From: Paramagnetospirillum caucaseum
GTDB lineage: Bacteria > Pseudomonadota > Alphaproteobacteria > Rhodospirillales > Magnetospirillaceae
Length of the DNA stretch: 64,000 nt
Direction of reading: 5' to 3'
Assembly (NCBI RefSeq): GCF_000342045.1
Contig: NZ_AONQ01000015.1
Location: 1 to 64,000 of the forward strand
Shown: positions 1-64,000 of the stretch, piece by piece
Numbering within the stretch: the first letter of the stretch is position 1
How the letters are laid out: each line of letters begins with the position of its first letter
Position numbers and translations under genes: made by a program
Notes under the pieces: model-generated
What the model was told of the DNA's origin: nothing
The model's input: the letters and a program-made list of their open reading frames with translations, nothing else
Databases searched by the model: none

Positions 1-13
1 GGGGGGCGCGCGC

Positions 14-28
14 TTAAAATTCGTTTAA
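14..28. promoter_or_regulatory. CtrA-type binding box upstream of flgB operon
   Basis: The sequence reads TTAA, seven bases, TTAA, which is the full consensus for the cell-cycle and motility regulator CtrA in alphaproteobacteria. The two half sites lie within a perfect 7-bp inverted repeat (GCTTAAA/TTTAAGC, 12-30). The box is about 150 bases upstream of flgB, and the operon ends with cckA, the kinase that feeds phosphate to CtrA. Binding is inferred from the motif only. Confidence 0.6.
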
Positions 29-177
29 GCCGGAGGCGGCCGGACCCGCCCCAAACCCGCGCCGCGACTCGGGCTTTACCGAATCTTAAACGGGTCGGGC
101 GGATAGTGATCATGGCGAATCGGGTCCGCCCGCCCATGGATCTGGCCCATGGACCTGGATAGCGAAGGTTGCGCGGA

Positions 178-579
178 ATGTACGACGATCTCGGCATCTT
201 CAAGATGGCCAAGGCTCAGATGGACTGGATCGCCCAGCGCCAGGAGGTGCTGGCCGGCAACATCGCCAACGCCAACACGCCCCGCTACCTGCCCAAGGAC
301 ATCAAGCCGCTCGACTTCAAGGCGGTGCTGGCCGGCAGCGCCGAGCCCGACGTGGGGGTGGCGGCCACCAACGCCAAGCACATCGTGCCCGAGATGGCGC
401 CCAGCCCGTTCAAGTCGGTCACCCAGCGCCGCACCTTCGAATCCACGCCCGACGGCAACGCCGTCATCCTGGAAGAGCAGATGGCCAAGCTCGGCGAGGC
501 CAATTCCAAGTACAACGCCGCCGCCTCGCTGTTCCAGAAGTACCAGAAGATGATCAAGCTCGCCTCGGGCGGCCGATGA
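178..579 (+). CDS. flgB: Flagellar basal-body rod protein FlgB
   Basis: A 133-residue proximal rod protein of the flagellar basal body, exported through the flagellar type III apparatus. It has the FlgB/FlgC family N-terminal signature with an asparagine-rich stretch (LAGNIANANTPRYLP) and a helical C-terminus (YNAAASLFQKYQKMIKLA). The ATG at 178 was preferred to an in-frame TTG at 169 because the conserved part starts at MYDDLGIF and a GCGAAGG sequence lies about nine bases upstream. It is the first visible gene of the operon flgB-flgC-fliE-fliQ-fliR-flhB-cckA. Length is typical of the family. Confidence 0.93.
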   Translation: MYDDLGIFKMAKAQMDWIAQRQEVLAGNIANANTPRYLPKDIKPLDFKAVLAGSAEPDVGVAATNAKHIVPEMAPSPFKSVTQRRTFESTPDGNAVILEEQMAKLGEANSKYNAAASLFQKYQKMIKLASGGR

Positions 580-608
580 GCCTTAGCCGATAAGCCGAAG
601 AGACAGCC

Positions 609-1019
609 ATGGACGAACTGAGCAAAAGCACGCAGACCGCCATATCGGGCATGAAGGTGCAGTCGCAGCGTTTGCGTCTGATCTCGGAGAATCTCGCCAA
701 CGCCGATTCGCTGGCCCAGACCCCCGAAGGCTTGCCCTATCGCCGCAAGGTGATGACCTTCAAGAACGAGTTGGATCGCGCCACCGGAATCGCCCAGGTC
801 AAGGTGGACAAGGTGCGGGGCGATTCGGCCGAGTTCCAGCGCCGCTACGATCCCAAGCACCCGGCCGCCGACCGCGACGGCTATGTGCTGGCCCCCAACG
901 TCAATCCGCTGATCGAGATGATGGACATGCGCGAGGCCCAGCGCAGCTACGAGGCCAACATGAACGTCATCAACACCTCCCGCTCGCTGCTGTCGCGCAC
1001 CATCGAGATGTTGCGCTAG
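609..1019 (+). CDS. flgC: Flagellar basal-body rod protein FlgC
   Basis: A 136-residue proximal rod subunit that assembles with FlgB, FlgF and FliE. The N-terminus carries the rod/hook signature (LRLISENLANADSLAQT) and the C-terminus has the family helix (MREAQRSYEANMNVINTSRSLLSRTIEML). It follows flgB by 29 bases on the same strand. The start ATG is preceded by a GAAGAGACAG purine tract. Length and both terminal motifs match the family. Confidence 0.95.
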   Translation: MDELSKSTQTAISGMKVQSQRLRLISENLANADSLAQTPEGLPYRRKVMTFKNELDRATGIAQVKVDKVRGDSAEFQRRYDPKHPAADRDGYVLAPNVNPLIEMMDMREAQRSYEANMNVINTSRSLLSRTIEMLR

Positions 1020-1048
1020 GCCGGATGCCGCGTTAAGGATTAGCCGCC

Positions 1049-1360
1049 ATGACTTCCCGCCTCACCGACGCCATCTCCGCCTACAAGAGTGCCGCCAATC
1101 CGTTCGAATCGGTGGGCAAGTCCTCCGAGTCCGAGGGGACCGGCACCGATTTCGCCAGCGTGCTGAAGGATGCCGCCAAGGTGGCGGCGGGCGACGCCAA
1201 GGCGGCGGAAAAGGCCTCCATGTCGGCCATCGCCGGCAAGGCCGACATCCGCGAGGTGGTGGCCGCCGTCGCCAATGCGGAAATGACCCTGGAAACCGTG
1301 GTCAACGTCCGCGACAAGGTGATCAACGCCTACAATGAAATCCTGCGCATGCCCATCTGA
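1049..1360 (+). CDS. fliE: Flagellar hook-basal body protein FliE
   Basis: A 103-residue protein that joins the MS ring to the rod. The N-terminal half is low-complexity and Ala/Ser-rich. The C-terminal half has the conserved FliE block (VVAAVANAEMTLETVVNVRDKVINAYNEILRMPI), seen here at residues about 68-103. It lies between flgC and fliQ, the usual alphaproteobacterial order. The start ATG follows a TTAAGGATTAG sequence. Confidence 0.93.
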   Translation: MTSRLTDAISAYKSAANPFESVGKSSESEGTGTDFASVLKDAAKVAAGDAKAAEKASMSAIAGKADIREVVAAVANAEMTLETVVNVRDKVINAYNEILRMPI

Positions 1361-1375
1361 GCGGGTTCGCCGCAG

Positions 1376-1645
1376 ATGACCGAGCCCGAACTGATCGATG
1401 TCGCGCGCGAAACCATCATCGTCATGCTCAAGGTGGCGGCGCCCACCCTGCTGACCGGTCTGGTGGTGGGTCTGGTCATCTCCATCTTCCAGACCTTGAC
1501 CCAGATTCAGGAGCAGACGCTCACCTTCGTGCCGAAGATGCTGCTGGTCTTCGCCTCGATGATCATCTTCCTGCCCTTCATGCTGCATTCCCTGAGCGAG
1601 TTCTGGAGGCTGGTCATGGACCGCGTCATCGCCGGCGGCGGTTGA
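1376..1645 (+). CDS. fliQ: Flagellar export apparatus protein FliQ
   Basis: An 89-residue integral membrane component of the flagellar type III export gate. Two hydrophobic helices are visible (residues about 16-40 and 50-75), with the family signature ISIFQTLTQIQEQTLTFVPK between them. It partners with FliP and FliR in the export channel; fliP is not in this window. Its stop codon lies one base before the fliR GTG, suggesting translational coupling. Confidence 0.96.
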   Translation: MTEPELIDVARETIIVMLKVAAPTLLTGLVVGLVISIFQTLTQIQEQTLTFVPKMLLVFASMIIFLPFMLHSLSEFWRLVMDRVIAGGG

Positions 1646-1646
1646 C

Positions 1647-2411
1647 GTGCTGACCGAACTGCTGCAGCTCGACATCTTCCGTTTCTTCCTGGTCTTCACC
1701 CGCATCGGCGCGGCGCTGATGCTGTTTCCCGGCCTGGGCGGCTCGCTGGTCTCGACCCGCATCCGCCTGCTGCTGGCGCTGTCCATCGCCTTCGTGATGC
1801 TGCCGGTGGTGGGCGGGACGTTCCCGCGGGTGCCCGGCACGGTGGGCGGCATCGTGCTGGCCATCTTCGGCGAGGCGGTGATCGGCATCTTCCTCGGTAC
1901 GGTGATCATGATCATCATGTCGACCCTGAACATGGCCGGCTCGATGATCGGCTACCAGACCGGCCTGACCAACGCCTTCTCCTTCGACCCCATCGCCCAG
2001 CAGCAGAGCCAGCTGCTGACCGGTTTCCTGTCCAATATCGGGCTGGTGGCGGTGTTCGCCACCGACCTGCACCACCTGATGTTCCAGGCGGTGTTCGAAT
2101 CCTACACCCTGTTTCCGCCGGGCCAGCCGCTGCAGTTCGGCGATTATGCCGAGACGCTGGGGCATCTGGTCACCGACACCTTCAAGGTCGGCACCCAGTT
2201 CGCGGCGCCGCTGGTGGTGTTCGGCCTGGTGTTCTACACTGGCCTCGGCCTGCTGTCGCGGCTGGTGCCCCAGCTGCAGGTGTTCTTCGTCGGCATGCCG
2301 GTGCAGGTGATGGTGGGGATGTGGCTGTTCGCGGTGACCTTGCCGCTGATTGTTTCCCTGTTCCTGCGCTTCTTCGAATCCGGCCTGATGCCTTACGTCC
2401 AGCCCAGGTGA
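1647..2411 (+). CDS. fliR: Flagellar export apparatus protein FliR
   Basis: A 254-residue polytopic membrane protein of the flagellar export gate with about six hydrophobic segments. The family block FSFDPIAQQQSQLLTGFL is visible around residues 110-130. It begins with GTG at 1647, one base after the fliQ stop, so the two are probably translationally coupled. It is followed four bases later by flhB, its structural partner in the gate. Length is normal for FliR. Confidence 0.95.
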   Translation: MLTELLQLDIFRFFLVFTRIGAALMLFPGLGGSLVSTRIRLLLALSIAFVMLPVVGGTFPRVPGTVGGIVLAIFGEAVIGIFLGTVIMIIMSTLNMAGSMIGYQTGLTNAFSFDPIAQQQSQLLTGFLSNIGLVAVFATDLHHLMFQAVFESYTLFPPGQPLQFGDYAETLGHLVTDTFKVGTQFAAPLVVFGLVFYTGLGLLSRLVPQLQVFFVGMPVQVMVGMWLFAVTLPLIVSLFLRFFESGLMPYVQPR

Positions 2412-2415
2412 GACC

Positions 2416-3483
2416 ATGGCCGAAGACGCCGAAGACAAAACAGAAGAACCAACAGACCGAAAACTGAGCCAGGCCCGCGAGCAGGGCAACATTCCCACCT
2501 CCCAGGAGGTGAAGATCTGGGCCGGCCTGGTGGGCGCCCTGGTCATCGTCGCCCTGTTCGCCCCTTACATGGCCCGGGACGTGAAGCGTCTGCTGGTCCC
2601 CTTCATCGAGCATCCCCACGCCTTCCCCATGGGGCAATCCGATGTGGGGCAGGTGCTGGCCGAGATCACCATCAGCATGATCAAGCTCCTGGTCCTGCCC
2701 ATGCTGCTGCTGATGCTCCTGGCGCTGGTCTCGGCCATGGCCCAGAGCGGCCTGATGTTCCTGCCCGACAAGCTGACCATGGATTTCAGCAAGCTGAGTC
2801 CCATGAAGGGCATCACGCGCATCTTCTCGGGCCGCAATCTGGTGGAGTTCTTCAAGTCGCTGTTCAAGGTCGGGGCCATCGGCATCGTCATCTACCTGAT
2901 GCTGAAATCCCGCCTGAGCGAGTATGCCGGACTGGCGGCGCTGGACCTGATGGCCATGATGGATTACCTGCGCGATCAGGTGATCGCCATGATCCTGGTG
3001 GTGGTGCTGCTGGTCTTCGTCCTGGCCGCCGCCGACTGGTTCTACCAGCGTTGGGCGTTCACCCAGCAGATGAAGATGACCAAGCAGGAGATCAAGGACG
3101 AGCACAAGCAGACCGAGGGCGATCCCATGATCAAGGGCCGCCTCAGGGCGCTCCGCATGCAGCGCGCCCGCCAGCGCATGATGCAGGCGGTGCCCAAGGC
3201 CAGCGTCGTGGTGACCAACCCGACCCACTACGCGGTGGCACTGCAATACGACGTGGATTCCATGAGCGCTCCCATCCTGGTGGCCAAGGGCGTCGATCTG
3301 ATCGCCAAGCGCATCCGCGATCTCGCCACTGAGAACGAGGTGCCCATCGTCGAGAATCCGCCGCTGGCCCGCGCGCTGTACGCTACCGTCGAGCTGGACG
3401 AGGAAATTCCGCCCGAGCATTACAAGACGGTGGCGGAAATCATCGGTTACGTCATGAAGCTGAAGGGCGAACTTGCGAACTGA
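2416..3483 (+). CDS. flhB: Flagellar export switch protein FlhB
   Basis: A 355-residue export-gate protein that switches substrate specificity from rod/hook to filament by self-cleavage. It shows the N-terminal DKTEEPTDRKLSQAREQGNIP signature, four membrane segments (residues about 30-210) and a cytoplasmic domain with the autocleavage motif NPTH (VVVTNPTHYAVAL, residues about 270). The last 11 bases overlap the TTG start of cckA. All residues needed for autocleavage are present. Confidence 0.97.
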   Translation: MAEDAEDKTEEPTDRKLSQAREQGNIPTSQEVKIWAGLVGALVIVALFAPYMARDVKRLLVPFIEHPHAFPMGQSDVGQVLAEITISMIKLLVLPMLLLMLLALVSAMAQSGLMFLPDKLTMDFSKLSPMKGITRIFSGRNLVEFFKSLFKVGAIGIVIYLMLKSRLSEYAGLAALDLMAMMDYLRDQVIAMILVVVLLVFVLAAADWFYQRWAFTQQMKMTKQEIKDEHKQTEGDPMIKGRLRALRMQRARQRMMQAVPKASVVVTNPTHYAVALQYDVDSMSAPILVAKGVDLIAKRIRDLATENEVPIVENPPLARALYATVELDEEIPPEHYKTVAEIIGYVMKLKGELAN

Positions 3484-5857
3484 CGCCATCCCCTCTCCGC
3501 TGGCCCTCTGCCTGGCCGCCTCGGTGGCCGGAACCGCCCTGCTGGGCGTGGCCGGGGCCGGCTGGCCGGCCATCTCCGCCGCCGCCCTGGTGGCGGCGGC
3601 GTCGGGGGCCATGCTGCTGCGCCGTGCCCGCCGCCCGGCGGGAGGTGCCTCCATCCTGGCCGGGGCGCTGGACTCGGAAAGCCGCGCCGTCCTGGTGGTG
3701 GCCTCCGACGGCGGCGAGTTCTACCGCAACCAGGCGGCGCGCCGCCTGCTGGGCGCCGCCGCCGACCCCCTGGCCCCGCTCAAGGCGCTGGCCGCCGATG
3801 ACGACCGCGCCCTGGCCGAGCTGGAGCGCCTGGACGCGGCGGCCGCGGTGGGCGCCCCCCGGCGCACCGAGATCACCCTGATCTCGGCGGGCGGCGGGCG
3901 CGAGTGGTTCGCGCTCGAGGTCCGGCCGGCTGGCAGCCCCCAGGCGGTGGCCTGGATCGCCGAGGACGTCAGCGCGCGCCGCGCCATCGAGGAGACGCTG
4001 CGGCGCGAGAACGAACTGCTCTCCGACTTCGTCGACCTGCTGCCGGTGGGCTGCTATTCCGCCGACGCCGACGGCACGGTGCGCTACGTCAACCAGCGTC
4101 TGGCCGAATGGCTGGGCAAGAGCGGCGACGAAATCGTCGGCCACAATCTGGCCGAGGTGTTCGGCACCGTGCCCAATCCCGAGGAGGAGCGCGCCGAGCT
4201 GCGCCTGCGCGGCCGCTCGGGCGAGGTGTTCCAGGCCCTGGTCGCCCATTCGGTGTTCGACGAGGGCGGTGAGATGTTCACCCGCTCGGTGGTGGTGCGC
4301 GACCTGGTGCCGGAACAGCAATGGGAAAAGGCGTTGCGCGCCGCCGAACGCCGCTTCCGCTGGCTGTTCGACGACGCTCCCGTCGGCATCGCCCTGGTGG
4401 ACCTGGACGGGGCCATCGGCGCCTGCAATCTGGCGCTGCAGGCCATGCTGGGCATCGACCGCGACGACATGATCGGCCGCGCGGTGATCGACGTCATTGC
4501 CGAGGAGAACCGGGCGCAAGCCTCGGAGCAACTGGGCAAGGTGATCGCCGGTTCCACCCCCGGAACCCATCTGGAAGTGCGGCTGAAGGGGCGGCGCAAC
4601 CTGATCGCCCAGCTGTTCGTCAGCCCCAGCCACGAGGACGGCGACATCTCGGGCCTGGTGATCCATTTCATCGACGCCACCGAACAGCGCAACCTGGAGA
4701 TGCAGTTCGCCCAGAGCCAGAAGATGCAGGCCATGGGCCAGCTGGCCGGCGGCGTCGCCCACGACTTCAACAACCTGCTCACCGCCATGATCGGCTTCTG
4801 CGACCTGCTGCTGCAGCGTCACGGGGCCGGCGACCCCAGCTTCGCCGACATCATGCAGGTCAAGCAGAACGCCAACCGTGCCGCCTCGCTGGTGCGCCAG
4901 CTGCTGGCCTTCTCGCGCCGGCAGGCCTTGCAGCCCCGCCTGCTCAACGTCACCGACGCCCTGGCCGAACTGTCCAACCTGCTGCGCCGCCTGCTGGGCG
5001 AGACCATCGAGCTGCGCATGATCCATGGCCGCGCCCTGGGGCTGGTGCGGGTCGATCCCGGCCAGTTCGACCAAGTGATCATCAACCTCGCCGTCAACGC
5101 CCGCGACGCCATGCCGGGCGGCGGGGCGCTGACCATCCGCACCAACGCCGTGCACGTGGACCAGCCGGTGCAGCGCGGCCCGGAGCTGATGCCGGCCGGC
5201 GATTACGTCCAGATCGAGGTGGTGGACACCGGCACCGGCATCGGCAAGGAGAACCTGGCGCGCATCTTCGAGCCGTTCTTCTCCACCAAGGAGGTGGGGG
5301 CCGGCACCGGCCTCGGCCTGTCCACCGTCTACGGCATCGTGCGCCAGACCGACGGCTTCATCTTCGTGGAATCCGAGCCCGGCCAGGGCGCCACCTTCTC
5401 CATCTATCTGCCGCGCATCGATGCCGAGCCCGCCGCCGAGACCAAACGCCCCGCCCAGCAATCGGAAGCCTCCGGCGCCGACCTCACCGGCTCGGGCACC
5501 ATCTTGCTGGTCGAGGACGAGGACGCCGTCCGTCTGTTCGGCGCCCGGGCGCTGCGCAACAAGGGTTACACGGTGATCGAGGCCCGCTCGGGCGAGCAGG
5601 CCATGGAGGTGCTGAACGGCGGCGAGCCCATCCAGGTGCTGATCTCCGACGTGGTGATGCCCGGCATGGACGGCGTGACCCTGGCCCGCTTCGTGCGCAT
5701 GGAGCGCCCGGCGATCAAGGTCATCCTCATTTCCGGCTATTCCGAGGACGTCGCCCGCGACGGCATCGATCCCGACGCCGGCATCCACTTCCTGCCCAAG
5801 CCCTTCTCGCTCAAGCAACTGGCCGGGGCGGTGAAGCAGGTGATGGAAGAAAGCTGA
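3473..5857 (+). CDS. cckA: Hybrid sensor histidine kinase CckA
   Basis: A 794-residue hybrid kinase. It has two N-terminal membrane helices (about residues 5-50), PAS-like domains (about 60-160, 185-290 and 295-405), a HisKA domain with H430 in GGVAHDFNN, an HATPase domain (NARDAMPGGG; GTGLGLSTVYGI) and a C-terminal receiver with D726 (ISDVVMPGMDG). The hydrophobic N-terminus, the AHDFNN box and the single C-terminal receiver fit CckA, which phosphorylates CtrA through ChpT. The TTG start overlaps flhB by 11 bases, coupling it to the flagellar operon. Together with the CtrA box at 14-28 this suggests self-regulation. A non-CckA hybrid kinase is less likely. Confidence 0.88.
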   Translation: MRTDAIPSPLALCLAASVAGTALLGVAGAGWPAISAAALVAAASGAMLLRRARRPAGGASILAGALDSESRAVLVVASDGGEFYRNQAARRLLGAAADPLAPLKALAADDDRALAELERLDAAAAVGAPRRTEITLISAGGGREWFALEVRPAGSPQAVAWIAEDVSARRAIEETLRRENELLSDFVDLLPVGCYSADADGTVRYVNQRLAEWLGKSGDEIVGHNLAEVFGTVPNPEEERAELRLRGRSGEVFQALVAHSVFDEGGEMFTRSVVVRDLVPEQQWEKALRAAERRFRWLFDDAPVGIALVDLDGAIGACNLALQAMLGIDRDDMIGRAVIDVIAEENRAQASEQLGKVIAGSTPGTHLEVRLKGRRNLIAQLFVSPSHEDGDISGLVIHFIDATEQRNLEMQFAQSQKMQAMGQLAGGVAHDFNNLLTAMIGFCDLLLQRHGAGDPSFADIMQVKQNANRAASLVRQLLAFSRRQALQPRLLNVTDALAELSNLLRRLLGETIELRMIHGRALGLVRVDPGQFDQVIINLAVNARDAMPGGGALTIRTNAVHVDQPVQRGPELMPAGDYVQIEVVDTGTGIGKENLARIFEPFFSTKEVGAGTGLGLSTVYGIVRQTDGFIFVESEPGQGATFSIYLPRIDAEPAAETKRPAQQSEASGADLTGSGTILLVEDEDAVRLFGARALRNKGYTVIEARSGEQAMEVLNGGEPIQVLISDVVMPGMDGVTLARFVRMERPAIKVILISGYSEDVARDGIDPDAGIHFLPKPFSLKQLAGAVKQVMEES

Positions 5858-5913
5858 GCAAGCGCAGGGGCACCCGCGTCCCCACCGGCCTTGATCGTAT
5901 CGAGAACGGTGTT

Positions 5914-6282
5914 TTAGCCGGCCAGGCGCTGGGACGGCTGGGCGCCTTCATGGCGGCCCATATGATCGATCCAGCGCCGTGCCAGATTGACCAGCACCCG
6001 GCGTTCCAGGGCGCCGGGGGCGCCGTTCCGCCACGAATCCAACAGGCGGCGGGCCGAGGCGGACAGGGCCAGATGCTCGCTGCGCGGGGTGTCGTCGCGG
6101 GCGAAGTGGGCGTCGATGGTCCGGGCCAGGGTTTCCAGCGCCTTCTCCACCACCTCGGGCGGCGCGCCGACCGTGCGGGCGACGTCGATCTCGTTGAGGA
6201 CGCTGATCACCTGCCGGTGCTCTGCATCGGCCAGGGCATTGCCCACCGAGAAGCGCGTGTCCCAAATGGCGATCATCCCCAT
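5914..6282 (-). CDS. Degenerate hemerythrin-like protein
   Basis: A 122-residue protein with the layout of bacteriohemerythrin: IWDTRFSVGNALADAEHRQVIS (first helix with H22), DAHFARDD (second) and RRWIDHMGRHE (last). True hemerythrins bind a di-iron O2 site through H, HxxxE, HxxxH and HxxxxD. Here the glutamate position is Asp, the central HxxxH pair is missing and the last Asp is Glu, so oxygen binding is doubtful. It lies on the opposite strand just after cckA. An alternative in-frame ATG lies at 6276. Family assignment is moderate; function is unknown. Confidence 0.55.
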   Translation of the reverse strand: MGMIAIWDTRFSVGNALADAEHRQVISVLNEIDVARTVGAPPEVVEKALETLARTIDAHFARDDTPRSEHLALSASARRLLDSWRNGAPGALERRVLVNLARRWIDHMGRHEGAQPSQRLAG

Positions 6283-6365
6283 CCATCCCCGAATTCACCC
6301 TTTCTCAAGAGTGCCTGGGCATACCCGCAATGTTGATGGGGGTAAACGGGTAGAAAGACGGAGCG

Positions 6366-6393
6366 GCCGGAGGAGGGGAAACCCTCCTCCGGC
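6366..6393 (-). terminator. Terminator hairpin after gltB
   Basis: A perfect 12-bp stem (GCCGGAGGAGGG/CCCTCCTCCGGC) with a four-base loop lies 22 bases beyond the gltB stop. The following bases on the minus strand are only weakly T-rich (GTCTTTCTAC), so it may be a weak terminator or a 3'-end stabiliser. Confidence 0.6.
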
Positions 6394-6414
6394 TTAGAAC
6401 CCTTATACTTCCGG

Positions 6415-9400
6415 CTATTCGGCGGCGGCGGCGCGGCCCACCGGATGGGCGAGGCGGGACAGCATTTCCTTCGGCACCACCTGCCAGAAGCGGGGCAGTT
6501 CGCGCTCCCAGTCGGCCAGCAGGGATTCCGCCCAGGCCGAGCCGGTGACGGCGGCGTGTTCCTGCACCAGGGCCTTCAGCGCGCCCTCCCAATGGGACGT
6601 TTCCGGCCGCTGCCAGATGACGCTTTCCGGGTTGACGCGCTTGGCGAAAGTGCCGTCGGAATCGTAGACGAAGGCCATGCCCCCGGTCATGCCGGCGGCG
6701 AAATTGGCCCCCACCGGCCCGAGGATCACGGCGGTGCCGCCGGTCATGTACTCGCAGCCGTTGGAGCCGCAGCCCTCGATCACCGTCTCGGCGCCCGAGT
6801 TGCGGACGGCGAAGCGCTCGCCCGCCTGGCCGGCGGCGAACAGCTTGCCGGCGGTGGCGCCGTACAGCACCGTGTTGCCGATGATGGTGTTGTGGTTGCT
6901 CTTCAGCGCCGAGGCCACCGGCGGGCGAACGATGATGGTGCCGCCCGACAGGCCCTTGCCCACGTAATCGTTGGAATCGCCGAACACTTCCAGGGTCAGT
7001 CCCTGCACCGCGAAGGCGCCCAGCGACTGCCCCGCCGAACCGCGCAGCCGCACGGTGACGTGACCGGGGGCCAGCCCGGTCATGCCGTGGCGCTTGAAGA
7101 TCTTGTGGGACAGCTTGGTGCCGATGGCGCGCTGGACGTTGCGCACGTTGTAGTCCAGCTGCATCTTCTCGCCGTCCTCCAGCGCCGGCTTGGCGTCGAT
7201 GATCATCTGGGCGTCCAGGGTCTCGGGAACCTCGTTGCCCTTCTCCTCGACGCAATAACGCGGGAAGCCGCCGGTGTCGGCCTGGGCCAGCAGCGGATTG
7301 AGGTCGAGGTCGTCCAGGTGGCTGGCCCCCCGGCTGACCTGATGCAGCAGATCGGCGCGGCCGATGATTTCGGCCAGGGAGCGCACGCCCAGCGCGGCGA
7401 GGATTTCGCGGACCTCCTCGGCGATGAAGCTGAACAGGTTGACCACCTTTTCCGGCGAACCGGTGAACTTCTCGCGCAAGGAGAGGTCCTGGGTGCACAC
7501 CCCCACCGGACAGGTGTTGGAATGGCACTGGCGCACCATGATGCAGCCCATGGCCACCAGGGACGAGGTGCCGATGCCGAATTCCTCGGCCCCCAGCATG
7601 GCGGCGATGACGATGTCGCGACCGGTCTTCAATCCGCCGTCGGCGCGCAGGCGGACCCGGTGGCGCAGGCGGTTCAGCGTCAGCACCTGATGGGCCTCGG
7701 ACAGGCCCAGTTCCCAGGGCAGGCCGGCGAACTTGATGGAGGTCTGGGGCGAGGCACCGGTGCCGCCCACATGGCCGGAGACCAAGATGGTGTCGGCCTT
7801 GGCCTTGGCCACGCCGGCGGCCACCGTGCCGATGCCGGAGCGCGAGACCAGCTTCACCGTGACGCGGGCCTGGGGGTTGATCTGCTTCAGGTCGTAGATC
7901 AGCTGGGCCAGGTCCTCGATGGAGTAGATGTCGTGGTGGGGCGGCGGGCTGATCAGCATGACGCCCGGGGTGGCGTGGCGCAGCTTGGCGATCTCCACCG
8001 TCACCTTGAAGCCGGGCAACTGGCCGCCCTCGCCGGGCTTGGCACCCTGGGCCACCTTGATCTCGATCTCGCGGCACATGTTGAGGTATTCGGCGGTGAC
8101 GCCGAAGCGGCCCGAGGCGATCTGCTTCACCGCCGAATTGGCGTTGTCGCCGTTGGGACGCGGGCGATAGCGCTCGCGGTCCTCGCCGCCCTCGCCCGAC
8201 ACCGACTTCGCGCCGATGCGGTTCATGGCGATGTTGAGCGTGCCGTGGGCCTCGGGCGACAGGGCGCCCAGGCTCATGCCCGGCGTCAGGAAGCGCTTCC
8301 TGATCTCGGTGATGCTTTCCACCTCGTCCAGGCTGACGGCCGCACCGGCCGGCTTCAGGTCGAGAAGGTCGCGGATGGTGATGGGCGGCAGCTTGCGCAT
8401 GCCGTCCGAATACTTCTTGTAGGTGGCGTAGGAATCGCCGGCCACCGCCATCTGCAGCAGGTGGATCAGGCTGCCGTCGAAGGAATGGGCCTCGGAGCCG
8501 CGCCGCACCCGGTAGAAGCCGCCGATGGGCAAGGCGGGGGCCGGGCCGGCAAAGCCGGTGGCGTGCTGCTCGACGGTCTTCTTCTGGATGCCGCCCAGGC
8601 CGATGCCGGAGATGCGGCTGGTCATGCCGGGGAAGAACTCGGCCACCAGGGTGCGCGACAGGCCCACCGCCTCGAAATTGTAGCCGCCGCGATAGGAACT
8701 GACGATGGAGATGCCCATCTTGGCCATGATCTTCAAGAGGCCCTGGTCCAGGGCGTACTTGTAGCGCCGCACGCATTCCTCCAGCGGCATGGAGCCGAAC
8801 AGGCCCCGGCGCTGGCGGTCGGCGATGGCTTCCTGGGCGAGATAGGCGTTGACCGTGGTGGCGCCGACGCCGATCAGCACGGCGAAGTAATGGACGTCCA
8901 GGCACTCGCCCGAGCGCACGTTGAGCGAGGTCCAGGTGCGCAAGCTGAGGCGCACCAGATGGGAGTGCACGCCGCCCGCCGCCAGGATCATGGGGATGGC
9001 GGCCTTGGATTCGCCGATGCCCTCGTCGGTGAGGATCAGGTGGGTGCAGCCGCCCCTGACCGCCTCTTCCGATTCGCGGCGCACGCGGGCCAGCGCGTCG
9101 CGCAGCGCCTCGACGCCGCCGTTGGGATCGAAGGTACAGTCGATGGAGGCCGCCGCCTCGCCCATATACTTGCGCATGGCGGCGAATTCGGCGTTGGACA
9201 GCACCGGGCTTTCCAACTGCAGCAGGTCGCACTGGCTCTCGTCCTCGTCGAGGATGTTGCCCAGGTTGCCAAGACGGGTGCGGAGCGACATCACCCGCGA
9301 TTCGCGCAAGGAATCGATGGGCGGATTGGTCACCTGGCTGAAGTTCTGCTTGAAGAAGTGGTGCAGGCCGCGATAGCCCGCCGACAGCACCGCCAGCGGC

Positions 9401-10923
9401 GTGTCGTCGCCCATGGAGCCGATGGCTTCCTTGGCGTCCTCGACCATGGGGTGGAGGATCAGCTCCATGTCCTCCATGGTCATGCCGTAGGCGGCCTGGC
9501 GGCGCTTCAACTCGTCCGAGGACAGCTCCGCCGGCTCGGGCGCCCCGGTCTTGACCAGGGAATCCAGCTCGGTGATGCGCTTGACCCAGGCGGAGTAATT
9601 GCGGCGCGACGCCAGCAGATCCTTGATCTCGGCGTCGCGGTAGAACTTGCCGGCGTCCAGGTCGACGGCGATGCTTTGCCCCGGCCCGACCCGGCCCTTC
9701 TCCACCACGTCGCAATCCTTGACCTTCACCATGCCGGTCTCGGAGCCGAGGATCAGCAGGCCGCCCTTGGTGATGGTGAAGCGCATGGGACGCAGGCCGT
9801 TGCGGTCGACGCCGGCCACCGCCCACGAACCGTCGGTGGCGCAGATGGCCGCCGGGCCGTCCCACGGCTCGATCACCGAGTTGCAATAGCCGAAGAAGGT
9901 GCGGTGCGCCTCGGGCATCAGGGCGTTGGAGCCCAAGGATTCCGGGATCAGCATCTGCTTGACCAGCGGCGCCGGGCGCCCGGCGCGACACATCACCTCG
10001 AAGACGTTGTCGAGCGCGGCGGAATCGGAACCGCCCGGCTGGACGACGGGTTTCAGGTCGTCCATGGCTTGGCCGAACACCTCGTGCTCCATGCGCGGCT
10101 CGTGGGCCTTCATCCAGTTGATGTTGCCGGTCAGCGTGTTGATCTCGCCGTTATGGGCCAGCATGCGGAACGGCTGGGCCAGACGCCAGGTGGGGAAGGT
10201 GTTGGTGGAATAGCGCTGGTGATAGATGGCGAAGCGCGACACGAAGCGCTTGTCCAGCAGGTCGGGATAGAAGCTGGTCAGCTGCTCGGCCAGGAACATG
10301 CCCTTGTAGATGATGGAGCGGCAGGACAGCGAGCAGATGTAGAAGTCGTTGATGTGGCTGCCCAGCACCCGCTTCTCGATGCGGCGGCGGATGACGAACA
10401 GATCGGCCTCGAACCGCTCCTCCGACGTGCCCAGCGTGTTGGCGATCATGATCTGCTCGATCTCGGGGCGGGTGGCGTTGGCCTTCTCGCCGATGATCGA
10501 CACGTCCACCGGCACCTGCCGCCAGCCGTAGATGGAATAGCCGAAGTTGAGGATTTCGGTCTCGACGATGCAACGGCAGTTTTCCTGGGCGCCCAGGTCG
10601 GTCTTGGGCAGGAACACCATGCCCACCGCCAGATGGCCCTCGGCCACCGCGTGCCCGGAATTGGCCACATGCTCTTTGAAGAAGTCCTGGGGGATTTCCA
10701 CATGGATGCCGGCGCCGTCGCCGGTCTTGCCGTCGGCGTCCACCGCGCCGCGATGGAACAGCACCGAAAGGGCCTGGATGCCGGCCTCCACCACGTCGCG
10801 CCGGGGCTTGCCGTCCAGCGCCGCCACCATGCCGACGCCGCAGGCGTCGTGCGGACGGGTGTCGATGCCGGCGGATTCCAGGATCTCCTGGTTGGCGAGG
10901 TACTGGGAGACGAAATCGGACAT
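6415..10923 (-). CDS. gltB: Glutamate synthase (GOGAT) large subunit
   Basis: A 1502-residue enzyme that makes two glutamates from glutamine and 2-oxoglutarate. The ATG at 10923 gives MSDFVSQY, a 27-residue propeptide and then Cys28 in HDACGVGM, the nucleophile of the class II amidotransferase domain once the propeptide is removed. The FMN synthase domain and the 3Fe-4S cluster ligands (CIMVRQCHSNTCPVGVC, about residue 1130) follow, then the GXGXG beta-helix domain at the C-terminus. gltD is 11 bases upstream. An open frame continues beyond this start into gltD but reads out-of-frame sequence. Together with NirBD/NasA it completes assimilation of ammonia into glutamate. Confidence 0.97.
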   Translation of the reverse strand: MSDFVSQYLANQEILESAGIDTRPHDACGVGMVAALDGKPRRDVVEAGIQALSVLFHRGAVDADGKTGDGAGIHVEIPQDFFKEHVANSGHAVAEGHLAVGMVFLPKTDLGAQENCRCIVETEILNFGYSIYGWRQVPVDVSIIGEKANATRPEIEQIMIANTLGTSEERFEADLFVIRRRIEKRVLGSHINDFYICSLSCRSIIYKGMFLAEQLTSFYPDLLDKRFVSRFAIYHQRYSTNTFPTWRLAQPFRMLAHNGEINTLTGNINWMKAHEPRMEHEVFGQAMDDLKPVVQPGGSDSAALDNVFEVMCRAGRPAPLVKQMLIPESLGSNALMPEAHRTFFGYCNSVIEPWDGPAAICATDGSWAVAGVDRNGLRPMRFTITKGGLLILGSETGMVKVKDCDVVEKGRVGPGQSIAVDLDAGKFYRDAEIKDLLASRRNYSAWVKRITELDSLVKTGAPEPAELSSDELKRRQAAYGMTMEDMELILHPMVEDAKEAIGSMGDDTPLAVLSAGYRGLHHFFKQNFSQVTNPPIDSLRESRVMSLRTRLGNLGNILDEDESQCDLLQLESPVLSNAEFAAMRKYMGEAAASIDCTFDPNGGVEALRDALARVRRESEEAVRGGCTHLILTDEGIGESKAAIPMILAAGGVHSHLVRLSLRTWTSLNVRSGECLDVHYFAVLIGVGATTVNAYLAQEAIADRQRRGLFGSMPLEECVRRYKYALDQGLLKIMAKMGISIVSSYRGGYNFEAVGLSRTLVAEFFPGMTSRISGIGLGGIQKKTVEQHATGFAGPAPALPIGGFYRVRRGSEAHSFDGSLIHLLQMAVAGDSYATYKKYSDGMRKLPPITIRDLLDLKPAGAAVSLDEVESITEIRKRFLTPGMSLGALSPEAHGTLNIAMNRIGAKSVSGEGGEDRERYRPRPNGDNANSAVKQIASGRFGVTAEYLNMCREIEIKVAQGAKPGEGGQLPGFKVTVEIAKLRHATPGVMLISPPPHHDIYSIEDLAQLIYDLKQINPQARVTVKLVSRSGIGTVAAGVAKAKADTILVSGHVGGTGASPQTSIKFAGLPWELGLSEAHQVLTLNRLRHRVRLRADGGLKTGRDIVIAAMLGAEEFGIGTSSLVAMGCIMVRQCHSNTCPVGVCTQDLSLREKFTGSPEKVVNLFSFIAEEVREILAALGVRSLAEIIGRADLLHQVSRGASHLDDLDLNPLLAQADTGGFPRYCVEEKGNEVPETLDAQMIIDAKPALEDGEKMQLDYNVRNVQRAIGTKLSHKIFKRHGMTGLAPGHVTVRLRGSAGQSLGAFAVQGLTLEVFGDSNDYVGKGLSGGTIIVRPPVASALKSNHNTIIGNTVLYGATAGKLFAAGQAGERFAVRNSGAETVIEGCGSNGCEYMTGGTAVILGPVGANFAAGMTGGMAFVYDSDGTFAKRVNPESVIWQRPETSHWEGALKALVQEHAAVTGSAWAESLLADWERELPRFWQVVPKEMLSRLAHPVGRAAAAE

Positions 10924-10934
10924 GGCTCGTACTC

Positions 10935-12350
10935 CTACTCCGCCGCCTGGGCGGACTTGGCACTGACGTAACGGTGAATGGACTCGGCGGCGTCGCGGCC
11001 GTCCTTGATGGCCCAGACCACCAGCGAGGCGCCGCGCACGATGTCGCCGGCGGCGAACACGCCATCCAGGCTGGTCATCAGGGCGACGTCGGTCTCGACG
11101 GTGCTCCACTTGGAGACCTTGAGGCCGGGTTCGGCGAACAGGGCGGGCACGTCCTCGGGGTCGAAGCCGAGCGCGGCGATGACCATGTCGGAGGCCAAGG
11201 TGAAGCCCGAGCCCTCGATGGCCACCGGGCTCTGGCGGCCCGAGGCATCGGCCATGCCCAGATGCATGCGGACGGCCTTGACGCCCTCGGCCTTGTCCTT
11301 GCCGGCGATGGCCTCGGGGGCGGCCATCCAGACGAACTCGACGCCTTCCTCCTCGGCGTGGGCCACCTCGCGCTTGGAGCCGGGCATGTTGGCCCGGTCG
11401 CGGCGATAAAGGCACTTCACCGACCTGGCGCCCTGGCGGATGGCGGTGCGCACGCAATCCATGGCGGTATCGCCGCCGCCGATCACCACGACGTTCTTGC
11501 CGGCGGCGTTCAGCTCGGCCACCGTCTCGCCCAGGTCGCGGCGGTTCTGGGCGATCAGATAGTCCAGCGCGGCATGCACGCCGGGCAGCTCCGAACCGGC
11601 GATGCCCAGGGGCTTGGCCTTGTAGACGCCGGTGGCGATCAGCACCGCGTCGTGGCGGCGCCGCAGCTCGGCGAAGGTGACGGTCCCGCCGATCTCCACC
11701 CCGGTCTCGAACCTGACGCCGGATTCGGCCAGCAGGCGGATGCGGCGCTCCACCACGTCCTTTTCCAGCTTGAAGCCGGGGATGCCGTAGATCAGCAGGC
11801 CGCCCATGCGGTCGTGGCGGTCGTAGACGGTGACGGCGTGGCCCTTGCGGCGCAGGGCCTCGGCCGCCGCCAGGCCGGCGGGGCCGCCGCCGACGATGCC
11901 CACCGAGCGGCCCGATTCGGCGCCGGGCAGCACCGGCCTGACCCAGCCCTCGGTGAAGGCGGTCTCGGTGATGTGCTTTTCCACCGCGCCGATGGTGACG
12001 TTGCCGTGCAGCGACTGCTCCAGCACGCAATTGCCCTCGCACAGGCGGTCCTGGGGACAGATGCGGCCGCAGATCTCGGGGAAGGTGTTGGTGGAAGACG
12101 AGACGGCGTAGGCCTCCTCCAGCCGGTCCTGCGCCACCAGCATCAACCAGTCGGGGACATTGTTGCCCAGCGGGCAGTGGATGGAGCAGAAGGGGATGCC
12201 GCACTGCTCGCAGCGCGACGCCTGCTCGCCGGCCTGGGGGACGCCGAAGGCGGTGCTGATCTCGCCGAAATCCTTGCGGCGTTCGGCGGCGCCGCGCTTG
12301 TCCGGCTGGCGCTGATGGAGATGGGTGAACTGCAGCATCTTGCGGGACAT
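10935..12350 (-). CDS. gltD: Glutamate synthase small subunit
   Basis: A 471-residue FAD/NADPH and Fe-S subunit that passes electrons from NADPH to GltB. The N-terminus has the cysteine-rich Fe-S block (CEQCGIPFCSIHCPLGN; CGRICPQDRLCEGNC, about residues 45-105). Next come a FAD Rossmann motif (VGIVGGGPAGLAAAE) and an NADPH motif (VVVIGGGDTAMDC). The ATG at 12350 was chosen because GAGG lies nine bases upstream and the family begins at MSRKMLQF; an open extension to 12401 is not conserved-looking. It is the first gene of the gltD-gltB unit. Confidence 0.96.
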   Translation of the reverse strand: MSRKMLQFTHLHQRQPDKRGAAERRKDFGEISTAFGVPQAGEQASRCEQCGIPFCSIHCPLGNNVPDWLMLVAQDRLEEAYAVSSSTNTFPEICGRICPQDRLCEGNCVLEQSLHGNVTIGAVEKHITETAFTEGWVRPVLPGAESGRSVGIVGGGPAGLAAAEALRRKGHAVTVYDRHDRMGGLLIYGIPGFKLEKDVVERRIRLLAESGVRFETGVEIGGTVTFAELRRRHDAVLIATGVYKAKPLGIAGSELPGVHAALDYLIAQNRRDLGETVAELNAAGKNVVVIGGGDTAMDCVRTAIRQGARSVKCLYRRDRANMPGSKREVAHAEEEGVEFVWMAAPEAIAGKDKAEGVKAVRMHLGMADASGRQSPVAIEGSGFTLASDMVIAALGFDPEDVPALFAEPGLKVSKWSTVETDVALMTSLDGVFAAGDIVRGASLVVWAIKDGRDAAESIHRYVSAKSAQAAE

Positions 12351-12422
12351 GGCGAATCCTCGAACCCTGGGGCCGGGGAGGAAAAATACGTCAGAGAACA
12401 TGACCGATCAATGGGAATCGCG

Positions 12423-12451
12423 CATATGAGGCAGTAATACTGTCTCATATG
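12423..12451. promoter_or_regulatory. Palindromic operator candidate upstream of gltD
   Basis: An inverted repeat with 8-bp perfect arms (CATATGAG ... CTCATATG) and further inner symmetry (GCAG/CTGT) is centred near 12437, about 87 bases upstream of the gltD ATG and 160 bases before the divergent uppP-like gene. It is not followed by a T run, so it looks more like a protein-binding operator than a terminator. The binding protein cannot be named from sequence. Confidence 0.5.
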
Positions 12452-12598
12452 TAAAATAGGCATCCGTCTGCGTGATTTATGATGGAGTATCCGAGTTGCG
12501 CCACCGCCACTATGGTTCCGATCCGGTCCTTTCCGATTCCCTTCCGACTCTCCGGGGGCGGTGCTATAACAGGGCGGCGGTATACGGGGGACACCCGA

Positions 12599-13396
12599 GT
12601 GACGTTCCTGGAAGTTCTGGTCATAGCCCTGATTCAGGGGCTGGGAGAGGTGTTGCCTCTTGGCGCTGCCGGTTATCTGGCGGCGTTGCCGACGCTGGCC
12701 GGCACGCCCGAGGGGCGGGCGGCGCTGTCGGTGGCCGCCCATGCCGGGATTCTGCTGGCTCTGCTGGTCTATTTCTGGCGCGATGTCCTGGCCATGAGCA
12801 TCGGGCTGTGGCGGCTGGCCAAGGGCAAGCCCGACAACGGCTCGCTCCTCCTCCTGCACGTGCTGGCCGGCACCATCCCCGCCGCCATCGCCGGCTGGCT
12901 GCTGCTGGAGCGTTCGTCTACCCTGGTGGGGCAGACCGGCGCGGCGGTCATCCTCATCGCTGGCGGCGTGCTGCTGTGGATCTGCGACAAGCTGGGGGTC
13001 ACCGTCCGCCGGGTCGAGCACATGGGCTGGCTCAGTGCCGCCGGCCTGGGCGCCCTGCAGATTCTCGCCCTGGTGCCCGGGGTGTCGCGTACCGGCATCA
13101 CCATCACCGCCGCCCGCCTGCTGGGCTGGGAGCGCCAGGCGGCGATCCGCTTTTCCATGCTGCTGGCCATGCCGCTGGTCCTGGGGCACGGCATCAAGAC
13201 CTTCTGGGGCCTGGCCCACCGGGCGGAGCTGGTGTTCTCCGGCGATCTGGCCATGGCCATGATCACCGCCGGGCTGGCCTCGTTCCTGGGGCTGGCCGTC
13301 ATGATGGCCTGGGTGGCGCGCCACACTTTCGCCCCCTTCGCGGTGATCCGCATCGGCTTCGGCGTGGCGGTGCTGGGGCTGGCGCTCTTCGGATAG
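12599..13396 (+). CDS. UppP/BacA-like membrane protein with altered active site
   Basis: A 265-residue, roughly seven-helix membrane protein resembling undecaprenyl-diphosphatase, which recycles the lipid carrier for peptidoglycan. The second motif is intact (LVPGVSRTGITITAARLLGWERQAAIRFSMLLAMP). The first motif is altered: IQGLGEVLPLGAAGYL replaces the usual EGxTEFLPVSSxGH. Relative to E. coli BacA, E17 is Gln, S27 is Ala and H30 is Tyr, while E21 and R174 are kept. The GTG at 12599 follows a CGGGGG stretch; an in-frame ATG at 12479 would add an unconserved tail. It may be inactive as a phosphatase or act on another lipid. Confidence 0.75.
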   Translation: MTFLEVLVIALIQGLGEVLPLGAAGYLAALPTLAGTPEGRAALSVAAHAGILLALLVYFWRDVLAMSIGLWRLAKGKPDNGSLLLLHVLAGTIPAAIAGWLLLERSSTLVGQTGAAVILIAGGVLLWICDKLGVTVRRVEHMGWLSAAGLGALQILALVPGVSRTGITITAARLLGWERQAAIRFSMLLAMPLVLGHGIKTFWGLAHRAELVFSGDLAMAMITAGLASFLGLAVMMAWVARHTFAPFAVIRIGFGVAVLGLALFG

Positions 13397-15508
13397 CTAG
13401 CGCCCGAAAATCCCCTTGAGCAGGTCGTCGATGGCGCCGCCGATGCCGCGCGCCGCGTCGCCGGCCGCCTGGGCGGCGCCGGCCACGAAGTCGCCGACGC
13501 TTTCGGCCGGGGCGGGCTCGGCGGGAAGCTCGGGGGTGCGCAGCGGGTGGGCGGGCAGGCCGCGATGGGCGGCCGTCATCACCTGTTTCCACAATTGGGC
13601 CGGCAGGCCGCCGCCGGTGACCTTCTTCATCTCGACGCGGTAATCGTCGTTGCCCATCCACACTCCGGCGACGAAATCGCCGGTGAAGCCCATGAACCAG
13701 GCGTCGCGGTAATCCTGGGTGGTGCCGGTCTTGCCCGCCGCCGGACGGTCGAGGCGGGCGGCCTTGCCCGATCCTTGGGTGATGACGGCGCCCATCATGT
13801 CGTGCATGCGGGCCAGCGCCGACGGCGACACCACCTGGCCGAAACCGCCGCCCTGGCGCTGATAGAGCATCTTGCCGGCGGGATCGGTGATGTGGGAGAC
13901 GCCGAAGGCGGTGACCCCGAACCCGCCATTGGCCAGGGCGGCATAGGCGGTGGTCAGCTCCAGCAGGGAGACCTCGCTGGTGCCGAGAGCCAGGGTTGCG
14001 TCGCCCCGCAGCTCCGAGGTGACGCCCAGCCGCCTTGCGGTGGCGATTACCCGGGCGGGTCCCATTTCCTCCACCAGCCGCACGGCGATCGTGTTGACCG
14101 ATTCGGCCAGGGCCTGGCGCAGCGGGATGGGGCCGAGATACTTGCCGGTGTAGTTGCCGGGGCTCCAGTTGCCGAGCTTGATGGGGGCGTCGTCGTAGAC
14201 GTCGTCGGGGGTGCGGCCCTTCTCCATGGCGGTGAGATAGACGAAGGGCTTGAACGACGAACCCGGCTGGCGCAGTCCCTGGGTGGCGCGGTTGAACTGG
14301 CTGTCGTCGTAATCCTTGCCGCCGGTCAGCGCCCGGACGGCGCCGTCGGGGCTCATCACCACCACGGCGCCCTGGCCGGCCTTGGCCTTGGCGCCGGGGC
14401 CGGCCATCATGGCCTTGAGGTCGGCCTCCACCTTGCGCTGCAGCGCGATGTCCAGGGTGGTGTGCACAACGATGTCCTTGCCCGCCACCTCGCCGAATTG
14501 GTCCAGGTTGCCCATCACCCAGTCGGCGAAATAGCGCCCGGCGGGGACCGGGCGGCGGACCAGCTGCGACGCGCCGGTCACCTCGGCGGTGTCGGCGGTG
14601 CGCTGGTCGATATAGCCGGCCTTGACCATCAGGCCCAGCACGTCGGCGGTCCGCTTGCGCGACGCCTCGGGGTCGTTGAGCGGCGAGTAGCGGGACGGCG
14701 CCTTCAGCAGCCCGGCCAGCAGCGCCGCCTGATACAGGTTCACCTTGCGGGCCGAGGCGTCGAAATAGCGTTTGGCGGCGGCGTCCACCCCGAAGGTGCC
14801 CGAGCCGAGATAGACCCGGTTGAGGTAGAGCCCCAGGATCTGTTCCTTGGAAAAGCGCTTTTCCAGCCACAGCGCCATCAGCACTTCCTGCACCTTGCGC
14901 TTCATGGTGCGGTCGGGGGTGAGGAACAGGTTCTTGGCCAGCTGCTGGGTGATGGTCGAACCGCCCTGCACCGTGTGGCCGGCCTTCAGGTTGACGAACA
15001 GGGCGCGGGCCAGGCCGATGGGATCGACGCCGAAATGGCTGTAGAAGCGGCGATCCTCGGTGGCCAGCACCGCCTGGGAGATGAAGGGCGACATCTCGCC
15101 CAGGTCCAGCGCCTCGCCGTAAAGATCGCCATAGGCGGCGAAGGTCTCGCCCTCCACCGAGTGGAACACCACGCTGGGCCGCCGGGTCTGGGCGGTCATG
15201 CGGTCGATGTCGGGCAGGTCCAGGGCGTAATAGGCCACCACGCCGCCGATGCCGATGCCGGCCCAGATGGCCAAGGTCAGCGCCCACAGCAGCAGGCGCC
15301 GGGTCCAGGTGCGTCCGCCGCCGCCACCCTTTTTCGCCGCCCTGGGCTTGCGCGGTTCCCGGGGCTCGCGCGCCTTCCTCGGAGTGGGCGGCGGCGGCTC
15401 GCGGCCTCCCGATCCGCCGCCGCCGCTGGGCAACAGCCGGTCGGCGGGGTCGATGGAAAGCTTGAACGGGTTGCCGGCGCCCTTGGGGCGGGAAGGTGGA
15501 ACTGCCAT
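13397..15508 (-). CDS. Class A penicillin-binding protein (PBP1A family)
   Basis: A 703-residue bifunctional peptidoglycan synthase. It has a basic, proline-rich cytoplasmic tail (about residues 1-75), one membrane helix (80-105) and a GT51 glycosyltransferase domain (EDRRFYSHFGVD; GGSTITQQLAKN; KVQEVLMALWLEKRFSKEQIL). The transpeptidase domain follows, with SSFK (active serine), SVN and KTGTT. The ATG at 15508 is preceded by AGAAGG; an upstream in-frame start at 15553 is possible. Its end is convergent with the uppP-like gene, leaving no spacer, so two envelope genes are back to back. Which PBP1 paralogue it is cannot be decided. Confidence 0.93.
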   Translation of the reverse strand: MAVPPSRPKGAGNPFKLSIDPADRLLPSGGGGSGGREPPPPTPRKAREPREPRKPRAAKKGGGGGRTWTRRLLLWALTLAIWAGIGIGGVVAYYALDLPDIDRMTAQTRRPSVVFHSVEGETFAAYGDLYGEALDLGEMSPFISQAVLATEDRRFYSHFGVDPIGLARALFVNLKAGHTVQGGSTITQQLAKNLFLTPDRTMKRKVQEVLMALWLEKRFSKEQILGLYLNRVYLGSGTFGVDAAAKRYFDASARKVNLYQAALLAGLLKAPSRYSPLNDPEASRKRTADVLGLMVKAGYIDQRTADTAEVTGASQLVRRPVPAGRYFADWVMGNLDQFGEVAGKDIVVHTTLDIALQRKVEADLKAMMAGPGAKAKAGQGAVVVMSPDGAVRALTGGKDYDDSQFNRATQGLRQPGSSFKPFVYLTAMEKGRTPDDVYDDAPIKLGNWSPGNYTGKYLGPIPLRQALAESVNTIAVRLVEEMGPARVIATARRLGVTSELRGDATLALGTSEVSLLELTTAYAALANGGFGVTAFGVSHITDPAGKMLYQRQGGGFGQVVSPSALARMHDMMGAVITQGSGKAARLDRPAAGKTGTTQDYRDAWFMGFTGDFVAGVWMGNDDYRVEMKKVTGGGLPAQLWKQVMTAAHRGLPAHPLRTPELPAEPAPAESVGDFVAGAAQAAGDAARGIGGAIDDLLKGIFGR

Positions 15509-15603
15509 GGCGCCTTCTACCACGGGGCGGGGGCCGCTCGGAACTGGCAACATCCGTTCATTGGATGTAGAGTCCCAGCGGAATGTTTAACGAGGACCGA
15601 ACC

Positions 15604-15807
15604 ATGGAAACCCTGTCGATTGCCGTCCCGCCCGAACTGAAGCAGCGCCTCGAGGCGCTGGCCGCCGAGACCGGGCAGACGGTGGGGGAATGCCTGGCTG
15701 TCGCGGTCAAGGAATACGTCGAGAACTGGGAAACCCACCTCTCGGACGTGCACCAGATCGACGAGCACGAGGCCCGCGCCGTGCTGAAGACCGCGGTCAA
15801 CGACTAG
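15604..15807 (+). CDS. Ribbon-helix-helix (CopG-like) small protein
   Basis: A 67-residue protein. METLSIAVPPELKQRLEALAAETGQ followed by TVGECLAVAVKEYVEN gives the strand-helix-helix pattern of ribbon-helix-helix DNA-binding proteins, which are often antitoxins. No toxin gene is adjacent, so it may be an orphan antitoxin or a regulator. The ATG at 15604 follows CGAGGACC; an in-frame ATG at 15583 is the alternative. It is divergent from the PBP gene and ends at a strong terminator. Confidence 0.6.
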   Translation: METLSIAVPPELKQRLEALAAETGQTVGECLAVAVKEYVENWETHLSDVHQIDEHEARAVLKTAVND

Positions 15808-15830
15808 CGCCATCGGCATTATCCCAACGC

Positions 15831-15859
15831 AAAACGCCGCCCGGACCGGGCGGCGTTTT
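15831..15859. terminator. Strong bidirectional terminator
   Basis: AAAACGCCGCCCGG pairs with CCGGGCGGCGTTTT. T runs follow on both strands (TTTTCGTTT on plus, TTTTGCGTTGG on minus). It lies 24 bases after the ribbon-helix-helix gene and can also end transcripts from the flavoprotein gene at 15994. Confidence 0.85.
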
Positions 15860-15993
15860 CGTTTGTGGACCGTAATTACGGCGGAAGTATGGAAACGCCC
15901 GCCATTCCGAGTGTCGCGAGGCATCTCCGCCTGCTCCGTCGCCGCCGATTCTGAGGCGCCGTGCCGGGACGGGATCCCTCGCGGGGGCTCGGC

Positions 15994-17391
15994 TTACTCG
16001 CCGATGGCGATGCGCTCCACCAGCTGCTTGACCGTCGGGATGAAGCCGTTCTTGTAGAACGGGTCGGCGCCGAAGCGGTAGGCGTTGTGGCCGGCGAACA
16101 TCAGTTCGTTCTCCACGTCGCCGCCATGGCCGATGTTCTGCAGGGTCTTCTGGATGCAGAAGCTGCGGGGATCGGCCTTCTTGCCGGTGGTGCCCGCCTC
16201 GTTCTGGGCCCAGTTGGAGAACATGCACTGGGACAGGCAGCCCATGCACTTGACCTGATCGACGCGGATTTCCTCGGCCTTGTCGGGGGTGACGAAGATC
16301 AGGGTCGAATCGGGGGTGCGCAGCGCCTCGGTGAAGCCCTCGTTCATCCAGCCCAGCGCCCGGTCGCGGTCGTGGGGGGTGACCCAGACGATGCGCTTCC
16401 TGGCGCCGATGGGCAACTCGGCCTCGTGGTCGCCGACGCATTCGCTGGAATAGGGGATCTGGTGGTCCAGGCGCTGGCACAGCTCGTTGATGAAGCCGTT
16501 CTTCACCGCCGAGGAGTAGAAGCCGGTCGGGCTGAAATGGTGGAGCAGCACGTCGCCGGGCTTGAGCGTCAGCAGGCGCTGCTTCCAGGCGTCGGAAATG
16601 GGGCTTTCCCGGGTCAGCAGCGGACGGGTGCCATACTGGAAGGCGATGGGGCCCAGCTCGGGATTGCCGATCCAGTCCTCCCACTCCTTCAGCCACCAGA
16701 CGCCGCCGGCCATGAAGATCGGCACGTTGCCCAGGCCGCATTCGGCCATGGTCTTGCGCAGTTCGGCGACGCGGCCATAGGGCGGCTCGGGCTTCCTGGG
16801 GTCCTCGGAATTGGACAGGCCGTTATGGCCGCCGGCCAGCCAGGGGTCCTCGTAGACCACGCCGCCCAGCAGTTGGCCGTATTTGTGGTAGGCGCGCTTC
16901 CACAGCGCGCGGAAGGCGCGGGCCGACGACACGATGGGGTAGTAGTAGACGTTGTAGCGCGCCGCGATCTCGGCGACGCGGTAGGGCATGCCGGCGCCGC
17001 AGGTCACGCCGTGGATCAGGCCCTTGGCCCCTTCCAGCACGCCTTCGAGAATCGGCTCGGCGCCGCCCATCTCCCACAGCACGTTCATGTGGATGCGGCC
17101 ATTGCCGCCGGCGATGTCGTGGGCGATGCGGGCCTGGGCGATGCCGCCCTTGATGCCGTAGGCGATCAGTTCGTGGTGTTTCTCGGTCCTGGTCTTGCCG
17201 TGATAGACCATGTCGATGTGGTTGCCGTTCTCGTCGTAGAGATCGGCGTTGACCCCGGAGAAGGTGGCGACGCCGCCGGCGGCCGCCCAGGCGCCCGAGC
17301 TTTCGCCGTTGGAGACGTTGATCCCCTTGCCGCCCTCGACCAGGGGCAGGACCTCGCGACCGGAAATCAGGATAGGATCGAGCGGTTTCAC
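15994..17391 (-). CDS. Nitronate monooxygenase-like flavin oxidoreductase
   Basis: A 465-residue TIM-barrel flavoprotein of the NAD(P)H-dependent flavin oxidoreductase / 2-nitropropane dioxygenase type. Visible family features are GINVSNGESSGA near the N-terminus, VTCGAGMP, AGGHNG and FMAGGVW, a pattern consistent with FMN phosphate binding. Unusually, a cysteine cluster (KCMGCLSQC) lies about 75 residues before the C-terminus, which could bind a metal or Fe-S centre. The GTG at 17391 (MKPLDP) follows GAGGAG; an in-frame ATG at 17451 is less likely. Substrate is unknown. It stands alone between a terminator and the surface-glycan cluster. Confidence 0.75.
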   Translation of the reverse strand: MKPLDPILISGREVLPLVEGGKGINVSNGESSGAWAAAGGVATFSGVNADLYDENGNHIDMVYHGKTRTEKHHELIAYGIKGGIAQARIAHDIAGGNGRIHMNVLWEMGGAEPILEGVLEGAKGLIHGVTCGAGMPYRVAEIAARYNVYYYPIVSSARAFRALWKRAYHKYGQLLGGVVYEDPWLAGGHNGLSNSEDPRKPEPPYGRVAELRKTMAECGLGNVPIFMAGGVWWLKEWEDWIGNPELGPIAFQYGTRPLLTRESPISDAWKQRLLTLKPGDVLLHHFSPTGFYSSAVKNGFINELCQRLDHQIPYSSECVGDHEAELPIGARKRIVWVTPHDRDRALGWMNEGFTEALRTPDSTLIFVTPDKAEEIRVDQVKCMGCLSQCMFSNWAQNEAGTTGKKADPRSFCIQKTLQNIGHGGDVENELMFAGHNAYRFGADPFYKNGFIPTVKQLVERIAIGE

Positions 17392-17495
17392 GTCTGGGGT
17401 AACTCCTCGGATAGCCCGGCATGCTTCTCCCGAGCCTGCCGATGACGGCACATATATAGCCCTTTGCCGTCATGCGCCACAGTGACGTTACGGAC

Positions 17496-18203
17496 TCATG
17501 ACGAATGAGGATAATCGCTGAATAGGGCGGCGACGCCCCAGTTGCGCAGCAGGCGGGCGCGAAGCGGATCGTTGACGGTGTAGGCCCGCACCGCCATCCC
17601 CTCGGCCATGATCTCCGCCACCGGCCCGGCTTCCAGGAAACGGTGGTCCAGGTGCAGGGCGGCGGCGTCCAGCCGCCGCGCCCGCTCCCGCCAGTCGGCC
17701 GGCCGCCTCTCGGCCAGCAGGGCGCGCGGCCAGGCGGGCGCGGCGCGGCGGGAAACCTCCAGGCAGGCGGTTTCGAAACTCGATATCACCGGCGGCGGCG
17801 CGGCATCCGGCCACAGGCGGAGCGCCAGGGCCAGGGCGGCCCCGGCGGTGTCCGCCTCGCGGCCGGCATCGGGCTTGATCTCCATGTTGACCATGAGCCC
17901 CAGCTCGCGGCACAGGCGCAGCACCTGCTCCAGGCTGGGAACCCTCTCCCCGGCGAAGGTGGGGGCGAACCACGAACCGGCGTCCAGCCCGGCGATCTCC
18001 GCCCAGTCCCGCTCCGCCACCGGGCCGGTCCCATCGGTGGTGCGCTCCAGGGCGTCGTCGTGGAAGACCACGGGCACGCCGTCCCTGGACAGGCGGACGT
18101 CGAATTCCACCATGGCAAGGCCATGGGCGGCGGCGGCACGGAACGATTCCAGGGTGTTCTCGGGGGCGAGGCCGGCCAGTCCGCGATGGCCGATCAGCAT
18201 CAT
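17496..18203 (-). CDS. Glycerophosphodiester phosphodiesterase
   Basis: A 235-residue GDPD TIM-barrel enzyme that hydrolyses glycerophosphodiesters to glycerol-3-phosphate and an alcohol. It has GHRGLAGLAPENT, the metal-binding EFDV and the catalytic HDD. No signal peptide is seen, so it is cytoplasmic (UgpQ-like). Its ATG overlaps the stop of the upstream GT9 gene by four bases, so it is translated from the same mRNA as the two glycosyltransferases. The pairing suggests turnover of a phosphodiester or lipid-linked surface polymer, but that is inference. Confidence 0.9.
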   Translation of the reverse strand: MMLIGHRGLAGLAPENTLESFRAAAAHGLAMVEFDVRLSRDGVPVVFHDDALERTTDGTGPVAERDWAEIAGLDAGSWFAPTFAGERVPSLEQVLRLCRELGLMVNMEIKPDAGREADTAGAALALALRLWPDAAPPPVISSFETACLEVSRRAAPAWPRALLAERRPADWRERARRLDAAALHLDHRFLEAGPVAEIMAEGMAVRAYTVNDPLRARLLRNWGVAALFSDYPHSS

Positions 18204-19411
18204 CCCAGCCGGCGCCGGATGGCGTCGAGCACCTGCTCCACCGGGATGGCCCGCATGCAGGCGGCATCGGTGCAGGCGGTGCTGCGGTGGTTCATGGCCG
18301 AGACGCAGGGCGAGCAGGCCAGCCGGGCGGTGATGAATTCGGCGTTGTCGTTGAGGGCGCCGTACAAGGCGGGGGTCTCCGGGCCGAACAGCACGATGGT
18401 CGGCAGGCCGACCGGCGCGGCGAAATGGGCCGGGCCGGAATCGTTGGTGACCATCACCGCCGACAGGGCGTAGAGGGGGATCAGGTCCTCCATGCGGGTG
18501 AAGCCGGCCAGGTTGCAGGCGCGCTTCGAGCCGGTGGCGTCCACCAGCCGCTGGGCCTCGGCCTTTTCCGAGGCCACGCCGGTGATGATCACCGCCAGGC
18601 TGTCGTCGTCGAGCAGGCGGCGCGCCACCTCGGTGTAGCGGTCGTAGGGCCAGCGGCGCAACGGCATCAGCTCGCTGCTGTTGGGATTGAGGATCACCCA
18701 GCGCTTGACGTCCCGCAGCACCGGATAGGCCCCGAACAGCCGGGTCTTGAAGGCCTCCAGGGTTTCCAGGGCCGGGACGACGGGGGCAAGGCGGACCTCC
18801 GCGTCGGTGAAGTGGGCCTTGCCGTGCGGCGTGGTGCCCTCGGGCTCGGCCAGGGCGTGGACCAGGGCCATGAAGCTCTTGGCGATGTGCTGGTGCGGAT
18901 TGTAGCCCACCCGGTGGGTCAGCAGTTCGCCGCGATAGAGGCCCTCGGTGTGGAAGCGGTGGAAGCCCACCCGCTTGGGCGCCCCCGACAGGAAGGTCAG
19001 CAGCGCCGAGAAGCGCGAGAACATCTCCATGTCGATGGCCGCCATCAGGTCGAGCGAACGCATGGTGCGGATCATGCGCAGGGTGTCGGCCACCAGGGTG
19101 ACCAGGCTGTCGGCGCGGATGGTCAGCATGTTTTCCGGCGCGATGGTGCCCATGATGTCCAGGCTGGGGCGGTTCTTGGCGAAGATCAGGAAATAGACCC
19201 TGGCGTCGGGGAACAGCGCCGCCGCGCGCTTCAGCGCCGCGTCGGCGATCACCGCGCTGCCCATCTCGGACAATTCGATGAACAGGATGTTCCTGGCCGA
19301 GGACGGCGCCGGCGGGCTGAAGAAGCAGCGGATGCGCCAGTAAAGGGTCATCAGGAAGGCGAGCGGCACTCCCGCCCAGAAATCGATCTGCCGCATCCTG
19401 TCGACGTTCAC
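18200..19411 (-). CDS. Glycosyltransferase family 9 (heptosyltransferase-like)
   Basis: A 403-residue ADP-heptose:LPS heptosyltransferase-like protein. A hydrophobic N-terminal stretch (VPLAFLMTLYW) precedes the GT-B domains. The family motifs are WVILNPNSSELMPLRRWP and MVTNDSGPAHFAAPVGLPTIVLFGPETP, followed by a Cys-rich C-terminus (ACSPCVSAMNHRSTACTDAAC) seen in many GT9 enzymes. The GTG at 19411 was chosen because GAGGCGG lies just upstream and the upstream gene ends at 19419; an in-frame ATG at 19447 would overlap that gene. It probably adds a sugar to LPS core or a similar glycan; the acceptor is unknown. Confidence 0.82.
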   Translation of the reverse strand: MNVDRMRQIDFWAGVPLAFLMTLYWRIRCFFSPPAPSSARNILFIELSEMGSAVIADAALKRAAALFPDARVYFLIFAKNRPSLDIMGTIAPENMLTIRADSLVTLVADTLRMIRTMRSLDLMAAIDMEMFSRFSALLTFLSGAPKRVGFHRFHTEGLYRGELLTHRVGYNPHQHIAKSFMALVHALAEPEGTTPHGKAHFTDAEVRLAPVVPALETLEAFKTRLFGAYPVLRDVKRWVILNPNSSELMPLRRWPYDRYTEVARRLLDDDSLAVIITGVASEKAEAQRLVDATGSKRACNLAGFTRMEDLIPLYALSAVMVTNDSGPAHFAAPVGLPTIVLFGPETPALYGALNDNAEFITARLACSPCVSAMNHRSTACTDAACMRAIPVEQVLDAIRRRLG

Positions 19412-19418
19412 GCCCGCC

Positions 19419-20984
19419 TCACTTGTTCTCGAAGGTGCCCGAGCCATAGGACTCGGCCAGCCAGATTTCGTACCGGTCGACCACCTTGCCGCCCCAGGTC
19501 CTCTCCACCGTGGTCAGCAGGGACAGGCCGCGAAACGACGGGCGGATATCCTGCAGCGCGTAGCGCCCGTCCTTGATCACGAACAGCCCGTCCCGTCCCG
19601 GCAGGGCGGCCGCGTCCCGCGCATCATACGAAGGAATCCGGGGAAAGCCAGCCGAACCGGTCAGGAAGACGATGGGATGGCCGGGCAGGTAATAGGTCAG
19701 CAGCCCGGCCACCTCGTGCTTGGCGGCGAAGACGAAGGCGTCGGGGCGCTTGGCCCGTTCGGCCTCGACGGCGCGGGCCAGCCTGTCCCATTCCCCCAGG
19801 CGGCTCATGGGGTCGGACTTGATGGGAATGGGCAGCAGGGCGGACGCCATCTGCGCGTAGGTGGCGGCCACCATCAGGCCGCCCAGGCAGATCGCCGCGA
19901 TCCAGGCCCCCCGCAGGCTCCGGCTCCAGGCCGGCCCCAGACTCACCCAGGCGCCCGCGGTGGCGATGGCCGCCCCCAGATAGGCCGGCCCCGGCCAATG
20001 GGGCTGCACCAGCCCGCCCAGGCTGTGATTGAGGAAAAAAGCCAGCAGCGGCGCCGAGGTGGCGCCCAGCAGGAACCAGGCGGGATTGCCCCGCCGCCAG
20101 CCGGTCCACAGCGCCCAGCCCATGCCCCACAGCATGAAGGCGAAGATCAGCGGGGTGACGGTACCCAATTGGGTGCCGAGGAAGGTGACGAGGCTTTTCC
20201 AGGGATTGCCCACCGGCGCGTCGAAGGAGTGGGACAACTGCTTGCGGATGGAAACCCAGTCGTACAGGGCGTTCCAGATCAGCACCGGCGAGGTGCAGGC
20301 CAGCGCCAGCACGATGGCCGCCCAGAAATGCGGGCTTTTCCACCAGCGCCGCCCTTCGGGGAACAGGGCGAACACCGCCAGGATGCCCGGGGCGATCAGC
20401 ACCATGGTGTATTTGGAGGTGAAGCCCAGCCCCAGCGACAGGCCCAGGACGTAGAGCCAGCGCAGGCGGCCTTCGTCCAGCAGGCGGACCATGGCCCACA
20501 GGGAGGCCGACCAGAACACCAGCAGCGGCGAATCCGGGGTGACGATCACCCCGGCGGCGGCGAACAGGATGGTGGCGTTGAGCACCACCACCGTCCACCA
20601 GCCGGCGCGGATGTCGCGGAAGGCCAGCCGGGCGATGTCGAAGCCCAGGAATGTGACGGCGGCGACGGCCAGGACGGCGGGCAGGCGGATGGCCGCCTCG
20701 GATTCGCCGAACAGGGCGGTGCTGGCGGCCATCCACCAGGCCATCATGGCCGGATGGTCGTAATAGGACAATTGCAGGCGCCGCGACCACAGCCAGTAAT
20801 AGGCCTCGTCGCCCGACAGCAGCGTTGCTCCCGCCAGCCACAGATGCAGCAGCGCGGCCGCCGCCGTCAGTCCGGCCAGCAGGGCGAAATCCCTGGTCCC
20901 GACGGTTGGGGGGCGAATGGTCTTGGCGTCGGGCGCCACGCTGGACTCCGGCTGCTGGGAAAAGGGGCGACGGGCCAATACCAC
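19419..20984 (-). CDS. Glycosyltransferase family 39 (ArnT/PMT-like) membrane protein
   Basis: A 521-residue polytopic membrane protein of the lipid-linked-sugar glycosyltransferase type. A short cytoplasmic N-terminus is followed by a first helix and a periplasmic loop with the catalytic-type acidic motif SGDEAYYWLW and YYDHPAMMAWW. About a dozen hydrophobic segments follow. Such enzymes move a sugar from a polyprenyl phosphate donor to lipid A, a glycan or a protein. It is the first gene of a three-gene unit with GT9 and GDPD. The exact acceptor cannot be told. Confidence 0.88.
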   Translation of the reverse strand: MVLARRPFSQQPESSVAPDAKTIRPPTVGTRDFALLAGLTAAAALLHLWLAGATLLSGDEAYYWLWSRRLQLSYYDHPAMMAWWMAASTALFGESEAAIRLPAVLAVAAVTFLGFDIARLAFRDIRAGWWTVVVLNATILFAAAGVIVTPDSPLLVFWSASLWAMVRLLDEGRLRWLYVLGLSLGLGFTSKYTMVLIAPGILAVFALFPEGRRWWKSPHFWAAIVLALACTSPVLIWNALYDWVSIRKQLSHSFDAPVGNPWKSLVTFLGTQLGTVTPLIFAFMLWGMGWALWTGWRRGNPAWFLLGATSAPLLAFFLNHSLGGLVQPHWPGPAYLGAAIATAGAWVSLGPAWSRSLRGAWIAAICLGGLMVAATYAQMASALLPIPIKSDPMSRLGEWDRLARAVEAERAKRPDAFVFAAKHEVAGLLTYYLPGHPIVFLTGSAGFPRIPSYDARDAAALPGRDGLFVIKDGRYALQDIRPSFRGLSLLTTVERTWGGKVVDRYEIWLAESYGSGTFENK

Positions 20985-21069
20985 GAAATGCCCACCCTCT
21001 ACCAGTCGCCACCTTGCCGCGCGGCCGGCCGGCGGCTATACCCGAAGGATGATGGATGGAGGAGATCAC

Positions 21070-21414
21070 ATGTCCCGTTTCGCCCTTGCCCGGTCGCTTG
21101 CCGCCGTTTCCACCGTCTGCCTGGCCCTGGCCGCCTGCAGCGGCGAGCCGTCCGAGGCCGACATGAAGGCCGCCGTCGAACAGACCTTCGGCGGCATGAA
21201 CGAGCAGCTGGGAGGGGTCGGCAAGCTGATCGGCAAGGACCTGTCCACCAAGGTCAAGGGCTTCAGGAAGCTGGCCTGCGCCGAGGCCAAGGGCAATCCC
21301 GGCTTCGCCTGCGACTTCGAGATGACGCTGAACGGCCCGCTGGGCGAGAAGACCGAGAAGGCCTCGGGCCGCTTCGTCAAGGGCGACAAGGGCTGGGCCG
21401 TTTTCGAGAAGTGA
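21070..21414 (+). CDS. Small lipoprotein of unknown function
   Basis: A 114-residue protein with a clear lipoprotein signal peptide ending in LALAACSG (lipobox Cys about residue 21). The mature part is small, lysine-rich and has two cysteines (KLACAEAKGNPGFACDF) that could form a disulfide. The ATG at 21070 follows a strong GGAGGAG. It is divergent from the GT39 gene and convergent with the phasin gene. No function is recognised. Confidence 0.75.
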   Translation: MSRFALARSLAAVSTVCLALAACSGEPSEADMKAAVEQTFGGMNEQLGGVGKLIGKDLSTKVKGFRKLACAEAKGNPGFACDFEMTLNGPLGEKTEKASGRFVKGDKGWAVFEK

Positions 21415-21426
21415 CGCCAAACGAAA

Positions 21427-21452
21427 CGGCCGCCCCCTTGCGGGAGCGGCCG
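21427..21452 (-). terminator. Terminator between lipoprotein and phasin genes
   Basis: CGGCCGC pairs with GCGGCCG, with extra C/G pairing inside. On the minus strand it is followed by TTTCGTTT, fitting a terminator for the phasin gene 30 bases upstream. On the plus strand there is no T run. Confidence 0.65.
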
Positions 21453-21481
21453 TCGGCGTATCCGTCCGAACGGGCGGAGGA

Positions 21482-21919
21482 TTACTTCTTGCCGGCCTTG
21501 GCGAACAGGTCGCGGGCTTCGTCCAGGCTCTGGGTGAAGCGCTTGTTCAGCAGGTCGAAGGCCTCGGAATTGGCCTTGGCGATCATCTCGGCCAGCTCAC
21601 GGGCGTTGGACAGGGCGCGCTCGAAGGCATCCTTGGCGAACTCGGCCTGCTTGGCGGCCTTGTCCTGGGGGGAGCCGGGCTCGGCGAAGTCCTTGGAGAC
21701 CAGGGCGACCTCGTCCATGGTCTGGCGCAGGATTTCGACCTGACGCTTCACCACGTTCTGCAGACCCTCGAAGGCCAGCTTGTTGGCCTGGGTCAGCGCC
21801 TCGATGTTCTTGCGCTGGTTGGCGACGATGGTCTCGACATCCACGCCGGGAACCTTGAAGTCGCCCAGATACTTGGCGACGTCGAAATCAAAGAACTGCT
21901 CAGTCTGCTTGCCGGCCAT
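21482..21919 (-). CDS. phaP: Phasin family protein
   Basis: A 145-residue, strongly amphipathic helical protein that coats polyhydroxyalkanoate granules. The phasin pattern is visible: VETIVANQRKNIEALTQANKLAFEG, VVKRQVEILRQTMDEV, then a heptad-like C-terminal helix ending FTQSLDEARDLFAKAGKK. The ATG at 21919 follows a GGAG. No pha synthase gene is nearby. The assignment is by family pattern; the PHA substrate is inferred. Confidence 0.88.
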   Translation of the reverse strand: MAGKQTEQFFDFDVAKYLGDFKVPGVDVETIVANQRKNIEALTQANKLAFEGLQNVVKRQVEILRQTMDEVALVSKDFAEPGSPQDKAAKQAEFAKDAFERALSNARELAEMIAKANSEAFDLLNKRFTQSLDEARDLFAKAGKK

Positions 21920-22050
21920 GATTAAATCTCCACCCGGGTTTTTATGTTGCGGTGCAGCGAACATAATCGCGGGGGCGGCTTCGAGTCAAACGGAGTCGTA
22001 CCCGACTGATTTCAGATGGTGGAAATACCTACATTGCGCAAATGGTATGG

Positions 22051-22842
22051 CTAGCCGGCCAGTTCCCGTCCCCGGCGAGTCGCGGCGGCCACCGCCTCGG
22101 TCATCAGGCTGGGGATGCCGTGGCTGTCGGCCATCAGTACAGACAGCGCCGCCGCCGTGGTGCCGCCGGGCGAGGTGACGTTCTTGCGCAACTGCGCCGC
22201 CGGCTCGGGCGACAGGCGCAGCAATTCGCCGGCTCCGGCCACCGTGGCCCGCGCCAGCCGTTCGGCCAGGGCGGGGGGGAGCCCCTGGGCCAGGCCGGCG
22301 GCCTCCATGGCCTCGGCCAGCAGGAAGATATAGGCGGGACCCGATCCCGACACGGCGGTGACCACGTCCATCAGGCTTTCGTCCTCGACCCAGCCGACTT
22401 CGCCCACCGCTTCCAGCAGCGACTGGCAGAGGTCGCGCGCCGTCGCCGGCACGCCGGCTTCGGCGCAGCACACGGTGATGCCGCGCCGCACCGCCGCCGG
22501 GGTGTTGGGCATGGCCCGGACGATGGTCGCCGAGGCGCCCAACTGGCCGCGGAAGAAGGCGATGGTCCGGCCGGCGGCGATGGACAGGAAGACGGCGCGG
22601 CCGAAGCGGGCATAGGGCGGCACCACCTCGGCCATCACCTGCGGCTTGACGGCGAAGATCACCACGTCGGGGACGAAGTCCATGGGAATGGCGGCGTCGG
22701 AGGCCACCACCCGCACCGCCCCGAGGGCGGGCGACGAGGGCTCGACCACCACCACGTCGGCCGGGGCAACGCCGCGCTCGAGCCAGCCGGCCAGCATGGC
22801 CGACCCCATCTTGCCGCAACCGACCAGCAGAATCTTGGTCAT
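22051..22842 (-). CDS. proC: Pyrroline-5-carboxylate reductase
   Basis: A 263-residue enzyme for the last step of proline synthesis, reducing pyrroline-5-carboxylate with NAD(P)H. It shows the Rossmann motif ILLVGCGKMGSAM, FAVKPQ, RAMPNTPA and the C-terminal family signature (VTAVSGSGPAYIF; RKNVTSPGGTTAAAL). The ATG at 22842 has GGAGG eight bases upstream. It follows the ybjN-like gene by 63 bases on the same strand. Length is normal. Confidence 0.95.
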   Translation of the reverse strand: MTKILLVGCGKMGSAMLAGWLERGVAPADVVVVEPSSPALGAVRVVASDAAIPMDFVPDVVIFAVKPQVMAEVVPPYARFGRAVFLSIAAGRTIAFFRGQLGASATIVRAMPNTPAAVRRGITVCCAEAGVPATARDLCQSLLEAVGEVGWVEDESLMDVVTAVSGSGPAYIFLLAEAMEAAGLAQGLPPALAERLARATVAGAGELLRLSPEPAAQLRKNVTSPGGTTAAALSVLMADSHGIPSLMTEAVAAATRRGRELAG

Positions 22843-22905
22843 GGGAAAAGCCTCCGCGCCTGGGTCATCCGAGGCGTCCGGCATGGCACGGGGACGCGGG
22901 CGAAG

Positions 22906-23409
22906 TCAAGCCTCGCCCACGGTCTCCAGCAGCGAGGCGGCAATAGCCTCGGCGGCGGTCTTGCCGCCCCAGATGACGAACTGGAAGGCGGGGTAGAAGC
23001 GCTCGCACTCGGTGACGGCGATGTCCACCAGGTCTTCCACCTGCTCGGGGGCGAATCCGGCCCCGCCGCGCAGCAGCGAGGTGTGGCGGAACATGGGCAC
23101 GCCCTCGTCCTCCCACAGGCCGAAATGGCCGATCCACAGCTTCTCGTTCAGGGTGGCGAGCAGCTCGTGAACCACCGCCCGGCGGGACGGCGGAATCTTC
23201 ATGTCGAAGGCACAGGTGAAGTGCATGGCCCCCATGTCTTCGCGCCAGGCGAAATAAAGGCTGTAATTGCACCACTGGCCGGGGGCCTCGGCGGCCAGTT
23301 CCTCGTCGTTGCGGCGGTCGAACACCCAGTCATTGGCGGCGACGACTTGCTCGACAAGGTCGACAGGATTGATCTGGGGCTCTTCCTGATACGTGGCGGT
23401 CAAGGTCAT
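22906..23409 (-). CDS. YbjN domain protein
   Basis: A 167-residue protein of the YbjN type, which has a fold like type III secretion chaperones and no known enzymatic activity. The N-terminal NDWVFDRRNDEELAAEAPGQWCNYSLYF and the C-terminal FYPAFQFVIWGGKTAAEA are typical. The ATG at 23409 follows GGGAGGG. It sits directly upstream of proC in the same direction. Its role is unknown. Confidence 0.8.
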   Translation of the reverse strand: MTLTATYQEEPQINPVDLVEQVVAANDWVFDRRNDEELAAEAPGQWCNYSLYFAWREDMGAMHFTCAFDMKIPPSRRAVVHELLATLNEKLWIGHFGLWEDEGVPMFRHTSLLRGGAGFAPEQVEDLVDIAVTECERFYPAFQFVIWGGKTAAEAIAASLLETVGEA

Positions 23410-23606
23410 GCCTGCGCCCTCCCTTGGCATGGCTACCGTCGATTCCGCCGACCCGAATCAAAAGATTGTGTTCGCGCCTGCGGAATTTGCACAAGGGGTA
23501 GCCTACCCAAACGCCAGCCGGGGGCGCAAGGCTTTATTTACGGAGTATTTATGAATTTATGTGGATAACCCGCACCCCGATGGGTCCCGCCCGCCGGGGC
23601 GGGGCA

Positions 23607-23933
23607 TTACTTGACCGCCTTGGGGGGCGCCTTGGGCTTGGGCGCCGCCTTGGGCCTGGTGGGAGCCGGAGCCGGGGCGGCGGAGAGGGCGGCCAGCCGG
23701 GCCTCCAGCTCATTGATGCGGGCGGCCTGGGCCTCGTTGTCCTCGCGGGCCTTGATGGCCATGGCGCGCACCACCTCGAACTCCTCGCGCGGGACCAGGT
23801 CGAGACTGGAGGTGAAGCGCTCGAATTGCTGGCGCATCATCGCTTCCATCTCGGCGCGCAGGCCGGACAGCGCCCCCAGCGCGCCGGACGCGACACGGGC
23901 GAGATCGTCGAAGAAGGGCTTCTGGCTTTGCAT
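23607..23933 (-). CDS. UbiK/BMFP-family accessory protein
   Basis: A 108-residue coiled-coil protein. MQSQKPFFDDLARVASGALGALSGLRAEMEAMMRQQFERF and the leucine-rich coiled coil (EAQAARINELEARLAAL) match the membrane fusogenic/UbiK family, which assists ubiquinone biosynthesis. The C-terminus is an Ala/Pro/Lys tail. The ATG at 23933 was preferred because the conserved part starts there. It lies 36 bases after cobT on the same strand. Ubiquinone involvement is inferred from family only. Confidence 0.75.
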   Translation of the reverse strand: MQSQKPFFDDLARVASGALGALSGLRAEMEAMMRQQFERFTSSLDLVPREEFEVVRAMAIKAREDNEAQAARINELEARLAALSAAPAPAPTRPKAAPKPKAPPKAVK

Positions 23934-23969
23934 GGCGGCCTCTTGGAAAAGCAAGGGACGATTATGACT

Positions 23970-25007
23970 CTATGCCTCGTCCTTGTCACTGACTCCCGCC
24001 TCGGCGAAGGTGGCCATGCCGGCGTGGCAGGCGCAGGCGGCCTTCAGCACGCCCACCGCCAGGGCGGCGCCCGATCCCTCGCCCAGGCGCATGCCCAGGT
24101 CGAACAGGGCGGTCTTGCCCAGGGCGGCCAGCAGGCGCCTGTGGCCCGGCTCCACCGAGACGTGGCCGACCATGCAATGGTCCAGCGCCCCCTTGGCCTC
24201 GGCCTCCAGGGCGGCCACCGCCGCCGTGGTGACGTAGCCGTCGAGCAGCACCGGCACGCGCTTTTGCCGCGCCGCCAGCACCGCGCCGGCCATGGCGGCC
24301 AGCTCGCGCCCGCCCAGGCAGCGCAGGATGTCCAGCGGGGTATTGCCCTTGTGCCGCGCCACGCCCTGGCCGACCACCTCGATCTTGCGGGCCAGGGCGC
24401 CGCCCTCGACGCCGGTGCCACGCCCGGTCCAGTCGGCGGCCTCGCCGCCGAACAGCGCCGCCGACACCGCCGCCGCCGGGGTAGTGTTGCCGATGCCCAT
24501 TTCGCCGATCACCAGCACGTCGGCACCGTCCGGCACCGCATCCATGCCGGCCCGGAAGGCGGCGACGAATTCCGCCTCGTCCAGGGCCGCTCCTTTGGTG
24601 AAGTCGGCGGTGGGGCGGTCGAGGTCCAGCGCCAGCACGTCCAGTTCGATGCCGAAGGTCTTGCACAACTGGTTGATGGCGGCGCCGCCGTGGCGGAAAT
24701 TGGCCACCATCTGCACCGTCACCTCGGGCGGAAAGGCCGAGACGCCCAACGCCGCCACGCCGTGGTTGCCGGCGAAGATGCGGGCCGCCGGCGTCTCCAT
24801 GCGCGGCGGATGGCGGCCCTGCCAGGCGGCCAGCCAGGCCGACACCTCTTCCAGGCGGCCCAGCGAGCCGGCCGGCTTGGTCAGCTGGGGCTCGCGCGCC
24901 GCCCAGGCGGCCGAAGCGGCGGCATCGGGGCCGGGCAGGGCGGCCAGCAGGGAGCGGATCTGGGCAACGCTAGAAATAGACGAATTCAAGGATTCTCTCC
25001 CCAACAT
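23970..25007 (-). CDS. cobT: Nicotinate-nucleotide--dimethylbenzimidazole phosphoribosyltransferase
   Basis: A 345-residue enzyme that makes alpha-ribazole phosphate for the lower ligand of cobalamin. Motifs seen are TKPAGSLGRLE near the N-terminus, FAGNHGVAA, GEMGIGNTTPAAA, and the C-terminal EPGHRRLLAALGKTALFDLGMRLGEGSGAAL with the catalytic Glu. It is divergent from cobS with a 38-base gap. An in-frame TTG at 24989 is a possible alternative start. Confidence 0.96.
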   Translation of the reverse strand: MLGRESLNSSISSVAQIRSLLAALPGPDAAASAAWAAREPQLTKPAGSLGRLEEVSAWLAAWQGRHPPRMETPAARIFAGNHGVAALGVSAFPPEVTVQMVANFRHGGAAINQLCKTFGIELDVLALDLDRPTADFTKGAALDEAEFVAAFRAGMDAVPDGADVLVIGEMGIGNTTPAAAVSAALFGGEAADWTGRGTGVEGGALARKIEVVGQGVARHKGNTPLDILRCLGGRELAAMAGAVLAARQKRVPVLLDGYVTTAAVAALEAEAKGALDHCMVGHVSVEPGHRRLLAALGKTALFDLGMRLGEGSGAALAVGVLKAACACHAGMATFAEAGVSDKDEA

Positions 25008-25045
25008 ATTGCGGCTTGGCCTTGGTCGTCCTATAACCCATCGTC

Positions 25046-25825
25046 ATGAGCGAGTCACCTGTCATCGACGAGAATCCGCCGCCGCGATCCTGGCTGGGCG
25101 ACGCCCATCTGGCGGCGGTGTTCCTCACCCGCCTGCCGCTGCCCGATGCCGGCATGGGCGATCTGGCGCGGTCCATGCGCGCCTTTCCCCTGGTGGGGAT
25201 CGCCCTCGGCCTGGGAACCGCCGCGATCGCCTGGGCGGCGGCAAGCGTGCTGCCGCCCTTGCCCGCCGCCCTGCTGGCCGTCCTCGCCCTGGTGCTGGCC
25301 ACCGGCGCCCTGCACGAGGACGGGCTGGCCGACCTGGCCGACGGTCTGGGGGCGCGCGGCGGGCGCGAACGCCGCCTGGAGGTGATGCGCGATTCGCGTA
25401 CCGGCGCCTTCGGCGTGCTGGCCCTGATCTTTTCCATCGGCCTCAGGGCCTCGGCCCTGGCGGCCATTCCCCTGGGCTGGGGCCAGTGCGCCGCCCTGGT
25501 GGCGGCCCTGGCCCTGTCGCGCGCCCTGATCCCCGCCGCCATGCAGGTGATGGGGCCGGCGCGGACCGACGGGCTGGGCGCCGGGGCGGGCTGCCCCGAC
25601 GCCACCGTCGCCGCCGCCGCCGCCGGGCTCGGCCTGCTGGCCTGCCTGATCGGGCTGGGATTGAGCGGCACCCTGGCCGTCCTGCTGGCCGCCCTGGCGG
25701 CGGGCGGCGCCGTGGTGTGGCTCGCCCGCCGGGCGCTGGGCGGCTATACCGGCGACGTGCTGGGGGCCGTGCAGCAGGCCGCCGAGATCGCCATCCTGCT
25801 GGCCGCTGCCGGAGCTTTGACATGA
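25046..25825 (+). CDS. cobS: Cobalamin synthase (adenosylcobinamide-GDP ribazoletransferase)
   Basis: A 259-residue inner-membrane protein that joins adenosylcobinamide-GDP and alpha-ribazole to give cobalamin. Features are FLTRLPLPDA near the N-terminus, FPLVGIALGLGTAAIAW, the acidic metal motif LHEDGLADLADGLGARGGRERRLEVMRDSRTGAFG, and several helices. Its stop overlaps the cobC ATG (ATGA), so the two are translationally coupled. No cobalamin riboswitch was seen in the short gap to cobT. Confidence 0.96.
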   Translation: MSESPVIDENPPPRSWLGDAHLAAVFLTRLPLPDAGMGDLARSMRAFPLVGIALGLGTAAIAWAAASVLPPLPAALLAVLALVLATGALHEDGLADLADGLGARGGRERRLEVMRDSRTGAFGVLALIFSIGLRASALAAIPLGWGQCAALVAALALSRALIPAAMQVMGPARTDGLGAGAGCPDATVAAAAAGLGLLACLIGLGLSGTLAVLLAALAAGGAVVWLARRALGGYTGDVLGAVQQAAEIAILLAAAGALT

Positions 25826-26433
25826 GCCAGAATTCGACGCGCTGGTGGCTGCTGCGCCACGCCCCGGTTCCCTGCCCCCACGGCCGCATCACCGGCCGCC
25901 TGGACGTGGCCTGCGACACCTCGGAGGAGGAGGTGTTCCTGGCCCTGGCCCGTATCCTGCCGGTCAACCCGGTGCTGGTGGAAAGCGGCCTGATCCGTTG
26001 CCGCCAGACCGCCGGCGCCCTGGAGGCCGCCGGTCTGCTGCTGCCGCCCCCCATGGTCGAGCCCGATCTGGCGGAGCAGGATTTCGGCCGCTGGCAGGGC
26101 CGGTCGTGGATGGATCTGGAAGCGGCCAAGGACCCGGATCTCGCCGCCTTCTGGGCCGACCCGGCCGCATCCACGCCGCCGGGCGGCGAGAGCTTCGCCG
26201 CCATGGTCGAGCGGGTGCGCGCCGCCCTCGAGCAGATCACCGCCGCCCAGGCCGGCCGCGACATCCTGGCGGTGGTTCACGCGGGAACGGTGCGCGCCGC
26301 CCTGGCGGTGGCGCTGGGCCTCACCCCGGAGCAGGCGCTGCGCTTCGCGGTCAAGCCGCTGTCGCTGACCCGGCTGGATTCCACGGGTTCGGGCTGGCGT
26401 GTCGAGACGGTCAACGCCCAGCCCTATGCGTAG
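25822..26433 (+). CDS. cobC: Histidine phosphatase, likely alpha-ribazole phosphatase
   Basis: A 203-residue phosphoglycerate-mutase-like phosphatase, expected to dephosphorylate alpha-ribazole-5'-phosphate or adenosylcobalamin-5'-phosphate. It has WLLRHAPV (the catalytic His box, RHA rather than the more common RHG), SGLIRCRQTA, EQDFGRWQGRSW and the second catalytic His in VVHAGTVRA. Its ATG overlaps the cobS stop by four bases. Operon position with cobS supports the cobalamin role over a generic phosphatase. Confidence 0.88.
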   Translation: MSQNSTRWWLLRHAPVPCPHGRITGRLDVACDTSEEEVFLALARILPVNPVLVESGLIRCRQTAGALEAAGLLLPPPMVEPDLAEQDFGRWQGRSWMDLEAAKDPDLAAFWADPAASTPPGGESFAAMVERVRAALEQITAAQAGRDILAVVHAGTVRAALAVALGLTPEQALRFAVKPLSLTRLDSTGSGWRVETVNAQPYA

Positions 26434-26435
26434 GG

Positions 26436-27014
26436 CTACTTCTTGCCCTTCTTGTCGTCCTTGGGATCTTCCTTCTTGATCTCCTTCTTCTCGGCGACGG
26501 GCAGTGTCGACGTCAGCTTGACGGTCAGGGGGCAGGCCTCGGTCTCCTCGGCGCCCTTGACGCATTTGGCCGGCGGCCAGTCGTAGCTGGCGGTGGGGAC
26601 CAGGATCAGCTGGGTCGCTCCCAGAGTGCAGGAGAACAGCCGGCCGGTGCGGCCGTTGGGCGGCAGGGCGGCGATGGTGACCACCCAGTTGTCCACCAAC
26701 TCGTCCTTGGCCCCGAAGGTGCGGCCGATGAAGCCCAGCGCCACCGTGGCCGAGGAATAGTTCTCGATGGTGAAGTTGACCCGGCACTTGGCGGAACCCG
26801 ACCCCGCCCACATGGTGGCGCTGATGGTCACCATGCCCAGGCTCTCGCTGGCCTGCTGCGGCTGCATCACCAGTTCCCGCGGGCCCGGCAGGGCGGCCCA
26901 CGCGGCGGCGGCGGATTCGCCGGCGCCTTCCTTGCTGCCGCCTTGGCTCGCCGCCGCGGCGGGAAGGGCCGCCAGGGCCATGAGCAGCGCCACCGCCGTG
27001 ATCGATCGGGTCAT
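26436..27014 (-). CDS. Exported protein of unknown function
   Basis: A 192-residue protein with a Sec signal peptide (MTRSITAVALLMALAALPAAAA). The mature part has cysteines in CRVNF, FSCTLG, KCVKG and ACPLT that may form disulfides, and ends in a very lysine-rich tail (KKEIKKEDPKDDKKGKK). The ATG at 27014 was chosen at the start of the signal peptide. It converges with cobC with two bases between stops. No family is recognised. Confidence 0.7.
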   Translation of the reverse strand: MTRSITAVALLMALAALPAAAASQGGSKEGAGESAAAAWAALPGPRELVMQPQQASESLGMVTISATMWAGSGSAKCRVNFTIENYSSATVALGFIGRTFGAKDELVDNWVVTIAALPPNGRTGRLFSCTLGATQLILVPTASYDWPPAKCVKGAEETEACPLTVKLTSTLPVAEKKEIKKEDPKDDKKGKK

Positions 27015-27174
27015 TACCGCTCCGCTCCTCCTCCGCCTCTGCCGCGAGGGTAGCACCGTCGCCGGCCATTGCAATGGCCGGCCGATGGCTTAAGGTCCCG
27101 GGGGAGGGGTGTTCGCTGCAACTGGCATGATACATGCTTGTTTGTCGGGGTGGTAACGAGGAAGGACCAGGCAA

Positions 27175-27747
27175 TTGCGGGTCATCGTGGTGGACGATGA
27201 GCGGGACCGGGCCGAGATGGTCCGCGACGCGCTGGAAGCGGACGGCTTCACCGTGGTGGCGGTGTTCGGCAGCGGCGCCGGCTTGCCCGCCCGGGTGGCG
27301 GAGCTGGCCGCCGACGTGATCATCGTCGATATCGATTCCCCTGACCGCGACACCCTGGAGGACATGCGCCGGGTCGGCATCGAGCAGGGTCGCCCGGTGG
27401 TGATGTTCGCCCAGGACGGCAAGCCCGAGACCATCAAGGCGGCGGTGGACGCCGGGGTTTCCGCCTATGTGGTGGACGGGCTGAAGCCCGACCGGGTGCG
27501 TCCGGTGATCGACGTGGCCATTGCCCGCTTCGCACAGTTCCAGTCCCTGCGGGGCGAGCTGGACAAGGCCCGCACCACGCTGGCCGAACGCAAGCAGATC
27601 GAGAAGGCCAAGGGCATCCTGATGAAGCGGCGCAAGGTCGAGGAGGACGAGGCCTACCGCCTGATGCGGCGCATGGCCATGGACCAGAAGCAGCGCCTGA
27701 TCGACGTCGCCAACAGGATCATCGAGGCAGCCGAACTGCTCGGCTGA
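27175..27747 (+). CDS. nasT: ANTAR-domain antiterminator NasT
   Basis: A 190-residue response-regulator-like protein. It has an N-terminal receiver (VVDDERDRAEM; D52 in IIVDIDSP) and a C-terminal ANTAR RNA-binding domain (LAERKQIEKAKGILMKRRKVEEDEAYRLMRRMAMDQKQRL, about residues 136-178). ANTAR proteins bind paired hexaloop hairpins and stop an intrinsic terminator from forming. NasT is held by the nitrate sensor NasS when nitrate is absent (known in Azotobacter and Paracoccus). The TTG start at 27175 follows GAGGAAGGA. Its likely targets are the leaders at 27962-28118 and 32548-32722. nasS is not adjacent but lies after nrtA-nrtB-nrtCD. Confidence 0.9.
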   Translation: MRVIVVDDERDRAEMVRDALEADGFTVVAVFGSGAGLPARVAELAADVIIVDIDSPDRDTLEDMRRVGIEQGRPVVMFAQDGKPETIKAAVDAGVSAYVVDGLKPDRVRPVIDVAIARFAQFQSLRGELDKARTTLAERKQIEKAKGILMKRRKVEEDEAYRLMRRMAMDQKQRLIDVANRIIEAAELLG

Positions 27748-27936
27748 TCTGCATAAATTTTAGCCCAAATGCCATATATCGATCAAAATATATGCATCGG
27801 CGGCGGAGGGCGGGCAGGTTTACCGCAGGGGCACATTAAGCCTATATTTTAATCATTAGAGTGCGCGTGATTAAAATATATGCAGCGTCCATATGCTGCA
27901 CCGCCGCAAACTCCCGGAATCGGTCAAATTCCTATC
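27748..27936 (+). promoter_or_regulatory. AT-rich region between nasT and the nrtA promoter
   Basis: No gene is seen. The segment holds a near-perfect direct repeat (GATYAAAATATATGCAKCG at 27781-27799 and 27869-27887) and a palindrome TGCAGC-N8-GCTGCA at 27881-27900. That palindrome is centred about 48 bases upstream of the sigma54 -24 element, a plausible place for an NtrC-like activator site. The first 12 bases after the stop (CTGATCTGCATA) recur after the nrtCD stop at 32420-32431. Confidence 0.45.
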
Positions 27937-27952
27937 TGGCACGATGGTTGCT
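27937..27952 (+). promoter_or_regulatory. Sigma54 (RpoN) promoter of nrtA unit
   Basis: TGGCACG-ATGG-TTGCT matches the -24/-12 consensus with GG and GC separated by exactly ten bases. Transcription would start near 27962, just ahead of the leader hairpins. It implies nitrogen-limitation control through an enhancer-binding protein such as NtrC. Confidence 0.85.
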
Positions 27953-27961
27953 TTGATCCGT

Positions 27962-28118
27962 CATGCACGGCGGAGCCCCTCAATGGCGAGGTCCCGCCGC
28001 AGGAATTGACGGACGGCCGACCCGGCGACGATGCCGGGCCCGGCCGAAAGGGAACAAAGGCGTTCCACGGAATTGCGCCCCCGCTGCGGGTGGCGCGACG
28101 CCGCGGAACGCCTTTTTT
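27962..28118 (+). ncRNA. ANTAR-responsive leader RNA of nrtA
   Basis: The predicted 5' leader holds several elements in order. P1 (27968-27999) has an outer CGGCGG/CCGCCG stem and an inner CCTC/GAGG stem closing hexaloop AATGGC. A middle hairpin (28021-28038) has loop GACGAT. P2 (28051-28066) is GGAAC/GTTCC closing hexaloop AAAGGC. P1 and P2 both have the A1 and G4 loop bases that ANTAR proteins recognise. The 3' part of P2 is also the 5' arm of the terminator at 28059-28118, so P2 and the terminator exclude each other. NasT binding is inferred. Confidence 0.8.
28059..28118 (+). terminator. Regulated intrinsic terminator in nrtA leader
   Basis: GGCGTTCC pairs with GGAACGCC, followed by six T residues (28113-28118). 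Inner pairing (CGG/CCG and GCGCC/GGCGC) extends the stem. It ends 32 bases before the nrtA ATG and overlaps hairpin P2, as expected for antitermination control. Confidence 0.85.
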
Positions 28119-28150
28119 GCGTTTGGCTTCAAGACTTGGCGAGGACTGAC

Positions 28151-29575
28151 ATGACGAAGACGATGAGTGACGGGTCCAAGGATATTCTGGCCGCCTTCGG
28201 CCGCCGTGGGGCCATGGGACTTGCGGCGGCGGCCCTGCTCGCCGTGGCCATGCCGCTTCCGGCCGGTGCCGCCAAGCTGAAGCTGGAGAAGGACGAGATC
28301 AAGCTCGGCTTCATCAAGCTGACCGACATGGCGCCGCTGGCCATCGCCAAGGAGAAGGGCTTCTTCGAGGACGAGGGGCTGTTCGTCACCCTGGAGCCCC
28401 AGGCCAACTGGAAGGTGCTGCTGGACCGGGTGATCTCGGGCGAGTTGGACGGCGCCCACATGCTGGCCGGTCAGCCGCTGGGCGCCACCATCGGCTACGG
28501 TACCAAGGCCCACGTGGTCACCGCCTTCTCCATGGACCTCAACGGCAACGGCATCACCGTCTCCAACGAGGTATGGGAGATGATGAGGCCGCACCTGCCC
28601 AAGGGTCCCGACGGCAAGATCGTCCATCCCATCAAGGCCGACGCCCTGAAGAAGGTGATCGACGCCTACAAGGCCCAGGGCAAGTCCTTCAACATGGGCA
28701 TGGTCTTCCCGGTCTCCACCCATAACTACGAACTGCGCTACTGGCTGGCCTCGGGCGGCATCAATCCCGGCTTCTACTCGCCCGAGAACGTCGGCGGCCA
28801 GATCGGCGCCGACGCCTTGCTGTCGGTCACCCCGCCGCCCCAGATGCCCGCCACCCTGGAGGCCGGCACCATCTCCGGCTATTCGGTGGGCGAACCCTGG
28901 AACCAGGCCGCCGTGTTCAAGGGCATCGGCGTGCCGGTGATCACCGATTACGAAATCTGGAAAAACAATCCCGAGAAGGTGTTCGGCGTCAACAACGCCT
29001 GGGCCGAGAAATATCCCAACACCCACGTGGCGGTGGTCAAGGCGCTGATCCGCGCCGGCAAGTGGCTGGACGAGAACAACAACGCCAACCGCGACGAGGC
29101 GGTGAAGATCCTGGCCAAGCCGGAATACGTGGGCGCCGACGCCAAGGTCATCGCCAATTCCATGACCGGCACCTTCGAATACGAGAAGGGCGACAAGCGC
29201 GCCGTTCCCGATTTCAACGTGTTCTACCGCTATTTCGCCACCTATCCCTACTACTCGGACGCCATCTGGTACCTGAGCCAGATGCGCCGCTGGGGGCAGA
29301 TCGCCGAGGGCAAGCCGGACTCGTGGTACCTGGAGACCGCCCGGTCGGTCTACAAGCCGGACACCTACCTGAAGGCGGCCAAGGCCCTGCTGGAGGAGGG
29401 CAAGGTGGCCAAGGAGGACTTTCCCTGGGACACCGACGGCTTCCGCGCTCCCACCTCCGACTTCATCGACGGCGTCGCCTATGACGACAGGAAGCCCAAC
29501 GACTACCTGAAGAAGTTCGCGGTCGGCCTCAAGGGCGGCCAGAAGGTGGAAAACAACAAGGTCGTCGGGAACTGA
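28151..29575 (+). CDS. nrtA: Nitrate ABC transporter substrate-binding protein
   Basis: A 474-residue NrtA/CmpA-family binding protein. It has a twin-arginine-like signal ([26 protein letters not shown]), so it is probably exported folded to the periplasm. The core begins at [28 protein letters not shown] and contains [16 protein letters not shown] and [11 protein letters not shown], typical of nitrate/bicarbonate-type binding proteins. The ATG at 28151 follows GAGG. It is the first gene after a sigma54 promoter and ANTAR leader, and heads nrtA-nrtB-nrtCD. Nitrate as substrate is inferred from linkage with nasA and nirBD. Confidence 0.9.
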
Positions 29576-29582
29576 AGGACCA

Positions 29583-29613
29583 ATCCCTCCCCCGGTGCGG
29601 CCGGGGGAGGGAT
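29583..29613 (+). other. Stable intra-operon hairpin between nrtA and nrtB
   Basis: A perfect 13-bp stem (ATCCCTCCCCCGG/CCGGGGGAGGGAT) with a five-base loop and no T run sits eight bases after the nrtA stop. Such hairpins often protect the upstream mRNA from 3' exonucleases, giving more binding protein than permease. Confidence 0.7.
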
Positions 29614-29654
29614 CGGGCGATCGAGGGACAACGAACGTGAACGAGGATAAGACC

Positions 29655-30734
29655 ATGACCAGCATCACCCAGGTCGCCGGCGCCCAGGCCGCCGCTCCCA
29701 AGAAGTCCGCCATCTCGCTCGGCTACGCCTTCAACCGGGCCGGTGCCATCCTGACCGTCGCCGGGTTCGGCTGGGTCGTCCCGCTGGGCCGGCTGGCCAC
29801 CGGCACCGAACCCCGCCGGCAGGTGGCCGAGCTGTGGCGCCAACTGGGCATTCCCCTGGCGGCCATCGTCCTGTTCCTGCTGGCCTGGGGGGCGCTGGCC
29901 CCCAAGGTGCAGACCTCGCTGGGTGCGGTTCCCGGTCCGGTCGAGGTCTGGGCGCAGGTGGACAACCTGATCGCCGACCACCGGGCCGAGCGTGCCAAGG
30001 AGGCCGCCTTCAACGAGCGCCAGGCCAAACGCAACGCCGAGGCCAAGGCCGAGGGCGGCGAGGTCAAGACCCGCAGGTTCACCGGCAAGCCCACCTATCT
30101 CGACCAGATCGCCACCAGCCTGAAGACGGTGTTCATGGGCTTCGTGCTGGCCACCCTGGTGGCGGTGCCGCTGGGCGTCATGTGCGGCCTGTCCAAGACG
30201 GTCAACGCCGCGCTGAACCCGCTGATCCAGATCTTCAAGCCGGTCTCGCCGCTGGCCTGGCTGCCCATCGTCACCATGGTGGTGTCGGCCACCTATGTCA
30301 GCAATGATCCCATGTTCGAGAAGGCCTTCCTCAACTCGGCGATCACCGTGACGCTGTGCTCGCTGTGGACCACCCTGATCAACACCGCCATCGGCGTCGC
30401 CTCCATCGACAAGGATCTGGTCAATGTGGGCCGGGTGCTCAACCTGCCCATGACCACCACCATCCGCAAGCTGGTCCTGCCCTCGGCGCTGCCCTACATC
30501 TTCACCGGCATGCGGCTGTCGCTGGGCGTGGGCTGGATGGTGCTGATCGCCGCGGAGATGCTGGCCCAGAACCCCGGCCTCGGCAAGTTCGTGTGGGACG
30601 AGTTCCAGAACGGCTCGTCGCAATCGCTGGCCAAGATCATGGTGGCGGTGCTGACCATCGGCCTGATCGGCTTCCTGCTCGACCGGGTGATGATGGCGCT
30701 GCAGGCCATGTTCTCCCACTCCGCCACCCGCTGA
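29655..30734 (+). CDS. nrtB: Nitrate ABC transporter permease
   Basis: A 359-residue inner-membrane permease of the NrtB/SsuC family. An early helix (IPLAAIVLFLLAWGAL) is followed by a charged insert of about 40 residues (HRAERAKEAAFNERQAKRNAEAKAEGGEVKTRR). Five helices then carry the EAA-type loop (VGRVLNLPMTTTIRKLVLPSALPYIFTGMRLSLGVGW). The insert lies between the first helix and the core and looks longer than usual. The ATG at 29655 follows GAGGATAAG. It pairs with the downstream fused ATPase. Confidence 0.9.
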   Translation: MTSITQVAGAQAAAPKKSAISLGYAFNRAGAILTVAGFGWVVPLGRLATGTEPRRQVAELWRQLGIPLAAIVLFLLAWGALAPKVQTSLGAVPGPVEVWAQVDNLIADHRAERAKEAAFNERQAKRNAEAKAEGGEVKTRRFTGKPTYLDQIATSLKTVFMGFVLATLVAVPLGVMCGLSKTVNAALNPLIQIFKPVSPLAWLPIVTMVVSATYVSNDPMFEKAFLNSAITVTLCSLWTTLINTAIGVASIDKDLVNVGRVLNLPMTTTIRKLVLPSALPYIFTGMRLSLGVGWMVLIAAEMLAQNPGLGKFVWDEFQNGSSQSLAKIMVAVLTIGLIGFLLDRVMMALQAMFSHSATR

Positions 30735-30746
30735 GGAGGGTTCATC

Positions 30747-32423
30747 ATGGCATTCCTCGAACTCAAGGGCGTCGCCAAGGCCTACGGCCAGACCACGGTC
30801 CTGCGCGACATCGACCTGGCCATCGAGGAGGGCGAGTTCATCGCCATCCTCGGCTTCTCCGGCTCGGGCAAGACCACCCTGGTCTCCCTGATGGCCGGCC
30901 TCGCCGCCCCCGATGCCGGCCAGGTGCTGCTGCGCGGTAAGCCGGTGGTTGGCCCCGGCGCCGATCGCGGCGTGGTGTTCCAGAGCTATTCCCTGATGCC
31001 CTGGCTGACGGTGGAGGGCAACGTCGCCCTGGCGGTGGATGCCGTCATGGCCGGCGCCCCCAAGGCCGAGCGCGCCGCCAAGGTCGCCAAGTATATCGGC
31101 ATGGTCGGCCTGTCCCACGCGGTGGACCGCCGCCCGGCCGAACTGTCGGGCGGCATGCGCCAGCGGGTCGCCGTGGCCCGCGCCCTGGCCATGAGCCCCG
31201 ACATCCTGCTGCTCGACGAGCCGCTGTCGGCGCTCGACGCCCTGACGCGGGCCAAGCTCCAGGACGAGATCGAGTCCATCTGGGAGCAGGAGAAGAAGAC
31301 CGTCGTCCTGATCACCAACGACGTGGACGAGGCGCTGCTGCTGGCCGACCGGATCATTCCGCTCAATCCCGGACCCAAAACGCTGATGGGGGGCGCTACC
31401 CTGGGGCCGGCCTTCAAGGTCAACCTGCCCCGTCCGCGCGACCGCGCCGCCGTCAATCACGACGAGGATTTCAAGCGCCTGCGGGCCGAGATCACCGAAT
31501 ACCTGATGGCGGTCGGCGTCGAGCGCGGCGCCGAGGCCGGCGACGGCCGCGCCCTGCCCGACGTGGCGCCCATCAGCGTCGGCGGCCCGCCCAAGGCCTA
31601 TCGCGAGGCCGGGCGGGTCAACAATCCCGACCGCTACGTCGAATTCTCGCAGGTCAAGAAGATCTTCCCGACCCCCAAGGGGCCGCTGACCGTGGTGGAC
31701 GGCTTCGACCTCAAGATGCACCGGGGCGAGTTCATCTCGCTGATCGGCCATTCCGGCTGCGGCAAGTCCACGGTGCTGACCATGACGGCGGGCCTGACCG
31801 AGGTGTCGGAAGGCGGTGTCATCCTGGACGGCCGCGAGGTCACCGACGCCGGCCCCGACCGCGCCGTGGTGTTCCAGGCCCCCTCGCTGTTTCCCTGGCT
31901 GACGGCGCTGCAGAATGTGGCGCTGGGCGTCGACCGGGTCTATCCCCACGCCAGCCCGGCCGAGCGCCTGGACATCGTGTCCTATTACCTGGAACGGGTC
32001 GGCCTCGGCGATTCCATGGACAAGAAGGCCGCGGACCTGTCCAACGGCATGAGGCAGCGGGTCGGCATCGCGCGGGCCTTCGCGCTGAGCCCCAAGCTGC
32101 TGCTGCTCGACGAGCCCTTCGGCATGCTGGACTCGCTCACCCGCTGGGAACTGCAGGAGGTGCTGATGGAGGTCTGGGCGCGCACCCAGGTCACCGCCAT
32201 CTGCGTCACCCATGACGTGGACGAGGCCATCCTGATGGCCGACCGGGTGGTGATGATGACCAACGGCCCCAATGCCCGCATCGGCAAGGTGCTGCATGTG
32301 GACATCCCGCGTCCGCGCTCGCGCCGCGCCCTGCTCGAGCACCCCCGCTACTACGAGTATCGCGCCGAGGTGCTGGATTTCCTGGACGAGTACGAAACCG
32401 GCGCCCATTCTAAGGCCTCCTGA
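30747..32423 (+). CDS. Nitrate ABC transporter, two fused ATPase domains
   Basis: A 558-residue tandem ABC ATPase. Domain 1 (about 1-260) has Walker [10 protein letters not shown], signature LSGGMRQR and Walker [13 protein letters not shown]. Domain 2 (about 290-558) has [17 protein letters not shown] and [12 protein letters not shown]. The H-loop is THDVDEA in domain 2 but TNDVDEA in domain 1, so one of the two sites lacks the switch histidine. Cyanobacteria encode NrtC and NrtD separately, and NrtC carries a binding-protein-like tail that is absent here. It starts 12 bases after nrtB and ends the transporter unit. Confidence 0.9.
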
Positions 32424-32522
32424 TCTGCATAGAAAATAACCAGCACTATTGTCTCTGTTCTAAATTTAGGCACATCGACCCGGACATTCGCCGAAATCCC
32501 TGACAGACCGCCATTCCGGCCC
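32424..32522 (+). promoter_or_regulatory. Upstream region of the second sigma54 promoter
   Basis: No gene is seen between the nrtCD stop and the promoter. The region starts in TGATCTGCATA, shared with the end of nasT, and is AT-rich around 32440-32475. No clear palindrome like that at 27881-27900 was found. No terminator for nrtCD was recognised, so some readthrough into the second leader is possible. Confidence 0.4.
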
Positions 32523-32538
32523 TGGCACGGGACATGCA
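32523..32538 (+). promoter_or_regulatory. Sigma54 (RpoN) promoter of nasS-nirBD-nasA unit
   Basis: TGGCACG-GGAC-ATGCA has the -24 and -12 elements with GG and GC ten bases apart; one base of the TTGCW element differs. Transcription would begin near 32548, ahead of the second leader. Confidence 0.75.
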
Positions 32539-32547
32539 AGTGAAAGG

Positions 32548-32722
32548 GCGAGTTTGGTACCGGGCGGCAAACGGCCTCAATGGCGAGGTGACCGCCGCCC
32601 GGAACAAAGCCCGCGGGCCGCGACGAAGCGGCCGGCCGGGTGACGGAACAAAGGCGTTCCACGGAATTCGGCGCGGCCCCGGACGGGGCCCGGCGCCGGG
32701 CATTCCGCGGAACGCCTTTTTT
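32548..32722 (+). ncRNA. ANTAR-responsive leader RNA of nasS-nirB-nirD-nasA
   Basis: This leader has the same order of elements as the one before nrtA. P1 (32560-32602) has a CCGGGCGGC/GCCGCCCGG outer stem and CCTC/GAGG closing the same hexaloop AATGGC. A middle hairpin (32616-32633) has loop GACGAA. P2 (32645-32660) is GGAAC/GTTCC with the same hexaloop AAAGGC. P2 overlaps the terminator arm. The loops and the terminator-arm block are identical in both leaders while outer stems differ with compensation, a sign of selected RNA structure. Confidence 0.8.
32653..32722 (+). terminator. Regulated intrinsic terminator in nasS leader
   Basis: GGCGTTCC-A-CGGAAT pairs with ATTCCG-C-GGAACGCC, followed by TTTTTT (32717-32722), with a further GC-rich hairpin inside. 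It overlaps hairpin P2 and ends 22 bases before the nasS ATG. Confidence 0.85.
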
Positions 32723-32744
32723 GTTTGGCCGAGGGACCCAAGAG

Positions 32745-33968
32745 ATGAGAGTGGAAAAGACCCGCCTGAAGCTCGGTATCGTGCCGCTGATCGACGCGGC
32801 CCCCCTGGTGGTGGCCAAGGAGCGCGGCTTCTTCGCCGAGATGGGCCTGGACGTCGAGCTGTCGCGCGAGGCCTCGTGGGCCTCCATCCGCGACAAGGTG
32901 GCGGTGGGCGCCCTGGACGGCGCCCAGATGCTGGCCCCCATGCCCCTGGCCATGAGCCTGGGGCTGTCGCCGCTGAAGCTGCCCATGGCCGCCGGCATGG
33001 CGCTCAGCCTGGGCGGCAACACCATCACCATCGGCAACGCGCTGTGGGAGCGCATGGAACAGGCCGATCCCGAATCCATGGCCGTCCGGCCGGTCTCGGC
33101 CCGCGCCCTGAAGCGGGTCATCGAGGCCGACAAGGCCTGCGGCCGCCCGCCCATGACCTTCGCCACCGTCTATCCCTATTCCCCCCACGCCGCCGAGTTG
33201 CGCCTGTGGATGGAGGCCGCCGGCATCGATACCCGGACGGACGTCCTCCTCACCGTGGTGCCGCCGTCCCAGATGATCTCGTTCCTGTCGGCGGGCAACA
33301 TCGTCGGCTATGCGGTGGGCGAGCCCTGGGGCAGCCTGGCGGTGCGCATGAGCCTGGGCCGCACCGCCGCCGCCAGCGCCGACATCTTCGCCGGCCGGCT
33401 GGAAAAGGTCTTCGCCGTGACGCAGGCGTGGGCCGAAACCTATCCCGAGACCCATCTGGCGGTACTGCGGGCGTTGATCTCCGCCGCCATCTGGTGCGAC
33501 GGCAACCGTTCGGAACTGGCCGGGCTGCTGGCCCAGCCGCAATACGTCAACGCCCCGGTCGAGGCGCTGCTGGCGCCGCTGCTGGGCGAGAACGGACTGC
33601 CCGGGGATTTGCTGGTCTTCCACGCCCATGCCGCCAACTTCCCCTGGCGCTCCCAGGCCATGTGGTACCTGGAGATGATGAAGCGCTGGGACATGGCGCC
33701 GGCCGCCCTGGATACGCGGGCCGCCGCCGAGGCCGTGTTCCGCCCCGACCTCTACCGGGTGGCCGCCCTGGCGCTGGGCCTCGGCGTCCCGCTGACCGAC
33801 TACAAGACCGAGGGCACCCATGCCGCCCCCTGGACCCTGCTGAAGGCCACGGGGCCCATGGAGATGGGGCCGGACCTGCTGCTGGGCGGCCTGACCTTCG
33901 ACCCCTTCACCTCCCGCGTTACCGCCTTGCCCCCGACGGCCAGAACCGAATCAGGAGACCTCACATGA
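32745..33968 (+). CDS. nasS: Nitrate sensor NasS (cytoplasmic NrtA-like)
   Basis: A 407-residue NrtA/CmpA-family protein that starts directly at the mature fold (MRVEKTRLKLGIVPLIDAAPLVVAKERGFFAEMGLDV) and has no signal peptide. This is the hallmark of NasS, the cytoplasmic nitrate sensor that sequesters NasT. It keeps the family motifs GALDGAQMLAPMPLA, VVPPSQMISFLSAGNIVGYAVGEPWGS and WRSQAMWYLEMMKRWD. The ATG at 32745 follows GAGGG. Its stop overlaps the nirB ATG by four bases. It sits downstream of an ANTAR leader, so NasT should control its own partner. Confidence 0.85.
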   Translation: MRVEKTRLKLGIVPLIDAAPLVVAKERGFFAEMGLDVELSREASWASIRDKVAVGALDGAQMLAPMPLAMSLGLSPLKLPMAAGMALSLGGNTITIGNALWERMEQADPESMAVRPVSARALKRVIEADKACGRPPMTFATVYPYSPHAAELRLWMEAAGIDTRTDVLLTVVPPSQMISFLSAGNIVGYAVGEPWGSLAVRMSLGRTAAASADIFAGRLEKVFAVTQAWAETYPETHLAVLRALISAAIWCDGNRSELAGLLAQPQYVNAPVEALLAPLLGENGLPGDLLVFHAHAANFPWRSQAMWYLEMMKRWDMAPAALDTRAAAEAVFRPDLYRVAALALGLGVPLTDYKTEGTHAAPWTLLKATGPMEMGPDLLLGGLTFDPFTSRVTALPPTARTESGDLT

Positions 33969-36424
33969 ACGCTGTTCCCCGTCAGAAGCTGGTGGTCATC
34001 GGCAACGGCATGGCCGGCATGCGCACCGTCGAGGAGCTGCTGGCCATCGCCCCGGCCCGCTACGACATCACGGTGTTCGGCGCCGAGCCCCACCCCAATT
34101 ACAACCGCATCATGCTGTCCTCGGTGCTGGCCGGCGAGAAGCAGGTGGACGACATCGTCATCAACCCGCGCGCCTGGTACGCCGACAACGGCATCACCCT
34201 TCACACCGGCGACCCGGTGGTCGGCATCGACCGCGCGGCCAAGACCGTCACCTCGGCCAACGGCGTGGTGGTCCCCTATGACAAGCTGCTGCTGGCCACC
34301 GGCTCCAAGCCGCTGATGCCGCCGCTGCCAGGCCTGGAGCTGCCCGGCGTGGTCGCCTTCCGCGACATCGCCGACGTGGAGAAGATGCTGGACGCCGCCG
34401 AGGCCAAGCAGCGCGCCGTGGTGATCGGCGGCGGCCTGCTGGGCCTGGAGGCCGCCTGGGGCCTGAAGCGGCGCGGCATGCCCGTCGCCCTGGTCCACCT
34501 GATGCCCACCCTGATGGAGCGCCAGTTGGACGTGGAGGCCGGCGGCCTGCTGCAGAAGGACCTGACCGAGCGCGGCCTGCACTTCTTCACCTCGGGCCAG
34601 ACCGAGGAGATCATGGGCGTCGAGGACGGCCGCGCCCAGGGCGTCAAGCTGACCGACGGCCGCGAGATTCCCGCCGATCTGGTGGTCGTCGCCATCGGCA
34701 TCCGTCCCAACGTCGACCTAGCCAAGGCCTCGGGCCTCGACATCAACCGCGGCATCGCGGTGGGCGACGACATGGCCACCTCGGACCCGGCCATCTATTC
34801 GGTGGGCGAATGCGTCGAGCATCGCGGCCAGATCTTCGGCCTAGTGGCGCCCATCTGGGAGCAGGCCAAGGTCTGCGCCTCGCGCCTCGCCGGCCGCGAC
34901 GACGCCCATTACGAGACCCCGCCGCTGTCCACCCGCCTCAAGATCACCGGCATCGACGTGTTCTCGGCGGGACAGCTGGCGGCCCAGGACGAGGCCGACG
35001 AGGAACTGGTCTACCGCGACAGCGCCAGGGGCATCTACAAGAAGCTGGTGCTGCGCGCCGACAAGGTGGTGGGCGCCGTGATGTACGGCGACGTGGCCGA
35101 CGGCTCCTGGTACTTCCAGCTGATTCGGGAAAAGGCCGACGTGGCCGCCATCCGCGACCGCATGATCTTCGGTCAGGCCTATGCCGACGCCACCTGCAAG
35201 GGCCATGCGGGCGGCGTCGACGTCGCCGCCATGAGCGACGATGCCCAGGTCTGCGGCTGCAACGGCGTCAGCAAGGGCGCCATCGTCAGGGCCATCACCG
35301 GGAAGGGCCTCACCTCGCTGGACGAGGTCAAGGCCCACACCAAGGCCTCGGCCTCCTGCGGCCAGTGCGCCTCGGTGGTCCAGGCCATCCTGACCCATGT
35401 CACCGGCGAGGTGGTGGAGGCCAAGGCCGCCGGCATGTGCGGCTGCACCGACCTCTCCCACGACGAGGTGCGCAAGGAAATCCTCCATCAGGGTCTCAAG
35501 ACCCAGGACGCGGTGCGTTCGGCCCTGGGCTGGCGCCATGCCGATGGCTGCGCCAAATGCCGCCCGGCCCTGAACTACTACCTGCTGTGCGCCTGGCCGG
35601 CGGAATACGTCGACGATTACCAGAGCCGCTTCATCAACGAGCGCGTCCACGCCAACATCCAGAAGGACGGCACCTATTCGGTGGTGCCGCGCATGTGGGG
35701 CGGCCTGACCACCCCCGATGAGCTGCGCGCCATCGCCGACGTGGCCGACAAGTACGAGATCCCCACCGTCAAGGTCACCGGCGGCCAGCGCATCGACCTG
35801 CTGGGCGTCAAGAAAGAGGACCTGCCCGGCGTGTGGGCCGACCTGGGCAAGGCCGGGCTGATCTCGGGCCACGCCTATTCCAAGGGCCTGCGCACCGTCA
35901 AGACCTGCGTCGGCTCGGAATGGTGCCGCTTCGGCACCCAGGACTCCACCGGCCTCGGCGTCAAGCTGGAGAAGCTGATGTGGGGCTCGTGGACGCCGCA
36001 CAAGGTCAAGCTGGCGGTGTCGGGCTGCCCGCGCAACTGCGCCGAGGCCACCATCAAGGATATCGGCGTGGTCTGCGTCGAGGCCGGCTACGACATCTCG
36101 GTGGGCGGCAACGGCGGCATCGAACTGCGCGGCACCGACCATCTGGTGCGCGTCGCCACGGAAGGAGAGGTGCTCGAATATGCCGGCGCCTTCATGCAGA
36201 TCTACCGCGAGGAGGCCCGCTACCTGGAGCGCACCGCGCCATGGGTCGAACGGGTCGGCATGGACTATGTCAAGAAGCGGGTGGTCGAGGATGCCGAAGG
36301 CCGTCGCGCCGCCTTCGCCCGCTTCGTCTTCTCGCAGGAATACGCGCAGATCGACCCCTGGGCCGAGCGGGCCTCGGGGCGGGTCGATGCGCACGAATTC
36401 AAAACCCTGGCCGAGGTGGGCTGA
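33965..36424 (+). CDS. nirB: Assimilatory nitrite reductase large subunit
   Basis: An 819-residue NAD(P)H-dependent nitrite reductase that makes ammonium. Domains are FAD binding (VVIGNGMAGMRTVEEL), NAD binding (AVVIGGGLLGLEAAWGL), a BFD-like [2Fe-2S] domain (CGCNGVSKG; CGQC, about residues 420-460) and a C-terminal siroheme/[4Fe-4S] domain with CVGSEWC and CPRNC (about 645-690). It overlaps nasS by four bases and is followed three bases later by nirD. All cluster ligands are present. Confidence 0.97.
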   Translation: MNAVPRQKLVVIGNGMAGMRTVEELLAIAPARYDITVFGAEPHPNYNRIMLSSVLAGEKQVDDIVINPRAWYADNGITLHTGDPVVGIDRAAKTVTSANGVVVPYDKLLLATGSKPLMPPLPGLELPGVVAFRDIADVEKMLDAAEAKQRAVVIGGGLLGLEAAWGLKRRGMPVALVHLMPTLMERQLDVEAGGLLQKDLTERGLHFFTSGQTEEIMGVEDGRAQGVKLTDGREIPADLVVVAIGIRPNVDLAKASGLDINRGIAVGDDMATSDPAIYSVGECVEHRGQIFGLVAPIWEQAKVCASRLAGRDDAHYETPPLSTRLKITGIDVFSAGQLAAQDEADEELVYRDSARGIYKKLVLRADKVVGAVMYGDVADGSWYFQLIREKADVAAIRDRMIFGQAYADATCKGHAGGVDVAAMSDDAQVCGCNGVSKGAIVRAITGKGLTSLDEVKAHTKASASCGQCASVVQAILTHVTGEVVEAKAAGMCGCTDLSHDEVRKEILHQGLKTQDAVRSALGWRHADGCAKCRPALNYYLLCAWPAEYVDDYQSRFINERVHANIQKDGTYSVVPRMWGGLTTPDELRAIADVADKYEIPTVKVTGGQRIDLLGVKKEDLPGVWADLGKAGLISGHAYSKGLRTVKTCVGSEWCRFGTQDSTGLGVKLEKLMWGSWTPHKVKLAVSGCPRNCAEATIKDIGVVCVEAGYDISVGGNGGIELRGTDHLVRVATEGEVLEYAGAFMQIYREEARYLERTAPWVERVGMDYVKKRVVEDAEGRRAAFARFVFSQEYAQIDPWAERASGRVDAHEFKTLAEVG

Positions 36425-36427
36425 ACC

Positions 36428-36763
36428 ATGCAGGACTGGATCAAGATCGGACGGGTCGAGGACATCCCCAGGCTGGGCGCCCGCACCGTCCACACGACCA
36501 AGGGCGATATCGCGGTGTTCCGTACCTCGGGCGACGATATCTTCGCCCTGTTCAACCGCTGTCCCCACAAGGGCGGGCCGCTGTCCGAGGGCATCGTCAC
36601 CGGCAAGGTGGTGGTCTGCCCGCTGCATTCATGGACCATCGACCTGGAGACCGGCGAGGCCACCGCCCCCGACGAGGGCTGCACCCGCCCGGTGGAGTCC
36701 AGGGTGGCCGACGGGCAGGTCTGGCTGAAGCTGGAATGCGCGAAAAAGGTGGCCCATGGCTGA
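36428..36763 (+). CDS. nirD: Nitrite reductase small subunit, Rieske type
   Basis: A 111-residue protein with a Rieske-like fold that partners NirB. CPHKGGPLSEG and VVCPLHSW give the two Cys-x-His ligand pairs. Many NirD proteins lack the Rieske ligands; here C-x-H and C-x2-H are both present, so a [2Fe-2S] cluster is likely. It is three bases after nirB and 33 bases before nasA. Confidence 0.93.
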   Translation: MQDWIKIGRVEDIPRLGARTVHTTKGDIAVFRTSGDDIFALFNRCPHKGGPLSEGIVTGKVVVCPLHSWTIDLETGEATAPDEGCTRPVESRVADGQVWLKLECAKKVAHG

Positions 36764-36796
36764 GGCCGGGCAGGGGGCAAAAGCGAGGAGAGCATC

Positions 36797-39403
36797 ATGA
36801 TCGACACCGCGATCCGCACCACCTGTCCCTATTGCGGCGTCGGCTGCGGCGTCATCGCCGAACGTGATGACGCGTCCGGGGCATGGGCGGTGCGTGGCGA
36901 TCCCGGCCATCCCGCCAATTTCGGCCGGCTGTGCGTCAAGGGCGCCGCCCTGGCCGAGACCATCGGCCTCGACGGCCGTCTGCTCCACCCGATGATCGGC
37001 GGCGCGGCGGCGGGCTGGGAGACGGCGCTGGATCTGGTGGCGGAAAAGTTCTCCGCCGTCATCGCCGAGCACGGCCCGGATTCGGTGGCCTTCTACGTCT
37101 CCGGCCAGTTGCTGACCGAGGATTACTACGCCGCCAACAAGCTGATGAAGGGGTTCATCGGCTCGGCCAACATCGACACCAATTCCCGGCTGTGCATGTC
37201 GTCCACCGTGGCCGGCCATGTGCGGGCCTTCGGCTCCGACACCGTCCCCGGCTGCTACGAGGACCTGGACCTGGCCGACCTGGTGGTCCTGGTCGGCTCC
37301 AACACCGCCTGGTGCCATCCGGTGGCCTTTCAGCGCATCCTGGCCGCCAAGACAAGGCGGCCCGACATGCGCATCGTGGTCATCGATCCGCGCCGCACCG
37401 CCACCGCCGAATGCGCCGACCTGCATCTGGCCATCCGTCCCGGCTCCGACGCCATCCTGTTCAACGGCCTGCTCGCCCATCTCAAGGGCGAGGAGACCGA
37501 CCTGGACGTGGGCGTGCCCCTGGAGCAGATCGTCAGCTTCTTCTCGTGGTTCGCCGACACCGAGAAGACCGTCACCGTATGGTCCCAGGGCATCAACCAG
37601 TCGTCGTCCGGCACCGACAAGGTGGATGCCATCATCAACTGCCACCTCCTGACGGGGCGCATCGGGCGGCCCGGCATGGGGCCGTTCTCGCTGACCGGCC
37701 AGCCCAACGCCATGGGCGGGCGCGAGGTGGGGGGGCTGGCCAACATGCTGGCCGCCCATATGGGCTTCGACGAGGCCAATGTGGAACGGGTGGGCCGTTT
37801 CTGGAACGCGCCGCGCATGGCCGCCAAGCCCGGCCTCAAGGCGGTAGACCTGTTCAAGGCGGTCAAGGACGGCAGGATCAAGGCGCTGTGGGTGATGGCC
37901 ACCAATCCGGCGGTCAGCCTGCCCGAGGCCGACGAGGTCCGCGCCGCCATGGCGGCCTGCCCCTTCGTGGTGATCTCCGAATGCGAGGCCGACACCGATT
38001 CGGCCCAGTTCGCCCATGTGCGCCTGCCGGCCCTGGCCTGGGGCGAGAAGGTGGGCACCGTCACCAATTCCGAGCGCCGCATCTCGCGCCAGCGCCCCTT
38101 CCTGCCCGCCCCGGGCGAGGCCAGGGGCGATTGGTGGATCATCGCCCAGGTGGCCGGGCGCATGGGGTTCGGCGAGGCCTTCGCTTGGACCGGCGCCGGG
38201 GAAATCTTCGACGAGTTCTGCCGCCTGACCGCCTTCGAGAACGATGGCGCCCGCGATCTGGACCTTGCCGGTCTGGTCGGCGGCGATTACGAGAGCCTCG
38301 AGCCCATCCAGTGGCCGGTGAAGGCCCCGGGGCAGGGCACGGCGCGGCTGTTCGCCGACGGCCGTTTCTACCACCCCGACGGCCGGTCCCGGATGCTCGA
38401 CATCGAGCCGCGTCCGCCGGCCCGGTTGCCCGACGAGGCCTTTCCCCTGATCCTCAACACCGGGCGCATGCGCGACCAGTGGCACACCATGACGCGCACC
38501 GGCCGCTCGGCTCGTCTGGCCGCCCATGCCCCCGAACCGCTGCTGTCCGTCCACCCCAGGGACGCGCTGCGTTTCGGCCTCGCCGATGGCGGCCTGGCCC
38601 GGGTATCGGGCCGCCGGGCCGCGGTAGTGCTGCGCGTCGCCCTGGACAGCGGTCAGCGCCCGGGCGAGGTCTTCGCCCCCATCCACTGGAACGACCGCAC
38701 CGCCTCCGGCGCGGTGGTCGGCAGCCTGATCGACGCCGCCACCGATCCGGTCTCGGGCCAGCCGGAGCTGAAGCAGGCGCCGGTGATGGTCGCGCCCCTG
38801 GCCGCCGCCTGGCACGGCGTGCTGCTCAGCCGCAACCCGGTGGAACTGCCGCGCTCGCTCTATTGGGCCAAGGCGGCGGGCCACGCCCATTCCATCTGGC
38901 GGCTGGCGGGCGAGGCCGGCGAGGACTGGCCCGCCACCGCCAAGCAATGGCTGGGAACGGATGGCGAGTGGATCGAGTTCCTCGACCCCAATCGCGGCCA
39001 TTACCGCGGCGCCCGGCTGGTGGACGGCCGCCTGGATTCGGTGCTGTTCGTCTTTCCCTGGGCCACCGATTTCTCGCCCGACTGGGTGGCTGCCGCCTTC
39101 GGCCGCGCCGCCATCGAGGGCGGCGAGCGCGCCACCCTGGTGGCCGGCGCTCCGCCCGGCGGCGACCGGGGCCGCGACAAGACGGTCTGCGCCTGCTTCA
39201 ACGTCGGCCTCGCGACCATCCGCGCCGCCATCCGCGACCATCGCCTGTCCAGCGCCGCCGAGGTGGGGGCCGATGCTGAAGGCCGGGACCAATTGCGGCT
39301 CGTGCGTGCCGGAAATTCGGGCGATCCTGGCCGAGGCGGCGCCGAAGGTGGCTTAGAACCGGTTACGCCGTGGCCGTCGCCGGGGGCGACAGCGGCAGGC
39401 TGA
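36797..39403 (+). CDS. nasA: Assimilatory nitrate reductase catalytic subunit, C-terminal frameshift
   Basis: An 868-residue open frame for a molybdopterin (bis-MGD) nitrate reductase. The N-terminal [4Fe-4S] ligands are TTCPYCGVGCGV and GRLCVKG, and the MGD-binding and C-terminal beta-barrel domains follow. The last domain is BFD-like: CACFNVG is in frame, but its second half (LKAGTNCGSCVPEIRAILAEA) lies in the next frame from about 39273 and ends at TAG 39354-39356. One extra base, perhaps in the G5 run 39265-39269, explains this. As written, the final 44 residues are non-homologous and run into the convergent kinase gene. The start ATG follows GAGGAGAG. Confidence 0.92.
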   Translation: MIDTAIRTTCPYCGVGCGVIAERDDASGAWAVRGDPGHPANFGRLCVKGAALAETIGLDGRLLHPMIGGAAAGWETALDLVAEKFSAVIAEHGPDSVAFYVSGQLLTEDYYAANKLMKGFIGSANIDTNSRLCMSSTVAGHVRAFGSDTVPGCYEDLDLADLVVLVGSNTAWCHPVAFQRILAAKTRRPDMRIVVIDPRRTATAECADLHLAIRPGSDAILFNGLLAHLKGEETDLDVGVPLEQIVSFFSWFADTEKTVTVWSQGINQSSSGTDKVDAIINCHLLTGRIGRPGMGPFSLTGQPNAMGGREVGGLANMLAAHMGFDEANVERVGRFWNAPRMAAKPGLKAVDLFKAVKDGRIKALWVMATNPAVSLPEADEVRAAMAACPFVVISECEADTDSAQFAHVRLPALAWGEKVGTVTNSERRISRQRPFLPAPGEARGDWWIIAQVAGRMGFGEAFAWTGAGEIFDEFCRLTAFENDGARDLDLAGLVGGDYESLEPIQWPVKAPGQGTARLFADGRFYHPDGRSRMLDIEPRPPARLPDEAFPLILNTGRMRDQWHTMTRTGRSARLAAHAPEPLLSVHPRDALRFGLADGGLARVSGRRAAVVLRVALDSGQRPGEVFAPIHWNDRTASGAVVGSLIDAATDPVSGQPELKQAPVMVAPLAAAWHGVLLSRNPVELPRSLYWAKAAGHAHSIWRLAGEAGEDWPATAKQWLGTDGEWIEFLDPNRGHYRGARLVDGRLDSVLFVFPWATDFSPDWVAAAFGRAAIEGGERATLVAGAPPGGDRGRDKTVCACFNVGLATIRAAIRDHRLSSAAEVGADAEGRDQLRLVRAGNSGDPGRGGAEGGLEPVTPWPSPGATAAG

Positions 39404-41114
39404 CGGTGACGGTGGTGCCGCGCCCGGGAATGCTGGCGATGGCGATGGAGCCGCCGTGCATTTCCGCCAGGCGCTTGGACAGGGGCAATCCCAGGCCGGT
39501 TCCGGTTTCCGTCGAGGTCAGGCGGGACGGGTTCTGCCCGAACGGGGTCAGCGCCACGGCGATTTCCTCGGGCGTCATGCCGATGCCGGTATCGTTGACC
39601 GTGAGGGACAACTGATGGGCATCGCTTTCCACCTCGACGATGACCCGGCCGCCCTCGGGGGTGAACTTGACGGCGTTGGACAGCAGGTTGAGCAGAATCT
39701 GGCGCAGGCGGCGCGAATCGACGACGGCTTCCAGGTCCTGGTTCAGTCCGGTGGTGGCCAGCGCGATGGTCTTGATCCCGGCCGGTCCCCTGATCAGCTC
39801 GACGCATTCCTCGACCAGGGGGGCGATGCGGGTGGGGGCGGGCTCGACCTCGACGCTGCCGGCCTCGATCTTGGACAGGTCGAGAATGTCGTTGATCAGT
39901 GCCAGCAGGTGACGCCCGGACGACTGGACATGGCCGAGATAGTCGTGGCAGCGCGTCTGGCAGGAATGACCGGGAATCCCGGTCATCAGCGCGTCCGAGA
40001 AGCCGATGATGGCGTTGAGCGGGGTGCGCAGCTCGTGGCTCATATTGGCCAGGAAGGCCGATTTGGCACGGTTGGCCGCATCGGCGGCCAGGCGGGATTG
40101 CGCCAGTTCGCCCAGGGTGCGGTGCATCCGGTCCAGTTGCCGGACCAGCAGCAGGGCCAGGGTGCCGGTGACCAGGCCGACCAGGACGGCCACCACCGCC
40201 AGCAGCACGCTGTGCCGGCGCCAGTCGGCCAGCAGGATGTCCTGTTGATTGGTGGCCACGGCGATCACCGGGTGGCTGGTCGCCTTGTGAAAGGCATAGA
40301 GCCGCTTGCGCCCGTCCAGGGGCGAGACGATCTCCCCGTTGCCGTTGGCCTCGGTCCTGGTCCGCTCGAAGGCGGGCAGGCCGGCCAGGGATTTACCGAC
40401 ATAGCGGTCATGGTCGGGCGTCCGCGCCAGGATGGTGCCGTCCGGCGTGACCAGCAGGGCGGAATCCGAGGCGTTGCGGGCGGCAGCCGTGAGGATCGAC
40501 GCCAGTTGCTCCAGGTTGATGGTGGCGGCGGCCACGCCGGCGAAGCTGCCGTCCGGCGTCTCGATCCGCCGGCTCAGCACCATGATCCAGCGGTTGTCGT
40601 TGCGGCTCTGGATCAGGCCGCTGACATGGAGGGCTTTGGGCGAACCGTCGCGGTGATGGCGGAAATAGGGGCGGTCGGACAGGTCCACCGGCTTGTAGGG
40701 ATCGGGCAGGTTGGTGGCCACCCGGGACATGCCGTCCGGGCCGATGACCAGCAGGGCGCGGGCGGCGGGGGCTTCGGCCAGCTGCCGCCGCAGGAAGGAC
40801 AGCAGGCCGGCCCCCTGTCCCTGCAGCGCCGCCACCTCGGCGGTGCCGAGCAGCACCTTGTCGATGGCGATGAAGTTCGAGGCCGCCGCTTCGGCCAGCA
40901 GGTGTGAGGTGTGGCGCAGGTTGGTGTCGGCGTCGAACAACGCCTCGTTGCGCGTCACCATGATCCAGAAAACGGTTCCGCCCACCAGCATGGCCATGAC
41001 GGCCCCGGCCAGTGTTACTATCAATAAGCGAATTCCGTGCGGGGCCGGGCGGCTGGGATCGGGAAAGGGGGTCGGCTGGGTGGCCGCGGGGTGCACTGTG
41101 CCGAGCTCCGTCAC
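39363..41114 (-). CDS. Cache-domain sensor histidine kinase
   Basis: A 583-residue membrane kinase. It has a first helix (about 28-52), a periplasmic double-Cache-like region (about 60-300, with DLSDRPYFRHHRDGSPKALHVSGLIQSRNDNRW), a second helix (about 305-330), a HisKA domain (FLANMSHELRTPLNAIIGF) and an HATPase domain (NLLSNAVKFTPEGG; DTGIGM; GTGLGLPLSK). It has no receiver domain and no partner regulator next to it. The GTG start at 41114 lacks an obvious ribosome site, so the exact start is uncertain. It converges with nasA; the ligand is unknown. Confidence 0.87.
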   Translation of the reverse strand: MTELGTVHPAATQPTPFPDPSRPAPHGIRLLIVTLAGAVMAMLVGGTVFWIMVTRNEALFDADTNLRHTSHLLAEAAASNFIAIDKVLLGTAEVAALQGQGAGLLSFLRRQLAEAPAARALLVIGPDGMSRVATNLPDPYKPVDLSDRPYFRHHRDGSPKALHVSGLIQSRNDNRWIMVLSRRIETPDGSFAGVAAATINLEQLASILTAAARNASDSALLVTPDGTILARTPDHDRYVGKSLAGLPAFERTRTEANGNGEIVSPLDGRKRLYAFHKATSHPVIAVATNQQDILLADWRRHSVLLAVVAVLVGLVTGTLALLLVRQLDRMHRTLGELAQSRLAADAANRAKSAFLANMSHELRTPLNAIIGFSDALMTGIPGHSCQTRCHDYLGHVQSSGRHLLALINDILDLSKIEAGSVEVEPAPTRIAPLVEECVELIRGPAGIKTIALATTGLNQDLEAVVDSRRLRQILLNLLSNAVKFTPEGGRVIVEVESDAHQLSLTVNDTGIGMTPEEIAVALTPFGQNPSRLTSTETGTGLGLPLSKRLAEMHGGSIAIASIPGRGTTVTVSLPLSPPATATA

Positions 41115-41204
41115 TCTACGTATTTCGGCGAGTTTAGCGCATCAGGGTGCTGCGAGGGAAATGGCGAAAGGGTGGGACGCCGGGATTAAATCTTCAGCCT
41201 TCGA

Positions 41205-41828
41205 TCAAGGGCTGTCGATCAGGGCCAGCAACGGAACCCATTCGGCGGCGTAGGCGCGGGCGCGGCGGTCGCCGGCCTCCAGCACCGACGAGCCGGCGGC
41301 GGCGGCGGCGGTGTAGATCTGGCTGTCGCGCAGGCGCGCCACCACGGGAAAACCCAGCCCGCCGAAGAAGCCGTCCAGGTGCTCGCTGGCCTTGGTCCCC
41401 GGCCGCAGGCGGTTGCCCACCACCGCCACCACCCGCTTGTTCTTGCGCACCGCCTTGACCTTGGCGAGGCGCTCGAGGAAATGGGCGGTGGCGTCCTCGT
41501 CGAAGGCGCCGGGCAGCACCGGCACCACCACCACGTCCGAGATGGCGATCAGGTCTTCGACATCCTTGTGGTGCATGGCGGCGGGGGCGTCGATCACCAG
41601 GCGGTCCAGGCCCTTGGGCGGCGAGCCGACGTCCTTGGCCCAGTCCAGGCCGGTGATGGGCGGCAGGGCGGCAGGGCGGCGGCGCAGCCAGTTGAGGCTG
41701 GAGCGCTGGCGGTCGCAGTCGCCGATGGCGGTGACCAGCCCTTGGCCGGCGAAGGCGGCGGCGATATGGGTGGCCAGCGTGGTCTTGCCGCAGCCGCCCT
41801 TGATGTTTCCCACCAGCACCGTCCGCAT
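41205..41828 (-). CDS. ParA/MinD-like ATPase
   Basis: A 207-residue deviant Walker A ATPase (GNIKGGCGKTTLATHIAAAF). It contains DCDRQRSSLNWL, a Walker B-like VIDAPAAMH and VVVPVLPG. The size and C-terminus fit small ParA-family proteins that position cargo rather than the chromosomal ParA with its ParB partner, which is absent. The ATG at 41828 follows GGAGGAAAGG. It lies 35 bases after the EnvZ-like kinase gene on the same strand, probably in the same transcript. Cargo or role is unknown. Confidence 0.82.
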   Translation of the reverse strand: MRTVLVGNIKGGCGKTTLATHIAAAFAGQGLVTAIGDCDRQRSSLNWLRRRPAALPPITGLDWAKDVGSPPKGLDRLVIDAPAAMHHKDVEDLIAISDVVVVPVLPGAFDEDATAHFLERLAKVKAVRKNKRVVAVVGNRLRPGTKASEHLDGFFGGLGFPVVARLRDSQIYTAAAAAGSSVLEAGDRRARAYAAEWVPLLALIDSP

Positions 41829-41863
41829 GATCCGCCTTTCCTCCGCCGTGCCGGGGAACGGTA

Positions 41864-43189
41864 TCACAAAGGCAGCCGCACGCGCGCCCGCAATCCGCCC
41901 AGCGGCGAGTCCTCCAGCAGCACGTCGCCGCCATGGGTGCGCACGATGTCGCGGGCGATGGTCAGCCCCAGCCCGACGCCGCCGGTTCCGGGATTGCGCG
42001 AGACTTCCAGACGGGTGAAGGCCTTGAACACCTCTTCGCGCCGGTCGGGGGGGATGCCGGGGCCGTCGTCGTCGATCAGCACCTCGGCGGCGTTCTGGCG
42101 GCAGCCCACCCGGACCCAGACGTGGCCGGCGTAGCGGATGGCGTTGCCGATCAGGTTGCCGAGCGCGCGGGCCAGGGAATCGGGGCGCAGCGGCATGACG
42201 ATCTCGCCCTCGTGGTGCAGGTCGATGACGGCGCCCTGGCGGCGGAAGCGGGCGACCACCTCGTCGACCAGGGCGGGCAGGTCGACCGCTTCGGGCTGTT
42301 CGCTGCCCTCGCCGCGGGCGAAGGCCAGATAGCCCTCGACCATGCGCTCCATCTCGGCGACATCCTCGTCCAGTTCGGCGCGCCCCTCCACGTCGCCCAT
42401 GATGGCCAACTGCAGCTTCATGCGGGTCAGCGGCGTACGCAGGTCGTGGGACACGCCGGCCAGCATCTCGGTGCGCTGCTGGATCTGGCGCTGGATGCGG
42501 CTTCGCATCAGGTTGAAGGCCTGGGCGGCCTGGCGGACCTCCCGTGCTCCCTCGGGCTTGAAATCGGCCACGTCCTGGCCCTTGCCGAAGCGGTCGGCGG
42601 CCAGCGCCAGCTTGCGCACGCTGCGCACCTGGTTGCGCATGAACACGGTGGCGATGCCGAACAGCAGCATGGCGGTGCCGATCATCCACAGGATGAAGAC
42701 GTAGGTGGTGGAGCTGAACAGCCGCTTCTTGGGGGCGAAGACCTCCAGCATGCCATCGGACAACTGGACGCGGATCACCACCTCGCGTTCCAGGCTTTCG
42801 GTGTCGATGCGGTAGGGGCGCTGCACCCGTTCGTCCATGGCCTCGGCCAGGGCGCGGTCCAGCAGGCCCGAGGCAGCGTCGCGCGGCTGGTTGGGCAGGA
42901 TGGCCCCGGGCAGGAAGCGGGTGTCCAGTTCCATCCGGTTGGCGGCGATGGACAAGATGATGGTGCGCTCGTCCTCGCCGGGGAAGGCGCGCATGGATTC
43001 GATGATCGAGCCGATGTCGCCGGCCAGTCCCTTGGCCAGGCGCTTGGCGACGGTCTCCCAGTGGCTGCCGTAGAAGACGTAGGCCGATACCAGTTGCAGC
43101 ACCACCAGCGGCATGACGATGATCAGCAGCGACCGCCCCAGCAGGCCCTGGGGGGCCAGACGTTTCAGCCAGGAGCCGATCTGGGTCAT
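41864..43189 (-). CDS. EnvZ-like sensor histidine kinase
   Basis: A 441-residue kinase with two membrane helices (about 18-42 and 165-190), a periplasmic loop of about 120 residues and a HAMP domain. The HisKA box is LAGVSHDLRTPLTRMKLQLAIM, and the HATPase motifs are NLIGNAIRYA, DDDGPGIP and GVGLGLTIARDIVRTHGG. The HDLRTPLTRMKL box is typical of the EnvZ group. It follows the OmpR-type regulator gene by 33 bases, its likely partner. Confidence 0.9.
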   Translation of the reverse strand: MTQIGSWLKRLAPQGLLGRSLLIIVMPLVVLQLVSAYVFYGSHWETVAKRLAKGLAGDIGSIIESMRAFPGEDERTIILSIAANRMELDTRFLPGAILPNQPRDAASGLLDRALAEAMDERVQRPYRIDTESLEREVVIRVQLSDGMLEVFAPKKRLFSSTTYVFILWMIGTAMLLFGIATVFMRNQVRSVRKLALAADRFGKGQDVADFKPEGAREVRQAAQAFNLMRSRIQRQIQQRTEMLAGVSHDLRTPLTRMKLQLAIMGDVEGRAELDEDVAEMERMVEGYLAFARGEGSEQPEAVDLPALVDEVVARFRRQGAVIDLHHEGEIVMPLRPDSLARALGNLIGNAIRYAGHVWVRVGCRQNAAEVLIDDDGPGIPPDRREEVFKAFTRLEVSRNPGTGGVGLGLTIARDIVRTHGGDVLLEDSPLGGLRARVRLPL

Positions 43190-43222
43190 CGTTGCAGGGT
43201 CCTCACGTCCCGGACTCCCCGG

Positions 43223-43906
43223 TCAATCGGGACGCAGCATGTAGCCCATGCCGCGCACCGTCTGAAGATAGCGCGGCATCTTGGGGTCGTCCTCGATCTT
43301 CTTGCGCAGCCGCGTCACCTGGACGTCGACGGTGCGTGGATTGGCGGAATTGCCGGTGCGCACCGCCAGATCGTCGCGCGACACCCCCTGGCCGGCCGCC
43401 TCGGCCAGGATGGACAGCAGGTCGCGCTCGGCCTGGGTCAGGTGGGCCGGCTGGCCGTCCTGGCGCAGCTCGGCGCGGTCCATGTCCCAGACGAAGGCGC
43501 CCAGCCGCAGCTCGCGGGTCGGTTCCGGCTCATCGCGGGGGCTGCGGCGCAGGATGGAGGCCACCCGCAGCAGCAATTCGCGCGGCTCGAACGGCTTGGA
43601 CAGGTAGTCGTCGGCCCCGGATTCCAGCCCCTTGATGCGGTCGTCCACCTCGCCGCGCGCCGTCAGCAGCAGGATGGGCAGGCTCTTGCCCTCGGCCCGG
43701 AGCGCGCGGGTCAGCGCCATGCCGTCCTCGCCCGGCATCATCACGTCCAGCACCATCAGATCGAAGGCCAGGCCGGCCATGCACTGGCGCGCCTCGGCGG
43801 CATCGGCGGCGGTGGCCACCAGGTAGCCGTTGTCGGAAAGATACTTGCGCAACAGTTCGCGCAGGCGCCGGTCGTCGTCCACCACCAGGATGTGGGCGTC
43901 GTCCAT
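43223..43906 (-). CDS. OmpR-family response regulator (PetR-like)
   Basis: A 227-residue regulator. The receiver (VVDDDRRLRELL; D54 in LMVLDVMMPGEDG; K at LSKPFEPREL) is followed by a winged-helix DNA-binding domain (LTQAERDLLSILAEAAGQGVSRDDL; RTVDVQVTRLRKKIEDDPKMPRYLQTVRGMGYML). The upstream MarR gene is three bases away. This MarR-OmpR pair matches petP-petR of Rhodobacter, and the EnvZ-like kinase follows. Regulon unknown. Confidence 0.92.
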   Translation of the reverse strand: MDDAHILVVDDDRRLRELLRKYLSDNGYLVATAADAAEARQCMAGLAFDLMVLDVMMPGEDGMALTRALRAEGKSLPILLLTARGEVDDRIKGLESGADDYLSKPFEPRELLLRVASILRRSPRDEPEPTRELRLGAFVWDMDRAELRQDGQPAHLTQAERDLLSILAEAAGQGVSRDDLAVRTGNSANPRTVDVQVTRLRKKIEDDPKMPRYLQTVRGMGYMLRPD

Positions 43907-43909
43907 GGC

Positions 43910-44416
43910 TCAGCCCCCCCGGCGCGGCCCGGCGGCGCGGGTGGGGAAGCGGCCGCGGTCGGCCTCGTCCACCAGACCCAGCATCACCTTGCGGAAGCCT
44001 TCCACCGCCTCGGCCCCGGCCTCGCGGTAGGTACGGGCGATGCGGGCCCGCTGGCGCTCGGTCAGCAGCCGCTCGAGCTCGACGCCCTTCTCGGTCAGTT
44101 CCAGCAGGCGCTGGCGACGGTCGCGGAGTCCCGGCCGCTGGGTGATGAACTTCTCGGTCACCAACTGGCCCAGGACGCGCGACAGGCTCTGCTTGGTGAT
44201 GCGCAGGATGTCCAGCAGGTCGCTGACCGTAATGCCGGGATGGCGGCCGACGAAATAGATGACGCGGTGGTGGGCGCGGCCGAAGCCGTATTCCCCCAGG
44301 ATGGCGTCGGGCTCGGCCGTGAAGTCGCGATAGGCGAAGAACAGCAGCTCGATCCCCTGGCGCAGTTCCTCCTCGCGCAGGAACAGCGGGTTGATGCCGG
44401 TCTTGATGTCGCTCAT
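43910..44416 (-). CDS. MarR-family regulator (PetP-like)
   Basis: A 168-residue winged-helix regulator. The DNA-binding part is HHRVIYFVGRHPGITVSDLLDILRITKQSLSRVLGQLVTEKFITQRPGLRDRRQRLLELTEKG (about residues 48-110). It heads a minus-strand unit with the ompR, envZ and parA-like genes, and is divergent from ilvE. A pseudo-palindrome at 44441-44461 in the shared promoter region may be its operator. Confidence 0.88.
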   Translation of the reverse strand: MSDIKTGINPLFLREEELRQGIELLFFAYRDFTAEPDAILGEYGFGRAHHRVIYFVGRHPGITVSDLLDILRITKQSLSRVLGQLVTEKFITQRPGLRDRRQRLLELTEKGVELERLLTERQRARIARTYREAGAEAVEGFRKVMLGLVDEADRGRFPTRAAGPRRGG

Positions 44417-44440
44417 GGCGTGGTTAAGTCAGTCATGTTG

Positions 44441-44461
44441 ACATATATGGCCTATAAATGT
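44441..44461. promoter_or_regulatory. Pseudo-palindrome in marR/ilvE divergent promoter
   Basis: A 21-base AT-rich imperfect palindrome (ACAT-x-TAT-x-GGCC-type centre-x-ATA-x-ATGT, eight of ten positions paired). It lies 25 bases upstream of the marR-like ATG and 94 bases upstream of ilvE. Size and AT content fit MarR-type operators; autoregulation is inferred. A TTGACA hexamer overlaps its left end. Confidence 0.45.
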
Positions 44462-44554
44462 TACGCCATGCAAGAGAGTTTGGTAATTTTCCAACGTCTC
44501 ACGCCCTTGCCACCTTACTTTTGGCCCACCCCCTGATTTTGGAACGGAACGACC

Positions 44555-45427
44555 ATGTCAGTCCTCCCCTTCGATGACCGCGACGGCTTTCTCTGGCTCG
44601 ACGGCAAGCTGGTTCCCTGGCGCGACGCCAAGATTCACGTGCTGACCCACGGCCTGCATTACGGGTCCTGCGTGTTCGAGGGCGAGCGGGTGTATGGCGG
44701 CAAGGTGTTCAAGCTGCGCGAACATTCCCAGCGCCTGATAGAATCGGGCCGTATCCTGGGTTTCGAGGTGCCGTGGACCGCCGAGGAGATCGACGAGGCC
44801 ACCATGGCCACCGTCAAGGCCAACAACATCGTCGACGGCTATGTCCGCCCGGTGGCGTGGCGCGGTTCCGAGATGATGGGCGTCGCCGCCCAGGCCACCA
44901 CCATCCGCTTCGCGGTGGCCACCTGGACGTGGCCCAGCTACTGGAGCCCCGAGGCCCGCATGAAGGGCATCCGCCTCAACGTCTCCACCTGGAAGCGCCC
45001 CCATCCCGAGACGGCGCCGACCGCGTCCAAGGCGGCCGGCCTGTACATGATCTGCACCATGAGCAAGCACAAGGCCGAGGGTGACGGGTACGAGGATTCC
45101 CTTATGCTCGACTGGCGTGGCCAAGTCGCCGAGGCCACCGGCGCCAATATCTTCTTCGTGTTCGGCAATGAACTGCACACCCCAACGCCCGATTGCTTCC
45201 TGAACGGCATCACCCGTCAGACGGTGATCGCCCTGGCCAAGGCGCGGGGCATCACGGTGGTGGAACGGGCCATTTTCCCCGAGGACATGGTCAAGGCGTC
45301 GGAATGCTTCCTTACCGGCACCGCCGCCGAGGTGACCCCGGTGCGCGAGATCGGCACCTATACCTTCACTCCCGGCGATATTACCCGTCAACTGATCACG
45401 GATTATGACGCCCTGGTGCGGGCCTGA
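44555..45427 (+). CDS. ilvE: Branched-chain amino acid aminotransferase
   Basis: A 290-residue fold-type IV PLP enzyme that interconverts Leu/Ile/Val and their 2-oxoacids. Family features are HVLTHGLHYGSCVFEGERVYGG, the PLP Lys region (TASKAAGLYMICTMSKHKA), EATGANIFFV and LNGITRQTVIALAKARGI, then SECFLTGTAAEVTPV. It lies divergent from the PetP-like regulator. Length is standard. Confidence 0.95.
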   Translation: MSVLPFDDRDGFLWLDGKLVPWRDAKIHVLTHGLHYGSCVFEGERVYGGKVFKLREHSQRLIESGRILGFEVPWTAEEIDEATMATVKANNIVDGYVRPVAWRGSEMMGVAAQATTIRFAVATWTWPSYWSPEARMKGIRLNVSTWKRPHPETAPTASKAAGLYMICTMSKHKAEGDGYEDSLMLDWRGQVAEATGANIFFVFGNELHTPTPDCFLNGITRQTVIALAKARGITVVERAIFPEDMVKASECFLTGTAAEVTPVREIGTYTFTPGDITRQLITDYDALVRA

Positions 45428-45435
45428 ATAATATT

Positions 45436-45560
45436 CGGTCGCAACGCCCGCCATTTTCCTGGGGCCGGCCATTTTCCTGAGGAACGTCAAATCCCGGTAT
45501 TTTCATTTCCGGGCTTTCGTAATACGCTCCGCTTGGGAAATCGGATGGGCGTTGCGACCG
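45436..45560. repeat. Inverted repeat enclosing direct repeats
   Basis: A perfect 14-bp inverted repeat (CGGTCGCAACGCCC at 45436-45449; its reverse complement at 45547-45560) encloses 97 bases. Inside are two copies of CCATTTTCCTGRGG about 17 bases apart (from 45452 and 45469) and a small hairpin CCCGG/CCGGG near 45495-45515. It could be a structured RNA, a regulatory region for the following chemoreceptor gene, or a small non-autonomous element; no target-site duplication was seen. Confidence 0.55.
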
Positions 45561-45597
45561 GGTCGGGCCGGCCGCGTTAGAACGGATGGGAGTCTCC

Positions 45598-47304
45598 GTG
45601 TCGCACGCGTGGCAGAATTTGCGGCTGTCCAGCCGTTTCATGCTGATCGTCGGGGCCGGCGTCGTGATCTTGATCGCCGGTGTCGTCCTCACCATCGCCC
45701 GGTTCGAGCGCGCCGAAATGGAGCGCCAGCTGCAGCAGCTCTCGGCCAACGAGATGACCTCGCTGCACGCCCTGATCCAGAACGTCATGGCCAAGCGGCC
45801 CGACGACGGCGACAACATCGGCATCGCCGTCTTCAACAACTGGTTCGATTCGCGCAACATCCACTATCCCGGCAAGGTGTGGAGCGCCTGGGGGCCCAAG
45901 GTGGCCGCCCACATGAAGGAGGTCGAGCCCGAAAAGCCGGCCAAGCTGCCCAAGGATGGCGTGGACCGCGAGGCTTTCGAGACCAAGGCGGCGGTCGGAC
46001 GGTTCGAGGACGGCTTCTACCGCTATTCCCTGCCCATCGTGCTGGGCGTCACCGAAGGCGCCAAGGACGAGGTCTGCCACGCCTGTCACGGCGGCATGGG
46101 GATGAACGACGGCGACGTCATCGCCGTTCTGTCCTCGTCGCTGTCCACCGCCGAATCCGAGGCCCGGCTGAACCAGGTGCTGACCTGGCTGGTGGTGGGC
46201 GGCGTCATCGCCACCGTGCTGGCGGTGTTCGGCGTGCGCACCATCCTGAAGCGGATCATCGCCGATCCCATCGAGGACATGACCGTGCGCATGGACCAGT
46301 TGGCGCGAGGCGACGTCTCGGTGGACGTGCCGGCCCTCGGCCGCCGGGACGAGGTGGGCGACATCGCCCGCGCCGTCCAGGTGTTCAAGGACAACACCAT
46401 CGCCAAGCAGAAGATGGAGGTGGAGGCCCAGGCCGCCGCCGCCGCGCGCGAGGAGCGCATGCACCGGCTGGAAGGCCTGATCGCCGCCTTCGACAAGGCG
46501 GTGACGGCGGTGCTGGATTCGGTGGCCGCCTCGGCGCAGCAGATGATCCAGACGGCGCGCAGCATGGTGAACTCGGCCGACCAGGCGCTGGAGAAGGCCA
46601 ATACCGCCGCCCATCAGGCCAACGAGGCCAACCAGAACGTCAGCACCGTGGCCGCCGCCGCCGAGGAGCTGTCGTCGTCCATCAGCGAGATCGCCCAGCA
46701 GGTCGGCATGTCCAACCAGGTGGCGGTTTCCGCCACCAAGGAGGCCGATTCGGTCAATACCCGCGTCCAGGGTCTGGCCGGCGCCGCCGACAAGATCGGC
46801 GAGATCGTCGAGATGATCACCGGTATCGCCGAACAGACCAACCTGCTGGCGCTCAACGCCACCGTCGAGGCGGCGCGGGCCGGCGAGGCGGGCAAGGGCT
46901 TCAACGTGGTGGCCTCCGAGGTCAAGAATCTGGCCCGCCAGACGGTAGGCGCCACCGAGGATATCGCATCGCAGGTCAACACCATCCAGCAGGAAACCGA
47001 CAAGACGGTGCGCGCCATCCGCGGCATCAACACCACCATCTCCTCCATGGACGGCATCACCACCGCCATCGCCTCGGCCATCGAGGAGCAGGGCGCCGCC
47101 ACCCAGGAGATCGCCCGCAACATCGACCACGCCGCCTCGGGCACCCGGTTCGTCTACGACAACATCAACGCGGTGACGCAGACCATCCACGAGACCGACC
47201 AGGCGGCCAAGGACGTGCTGGGGGCGGTGGAGACCCTGCAGCGCCAGGCCATGACGCTGCGCGCCGAGGTTGACCGCTTCCTGAGCGGCATCCGCGAGGC
47301 GTGA
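45598..47304 (+). CDS. Methyl-accepting chemotaxis protein with c-type heme motif
   Basis: A 568-residue chemoreceptor. It has a first helix (about 15-37), a periplasmic domain of about 140 residues with CHACH (a CxxCH covalent heme site, about residues 160-164), a second helix (about 190-210) and a HAMP domain. The signalling domain has its tip at EQTNLLALNATVEAARAGEAGKGFNVVASEVKNLA. The heme motif suggests sensing of oxygen, NO or redox state. The GTG at 45598 follows GGGAG; an ATG at 45586 has no ribosome site. The sensor resembles DUF3365-type heme domains, an uncertain match. Confidence 0.9.
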   Translation: MSHAWQNLRLSSRFMLIVGAGVVILIAGVVLTIARFERAEMERQLQQLSANEMTSLHALIQNVMAKRPDDGDNIGIAVFNNWFDSRNIHYPGKVWSAWGPKVAAHMKEVEPEKPAKLPKDGVDREAFETKAAVGRFEDGFYRYSLPIVLGVTEGAKDEVCHACHGGMGMNDGDVIAVLSSSLSTAESEARLNQVLTWLVVGGVIATVLAVFGVRTILKRIIADPIEDMTVRMDQLARGDVSVDVPALGRRDEVGDIARAVQVFKDNTIAKQKMEVEAQAAAAAREERMHRLEGLIAAFDKAVTAVLDSVAASAQQMIQTARSMVNSADQALEKANTAAHQANEANQNVSTVAAAAEELSSSISEIAQQVGMSNQVAVSATKEADSVNTRVQGLAGAADKIGEIVEMITGIAEQTNLLALNATVEAARAGEAGKGFNVVASEVKNLARQTVGATEDIASQVNTIQQETDKTVRAIRGINTTISSMDGITTAIASAIEEQGAATQEIARNIDHAASGTRFVYDNINAVTQTIHETDQAAKDVLGAVETLQRQAMTLRAEVDRFLSGIREA

Positions 47305-47392
47305 CCTGGACGCAAGGCTGGGAGGCGGTGTTTCCGCCTTCCATTCCGGGGCGTTTCCAGGTAACTCTTTGGGCGTCATCCAGGGGGTACTA

Positions 47393-47584
47393 ATGAGCCT
47401 GCCCAAGACCGTGCTGGACTGCCCGCATTGCCAGCAGAGCAGCGACCACCGCGTCCATTCCTACGGAGACGGCACCGCCATCGTCTGGTGCGGCTCGTGC
47501 CACAATCCGCGTGAACTGCTGATGGCCCAACTGCGCCGCATGGCCCGCCGCGACGGACGGGCTTCGGTCATCGCCGCGGAATAG
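47393..47584 (+). CDS. Small zinc-ribbon-like protein
   Basis: A 63-residue protein with two CxxC pairs (DCPHC at about residues 9-13 and WCGSC at about 34-38) spaced as in a zinc ribbon, and a basic C-terminus (QLRRMARRDGRAS). The ATG at 47393 follows CAGGGGG. It lies between the heme chemoreceptor gene and the HD-GYP gene, which converges with it. Function unknown. Confidence 0.65.
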   Translation: MSLPKTVLDCPHCQQSSDHRVHSYGDGTAIVWCGSCHNPRELLMAQLRRMARRDGRASVIAAE

Positions 47585-47590
47585 GCGCCG

Positions 47591-48640
47591 TCACAGCGGC
47601 GGCGGGGCATCCTCGTCGAGGATGCCGACCCCCTTTTCCTCCACCACTGCGATGCAGGCCCGGACCACCGCCGGGTCGTAGCGGCTGCCGGAATGGTCGC
47701 GCAATTCCTGGATGGCCACGTCGAGGCCCAGGGCCGGCCGGTAGGGGCGGTGGGAACTGATGGCCTCCAGCACGTCGGCTACCGCGATGATCCGCGATTC
47801 CAGGATGATCTCGTCACCCTTCAGCCCCAGGGGATAGCCGCTGCCGTCCAGCCGCTCGTGGTGCTGGCGGATCATGTCGGCCACCGGCCAGGGGAATTCG
47901 ATGTCCTTCATGATCTCCCAGCCCATCTGGGGATGCATGCGGATTACCTTGTGCACCTCGGCCGACAGCTTGCCGGGGCGCGAGAGGAACTCGGCGGGGA
48001 TGTGGATCTTGCCGATGTCGTGCAGCAGCCCGCCAGTGCGCAGCCCCTCCACCGTGGCGTCGGACAGGCCCATCTGCCGCCCGATGGCGGTGGACAATTG
48101 CGCCACCCGGCGCTGGTGGCCGGTGGTGTAGGGGTCGCGCATCTCCAGCGTCAGCGACAGCGAGCGGACGGTCTGGAGCAGCACCCGCTTCAGGCGTTCG
48201 GCGGTGGCGCGGCGCTCTTCCTCCACCGCCTTGCGCTCGATGGCGTAGAGGATGGTGCGGCGGATCAGGTTGCCGTCGCCCTGGCCCTTGACCAGATAGT
48301 CCTGGCAGCCGTGCTGCAGGGCCAGCAGGCCCATGGATTCGTCGTCCAGCCCGGTGCAGATGACGATGGGCAGGGCCGGCGCGGCGGCGCGGAACCGCTC
48401 CACCGTCTCAATGCCGTGGGCGTCGGGAAGGGAAAGGTCGAGCAGGACGGCATCGGGGGGCTCGGCCCCGGCCCCGGCGATGGCCTCGCCCAGGGTGGCG
48501 GCCCGGCGGCAGTTGAAGCCGCCGACCTCGCTCAGCAGCAATTCGATCAGGCGGGCGTCGGCGGGATTGTCCTCCACCACCAGGAGGTCCACTTCCCTCG
48601 ATCGCATGTCGGTCATTTCCAGATCCCGCTTCAGATGCAT
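47591..48640 (-). CDS. HD-GYP response regulator (c-di-GMP phosphodiesterase)
   Basis: A 349-residue two-domain protein. The receiver (LVVEDNPADARLIE; D68 in AVLLDLSLPDAHG) is followed by an HD-GYP domain (GHQRRVAQLSTAIG; LLHDIGKIHIP; HHERLDGSGYPLGLKG; RIIAVADVLEAISSHRPYRPALG) with all metal and GYP residues. It is expected to hydrolyse cyclic di-GMP, linking signalling to motility. The ATG at 48640 has GGAGG eight bases upstream; longer in-frame extensions are poorly supported. Confidence 0.9.
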   Translation of the reverse strand: MHLKRDLEMTDMRSREVDLLVVEDNPADARLIELLLSEVGGFNCRRAATLGEAIAGAGAEPPDAVLLDLSLPDAHGIETVERFRAAAPALPIVICTGLDDESMGLLALQHGCQDYLVKGQGDGNLIRRTILYAIERKAVEEERRATAERLKRVLLQTVRSLSLTLEMRDPYTTGHQRRVAQLSTAIGRQMGLSDATVEGLRTGGLLHDIGKIHIPAEFLSRPGKLSAEVHKVIRMHPQMGWEIMKDIEFPWPVADMIRQHHERLDGSGYPLGLKGDEIILESRIIAVADVLEAISSHRPYRPALGLDVAIQELRDHSGSRYDPAVVRACIAVVEEKGVGILDEDAPPPL

Positions 48641-48992
48641 CGAGGTGTCCTCCGTCCCACCGGACGCCGCCCGAGCCGAGGTCCGAAGCGCTTCCACCAT
48701 TGAGACATAACGCGGCGATGATGTTAAGGGGCCTGGGAGCGTGCCAGGCTTGCCGTTTATGCGCTTCGGATGGGGCGGTATGGCGGAGTGGGGATGATTT
48801 GACAATGATCAAGGTTCTGAAAAATATAGGTATTTCCCGCATGAACCAATGATGGAATCGACGTCGTCCCGGACGAAAGTCTTTAAAAAACGATGAATCT
48901 AGGCCTAATGTAATAGCTGTGTCTTATGCGAGTGGGCCACGGCCTTTCGGATGTGTGGAGGGGGTTGTGGCGGTGAGTGACGGAGGTCTTCC
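48641..48992. promoter_or_regulatory. Divergent regulatory region between HD-GYP and chemoreceptor genes
   Basis: No gene is seen in these 352 bases. They become AT-rich from about 48790. A TTGACA at 48799-48804 with AAATAT 17 bases later is a weak sigma70-type candidate for the chemoreceptor. No convincing palindrome or RNA structure was found. Confidence 0.35.
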
Positions 48993-50687
48993 ATGGGTGG
49001 ATTGAAACTGGGAATCGGGGCCAAGATCTGGGCGCTGGTGGCTTTGTTGGTTGTCGGCCTGGGGTTGCTGACCGCCCAGAGCCTGTCCTCGGCCCGCGAC
49101 ACCCTGATGGAGGACCGGCGCCAGGCTCTGCGGCAGCTGGTGGAGACCGCCGCCAGCGCGGTGGGCATGTTCCAGCAGCGGGCGGCCAAGGGCGAAATGA
49201 CCGAGGAGGCGGCGAAGGCGGCCGCCCTCGACGTGCTGCGGGCCTTCCGCTACGGCAACAACGACTATTTCGTGGTGACCGACCCCAACGTCGTGACCAT
49301 CATGCATCCGCTGCGGCCCGACCTGAACGGCAAGGACATGTCCCAGGTCAAGGACGCCAACGGCGTGTATTTCGCCCGGCAGCAGGTGGAGGAATCCAAG
49401 CAGTTCGGCCACTCGTACGTGGCCTATGTCTTTCCCCGCGTCAAGGACGGGCCGCCGCTGCCGAAGCTGGCCTATGCCCAGATGTTCAAGCCCTGGGGCT
49501 GGACCCTGCTCTCGGGCGTCTATATCGACGACATCGACGAGCAGTTCCGGGCCAAGGCCATCGAACTGGGGCTGAAGGCCCTGGGGCTGGGTCTGCTGGC
49601 CGGCCTGGTGGCGATCCTGATCGCCCGCTCCATCACCGGGCCGCTGGGCCGCCTGGTGACCCGCATGCGGGCCCTGGCCGACGGCGACATCACCCACGCG
49701 GTCCAGGGGACCGAGCGCCAGGACGAGATGGGCGCCCTGGCCCGCGCCATGGAGGTGTTCCGGGGCAGCGCCATCGAGAACCGCCGCCTGCTCGACGAAC
49801 AGGAACAGCTGAAGCAGGCCGCCGCCCGGGAGCGCAACCGGGCGCTGCAGGACATGGCCGAGGGGCTGGAACGCCGGGTCAAGTCGGCGGTGGACGCCAT
49901 CAACCAGGTGGGACAGCGCCTCAACGGCGCCTCCAGCGCCATGACCCACACGGCGGAGCAGACCTCGGAACAGACCAGCGCGGTGGTCGCCGCCACCGAG
50001 CAGACCTCGACCAACGTGCAGACCGTGGCCGCCGCCGCCGAGGAGCTGAGCGCGTCGGGCAACGAGATCAGCCGCCAGGTGGCGCTGACCGCCGACATCG
50101 CCCGGACCGCCGCCGACGAGGCGGAGCAGACCAATTCCATGGTCTCGGCCCTGGCCGCCGCCGCCGGCCGCATCGGCGAGGTGGTGCAGTTGATCGACGC
50201 CATCGCCGGTCAGACCAACCTGCTGGCCTTGAACGCCACCATCGAGGCGGCCCGCGCCGGCGAAGCGGGCAAGGGCTTCGCGGTGGTGGCCGGCGAGGTC
50301 AAGACCCTGGCCAACCAGACCGCCAAGGCCACCCAGGAGATCACCGCCCAGATCGCCGCGGTCCAGGCGGAGACCACCAAGGCGGTGGCCGCCATCCGCC
50401 ATATCGGCGAGACCATCAACAAGGTGGACGAGGCGACGTCCTCCATCGCCAGCGCGGTGGAGGAGCAGAACGCCGCCATCCACGAGATCACCCGCAGCGT
50501 CCAGGAAGCGGCGCGCGGCACCCGCGAGGTGTCCGAGCATATCGGCAAGGTGGAGGAGGGCACAAACACCTCGCGCAGCGCCGCCGAGGAGGTGGCGGGC
50601 TCGGCGCGCGAGATGGTGACCCAGAACGGCTCGTTGACCCGCGAGATCGACGGCTTCCTGCGGGAAATCCGCACCCAGGCGGCCTGA
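48993..50687 (+). CDS. Methyl-accepting chemotaxis protein with single Cache domain
   Basis: A 564-residue chemoreceptor. After a first helix (about 10-30), the periplasmic single-Cache-like domain shows FRYGNNDYFVVTDPNVVTIMHPLRPDLNGKDM and FPRVKDGPPLPKLAYAQMFKPWGWTLLSGVYIDD. A second helix (about 190-212), a HAMP domain and the signalling domain (GQTNLLALNATIEAARAGEAGKGFAVVAGEVKTLANQTAKAT) follow. Such Cache domains often bind small organic acids; the ligand is unknown. The ATG follows CGGAGG. Confidence 0.93.
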   Translation: MGGLKLGIGAKIWALVALLVVGLGLLTAQSLSSARDTLMEDRRQALRQLVETAASAVGMFQQRAAKGEMTEEAAKAAALDVLRAFRYGNNDYFVVTDPNVVTIMHPLRPDLNGKDMSQVKDANGVYFARQQVEESKQFGHSYVAYVFPRVKDGPPLPKLAYAQMFKPWGWTLLSGVYIDDIDEQFRAKAIELGLKALGLGLLAGLVAILIARSITGPLGRLVTRMRALADGDITHAVQGTERQDEMGALARAMEVFRGSAIENRRLLDEQEQLKQAAARERNRALQDMAEGLERRVKSAVDAINQVGQRLNGASSAMTHTAEQTSEQTSAVVAATEQTSTNVQTVAAAAEELSASGNEISRQVALTADIARTAADEAEQTNSMVSALAAAAGRIGEVVQLIDAIAGQTNLLALNATIEAARAGEAGKGFAVVAGEVKTLANQTAKATQEITAQIAAVQAETTKAVAAIRHIGETINKVDEATSSIASAVEEQNAAIHEITRSVQEAARGTREVSEHIGKVEEGTNTSRSAAEEVAGSAREMVTQNGSLTREIDGFLREIRTQAA

Positions 50688-50709
50688 CCCGCGCCGACGC
50701 GAAAGAACG

Positions 50710-50741
50710 AAGGGGCGGTTCCTCGCGGAACCGCCCCTTTT
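50710..50741. terminator. Strong terminator between chemoreceptor and aspartate aminotransferase
   Basis: AAGGGGCGGTTCC pairs with GGAACCGCCCCTT (13 bp, four-base loop), followed by TTTTCC on the plus strand. The minus strand reads TTCGTTCTTTC after the stem. It serves the two convergent genes. Confidence 0.88.
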
Positions 50742-50762
50742 CCATGCCCTGGTGGCTTGAGC

Positions 50763-52055
<1,293 letters not shown>

Positions 52056-52171
52056 CTAGAATGCCTGATCGGAGCGGGGCGTAAGGATCAGGGCCGAAGC
52101 TCCGATTGCCATCCCGCTCGGGAAGTGGAATCATGCCCGCCCATCTTTCAGCCTGTGGAAAGTGCCGTTTC

Positions 52172-53317
52172 ATGAGGATCGCCGCTGCCGTCGCCGCGTT
52201 GCTCGCCCTCTCCCTGCCTCTGGCCGGGGGCGGCCATGCCGCCGCCAGGAAGGCGGCCAAGCCGGCCGCCGCCGCCGAGTCGCGCCATGCCGCCCTGGCG
52301 GCGGCCGCCGCCACTGGCGACATGGAAGCCCAGTACCAGATGGGCCTAGCCTATCGCGGCGGCGGCCACGGGCTCAAGGCCGATGCCGCGGTGGCGCTGG
52401 TGTGGTTCACCCTGGCCGGGGCCGAGGGACATGCCGCCGCCGCCGTCGAGGCGGCCAAGGCGTTCGAGGCCGGGCGGGGCGTCAAGCGCGACCTCAATGC
52501 CGCCGGCAACTGGTGGTACAAGGCCGGGACCCTGGGCGACGCCCAGGCGCGGGCCCGCTGGGTCGACCTGTTCATCGAGGGCGAGGTTCACGCCATCGGC
52601 GGCCGCGACGGCATCGCCTGGCTGGCCGAAGCCGCCCAGGCCGGCGATTTGCGCGCCATGATGGGGCTGGCCGACGTGCTGGAGCGCGGCCACGGCGTGC
52701 CGCCCGACATCGCCCAGGCCGAGGGCCTGTACCGGCAGGCCGCCCTGCTGCATGGCGACGTGGAAGCCCGCTTCCGGCTGGGCCGCCTGCTGCTCGAGCG
52801 TCCGGCCATGTGGCGCAAACCCGCCGAGGAGGAGTGGAACGCCAAGGAGGCCGAGCGCAAGAGCCATCCGTTCGGCGCGGTGTGGTATTCCACCAAGCCG
52901 CTCAACGCCGACGAGGCCCGGGCGGTGCAATTGCGTCCCGGCATCAACGAGGGGGAGCGCTGGCTGCGCTCCGCCGCCCGGCGTGGCCACGCCGAGGCGC
53001 AGTACCTGCTGGGCGCCGCCAAGGTGGCGGGCATGGAGCTTCCCCTGGACATGGTCGAGGGTGTGGCGTGGCTGGAAGCCGCCGCCGTCCAGGGGCATGC
53101 CGAGGCCCTGCTGGCCCTGGGCGACCTGGCCGCCAAGGGCCAGGGGTTCCACGCCAAGGACCCGGTGCGGGCCTATGTCATGTACGAACTGGCCATCGCC
53201 CAGGGCGAAGCCGGGGCCAAGGCGGCCCGCGACGCCATCGCCAAGGGCATGAACCAGAAGCAGACCGCGCGGGCCCGCCAACTGGTGCAGGAACTGCGCG
53301 ACCTCGCCGGGCTCTGA
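52172..53317 (+). CDS. Secreted Sel1-repeat protein
   Basis: A 381-residue protein with a Sec signal peptide (MRIAAAVAALLALSLPLAGGGHA) and Sel1-type alpha-helical repeats. Examples are GDMEAQYQMGLAYRGG, GDLRAMMGLADVLERGHGVPPDIAQAEGLYRQAALLHGD, GHAEAQYLLGAAKVAG and GHAEALLALGDLAAKGQGF. Such repeats make protein contacts in the periplasm or envelope. No partner is apparent. The ATG at 52172 opens the signal peptide; upstream in-frame ATGs exist. Confidence 0.83.
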   Translation: MRIAAAVAALLALSLPLAGGGHAAARKAAKPAAAAESRHAALAAAAATGDMEAQYQMGLAYRGGGHGLKADAAVALVWFTLAGAEGHAAAAVEAAKAFEAGRGVKRDLNAAGNWWYKAGTLGDAQARARWVDLFIEGEVHAIGGRDGIAWLAEAAQAGDLRAMMGLADVLERGHGVPPDIAQAEGLYRQAALLHGDVEARFRLGRLLLERPAMWRKPAEEEWNAKEAERKSHPFGAVWYSTKPLNADEARAVQLRPGINEGERWLRSAARRGHAEAQYLLGAAKVAGMELPLDMVEGVAWLEAAAVQGHAEALLALGDLAAKGQGFHAKDPVRAYVMYELAIAQGEAGAKAARDAIAKGMNQKQTARARQLVQELRDLAGL

Positions 53318-53725
53318 TCAGGCTTCCTCGAGCAGGGCGCGGCCCGTCTCGCCGCCGTCGCCGTCCAGGCGCTGGGCGATGACCTGCATCATGCCCTCCG
53401 CCAGCCGGGCCATGCGGGCCAGTCCCCCGGGGTCCGGCGCCGGCTCGGTCTCGATCAGCCGGCACAACCGGTTGCCCAACTCGCTGACCAGGGGATAGCC
53501 GAAGGTGGCGGCTTGGCCCTTCATGTCGTGGCTGATGGTGAACAGGCGGGGCAGCAGCAGGGCGAGGTCGGCCCCCGGGGTCAGGATCTCGTCCAGGCAG
53601 GCGCGCAGCCGCGCGGCATCGGCCCCGGCCCATTCCAGATAGCGGCCGGAGAGCCCGGCCAGGGCCGCCTCGGCCCGGGCCAGGATTTCGGGGGAAAGTT
53701 CGGGAAGCTCGCCGTCTCCGGCCAT
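53318..53725 (-). CDS. Histidine phosphotransfer (Hpt) protein
   Basis: A 135-residue helical protein with the Hpt signature FTISHDMKGQAATFGYPLVSELGNRL; H66 is the expected phospho-accepting residue. It follows a single-domain receiver gene by six bases, so the two may form part of a phosphorelay. The C-terminus runs exactly to the convergent Sel1 gene. The partner kinase is unknown. Confidence 0.85.
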   Translation of the reverse strand: MAGDGELPELSPEILARAEAALAGLSGRYLEWAGADAARLRACLDEILTPGADLALLLPRLFTISHDMKGQAATFGYPLVSELGNRLCRLIETEPAPDPGGLARMARLAEGMMQVIAQRLDGDGGETGRALLEEA

Positions 53726-53731
53726 GGGGGG

Positions 53732-54151
53732 CTATTCCGCGGCTTGTTCCGCCGATTCCGTGCGCCGGCGATCCAGTTCGATCAGGTCGGTGGCGCGCGC
53801 GATGATTTCAACCGCCGAGATGGGCTTGGCGATGATTTCGTCGATGCCGCTCTCCCCCGCCGATTCCAGCACGGCGTGGTGCAGGGTGGGGCTGATGGCC
53901 AGGATCGGCACGTCGGCGCGGCCGATCTCGCCCCGGCGCAGACGGTGGACGAACAGCACGCCTTCGGTGGGGTCGTCGGACCAGTCCATGATCACCAGAT
54001 GAGGCGCCCGCTCCGCCACCAGCGCCGCCGCCTGCTGCGGCGTGCGGGCCTCGATCACCTCGTGGGCGGGCACGGCCCCCATCAGGATGCCGATCAGGCG
54101 CCGCATATGGGCGTTCGGCTCGATGATCAAGACGCAGACGCGCCGCCCCAT
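53732..54151 (-). CDS. Single-domain response regulator
   Basis: A 139-residue receiver-only protein. The acidic pocket is reduced (IIEPNAHMRRLI, with Glu but no Asp pair), the phospho-acceptor is D56 in LVIMDWSDDP and the conserved Lys is in IIAKPISAVEI. The ATG at 54151 follows GGGGGAACGG. It probably exchanges phosphate with the Hpt protein encoded next. The unusual acidic pocket suggests altered magnesium binding. Confidence 0.83.
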   Translation of the reverse strand: MGRRVCVLIIEPNAHMRRLIGILMGAVPAHEVIEARTPQQAAALVAERAPHLVIMDWSDDPTEGVLFVHRLRRGEIGRADVPILAISPTLHHAVLESAGESGIDEIIAKPISAVEIIARATDLIELDRRRTESAEQAAE

Positions 54152-54384
54152 ACCCGTTCCCCCGAGACATGGCGGGCCGGACCCCGTGGGGTCGCATGCC
54201 GCGCATTCGCCTTCCCTGATCCGGCTCGTTGACCGGATTATGGATGCCTTCACAGCTTATCCGGTGAATACCTTAACACCGATGAAGTGTCGGGGAAAAT
54301 CGAGTCTCTAGTATTAGGTAGATTCCGGTTCGGCGGCGAAAAGTTGGGGCGCGGGGCTTGCCTAACGACCCGTCCGGAGTGACG

Positions 54385-54927
54385 ATGGAAGGCATGATGA
54401 AAAAGCTCCTCTCGCTGGGCGCTGCCGCCCTTGCCGCCCTGCTGGGCGGATGCGGCGACGGCCCCTCCACGGTGCCGGGCGGCTATCGCAGCCCCGCCAC
54501 CTGGAGCACCTTCTTCTCCGCCACCTCGTCCGGGCCGCTGCTGCTGGAAGTGCATGGCGACCCGTTCGGCGGTTCCGCCGCCGACCTGCGGGCCGGAGTG
54601 GCCAGGGCCATGTCCGCCGCCCTTCCCGGCCGTCCCTTCACCATGACCACCGACCCCCAGGCGGCGCCCAGCCCCAAGATCCGGGTGGTGGTCGCCTTCG
54701 GGGCTCCGCCCTCCCTGGACGCTGCCGAACTGTGCGCCGGCCGGGTGGTGACCGCCGCCGCCCGGGGCGAGGGCGGGCGCGTGGAATTGCTGGCCGCTTT
54801 CTGCAGCAGCGGCGGGACGCTGTCGTGGGTGCGCGGCTGGGTGGCCAGGGTCGAGGGGCCGGATGATGCCCGCTTCACCCGCCTGCTGGGGCAGGTCATG
54901 CGGGAACTGGCGGGGGAACCGCAATGA
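54385..54927 (+). CDS. Lipoprotein of unknown function
   Basis: A 180-residue protein with a lipoprotein signal (MKKLLSLGAAALAALLGGCGDG). The mature part is Pro/Ala-rich with a possible disulfide pair (AAELCAGR ... AAFCSSGG). The ATG at 54385 follows GGAG; ATGs at 54394 and 54397 are alternatives. Its stop overlaps the slyX start by four bases. No family is recognised. Confidence 0.7.
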   Translation: MEGMMKKLLSLGAAALAALLGGCGDGPSTVPGGYRSPATWSTFFSATSSGPLLLEVHGDPFGGSAADLRAGVARAMSAALPGRPFTMTTDPQAAPSPKIRVVVAFGAPPSLDAAELCAGRVVTAAARGEGGRVELLAAFCSSGGTLSWVRGWVARVEGPDDARFTRLLGQVMRELAGEPQ

Positions 54928-55127
54928 GCGTCGGCAGCCGCCTCGACGGCCTGGAAACCGCCCTGGCCCATGCCGAGATGGCCATCCAGGACCTGTCCGA
55001 CGTGACCGCCGCCCAGGCCCGCGACCTCGAGGCCCTGCGGCGCGAGAACCGGAACCTCGCCCGCCGCCTGGAGCGGCTGGAGGCGGCGCAGGCCGGGGAC
55101 GGGTCGGGCGAGGATTTCATCCTGTAG
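54924..55127 (+). CDS. slyX: SlyX family protein
   Basis: A 67-residue coiled-coil protein. RLDGLETALAHAEMAIQDLSDVTAAQARDLEALRRENRNLARRLERLE matches the SlyX pattern; its biochemical role is unknown. It overlaps the lipoprotein stop (ATGA). The TAG stop lies at the edge of a tandem repeat tract. Confidence 0.75.
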   Translation: MSVGSRLDGLETALAHAEMAIQDLSDVTAAQARDLEALRRENRNLARRLERLEAAQAGDGSGEDFIL

Positions 55128-55182
55128 AATCCGGCCCGTGGAATCCGGCCCGTGGAATCCGGCCCGTGGAATCCGGAACGTG
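55127..55182. repeat. Four tandem 14-bp repeats
   Basis: Three exact copies of GAATCCGGCCCGTG and a fourth with two changes (GAATCCGGAACGTG) begin at the last base of the slyX stop. They run about 60 bases ahead of the next gene. Such a tract can change copy number by slippage. Confidence 0.9.
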
Positions 55183-55242
55183 ACATTTCCTGAAGAATAC
55201 GTTAACGTGAGCCTCTAAACGTTCAGCCAGAAAGGCAGGACC

Positions 55243-55467
55243 ATGGACGCATCATCCGTCGGCGCCGGGAATTCGGCGCTCTATCTTCAGCGGGCTCAGG
55301 CCGGATTGCAGGCGCCGCTGACGGCCGTCAAACAGCAAGAGAATGCCGCCTTGGCCATCGCCCAGGTGCTGACCCAGGGTGGGCAGACGGCACAGCAAGC
55401 CGTTGCCACCGCCGATGCCGCCGTCAAGAGCGGTGCCGTGGGGCAGGTTCTGGACATCTCGGTCTAG
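55243..55467 (+). CDS. Small protein of unknown function
   Basis: A 74-residue Ala/Gln-rich protein (MDASSVGAGNSALYLQRAQAGLQAPLTAVKQQENAAL...) predicted as mostly helical with no signal peptide or cysteine. The ATG is preceded by AAAGGCAGG. The opening MDASS and length faintly recall small motility-associated proteins, but the match is too weak to name. Confidence 0.55.
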   Translation: MDASSVGAGNSALYLQRAQAGLQAPLTAVKQQENAALAIAQVLTQGGQTAQQAVATADAAVKSGAVGQVLDISV

Positions 55468-55474
55468 ACTGCGG

Positions 55475-55780
55475 CTATCCCGTCCTGGCATGGCTGGCCG
55501 CGCCGTCGATGGCGTGGGCCAGATCGATGTCTTTTTGCGTCACTCCGCCCGCGTCATGGGTGGACAAGGTGACGTCGACCCGATTCCACACATTGAACCA
55601 CTCGGGATGATGATTCATCCGTTCGGCGACCAGGGCCACCCTGGTCATGAAGCCGAAGGCTTCGGTGAAATCGCCGAAGCGCAACGAGCGGCGGATAGCG
55701 TCGCGTCCTTCCACGTCCGTCCAGCCGTCCAGTTCCGCCAGGGCGGCGGCCCGTTGCTCGTTGCTCAGCTTGGCGTTCAT
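55475..55780 (-). CDS. phhB: Pterin-4a-carbinolamine dehydratase
   Basis: A 101-residue enzyme that dehydrates 4a-hydroxytetrahydropterin. The family motif is [40 protein letters not shown], with the catalytic HHPE. The ATG at 55780 follows GAGGAGAG. No phenylalanine hydroxylase gene is in the window, so it may serve another pterin function. Confidence 0.92.
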
Positions 55781-55860
55781 CCCGGTCTCTCCTCGACGGT
55801 GCTTCCGAGAGAGTGGGGACCCCTGGTGCCGGGCGCAAGGACAGGGTAGATTCTCTTTCC

Positions 55861-56268
55861 ATGAGCAGAGTGATGCCCCACCATAGCACGCCCCCCGGCC
55901 TGGCCGACCTGGAGACCATCGCCCAGGCCGCCTTCGCCGACATTCCCGAGGAGTTGCGGCGTTATGCCGCCGACGTGGTGATCCGCGTCGAGGATTTCCC
56001 CGACGAGGAGGTGGAGCGCGAGATGGATTTGGAGACCCCGTTCGACCTGCTGGGGCTCTATCACGGTTCGGCCATGGACATCCACGCCTTCGGCGGGGCG
56101 CCCGGCGACGTGGACATGATCTTCCTCTACCGCCGCCCCATCCTGGATTACTGGTGCGAGACCGGCGAGGATCTGTCCACCCTGATCCGGCATGTGCTGA
56201 TCCACGAGATCGGCCACCATTTCGGCCTGTCGGACGACGACATGCAGCGTATCGAGGATGAAGAGTGA
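55861..56268 (+). CDS. Zincin-like metallopeptidase family protein
   Basis: A 135-residue protein of the small bacterial zincin family (PF06262 type). The metal site is [17 protein letters not shown] (HExxH plus a third downstream ligand), preceded by [14 protein letters not shown]. There is no signal peptide. The Lon-like gene starts with GTG inside its last bases (four-base overlap), so the two proteases are co-translated. Substrates are unknown. Confidence 0.85.
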
Positions 56269-58730
56269 GCAAACGGCGCAAGGCGGAAAAAGGGCCGGCG
56301 CCGCTGCCGCCTTCCGCGCTCTACCGGGTGTGTGATTCGGCCCGGTTCGATTTCGCCACCACCGCCGACCTGCCCGGCGATTTCGACGGCCCCGCTCCGG
56401 CCCTGGGCCAGGAGCGGGCGGTGGAGGCCATCCGCTTCGCCATCGGCATGCGCCACCGCGGTTTCAACCTGTTCGCCCTGGGGGCCGAGGGCACCGGGCG
56501 GCGCAGCCTGATCCTCGACCATCTGCGCGAGGCAGCTGCCGCCCGTCCGCCCGCCGACGATTGGGTCTATGTGGAGAATTTTGCGGCAACGGCCCGCCCC
56601 CGGGCGCTGCGCCTTCCCGCCGGGCGGGGGCGGGCGCTGGAGCGCGACATGGCCCATCTGGTGGAGGAACTGGGCCACGCCCTGCCCGCCGCCTTCGAGG
56701 CCGAGGATTACCGCGCCCGCCGCCAGATGGTGGAGAGCGAGGCCAAGCAGCAGCGCGAAGCGGCCTTTTCCGCCATCCAGGAGGACGCCGAGGCGCACGG
56801 CATCGCCCTGGTCCGCACCCCGGGGGGGCTGGGCCTGGCGCCGTCCAAGGGCGACGAGGTGCTGCCCCCCGACGAGTTCAAGCAGCTGCCCGACGAGGTC
56901 CAGGCCCGGCTGCGGGCCGAGATGGAACGGCTGCAGGAACGGTTGGAGGCCACCATCAAGCAGGTGCCGCGCTGGGACCGCGACGCGCGCGCGCGCCTGC
57001 GCGAACTGGAGCGCGAGGCGGTAGGCCGCGCCATCGTCCATCTGATGGACGATCTCAGGCGCGCCTGGGTCGACCTGCCGGAGGTGGGGGCCTATCTCGA
57101 CGACGTGGCCCGCGACGTGGCGCTCAACGCCCAGGACTTCCTGCCCGAGTCCGAGGAGGGCGAGCACCGGGGCGAGGGGCGGCCGCGCGGCCCCGACGGG
57201 CGCTTCCGCCGCTACCGGGTCAACGTGCTGGTCTGCCGCGAGGGCGAGACCGGCGCCCCGGTGGTGATGGAGACCTATCCCACCCAGCCCAATCTCATCG
57301 GCCGGGTCGAGCATATCGCCCAGTACGGCACCCTGATCACCGATTTCAACCTGATCAAGGCGGGCAGCCTGCACCGGGCCAATGGCGGCTATCTGGTGAT
57401 GGACGCCCTGAAGCTGCTGATGCACCCCTTCGCCTGGGAGGATCTGAAGCGGGCGCTGCGCGACCACGAGATCCGCATCGAATCCCCCGGCCAGGCCATG
57501 GGACTGATCAGTACCCTGTCGCTGGAACCCCAGCCCATTCCGCTCGACCTCAAGGTGGTGCTGGTCGGCGATCCCATGCTCTATTACCTGCTCAGCCACA
57601 ACGACCCGGAATTCGGCGAGCTGTTCAAGGTCTCGGCCGATTTCGACTGGCACATGGAGCGCAGCGAGACCAACACCGCCCTGCTGGCCCGTTCGGTGGC
57701 CGCCCTGGCGCGCAAGGAGGGGCTGAGGCCGCTGGACCGGGGTGCCGTGGCCCGCATCGTCGAGCAGGCCTCGCGCGAGGTGGCCGATTCCACCCGGCTG
57801 TCCACCCACATGGCCAGCCTGGCCGACCTGGTGCGCGAGGCCGATTACTGGGCCGGCGACGCAGGCGCGCAAACCGTGGCCGCGTCCCATGTGGAGCGGG
57901 CGGTGGCCGCCTCCATCCGCCGTCTCGACCGGGTGCGCGACAACGTCCAGGACGAGATGCTGAGCGGCACCGTCCACATCGCCACCGACGGCGAGGCGGT
58001 GGGCCAGATCAACGGGCTGGCGGTGCTGGAACTGGGCCGCTTCTCGTTCGGCCGCCCGACCCGGGTGACGGCGCGGGTGCGCTTCGGCAAGGGCGACGTG
58101 GTGGATATCGAGCGCGAGGTCCTGCTGGGCGGTCCCATCCACGGCAAGGGGGTGATGATCCTGTCGTCCTTCCTGGCGTCGCGCTATGCCACCGAGTTGC
58201 CCCTGGCCCTGTCGGCCACCCTGGTGTTCGAGCAGTCCTATGGCGGCATCGAAGGGGATTCCGCCTCGTCCACCGAACTCTACGCCCTGCTCTCCGCCCT
58301 GGCCGATCTGCCCATCCGCCAGGGTCTGGCGGTGACCGGTTCCATCGACCAGTTCGGCCGCGTCCAGGCCATCGGCGGGGTCAACGAAAAGATCGAGGGC
58401 TTCTTCGACCTGTGCCGGGCCCGGGGGCTGGACGGCAGCCACGGCGTGCTGATCCCCGCCGCCAACGTGCCGCACCTGATGCTGCGCAAGGACGTGGTCG
58501 AGGCGGCCGAAGCCGGGCTGTTCGCCGTCTATCCGGTGGAGAGCGTCGATCAGGGTATGGCGCTGCTGACCGGATACCCGGCCGGCGAGCGCGATGCCGA
58601 GGGGAAGTTCCCCTCGGGTTCCATCAACCGGCGGGTGGCGGCGCGTCTCGGCGCCTTCATGCGCCGGGCCGAGGATCTGGCCATGCCCCGGCTGTCCGGC
58701 GGCTTGGGCCGCAACGGCGGCGGCGGGTGA
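56265..58730 (+). CDS. Lon-family ATP-dependent protease, LonB/YcbZ-like
   Basis: An 821-residue protein. An N-terminal AAA-like region has [11 protein letters not shown] in place of the Walker A, so the lysine is Arg. A coiled region follows (about 150-250), then a second AAA-type segment ([16 protein letters not shown], a Walker B-like block). The C-terminal Lon peptidase domain has the catalytic Ser in EGDSASST and Lys in [13 protein letters not shown]-like sequence (about residues 665-708). It lacks the Lon N-domain. The GTG start overlaps the zincin stop. Whether it hydrolyses ATP is uncertain. Confidence 0.85.
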
Positions 58731-59773
58731 TGCTGCGCCGGCTGCTCCTGCTCGCCGTCCTGCTGCTGGCCTCCGCCGGCGTGGCGGCCAGCGAGCTCCG
58801 GGTGTTGACCCGCTCCTCCTACCTGTCGCCGGAATTGCTGCGCAAGTTCGAGCGCGAGACCGGAATCACCGTCAATCTGACGGTGGCGGCCGATCGCGAT
58901 CAGGTGGTTGCCCGTCTGGCCGGGGCCAGGTCGGGCTTCGACATCGCCTTTTCCCCCGACTACCACGTGGGCGGCCTGATCCGCGGCGGCCTGATCGAAC
59001 GGGTGCTGGCCGATCGCCTCAACGGTTTCTGGAACGTCGAGGACCCCTGGCGGTCGCGTTCGTTCGATCCGCGCAACGAGTACACCATTCCCCATCAGTG
59101 GGGGACCACCGCCTTCGCCGTCGACACCTCGGTCCATCGCGGCGACATCGATTCGCTGCGCCTGCTGTTCGAGCCGCCGCCGGAGGTGGACGGGCGCATC
59201 GGCCTGCTGGACGAAGGCGACATGGTCCAACTGGCCCTGGTCTATCTGGGCGAGGCGCGCTGCACCACCGACCCGGGCAAGCTGGAAAAGGCCGCCCGCC
59301 TGCTGGAGCCGCTGCTGGTCCGCAACCGGCTGGTGGCCGCCGAGCGGGTGATGGCCGCCCTGGCCGATCCCGCCATCGTCCTGGCGGTCACCTGGAACGG
59401 CGATGCCATGCGGGCCAGGGAGAAGCGTCCCAGCCTGGCCTACGCCTATCCGCGCGAGGGCAATCTGGTGTGGACCGATGTGGTGGTGGTGCCGCGCCAT
59501 CCGCCCAACCGGGCCAACGCCATGAAGTTCCTGACCTTCATGCTGAAGCCGGAGAATGCGGCGCTGGATTCCAACTTCAACGGCTACGCCAACATGATCC
59601 GCGGCAGCGAGGGCTTTCTGGCCGCCACCGTGCTGGCCGCGCCGGAAATGGTGGCGCCGTGGCCGGCCAAGGTCGGCTTCCTGCCGTCCTGCGGCGACAT
59701 TGCCCAGCACCGCCACGAAGCGGTGTGGGCGGAGGTCAAGACGCGGGCCAAGCGGCCTTCCGCCGGTGAGTGA
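58730..59773 (+). CDS. Periplasmic solute-binding protein (PotD-like)
   Basis: A 347-residue protein with a Sec signal peptide ([21 protein letters not shown]) and the fold of spermidine/putrescine or iron-type binding proteins. Signs are LRVLTRSSYLSPELLRKFERETGI, FDIAFSPDYHVGGLIRGGLIE, YTIPHQWGTTAFAVDT and ANAMKFLTFMLKPENAALDSNFNGYAN. No permease or ATPase is next to it. Its ATG overlaps the Lon-like stop by one base (TGATG), an odd pairing with a cytoplasmic protease. Substrate unknown. Confidence 0.85.
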   Translation: MLRRLLLLAVLLLASAGVAASELRVLTRSSYLSPELLRKFERETGITVNLTVAADRDQVVARLAGARSGFDIAFSPDYHVGGLIRGGLIERVLADRLNGFWNVEDPWRSRSFDPRNEYTIPHQWGTTAFAVDTSVHRGDIDSLRLLFEPPPEVDGRIGLLDEGDMVQLALVYLGEARCTTDPGKLEKAARLLEPLLVRNRLVAAERVMAALADPAIVLAVTWNGDAMRAREKRPSLAYAYPREGNLVWTDVVVVPRHPPNRANAMKFLTFMLKPENAALDSNFNGYANMIRGSEGFLAATVLAAPEMVAPWPAKVGFLPSCGDIAQHRHEAVWAEVKTRAKRPSAGE

Positions 59774-59783
59774 ATCGGAATAC

Positions 59784-59809
59784 CGGCGGCTCACTGAATT
59801 GAGCCGCCG
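59784..59809. terminator. Hairpin between solute-binding gene and soxZ
   Basis: CGGCGGCTCA pairs with TGAGCCGCCG (10 bp, six-base loop), 11 bases after the plus-strand stop. T runs are absent, so it is a weak terminator or an mRNA end stabiliser for the convergent genes. Confidence 0.6.
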
Positions 59810-59909
59810 TAAAGTCCTCAATCGCCGGGCACTTCGTTTGGCTCCCCCGCCATAAGGTGCGCGGCCGCGCTTGCGGCCGTCCAGCGGCGGAAAGTTTCGA
59901 TTGTTGGTC

Positions 59910-60230
59910 TCACTTCACCGTCAGCGGACGCGACAGGGTGTAGCGGCTGCCGTCGTCGTCCTCCCAGGTGAAGTCCAGGGGGCCGCTCTCGCTGGCGGTG
60001 ATGTAGAAGGTCAGACCCGGATTGGCTGAAATCCCCGGATGAAGCTCCGCCGTGAACACCACCTTGCCGTTCAGCGCGCAGGTGAAGCGGTTGATGATCC
60101 GGCGCGGCAGCAGGACGCCGTTCATGTCCTTGCGCTGGCCGGATTCCATGTCGTGGTCGATCAGGGTCTTGATCTCGATGATCTCGCCCCTGGCGGCGGT
60201 CTCGGGGAATTTCACCTTGGGAGTGGGCAT
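59910..60230 (-). CDS. soxZ: Thiosulfate oxidation carrier subunit SoxZ
   Basis: A 106-residue immunoglobulin-like protein (KVKFPETAARGEIIEIKTLIDHDMESGQRKD; LNGKVVFTAELHPGISANPGLTFYITASESGPLDFTWEDDDG). It forms the SoxYZ complex that carries sulfur intermediates on SoxY. The ATG at 60230 begins the conserved sequence, five bases after the soxY stop. No other sox gene is in the window. Confidence 0.93.
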   Translation of the reverse strand: MPTPKVKFPETAARGEIIEIKTLIDHDMESGQRKDMNGVLLPRRIINRFTCALNGKVVFTAELHPGISANPGLTFYITASESGPLDFTWEDDDGSRYTLSRPLTVK

Positions 60231-60235
60231 GTCCG

Positions 60236-60694
60236 TCAGCCTCCGCAACCGCCGACCGTGACCTTAACCTCGCGCCGGGTCTCCCAGGCACTGCCGTCGG
60301 ACAGCAGGGCGACGGCGCGCACCTCCTGGCTGCGGGCCAGGCGCAGGCGGCCCGACACCTCGGCCTTGCCTGTGGGGGTGAAGTGGAAGCTGGCCACCTG
60401 GGGGGCGGGATTGTCGTGGGCCAGGACGTGGATGGCCTTGACGTAATTGTCCGGCGCCATGGGATGGTCCACCGAGACGGTGAACGGCACGGTGGCGCCG
60501 CTGTCGGCGATCTCGGGCAGCTTCAGGCGGACCTTGCCGTCCTTGGGCCTGGCGCCGCCGGTCAGACGCAGCGCCGCCTCGTCGGCCTCGGCCCGGCTGG
60601 CCAGGGCGGCGCCGGGCGCCAGGGCGAGGGCGCAACCGGCGGCCGGCAGGGCCAGGATCAGGGCGCGGCGTCGGGGAGACTGGGGGGAGGGCAT
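60236..60694 (-). CDS. soxY: Thiosulfate oxidation carrier subunit SoxY
   Basis: A 152-residue protein with a twin-arginine-like signal (SPRRRALILALPAAGCALALAPGAALA) and the C-terminal swinging-arm motif VGGCGG, whose cysteine carries the sulfur substrate. The middle part (VPFTVSVDHPMAPDNYVKAIHVLAHDNPAPQVASFHFTP) is typical SoxY. It lies between a membrane-protein gene and soxZ. Confidence 0.94.
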   Translation of the reverse strand: MPSPQSPRRRALILALPAAGCALALAPGAALASRAEADEAALRLTGGARPKDGKVRLKLPEIADSGATVPFTVSVDHPMAPDNYVKAIHVLAHDNPAPQVASFHFTPTGKAEVSGRLRLARSQEVRAVALLSDGSAWETRREVKVTVGGCGG

Positions 60695-60705
60695 GGCGGG
60701 GCCTT

Positions 60706-61230
60706 TCACTCCTGGTGGTGGACCGGGGTGCCCTGGGGCACCTTGATGCGCAGGCCGGGAGTGGGAATCTCGGCGATGAAGCGGCCCTGCTGCAAGGCCC
60801 CGCGGCGCTGCAGCAGGCGGAAATGACTGAGCAGCAGGGCGGCGGCGTTCAGGGCGAACAGGACCATGCTGGCCCGCATGGCCAGGCCGCCCAGGGGGGC
60901 CATCAGGGGGATGGCGAACAGGACGGGCACCAGGGCGTAGAGGAAGGTGTCGCGCCAGCGCCGGCTGTAGACCACCGCCGAGGCCAGGGCCGCCACCGGC
61001 GAGACCAGCACCATGTCGACCTTGGCCTGCAGCACCACCTGGGCGGCCAGGGCGGCGTAGTTGGGCGCCAGTCCCTCGAAATGGGCGATCAGCGCCAGCC
61101 CGTCATTGGTCGGCGTGAAGGTGGCGCGCAGGGCCTCCACCGGCCAGTGGGCACGGGGAATGGCCGGGCGGATTTCCTTGTACACGGCGCGGGAAAACTC
61201 GGAATCGGGGCGTAGCAGTTCGCTGACCAT
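60706..61230 (-). CDS. Membrane protein of unknown function upstream of soxYZ
   Basis: A 174-residue protein. A soluble N-terminal half (ELLRPDSEFSRAVYKEIRPAIPRAHWPVEALRATFTP) is followed by about three hydrophobic segments (VDMVLVSPVAALASAVVY; DTFLYALVPVLFAIPLMAPLGGLAM; SMVLFALNAAALLLSHF). It ends 11 bases before soxY on the same strand, so it is probably co-transcribed. The start ATG at 61230 lacks a good ribosome site. No family is recognised. Confidence 0.65.
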   Translation of the reverse strand: MVSELLRPDSEFSRAVYKEIRPAIPRAHWPVEALRATFTPTNDGLALIAHFEGLAPNYAALAAQVVLQAKVDMVLVSPVAALASAVVYSRRWRDTFLYALVPVLFAIPLMAPLGGLAMRASMVLFALNAAALLLSHFRLLQRRGALQQGRFIAEIPTPGLRIKVPQGTPVHHQE

Positions 61231-61318
61231 GAGGGGTGGAGCGGTCCAGGAATGTTGCCGATGCCGTACTGTGCCATGATGGAGCCGTCGAGGCCAAGCG
61301 GCATGGGGAGATGTGGCA

Positions 61319-62146
61319 ATGCGTGGATGGGTGATGGTCCTGGCGTTTCTGCTGGCCGGGCAGGGCGCGCGGGCGGAAAACGACGTGGCGGGGGAGCGGG
61401 CGCTGGAGATCGAAAGCCGTCCGGGGGTCACCACCGCCTTCTATCTGACGGAGCCGGCGGCCCCGCCCGCCGCCATCGCCATCCTGCTCGCCGGGGGCGA
61501 CGGCAGCCTGGGAATCCAGCCGGGCGAGGCGATTGTCGCGCCGGTGGCTTTCGGGCGGGGCAATTTCCTGGTGCGGTCGCGATGGCTGCTGGCCGGCCAG
61601 GGTATCCTGGTGGCGACCATGGATGCGCCCTCCGACCAGGGGTGGGCCATGACGGCGCGCTTCCGCCAGTCGGAGGAACATGCCGCCGATATCGCGGCGC
61701 TGGCCGCCTGGCTGCGGCGTCAGGGGGGCGATCTGCCGGTGTGGCTGATCGGCACCAGCATGGGAACCCTGTCGGTGGCCAGCGTGGCGTCGAAGCTTGG
61801 CGGGGAGATCGGCGGGGTGATCCTGACCTCGTCCATCACCCGCGGGCATCCCAGGCATTCCTACCCGCCCAACGGCGTCTTCGGTCTGGGGCTCGAGACG
61901 GTGGCCGTCCCGGCCATGGTCGTCGCCCATGCCGGCGATTCCTGCGAGGTCACTCCCCCCGCCGACGCCCCCCGGCTGCTCGACAGCATGGTGAAGTCGC
62001 CCCGGCGGGAACTGCTGCTGGTCGAGGGCGGCGCCCCGGCGCGGTCGGCGGCCTGCCAGGCCATGTCGGCCCACGGTTTCTTCGGCCGCGAATCCGAGGT
62101 GAACGCCGCCATGGCGGCGTTCATGCGGCCGGCGGGGCCGCGCTGA
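61319..62146 (+). CDS. Exported alpha/beta hydrolase
   Basis: A 275-residue protein with a signal peptide (MRGWVMVLAFLLAGQGARA). The alpha/beta hydrolase nucleophile elbow is LIGTSMGTLSVA (Ser in GTSMG), an oxyanion-type ILLAGGDGSLG precedes it, and a late HGF may supply the catalytic His. Cysteine pairs (DSCEV; AACQAM) suggest a periplasmic disulfide. The ATG at 61319 opens the signal peptide; a GTG at 61313 is possible. Substrate unknown. Confidence 0.8.
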   Translation: MRGWVMVLAFLLAGQGARAENDVAGERALEIESRPGVTTAFYLTEPAAPPAAIAILLAGGDGSLGIQPGEAIVAPVAFGRGNFLVRSRWLLAGQGILVATMDAPSDQGWAMTARFRQSEEHAADIAALAAWLRRQGGDLPVWLIGTSMGTLSVASVASKLGGEIGGVILTSSITRGHPRHSYPPNGVFGLGLETVAVPAMVVAHAGDSCEVTPPADAPRLLDSMVKSPRRELLLVEGGAPARSAACQAMSAHGFFGRESEVNAAMAAFMRPAGPR

Positions 62147-64000
62147 ACACCCGGCCGGGAGGCAGGGCGACGGTGACCATGGTTCCCTGATTGGGGTGGC
62201 TGCGGATGGTCATCGATCCGCCATGCATCTCCATGATGGCCGACACCATGGGCAGGCCGAGACCCGTGCCCTCGTGGCGCCGGGCGATGCGGGCATCCAC
62301 CTGGACGAAGGGCTCGATCGCCTGGGCGATCTCGTCCTCGGTCATGCCGATGCCGGTGTCGCAGACGTGCAGTTCCAGCCCGCCCTCGGGGGGGGCGGCG
62401 GCGGAGACACTCACCGTCCCGCCATGGGGCGTGAACTTGACGGCATTGGCCAGCAGGTTGATCAGCACCTGCCGGATGCGCCGCTCGTCGGCCATGATCT
62501 GCGGCAGGCCGACCGGAATCTCGACGCTCAGTTCCAGGCCGGCGGCGGCGCCACGGTCGCGCAACAGGCGGATGACGGTCTCGACCATGGGGAGAACGTC
62601 CAGGGGGCGGTCGTCCAGCTCCATCTTTCCCGCCTCGATCTTGGCCAGATCGAGGATGTCGGTGATGATGCCCAGCAGATGGCGGCCCGAGGCCGAGATA
62701 TCGCCGGCATATTCGCGGTAGCGGTCGGGCATGGGGCCGAGGACCTGGGAATACATGGTCTCGGCGAAGCCGATGATGGCGTTGAGCGGGGTGCGCAGTT
62801 CATGGCTCATGCCGGCCAGGAACTCGCTCTTGGCGCGGCTGGCGCTTTCGGCCTGTTCCTTGGCGGCCAGCAGCTGGGCCTCGGCCTGCTTGCGCCGGGC
62901 GATATCCTCGGTGACGCCGATCAGGTACTCGATGCGCCCCTCGCGCCGCAGGGCCGACACCGTCAGGTTGCTCCAGGCGATGGAGCCGTCCTTGCGGATG
63001 AAGCGCTTCTCGACGGAATAGCTTTCCCGCTCGCCCCGCATCATGGCGGCGATTTCCTCGGTTCCCAGGCCGCGATCCTCGGGATGGGTGAGGTCGGGGG
63101 TGGAACGGCCGATCAGTTCCTCGGGCTCGTAGCCCAGCATGGCGGCGAAGCGGCGGTTGACGCGGATGAAGCGGCGGTTGGGGGTAGCATGGCTCATGCC
63201 CACGGCGGCCTGCTCGAAGGTGGCGCGAAAGCGGTCCTCGCTGTCCTTCAGCAGGACCTCGCGCTCGTTCAGCGCGCCCAGCATGGTGTCGAAGGTGGCG
63301 CCCATCTCGCCCACTTCCCCCAGCCCGCCGCCGGCCCGGGCGGTCATGTCGCCTTCCCGCACCCGGCGCATGGCGTCGGCCAGACGGCCCAGCGGCGCGA
63401 ACAGCAGGCGGCGGCTGGCATACCACAGCAACAGCACGGCGCCCGCCCCGGCCACCGCGAAGGCGATCACCGCCATGCGCAGGAATTGCCGTTCCGAGCC
63501 GCCCAGCATATCCACCGGAATGGTCACCGCGACGATGGCTTCCGGGGCCATGCGGCCCAGCGGCGCGATGCCGAACACCGCCATCTCGCCGGTGATGGAA
63601 GCGGCGGTGAATGATCCGGCGACGCCGTGCGCCGCCGCCGCCTTCAACTCGGGCACCGGGGTGACGGCGGGGGCCGGTTCGGGCAGGGGCGGCACCCGGG
63701 CCAGCACGGTGCCGTCGGATTTCAGCACCAGCAGCCGGGCGCCCTCGGGCAGGATGGGCGGCGCCACCGCCTTGGCCAGATGGTCGAGCGAGCGGGCGGT
63801 GATCACCGCGCCGCGGGGAGTTCCCAGCCAGTCGAGGATGGGATAGGCCATGGGCAGGGCGGCGCGGCCGTCGGCGAGCAGTTCGTAGGGGGCGGTGGCG
63901 AAGGCTCCGCTGTCCATGGCCTGGCCGATATGGGGCCCCTTGGCCAGCCAGGAAATGTCGGAGCCCAGGCCGATGCTGCACTTCACGCGGCCGGAAGGAT
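62121..64000 (-). CDS. PAS-domain sensor histidine kinase, cut by window end
   Basis: At least 626 residues, with the frame open to the window end, so the N-terminus is missing. Visible parts are the end of a periplasmic Cache-like sensor, a membrane helix (LRMAVIAFAVAGAGAVLLLWY), a HAMP domain, a PAS domain with PAC (RFRATFEQAAVGMSHATPNRRFIRVNRRFAAMLGY; GRIEYLIGVTEDIARRKQ), HisKA (FLAGMSHELRTPLNAIIGF) and HATPase (NLLANAVKFTPHGG; DTGIGM; GTGLGLPMVSA). It closely resembles the kinase at 39363-41114 in its transmitter. Its stop overlaps the hydrolase gene end by 26 bases, convergently. Confidence 0.9.
   Translation of the reverse strand, partial: PSGRVKCSIGLGSDISWLAKGPHIGQAMDSGAFATAPYELLADGRAALPMAYPILDWLGTPRGAVITARSLDHLAKAVAPPILPEGARLLVLKSDGTVLARVPPLPEPAPAVTPVPELKAAAAHGVAGSFTAASITGEMAVFGIAPLGRMAPEAIVAVTIPVDMLGGSERQFLRMAVIAFAVAGAGAVLLLWYASRRLLFAPLGRLADAMRRVREGDMTARAGGGLGEVGEMGATFDTMLGALNEREVLLKDSEDRFRATFEQAAVGMSHATPNRRFIRVNRRFAAMLGYEPEELIGRSTPDLTHPEDRGLGTEEIAAMMRGERESYSVEKRFIRKDGSIAWSNLTVSALRREGRIEYLIGVTEDIARRKQAEAQLLAAKEQAESASRAKSEFLAGMSHELRTPLNAIIGFAETMYSQVLGPMPDRYREYAGDISASGRHLLGIITDILDLAKIEAGKMELDDRPLDVLPMVETVIRLLRDRGAAAGLELSVEIPVGLPQIMADERRIRQVLINLLANAVKFTPHGGTVSVSAAAPPEGGLELHVCDTGIGMTEDEIAQAIEPFVQVDARIARRHEGTGLGLPMVSAIMEMHGGSMTIRSHPNQGTMVTVALPPGRVFSAAPPAA

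Follow-up and report, generated by a model that had tools for sequence, protein, structure and literature searches.

Two leader RNAs of a nitrate assimilation locus are, with high probability, attenuators that answer to the ANTAR protein NasT and are transcribed from sigma54-type promoters. The gate that an earlier note had drawn from them, in which nitrate and nitrogen limitation are both required, is well supported by these promoters, by rpoN and ntrC, by NasT as the sole ANTAR match, by a NasS-like neighbour, by a covarying RNA switch and by its conservation in relatives, whereas the pair of hairpins on which that version relied is doubtful. Such a gate is an established mechanism, already described for Klebsiella nas and Pseudomonas NalA. 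An ANTAR target is usually described as a dual hexaloop; compared with this textbook form, the leaders look like a new variant, predicted to carry three hexaloops, the extra one on a candidate docking hairpin (M). We lean towards the whole proposal, namely NasT attenuators with M and P2 as working pair, P0 as extra recruitment site and feedback through nasS.

The window, i.e. the whole stretch of 64,000 nt that was analysed, carries all features described here on its forward strand. The gene nasT (27175..27747, TTG start) encodes a receiver and ANTAR antiterminator (Pfam Response_reg and ANTAR), which was the only ANTAR match in a search of its own genome and is encoded close by. Leader 1 (27962-28118) is followed by nrtA (28151..29575; nitrate-binding protein, Pfam NMT1_2), which, read by eye, has a twin-arginine-like signal, by nrtB (29655..30734; permease, Pfam BPD_transp_1, best NCBIfam model TIGR01183, under its cut-off) and by nrtCD (30747..32423), in which two ATPase domains are fused (Pfam ABC_tran in two stretches, NCBIfam TIGR01184 above cut-off). 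A simple terminator scan found none between nrtCD and leader 2 (32548-32722), a negative of little weight, as the same scan misses leader 2's own terminator. Behind leader 2 lie nasS (32745..33968), nirB (33965..36424; nitrite reductase large subunit, TIGR02374 above cut-off), nirD (36428..36763; small subunit, TIGR02378 above cut-off) and nasA (36797..39403). Judged from its position and sequence, nasS encodes an NrtA-like protein (Pfam NMT1_2 from residue 4), presumed to be the nitrate sensor and NasT inhibitor; a signal peptide was not obvious by eye, and none of the NCBIfam models compared with the product carries the NasS name. The product of nasA, a molybdopterin oxidoreductase (Pfam Molybdopterin and Molydop_binding) that reached none of the NCBIfam cut-offs, is presumed to be the assimilatory nitrate reductase. 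The locus holds both parts of a NasS-NasT system, a receiver-ANTAR protein and an NrtA-like sensor without obvious signal peptide (Pfam; signal judged by eye), and the genome has matches to rpoN and ntrC above their cut-offs. That the second unit opens with nasS had been omitted from the earlier note.

The coordinates of both leaders and the order of their elements were confirmed on the sequence, as were the AATGGC loops (27982-27987 and 32579-32584) of the far hairpin, formerly called P1 and here P0, the AAAGGC loops of P2 and the T6 tails. In leader 1, P0 (27968..27999) appears in the minimum-energy fold, its top pairs being open in the centroid fold; it is followed by the middle hairpin M (28014..28046, hexaloop GACGAT at 28027-28032; fold and covariation), the antiterminator hairpin P2 (28051..28066, GGAAC[AAAGGC]GTTCC, loop 28056-28061; truncated-leader fold) and an intrinsic terminator overlapping P2 (28056..28118, T6 at 28113-28118; fold and covariation). 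The corresponding elements of leader 2 are P0 (32560..32602; fold), M (32616..32633, hexaloop GACGAA at 32622-32627; fold and hairpin listing), P2 (32645..32660, loop 32650-32655; truncated-leader fold and exact repeat) and the terminator (32650..32722, T6 at 32717-32722; fold). The 16-nt P2 has two exact copies in the window, and three matches with at most two mismatches against 0.03 expected. P0 and P2 of both leaders have the A1, G4 and C:G closing pair of ANTAR hexaloops. Leaders cut after P2 fold into P0, M and P2 (z = -2.0 for leader 1, -3.2 for leader 2); full leaders (z = -4.8 and -5.9) fold a terminator that engulfs P2, including its 3' arm as had been claimed, while P0 and M stay open. 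Predicted folds and covariation thus indicate that P2 and the terminator are mutually exclusive.

Both leaders are preceded by GG-N10-GC in a TGGCAC/TTGC context, found by pattern search and site scoring: TGGCACGATGGTTGCT (27937..27952) for leader 1 and TGGCACGGGACATGCA (32523..32538) for leader 2, which deviates at -12, with ATGC instead of TTGC, and is a weaker promoter with an imperfect -12 element; its GG-N10-GC is present in all five aligned sequences. The pattern TGGCAY-N6-TGCW has three matches in 64 kb against 0.60 expected (3 of 100 shuffles reach three), and the third, absent from the earlier note, is the sigma54-like promoter TGGCATGATACATGCT (27123..27138) in front of nasT; a similar pattern occurs in 10 of 19 regions upstream of nasT in family genomes, at 52-57 nt ahead of the frame taken as coding. 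A conserved AT-rich motif, AAAATATATGCA (27873..27884), a candidate activator site, precedes the sigma54 site of leader 1 by 64 nt; its counterpart TAAATTTAGGCA (32461..32472) precedes that of leader 2 by 62 nt, and such a motif is present in 5 of 5 nasS leaders examined. A dyad scan and the upstream alignment gave no recognisable NtrC palindrome upstream of the leaders. Since the AT-rich motif combined with the promoter pattern matches the genome only once, at leader 1, no link from the motif to other nitrogen genes could be drawn. NtrC is the likely activator.

The two window leaders are the only strong matches of a covariance model in their own genome. Leaders located near nasT were the source of model R1. 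Among 55 genomes of the family, leader and ANTAR protein occur together in 28, the leader alone in two, the ANTAR protein alone in one and neither in 24 (p = 3e-12), a co-occurrence possibly favoured by the origin of R1 near nasT; the genome of the window holds both. Across 317 genomes of the order R1 gave only three weak matches outside the family, and as a measure of spread it was rejected as too specific. Spread was taken instead from NasT loci (at least 589 candidate stretches, at least 486 of them encoding a relative, 80 kept) and from the P2-terminator pattern, which has 27 matches in 26 of 398 genomes and none in control columns. The leader finder required a full terminator match, at least four Watson-Crick pairs and a P2 loop AA.GG[ACT]; leaders of other make-up, such as L122, lie outside the resulting 58, of which 35 come from one family. 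A sigma54 site scoring at least 13.5 precedes 44 of the 58; the other 14 were kept, and four of these (L143, L149, L161 and L162) may not be leaders. Rfam gave no match in the window at gathering threshold and, at a permissive one, five in 27700-32800, all far under cut-off, among which P11 alone was informative.

When leaders were aligned across relatives, both recurred and covariation was found. Thirty family leaders were found, and 28 were aligned after leaving out two without P0 in that place; the invariance of P2 is by construction, since family leaders were picked by P2 sequence. The P0 loop AAYGGC is invariant except at position 3, with an invariant C:G closing pair (28/28), and the M helix has both-sided changes in four of six pairs. 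The covariation score of the whole structure was 0.246, compared with 0.014-0.086 for slid and 0.091 for shuffled alignments; the number of pairs with both-sided changes (five) is not above shuffles, 288 of 500 of which reach it. Covariation extends to the pairs of the terminator, position 3 of the P2 loop among them (AU 20, CG 7, GU 1). In a tree of 28 leaders the nrt and nasS sets of nearest relatives separate with support of 0.93 each, and which set is older was not resolved. The description of the two leaders as paralogous is compatible with these separate sets across species and with 61-68% identity within a genome, though unproven.

The earlier note missed that M, too, is a hexaloop of the ANTAR type, with G4 and a C:G closing pair. 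In the 28 aligned leaders its loop has A2 in 28, G4 in 26, C:G closing in 27 and A1 in only nine; position 1 is G, not A, in the window leaders. Of the 45 leaders with P0, 34 also have a near hexaloop ([AG]A.G, at least four pairs), against 1.5 expected; if A1 is required, 14 do, against 2.2. The M and P2 loops are 28-29 nt apart in the window leaders, and the predicted linker between inner stems is 12 nt (leader 1) or 11 nt (leader 2), shrinking to 4 or 3 nt if the predicted outer M pairs form. In Enterococcus, eut leader linkers are 5-12 nt and the loop spacing of eutP is 24 nt; linkers of 14 and of 3 nt fail there, and 20 added nt abolish antitermination, while a curated survey accepted linkers of 2-25 nt. 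M and P2, if measured between inner stems, would fit a short-linker ANTAR target; P0 and P2, with loops 74 nt (leader 1) or 71 nt (leader 2) apart, do not. Thus, the hexaloops and closing pairs of the formerly proposed P1 and P2 hold, and their pairing is doubtful, as M is better spaced and has G4.

The best solved relative of NasT is 6wsh, titled only 'Response regulator', which we take to be EutV, and K140, K144, Y161 and M169 of NasT align with residues that, in our numbering, are Lys143, Lys147, Tyr164 and Met172. These are the contacts named for EutV, where G4 is described as a stacked base and A1 as without specific contact; SELEX with NasR favoured a C:G closing pair. How one ANTAR dimer uses two hairpins is described as still open. 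Statements on the literature in this text are drawn from PMC3369931, PMC3795266, PMC5424462, PMC6759348, PMC7496416, PMC8934654, PMC12080996, PMC12830290, PMC3973561, PMC8131098 and PMC8164766.

If NasT contacted P0 and P2 only, M would be a compacting spacer that brings them together, as in the earlier version. The P0 loop and closing pair, conserved in all 28 aligned leaders, are alike those of P2, and P0 loops resemble the P2 loop more closely than M loops do. A far hexaloop without a clean near one is seen in six of the 44 leaders with a good promoter (one has neither), three of 13 further leaders (L187-L189) show the far hexaloop only, and a near A..G hexaloop is missing in 3 of 14 P11 leaders; since some leaders have only the far hexaloop, P0 can be the sole partner. 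Against this, P0 and P2 loops lie 55-84 nt apart across 45 leaders, compared with 24 in eutP, where longer linkers fail, a pure spacer needs no A2/G4 hexaloop in 34 of 45 leaders, and short leaders make do with just the near hairpin. The distance from sigma54 site to P2 is 58-74 in six of seven near-hairpin-only leaders and 95-167 in 30 leaders with near and far hairpins, so that promoter distance largely separates short two-hairpin leaders from long ones. We regard the spacer reading as distinctly the less likely; a real contact between NasT and M is slightly favoured, and the odds are even that P0 is accessory rather than the sole partner.

Ordinary attenuators or terminators outside NasT control, answering for example another factor, would accord with the two of 30 leader-bearing family genomes without ANTAR match (G018 and G027, both drafts, the latter with 7% contamination). 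The strong co-occurrence of leader and ANTAR protein, loops and closing pairs that match the ANTAR consensus, and the location of leaders near nasT or nasTS make this reading barely credible. It is very improbable, though slightly less so, that the terminated leader is a small RNA product in its own right, binding up NasT with its free P0 and M and thereby setting the nitrate threshold or linking both operons. The full-leader folds, with P0 and M open and P2 buried, would suit such a product; moreover, it is reported that EutV can bind to one hexaloop and may be sequestered by a small RNA, that RNAs titrate ANTAR regulators in Enterococcus, Listeria and a mycobacterium, and that the Pseudomonas counterpart was found as a small RNA. 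A broader scheme remains speculative and rather unlikely: Pseudomonadota NasT leaders would be relays of recruitment, near and antiterminator hexaloops, promoter position setting whether two or three are present, and the released RNA would be a NasT sponge that couples operons, with nasS feedback.

In the mechanism that we infer for NasT attenuators with M and P2 as working pair, nitrogen shortage would let the NtrC system start transcription, as the promoter type suggests. Without nitrate, NasS would hold NasT and RNA polymerase would stop at the T6 terminator; with nitrate, freed NasT would dock on the hexaloops of the nascent leader and stabilise P2. Because the 3' arm and the loop of P2 are also part of the terminator, stabilising P2 would let transcription run on to nrtABCD behind leader 1 or to nasS-nirBD-nasA behind leader 2. 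Three tandem hexaloops, far P0, near M and antiterminator P2, would be offered to NasT. The working pair is most likely M and P2, because their spacing is nearest to one that is known to function, and P0 would be an additional recruitment site further upstream, which a leader has only if its promoter is distant enough. Since nasS lies behind leader 2, NasT would raise its own inhibitor, a negative feedback; in 20 family loci nasS is downstream of the leader in 15, upstream in three and ambiguous in two.

The NalA leader of Pseudomonas nirBD is presumably the same RNA as Rfam RF00625 (P11), an equation that may already be published. For NalA, sigma54, NtrC and NasT are described as an AND gate. 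P11-type leaders, directly before nirB in genomes presumed to be Pseudomonas, share with the window leaders a sigma54-type promoter, a far C:G-closed hexaloop, a near A..G hexaloop and an AAAGGC P2 inside the terminator, and the window leaders look to work like them. However, the near hairpin of P11 is closed by G-C, loop spacings are 18 (near) and 39-42 (far, found in 10 of 14) against 28-29 and 71-74 here, and the P2-terminator pattern matches once in 13 of 14 P11 genomes and twice in G574; with 18.3 bits against a gathering cut-off of 70 bits, the window leaders are not filed as P11. In Klebsiella, the nasF leader combines Ntr-dependent start with nitrate-dependent ANTAR antitermination and has hexaloops with A1, G4 and C:G closing as in P0 and P2, whereas NasR is a one-component NIT-ANTAR sensor and two hairpins are described. 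In Paracoccus denitrificans, nitrate releases NasT from NasS, NasT binds the nasA leader (binding is predicted here) and the nasT promoter is NtrC-dependent; nasTS is co-transcribed upstream of this counterpart leader, whereas nasS lies behind leader 2 here. Enterococcus eut likewise has one ANTAR protein, several leaders and P2 overlapping the terminator, and differs in its dual hexaloop with short linker and its histidine-kinase signal. PPE1-5' RNA of Mycobacterium tuberculosis, bound by the ANTAR protein PdtaR, also has three predicted hairpins, but it titrates its regulator in trans and is not a nitrate leader, and hexaloops are not stated in the passages used. Among the literature matches listed, none describes a third hexaloop in NasT leaders; an earlier description is possible.

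Natural leaders with three, near-only and far-only hexaloops provide a ready series for a recruitment-and-transfer model. The P11 family has been studied as a small RNA in worm avoidance learning, and the similar anatomy suggests that P11 RNA may be a terminated NasT leader. If the relay and sponge reading were true, the transporter and reductase operons would be coupled and nasS would close a negative feedback loop.

The nitrate assimilation cluster (27175-39403, + strand) carries, in order, nasT, nrtA, nrtB, nrtCD, nasS, nirB, nirD and nasA. Its first gene is nasT (27175-27747, +); nrtA lies directly behind leader 1 (27962-28118), and nasS (32745-33968, +) stands behind leader 2 (32548-32722), with the reductase genes further downstream. 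nasS and nasA (+, ending at 39403) did not reach the NCBIfam cut-off and were named by domains and position. The end of nasA shares 41 bases (39363-39403) with the end of a convergent frame, which reads like a sensor kinase. The nearest named relatives of NasT among the matches listed are Phaeospirillum, Magnetospirillum and Paramagnetospirillum records, and NasT was the sole ANTAR match in a search of its own genome, where rpoN and ntrC also gave matches above cut-offs.

The earlier note had read two ANTAR leaders behind sigma54 promoters here, and sequence and pattern searches found each pair of its elements, i.e. the sigma54-type sites, AATGGC loops, AAAGGC loops and T6 terminators, where it had placed them. 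The predicted folds of the full-length leaders are much more stable than those of shuffled sequences (z = -4.8 for leader 1 and -5.9 for leader 2). The claimed overlap of the antiterminator hairpin P2 with the terminator was borne out by structure prediction: in the full-length fold the terminator consumes the P2 loop and 3′ arm, and a fold cut after P2 gives P2. For the alignment across related genomes, 30 leaders were gathered from family loci by their P2 sequence and 28 were aligned, so selected that the P2 stem is invariant; L025 and the narK leader of L032 were left out because the far hairpin, P0, is absent at that place. In this alignment the terminator helix covaries, including position 3 of the P2 loop, which pairs in the terminator only and covaries with its partner there (AU in 20 leaders, CG in 7, GU in 1). 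Covariation of the terminator with this loop position is our best evidence that P2 and the terminator would form a switch. Over the whole structure, 5 pairs are changed on both sides, no more than in shuffles, and the values for cells (37 versus 15.5) and score (0.246 versus 0.091) are above them. Transcripts of the nrt genes might continue into leader 2 and meet a second check there; a simple terminator scan, insensitive enough to miss the terminator of leader 2 itself, gave no match between nrtCD and leader 2.

The ‘middle hairpin’ already described between P0 and P2, here M, is present, and has a feature that had escaped that description: its loop is six bases long and of ANTAR type, GACGAT in leader 1 and GACGAA in leader 2. 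Position 2 of the M loop is A in all 28 aligned leaders and position 4 is G in 26 of them; a C:G pair closes the loop in 27, and 4 of the 6 pairs of the M stem show changes on both sides. A larger set comprised 58 distinct leaders, of which 35 belong to the family and 23 do not. P0 was found in 45 of them, and 34 of these 45 have an [AG]A.G hexaloop with at least 4 pairs between P0 and P2, compared with 1.5 in dinucleotide shuffles. This near hexaloop lies 18-30 nt 5′ of the P2 loop in 33/34 leaders; in the exception, L042, the one first reported is at 50 nt and a second is present at 26. Near hexaloops also occur in Sulfuricellaceae, the BD1-7 clade and Inquilinus, and further genomes have the loops AATGAT, AACGGC and AGTGCT (L191, L192 and L194).

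What counts against M is G at position 1 of both loops in the window, and near hexaloops drop to 14/45 (2.2 expected) when A is required there. NasT was aligned to structure entry 6wsh, which we take to be EutV. Its residues K140, K144, Y161 and M169 (our own numbering) align with Lys143, Lys147, Tyr164 and Met172, given as contacts of EutV. As the EutV-RNA structure is described, G4 is the stacked base and A1 has no specific contact, hence G1 in the M loops is not necessarily fatal.

The far hairpin had been proposed as the ANTAR partner of P2; both hairpins are predicted, but the pairing is doubtful, since their loops are 74 nt (leader 1) and 71 nt (leader 2) apart and the spacing of M is closer to that of working linkers. 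According to the eut studies, linkers between hairpins are 5-12 nt long, linkers of 3 or 14 nt drastically reduced induction of eutP, and the addition of 20 nt to a eut leader abolished antitermination; a curated survey accepted 2-25 nt. Between the inner stems of M and P2 the linker is 12 nt in leader 1 and 11 nt in leader 2, or 4 and 3 nt if the outer pairs form. Judged by these ranges, M would suit the role of partner better than P0, though imperfectly.

A sigma54 site scoring at least 13.5 was found for 44/58 leaders. It lies 58-74 nt from the P2 loop in 6 of the 7 leaders with the near hexaloop only (97 in the seventh) and 95-127 nt in 29 of the 30 with both hexaloops (167 in the thirtieth); the distance is 97-127 nt with the far hexaloop only (n = 6) and 118 nt with neither (n = 1). 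Among 13 further leaders, 5 have the near hexaloop only, with the promoter at 69-75 nt in 4 and at 125 nt in 1; 3 have both, 3 the far one only, and in 2 none was found by the program. Thus, from the predicted promoters, the RNA would mostly begin just 5′ of the first hexaloop, and promoters and hairpins support each other.

On the nitrogen side, the pattern search placed a sigma54-like site before each of the three units, nasT, nrtA and nasS. That of nasT, itself without a leader, is at 27123-27138, and the pattern matched in 10/19 family nasT upstream regions; in the nasS promoter GG-N10-GC is kept in 5/5 sequences, and the base before TGC varies. An AT-rich motif, mostly ending in TAKGCA, occurs at 27762 (-), 27785, 27873 and 32461; its matches within the window are confined to the two intergenic regions 5′ of the leaders, partly as inverted pairs. 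In the window and L032-L037 it is present in 5/7 nrt, 5/5 nasS and 1/1 narK promoters and starts 52-65 nt 5′ of the sigma54 site, the distances -52/-53 and -62/-65 being about one helical turn apart; it matched none of the 6 nrt promoters in more distant relatives (0/6). The motif looks like an activator site.

A covariance model built from the 28 aligned leaders gave strong matches in its own genome to the two leaders only (132.5 and 113.3 bits). Its three other matches there were weak (28.1, 23.9 and 19.7 bits), and two of these lay antisense to the leaders. Across the order the model matched 33/317 genomes; 30 of them belong to the family, and the 3 from outside it gave weak matches. ANTAR proteins above the Pfam cut-off were found in 29/55 family genomes: 28 have both protein and leader, 2 (G018 and G027) the leader only, 1 (G004) the protein only and 24 neither, including G007, whose ANTAR match is under the cut-off. 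The resulting Fisher p = 3e-12 flatters the association: the leaders behind the model had been found close to nasT, and genomes related to each other do not count as independent samples. Leaders of this kind are also present in G023 (L029), G024 and G028, where the only ANTAR match is a NIT-ANTAR (NasR-like) protein, as shown by domain tests in G023 and suggested by frame length in the other two.

At least two sense leaders occur in 7/30 leader-bearing genomes, and three in G046, whose third (L032, 10733, -) is short, has two hairpins and lies upstream of an MFS transporter (Pfam MFS_1), which reads as NarK, and a second frame that appears phosphatase/kinase-like. Elsewhere, L132 has three (NarK, NrtA and NirB), L134 two (NarK and NrtA) and G574 two. 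The NrtA behind leader 1 is 88-90% identical to that of the window at some loci and 32% at others (L034 and L036 versus L033 and L035); the leader is retained, a pattern suggesting that the transporter was exchanged downstream of the same switch.

A gate requiring both nitrate and nitrogen limitation is an already known mechanism. Klebsiella nas genes likewise require both Ntr and NasR, and NalA is likewise described under sigma54, phosphorylated NtrC and NasT. The annotated sRNA P11 (Rfam RF00625; L166-L179) has a hexaloop-terminator anatomy similar to that of the window leaders and lies directly 5′ of a NirB match in 14/14 matches over the cut-off; an A..G near hexaloop, closed by G-C, is found in 11/14 of these nirB leaders (0.47 expected). 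We infer that P11 and NalA are the same RNA, as may already be stated in the literature. It is also known that one regulator can govern several ANTAR leaders and that ANTAR regulators are titrated by RNAs, one of which is predicted to form three hairpins. In the literature searched, among the matches listed and in the passages covered, no description was found of NasT leaders that carry a third hexaloop of ANTAR type, of promoter distance as a correlate of the number of hairpins, or of nasS behind its own NasT leader.

At 20 family loci, with NasS and NrtA assigned by the better tblastn match, nasS is downstream of the leader in 15/20 and between nasT and the leader in 3/20, with 2/20 left unassigned. 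With nasS downstream of leader 2, NasT would raise synthesis of its own presumed inhibitor in this cluster.
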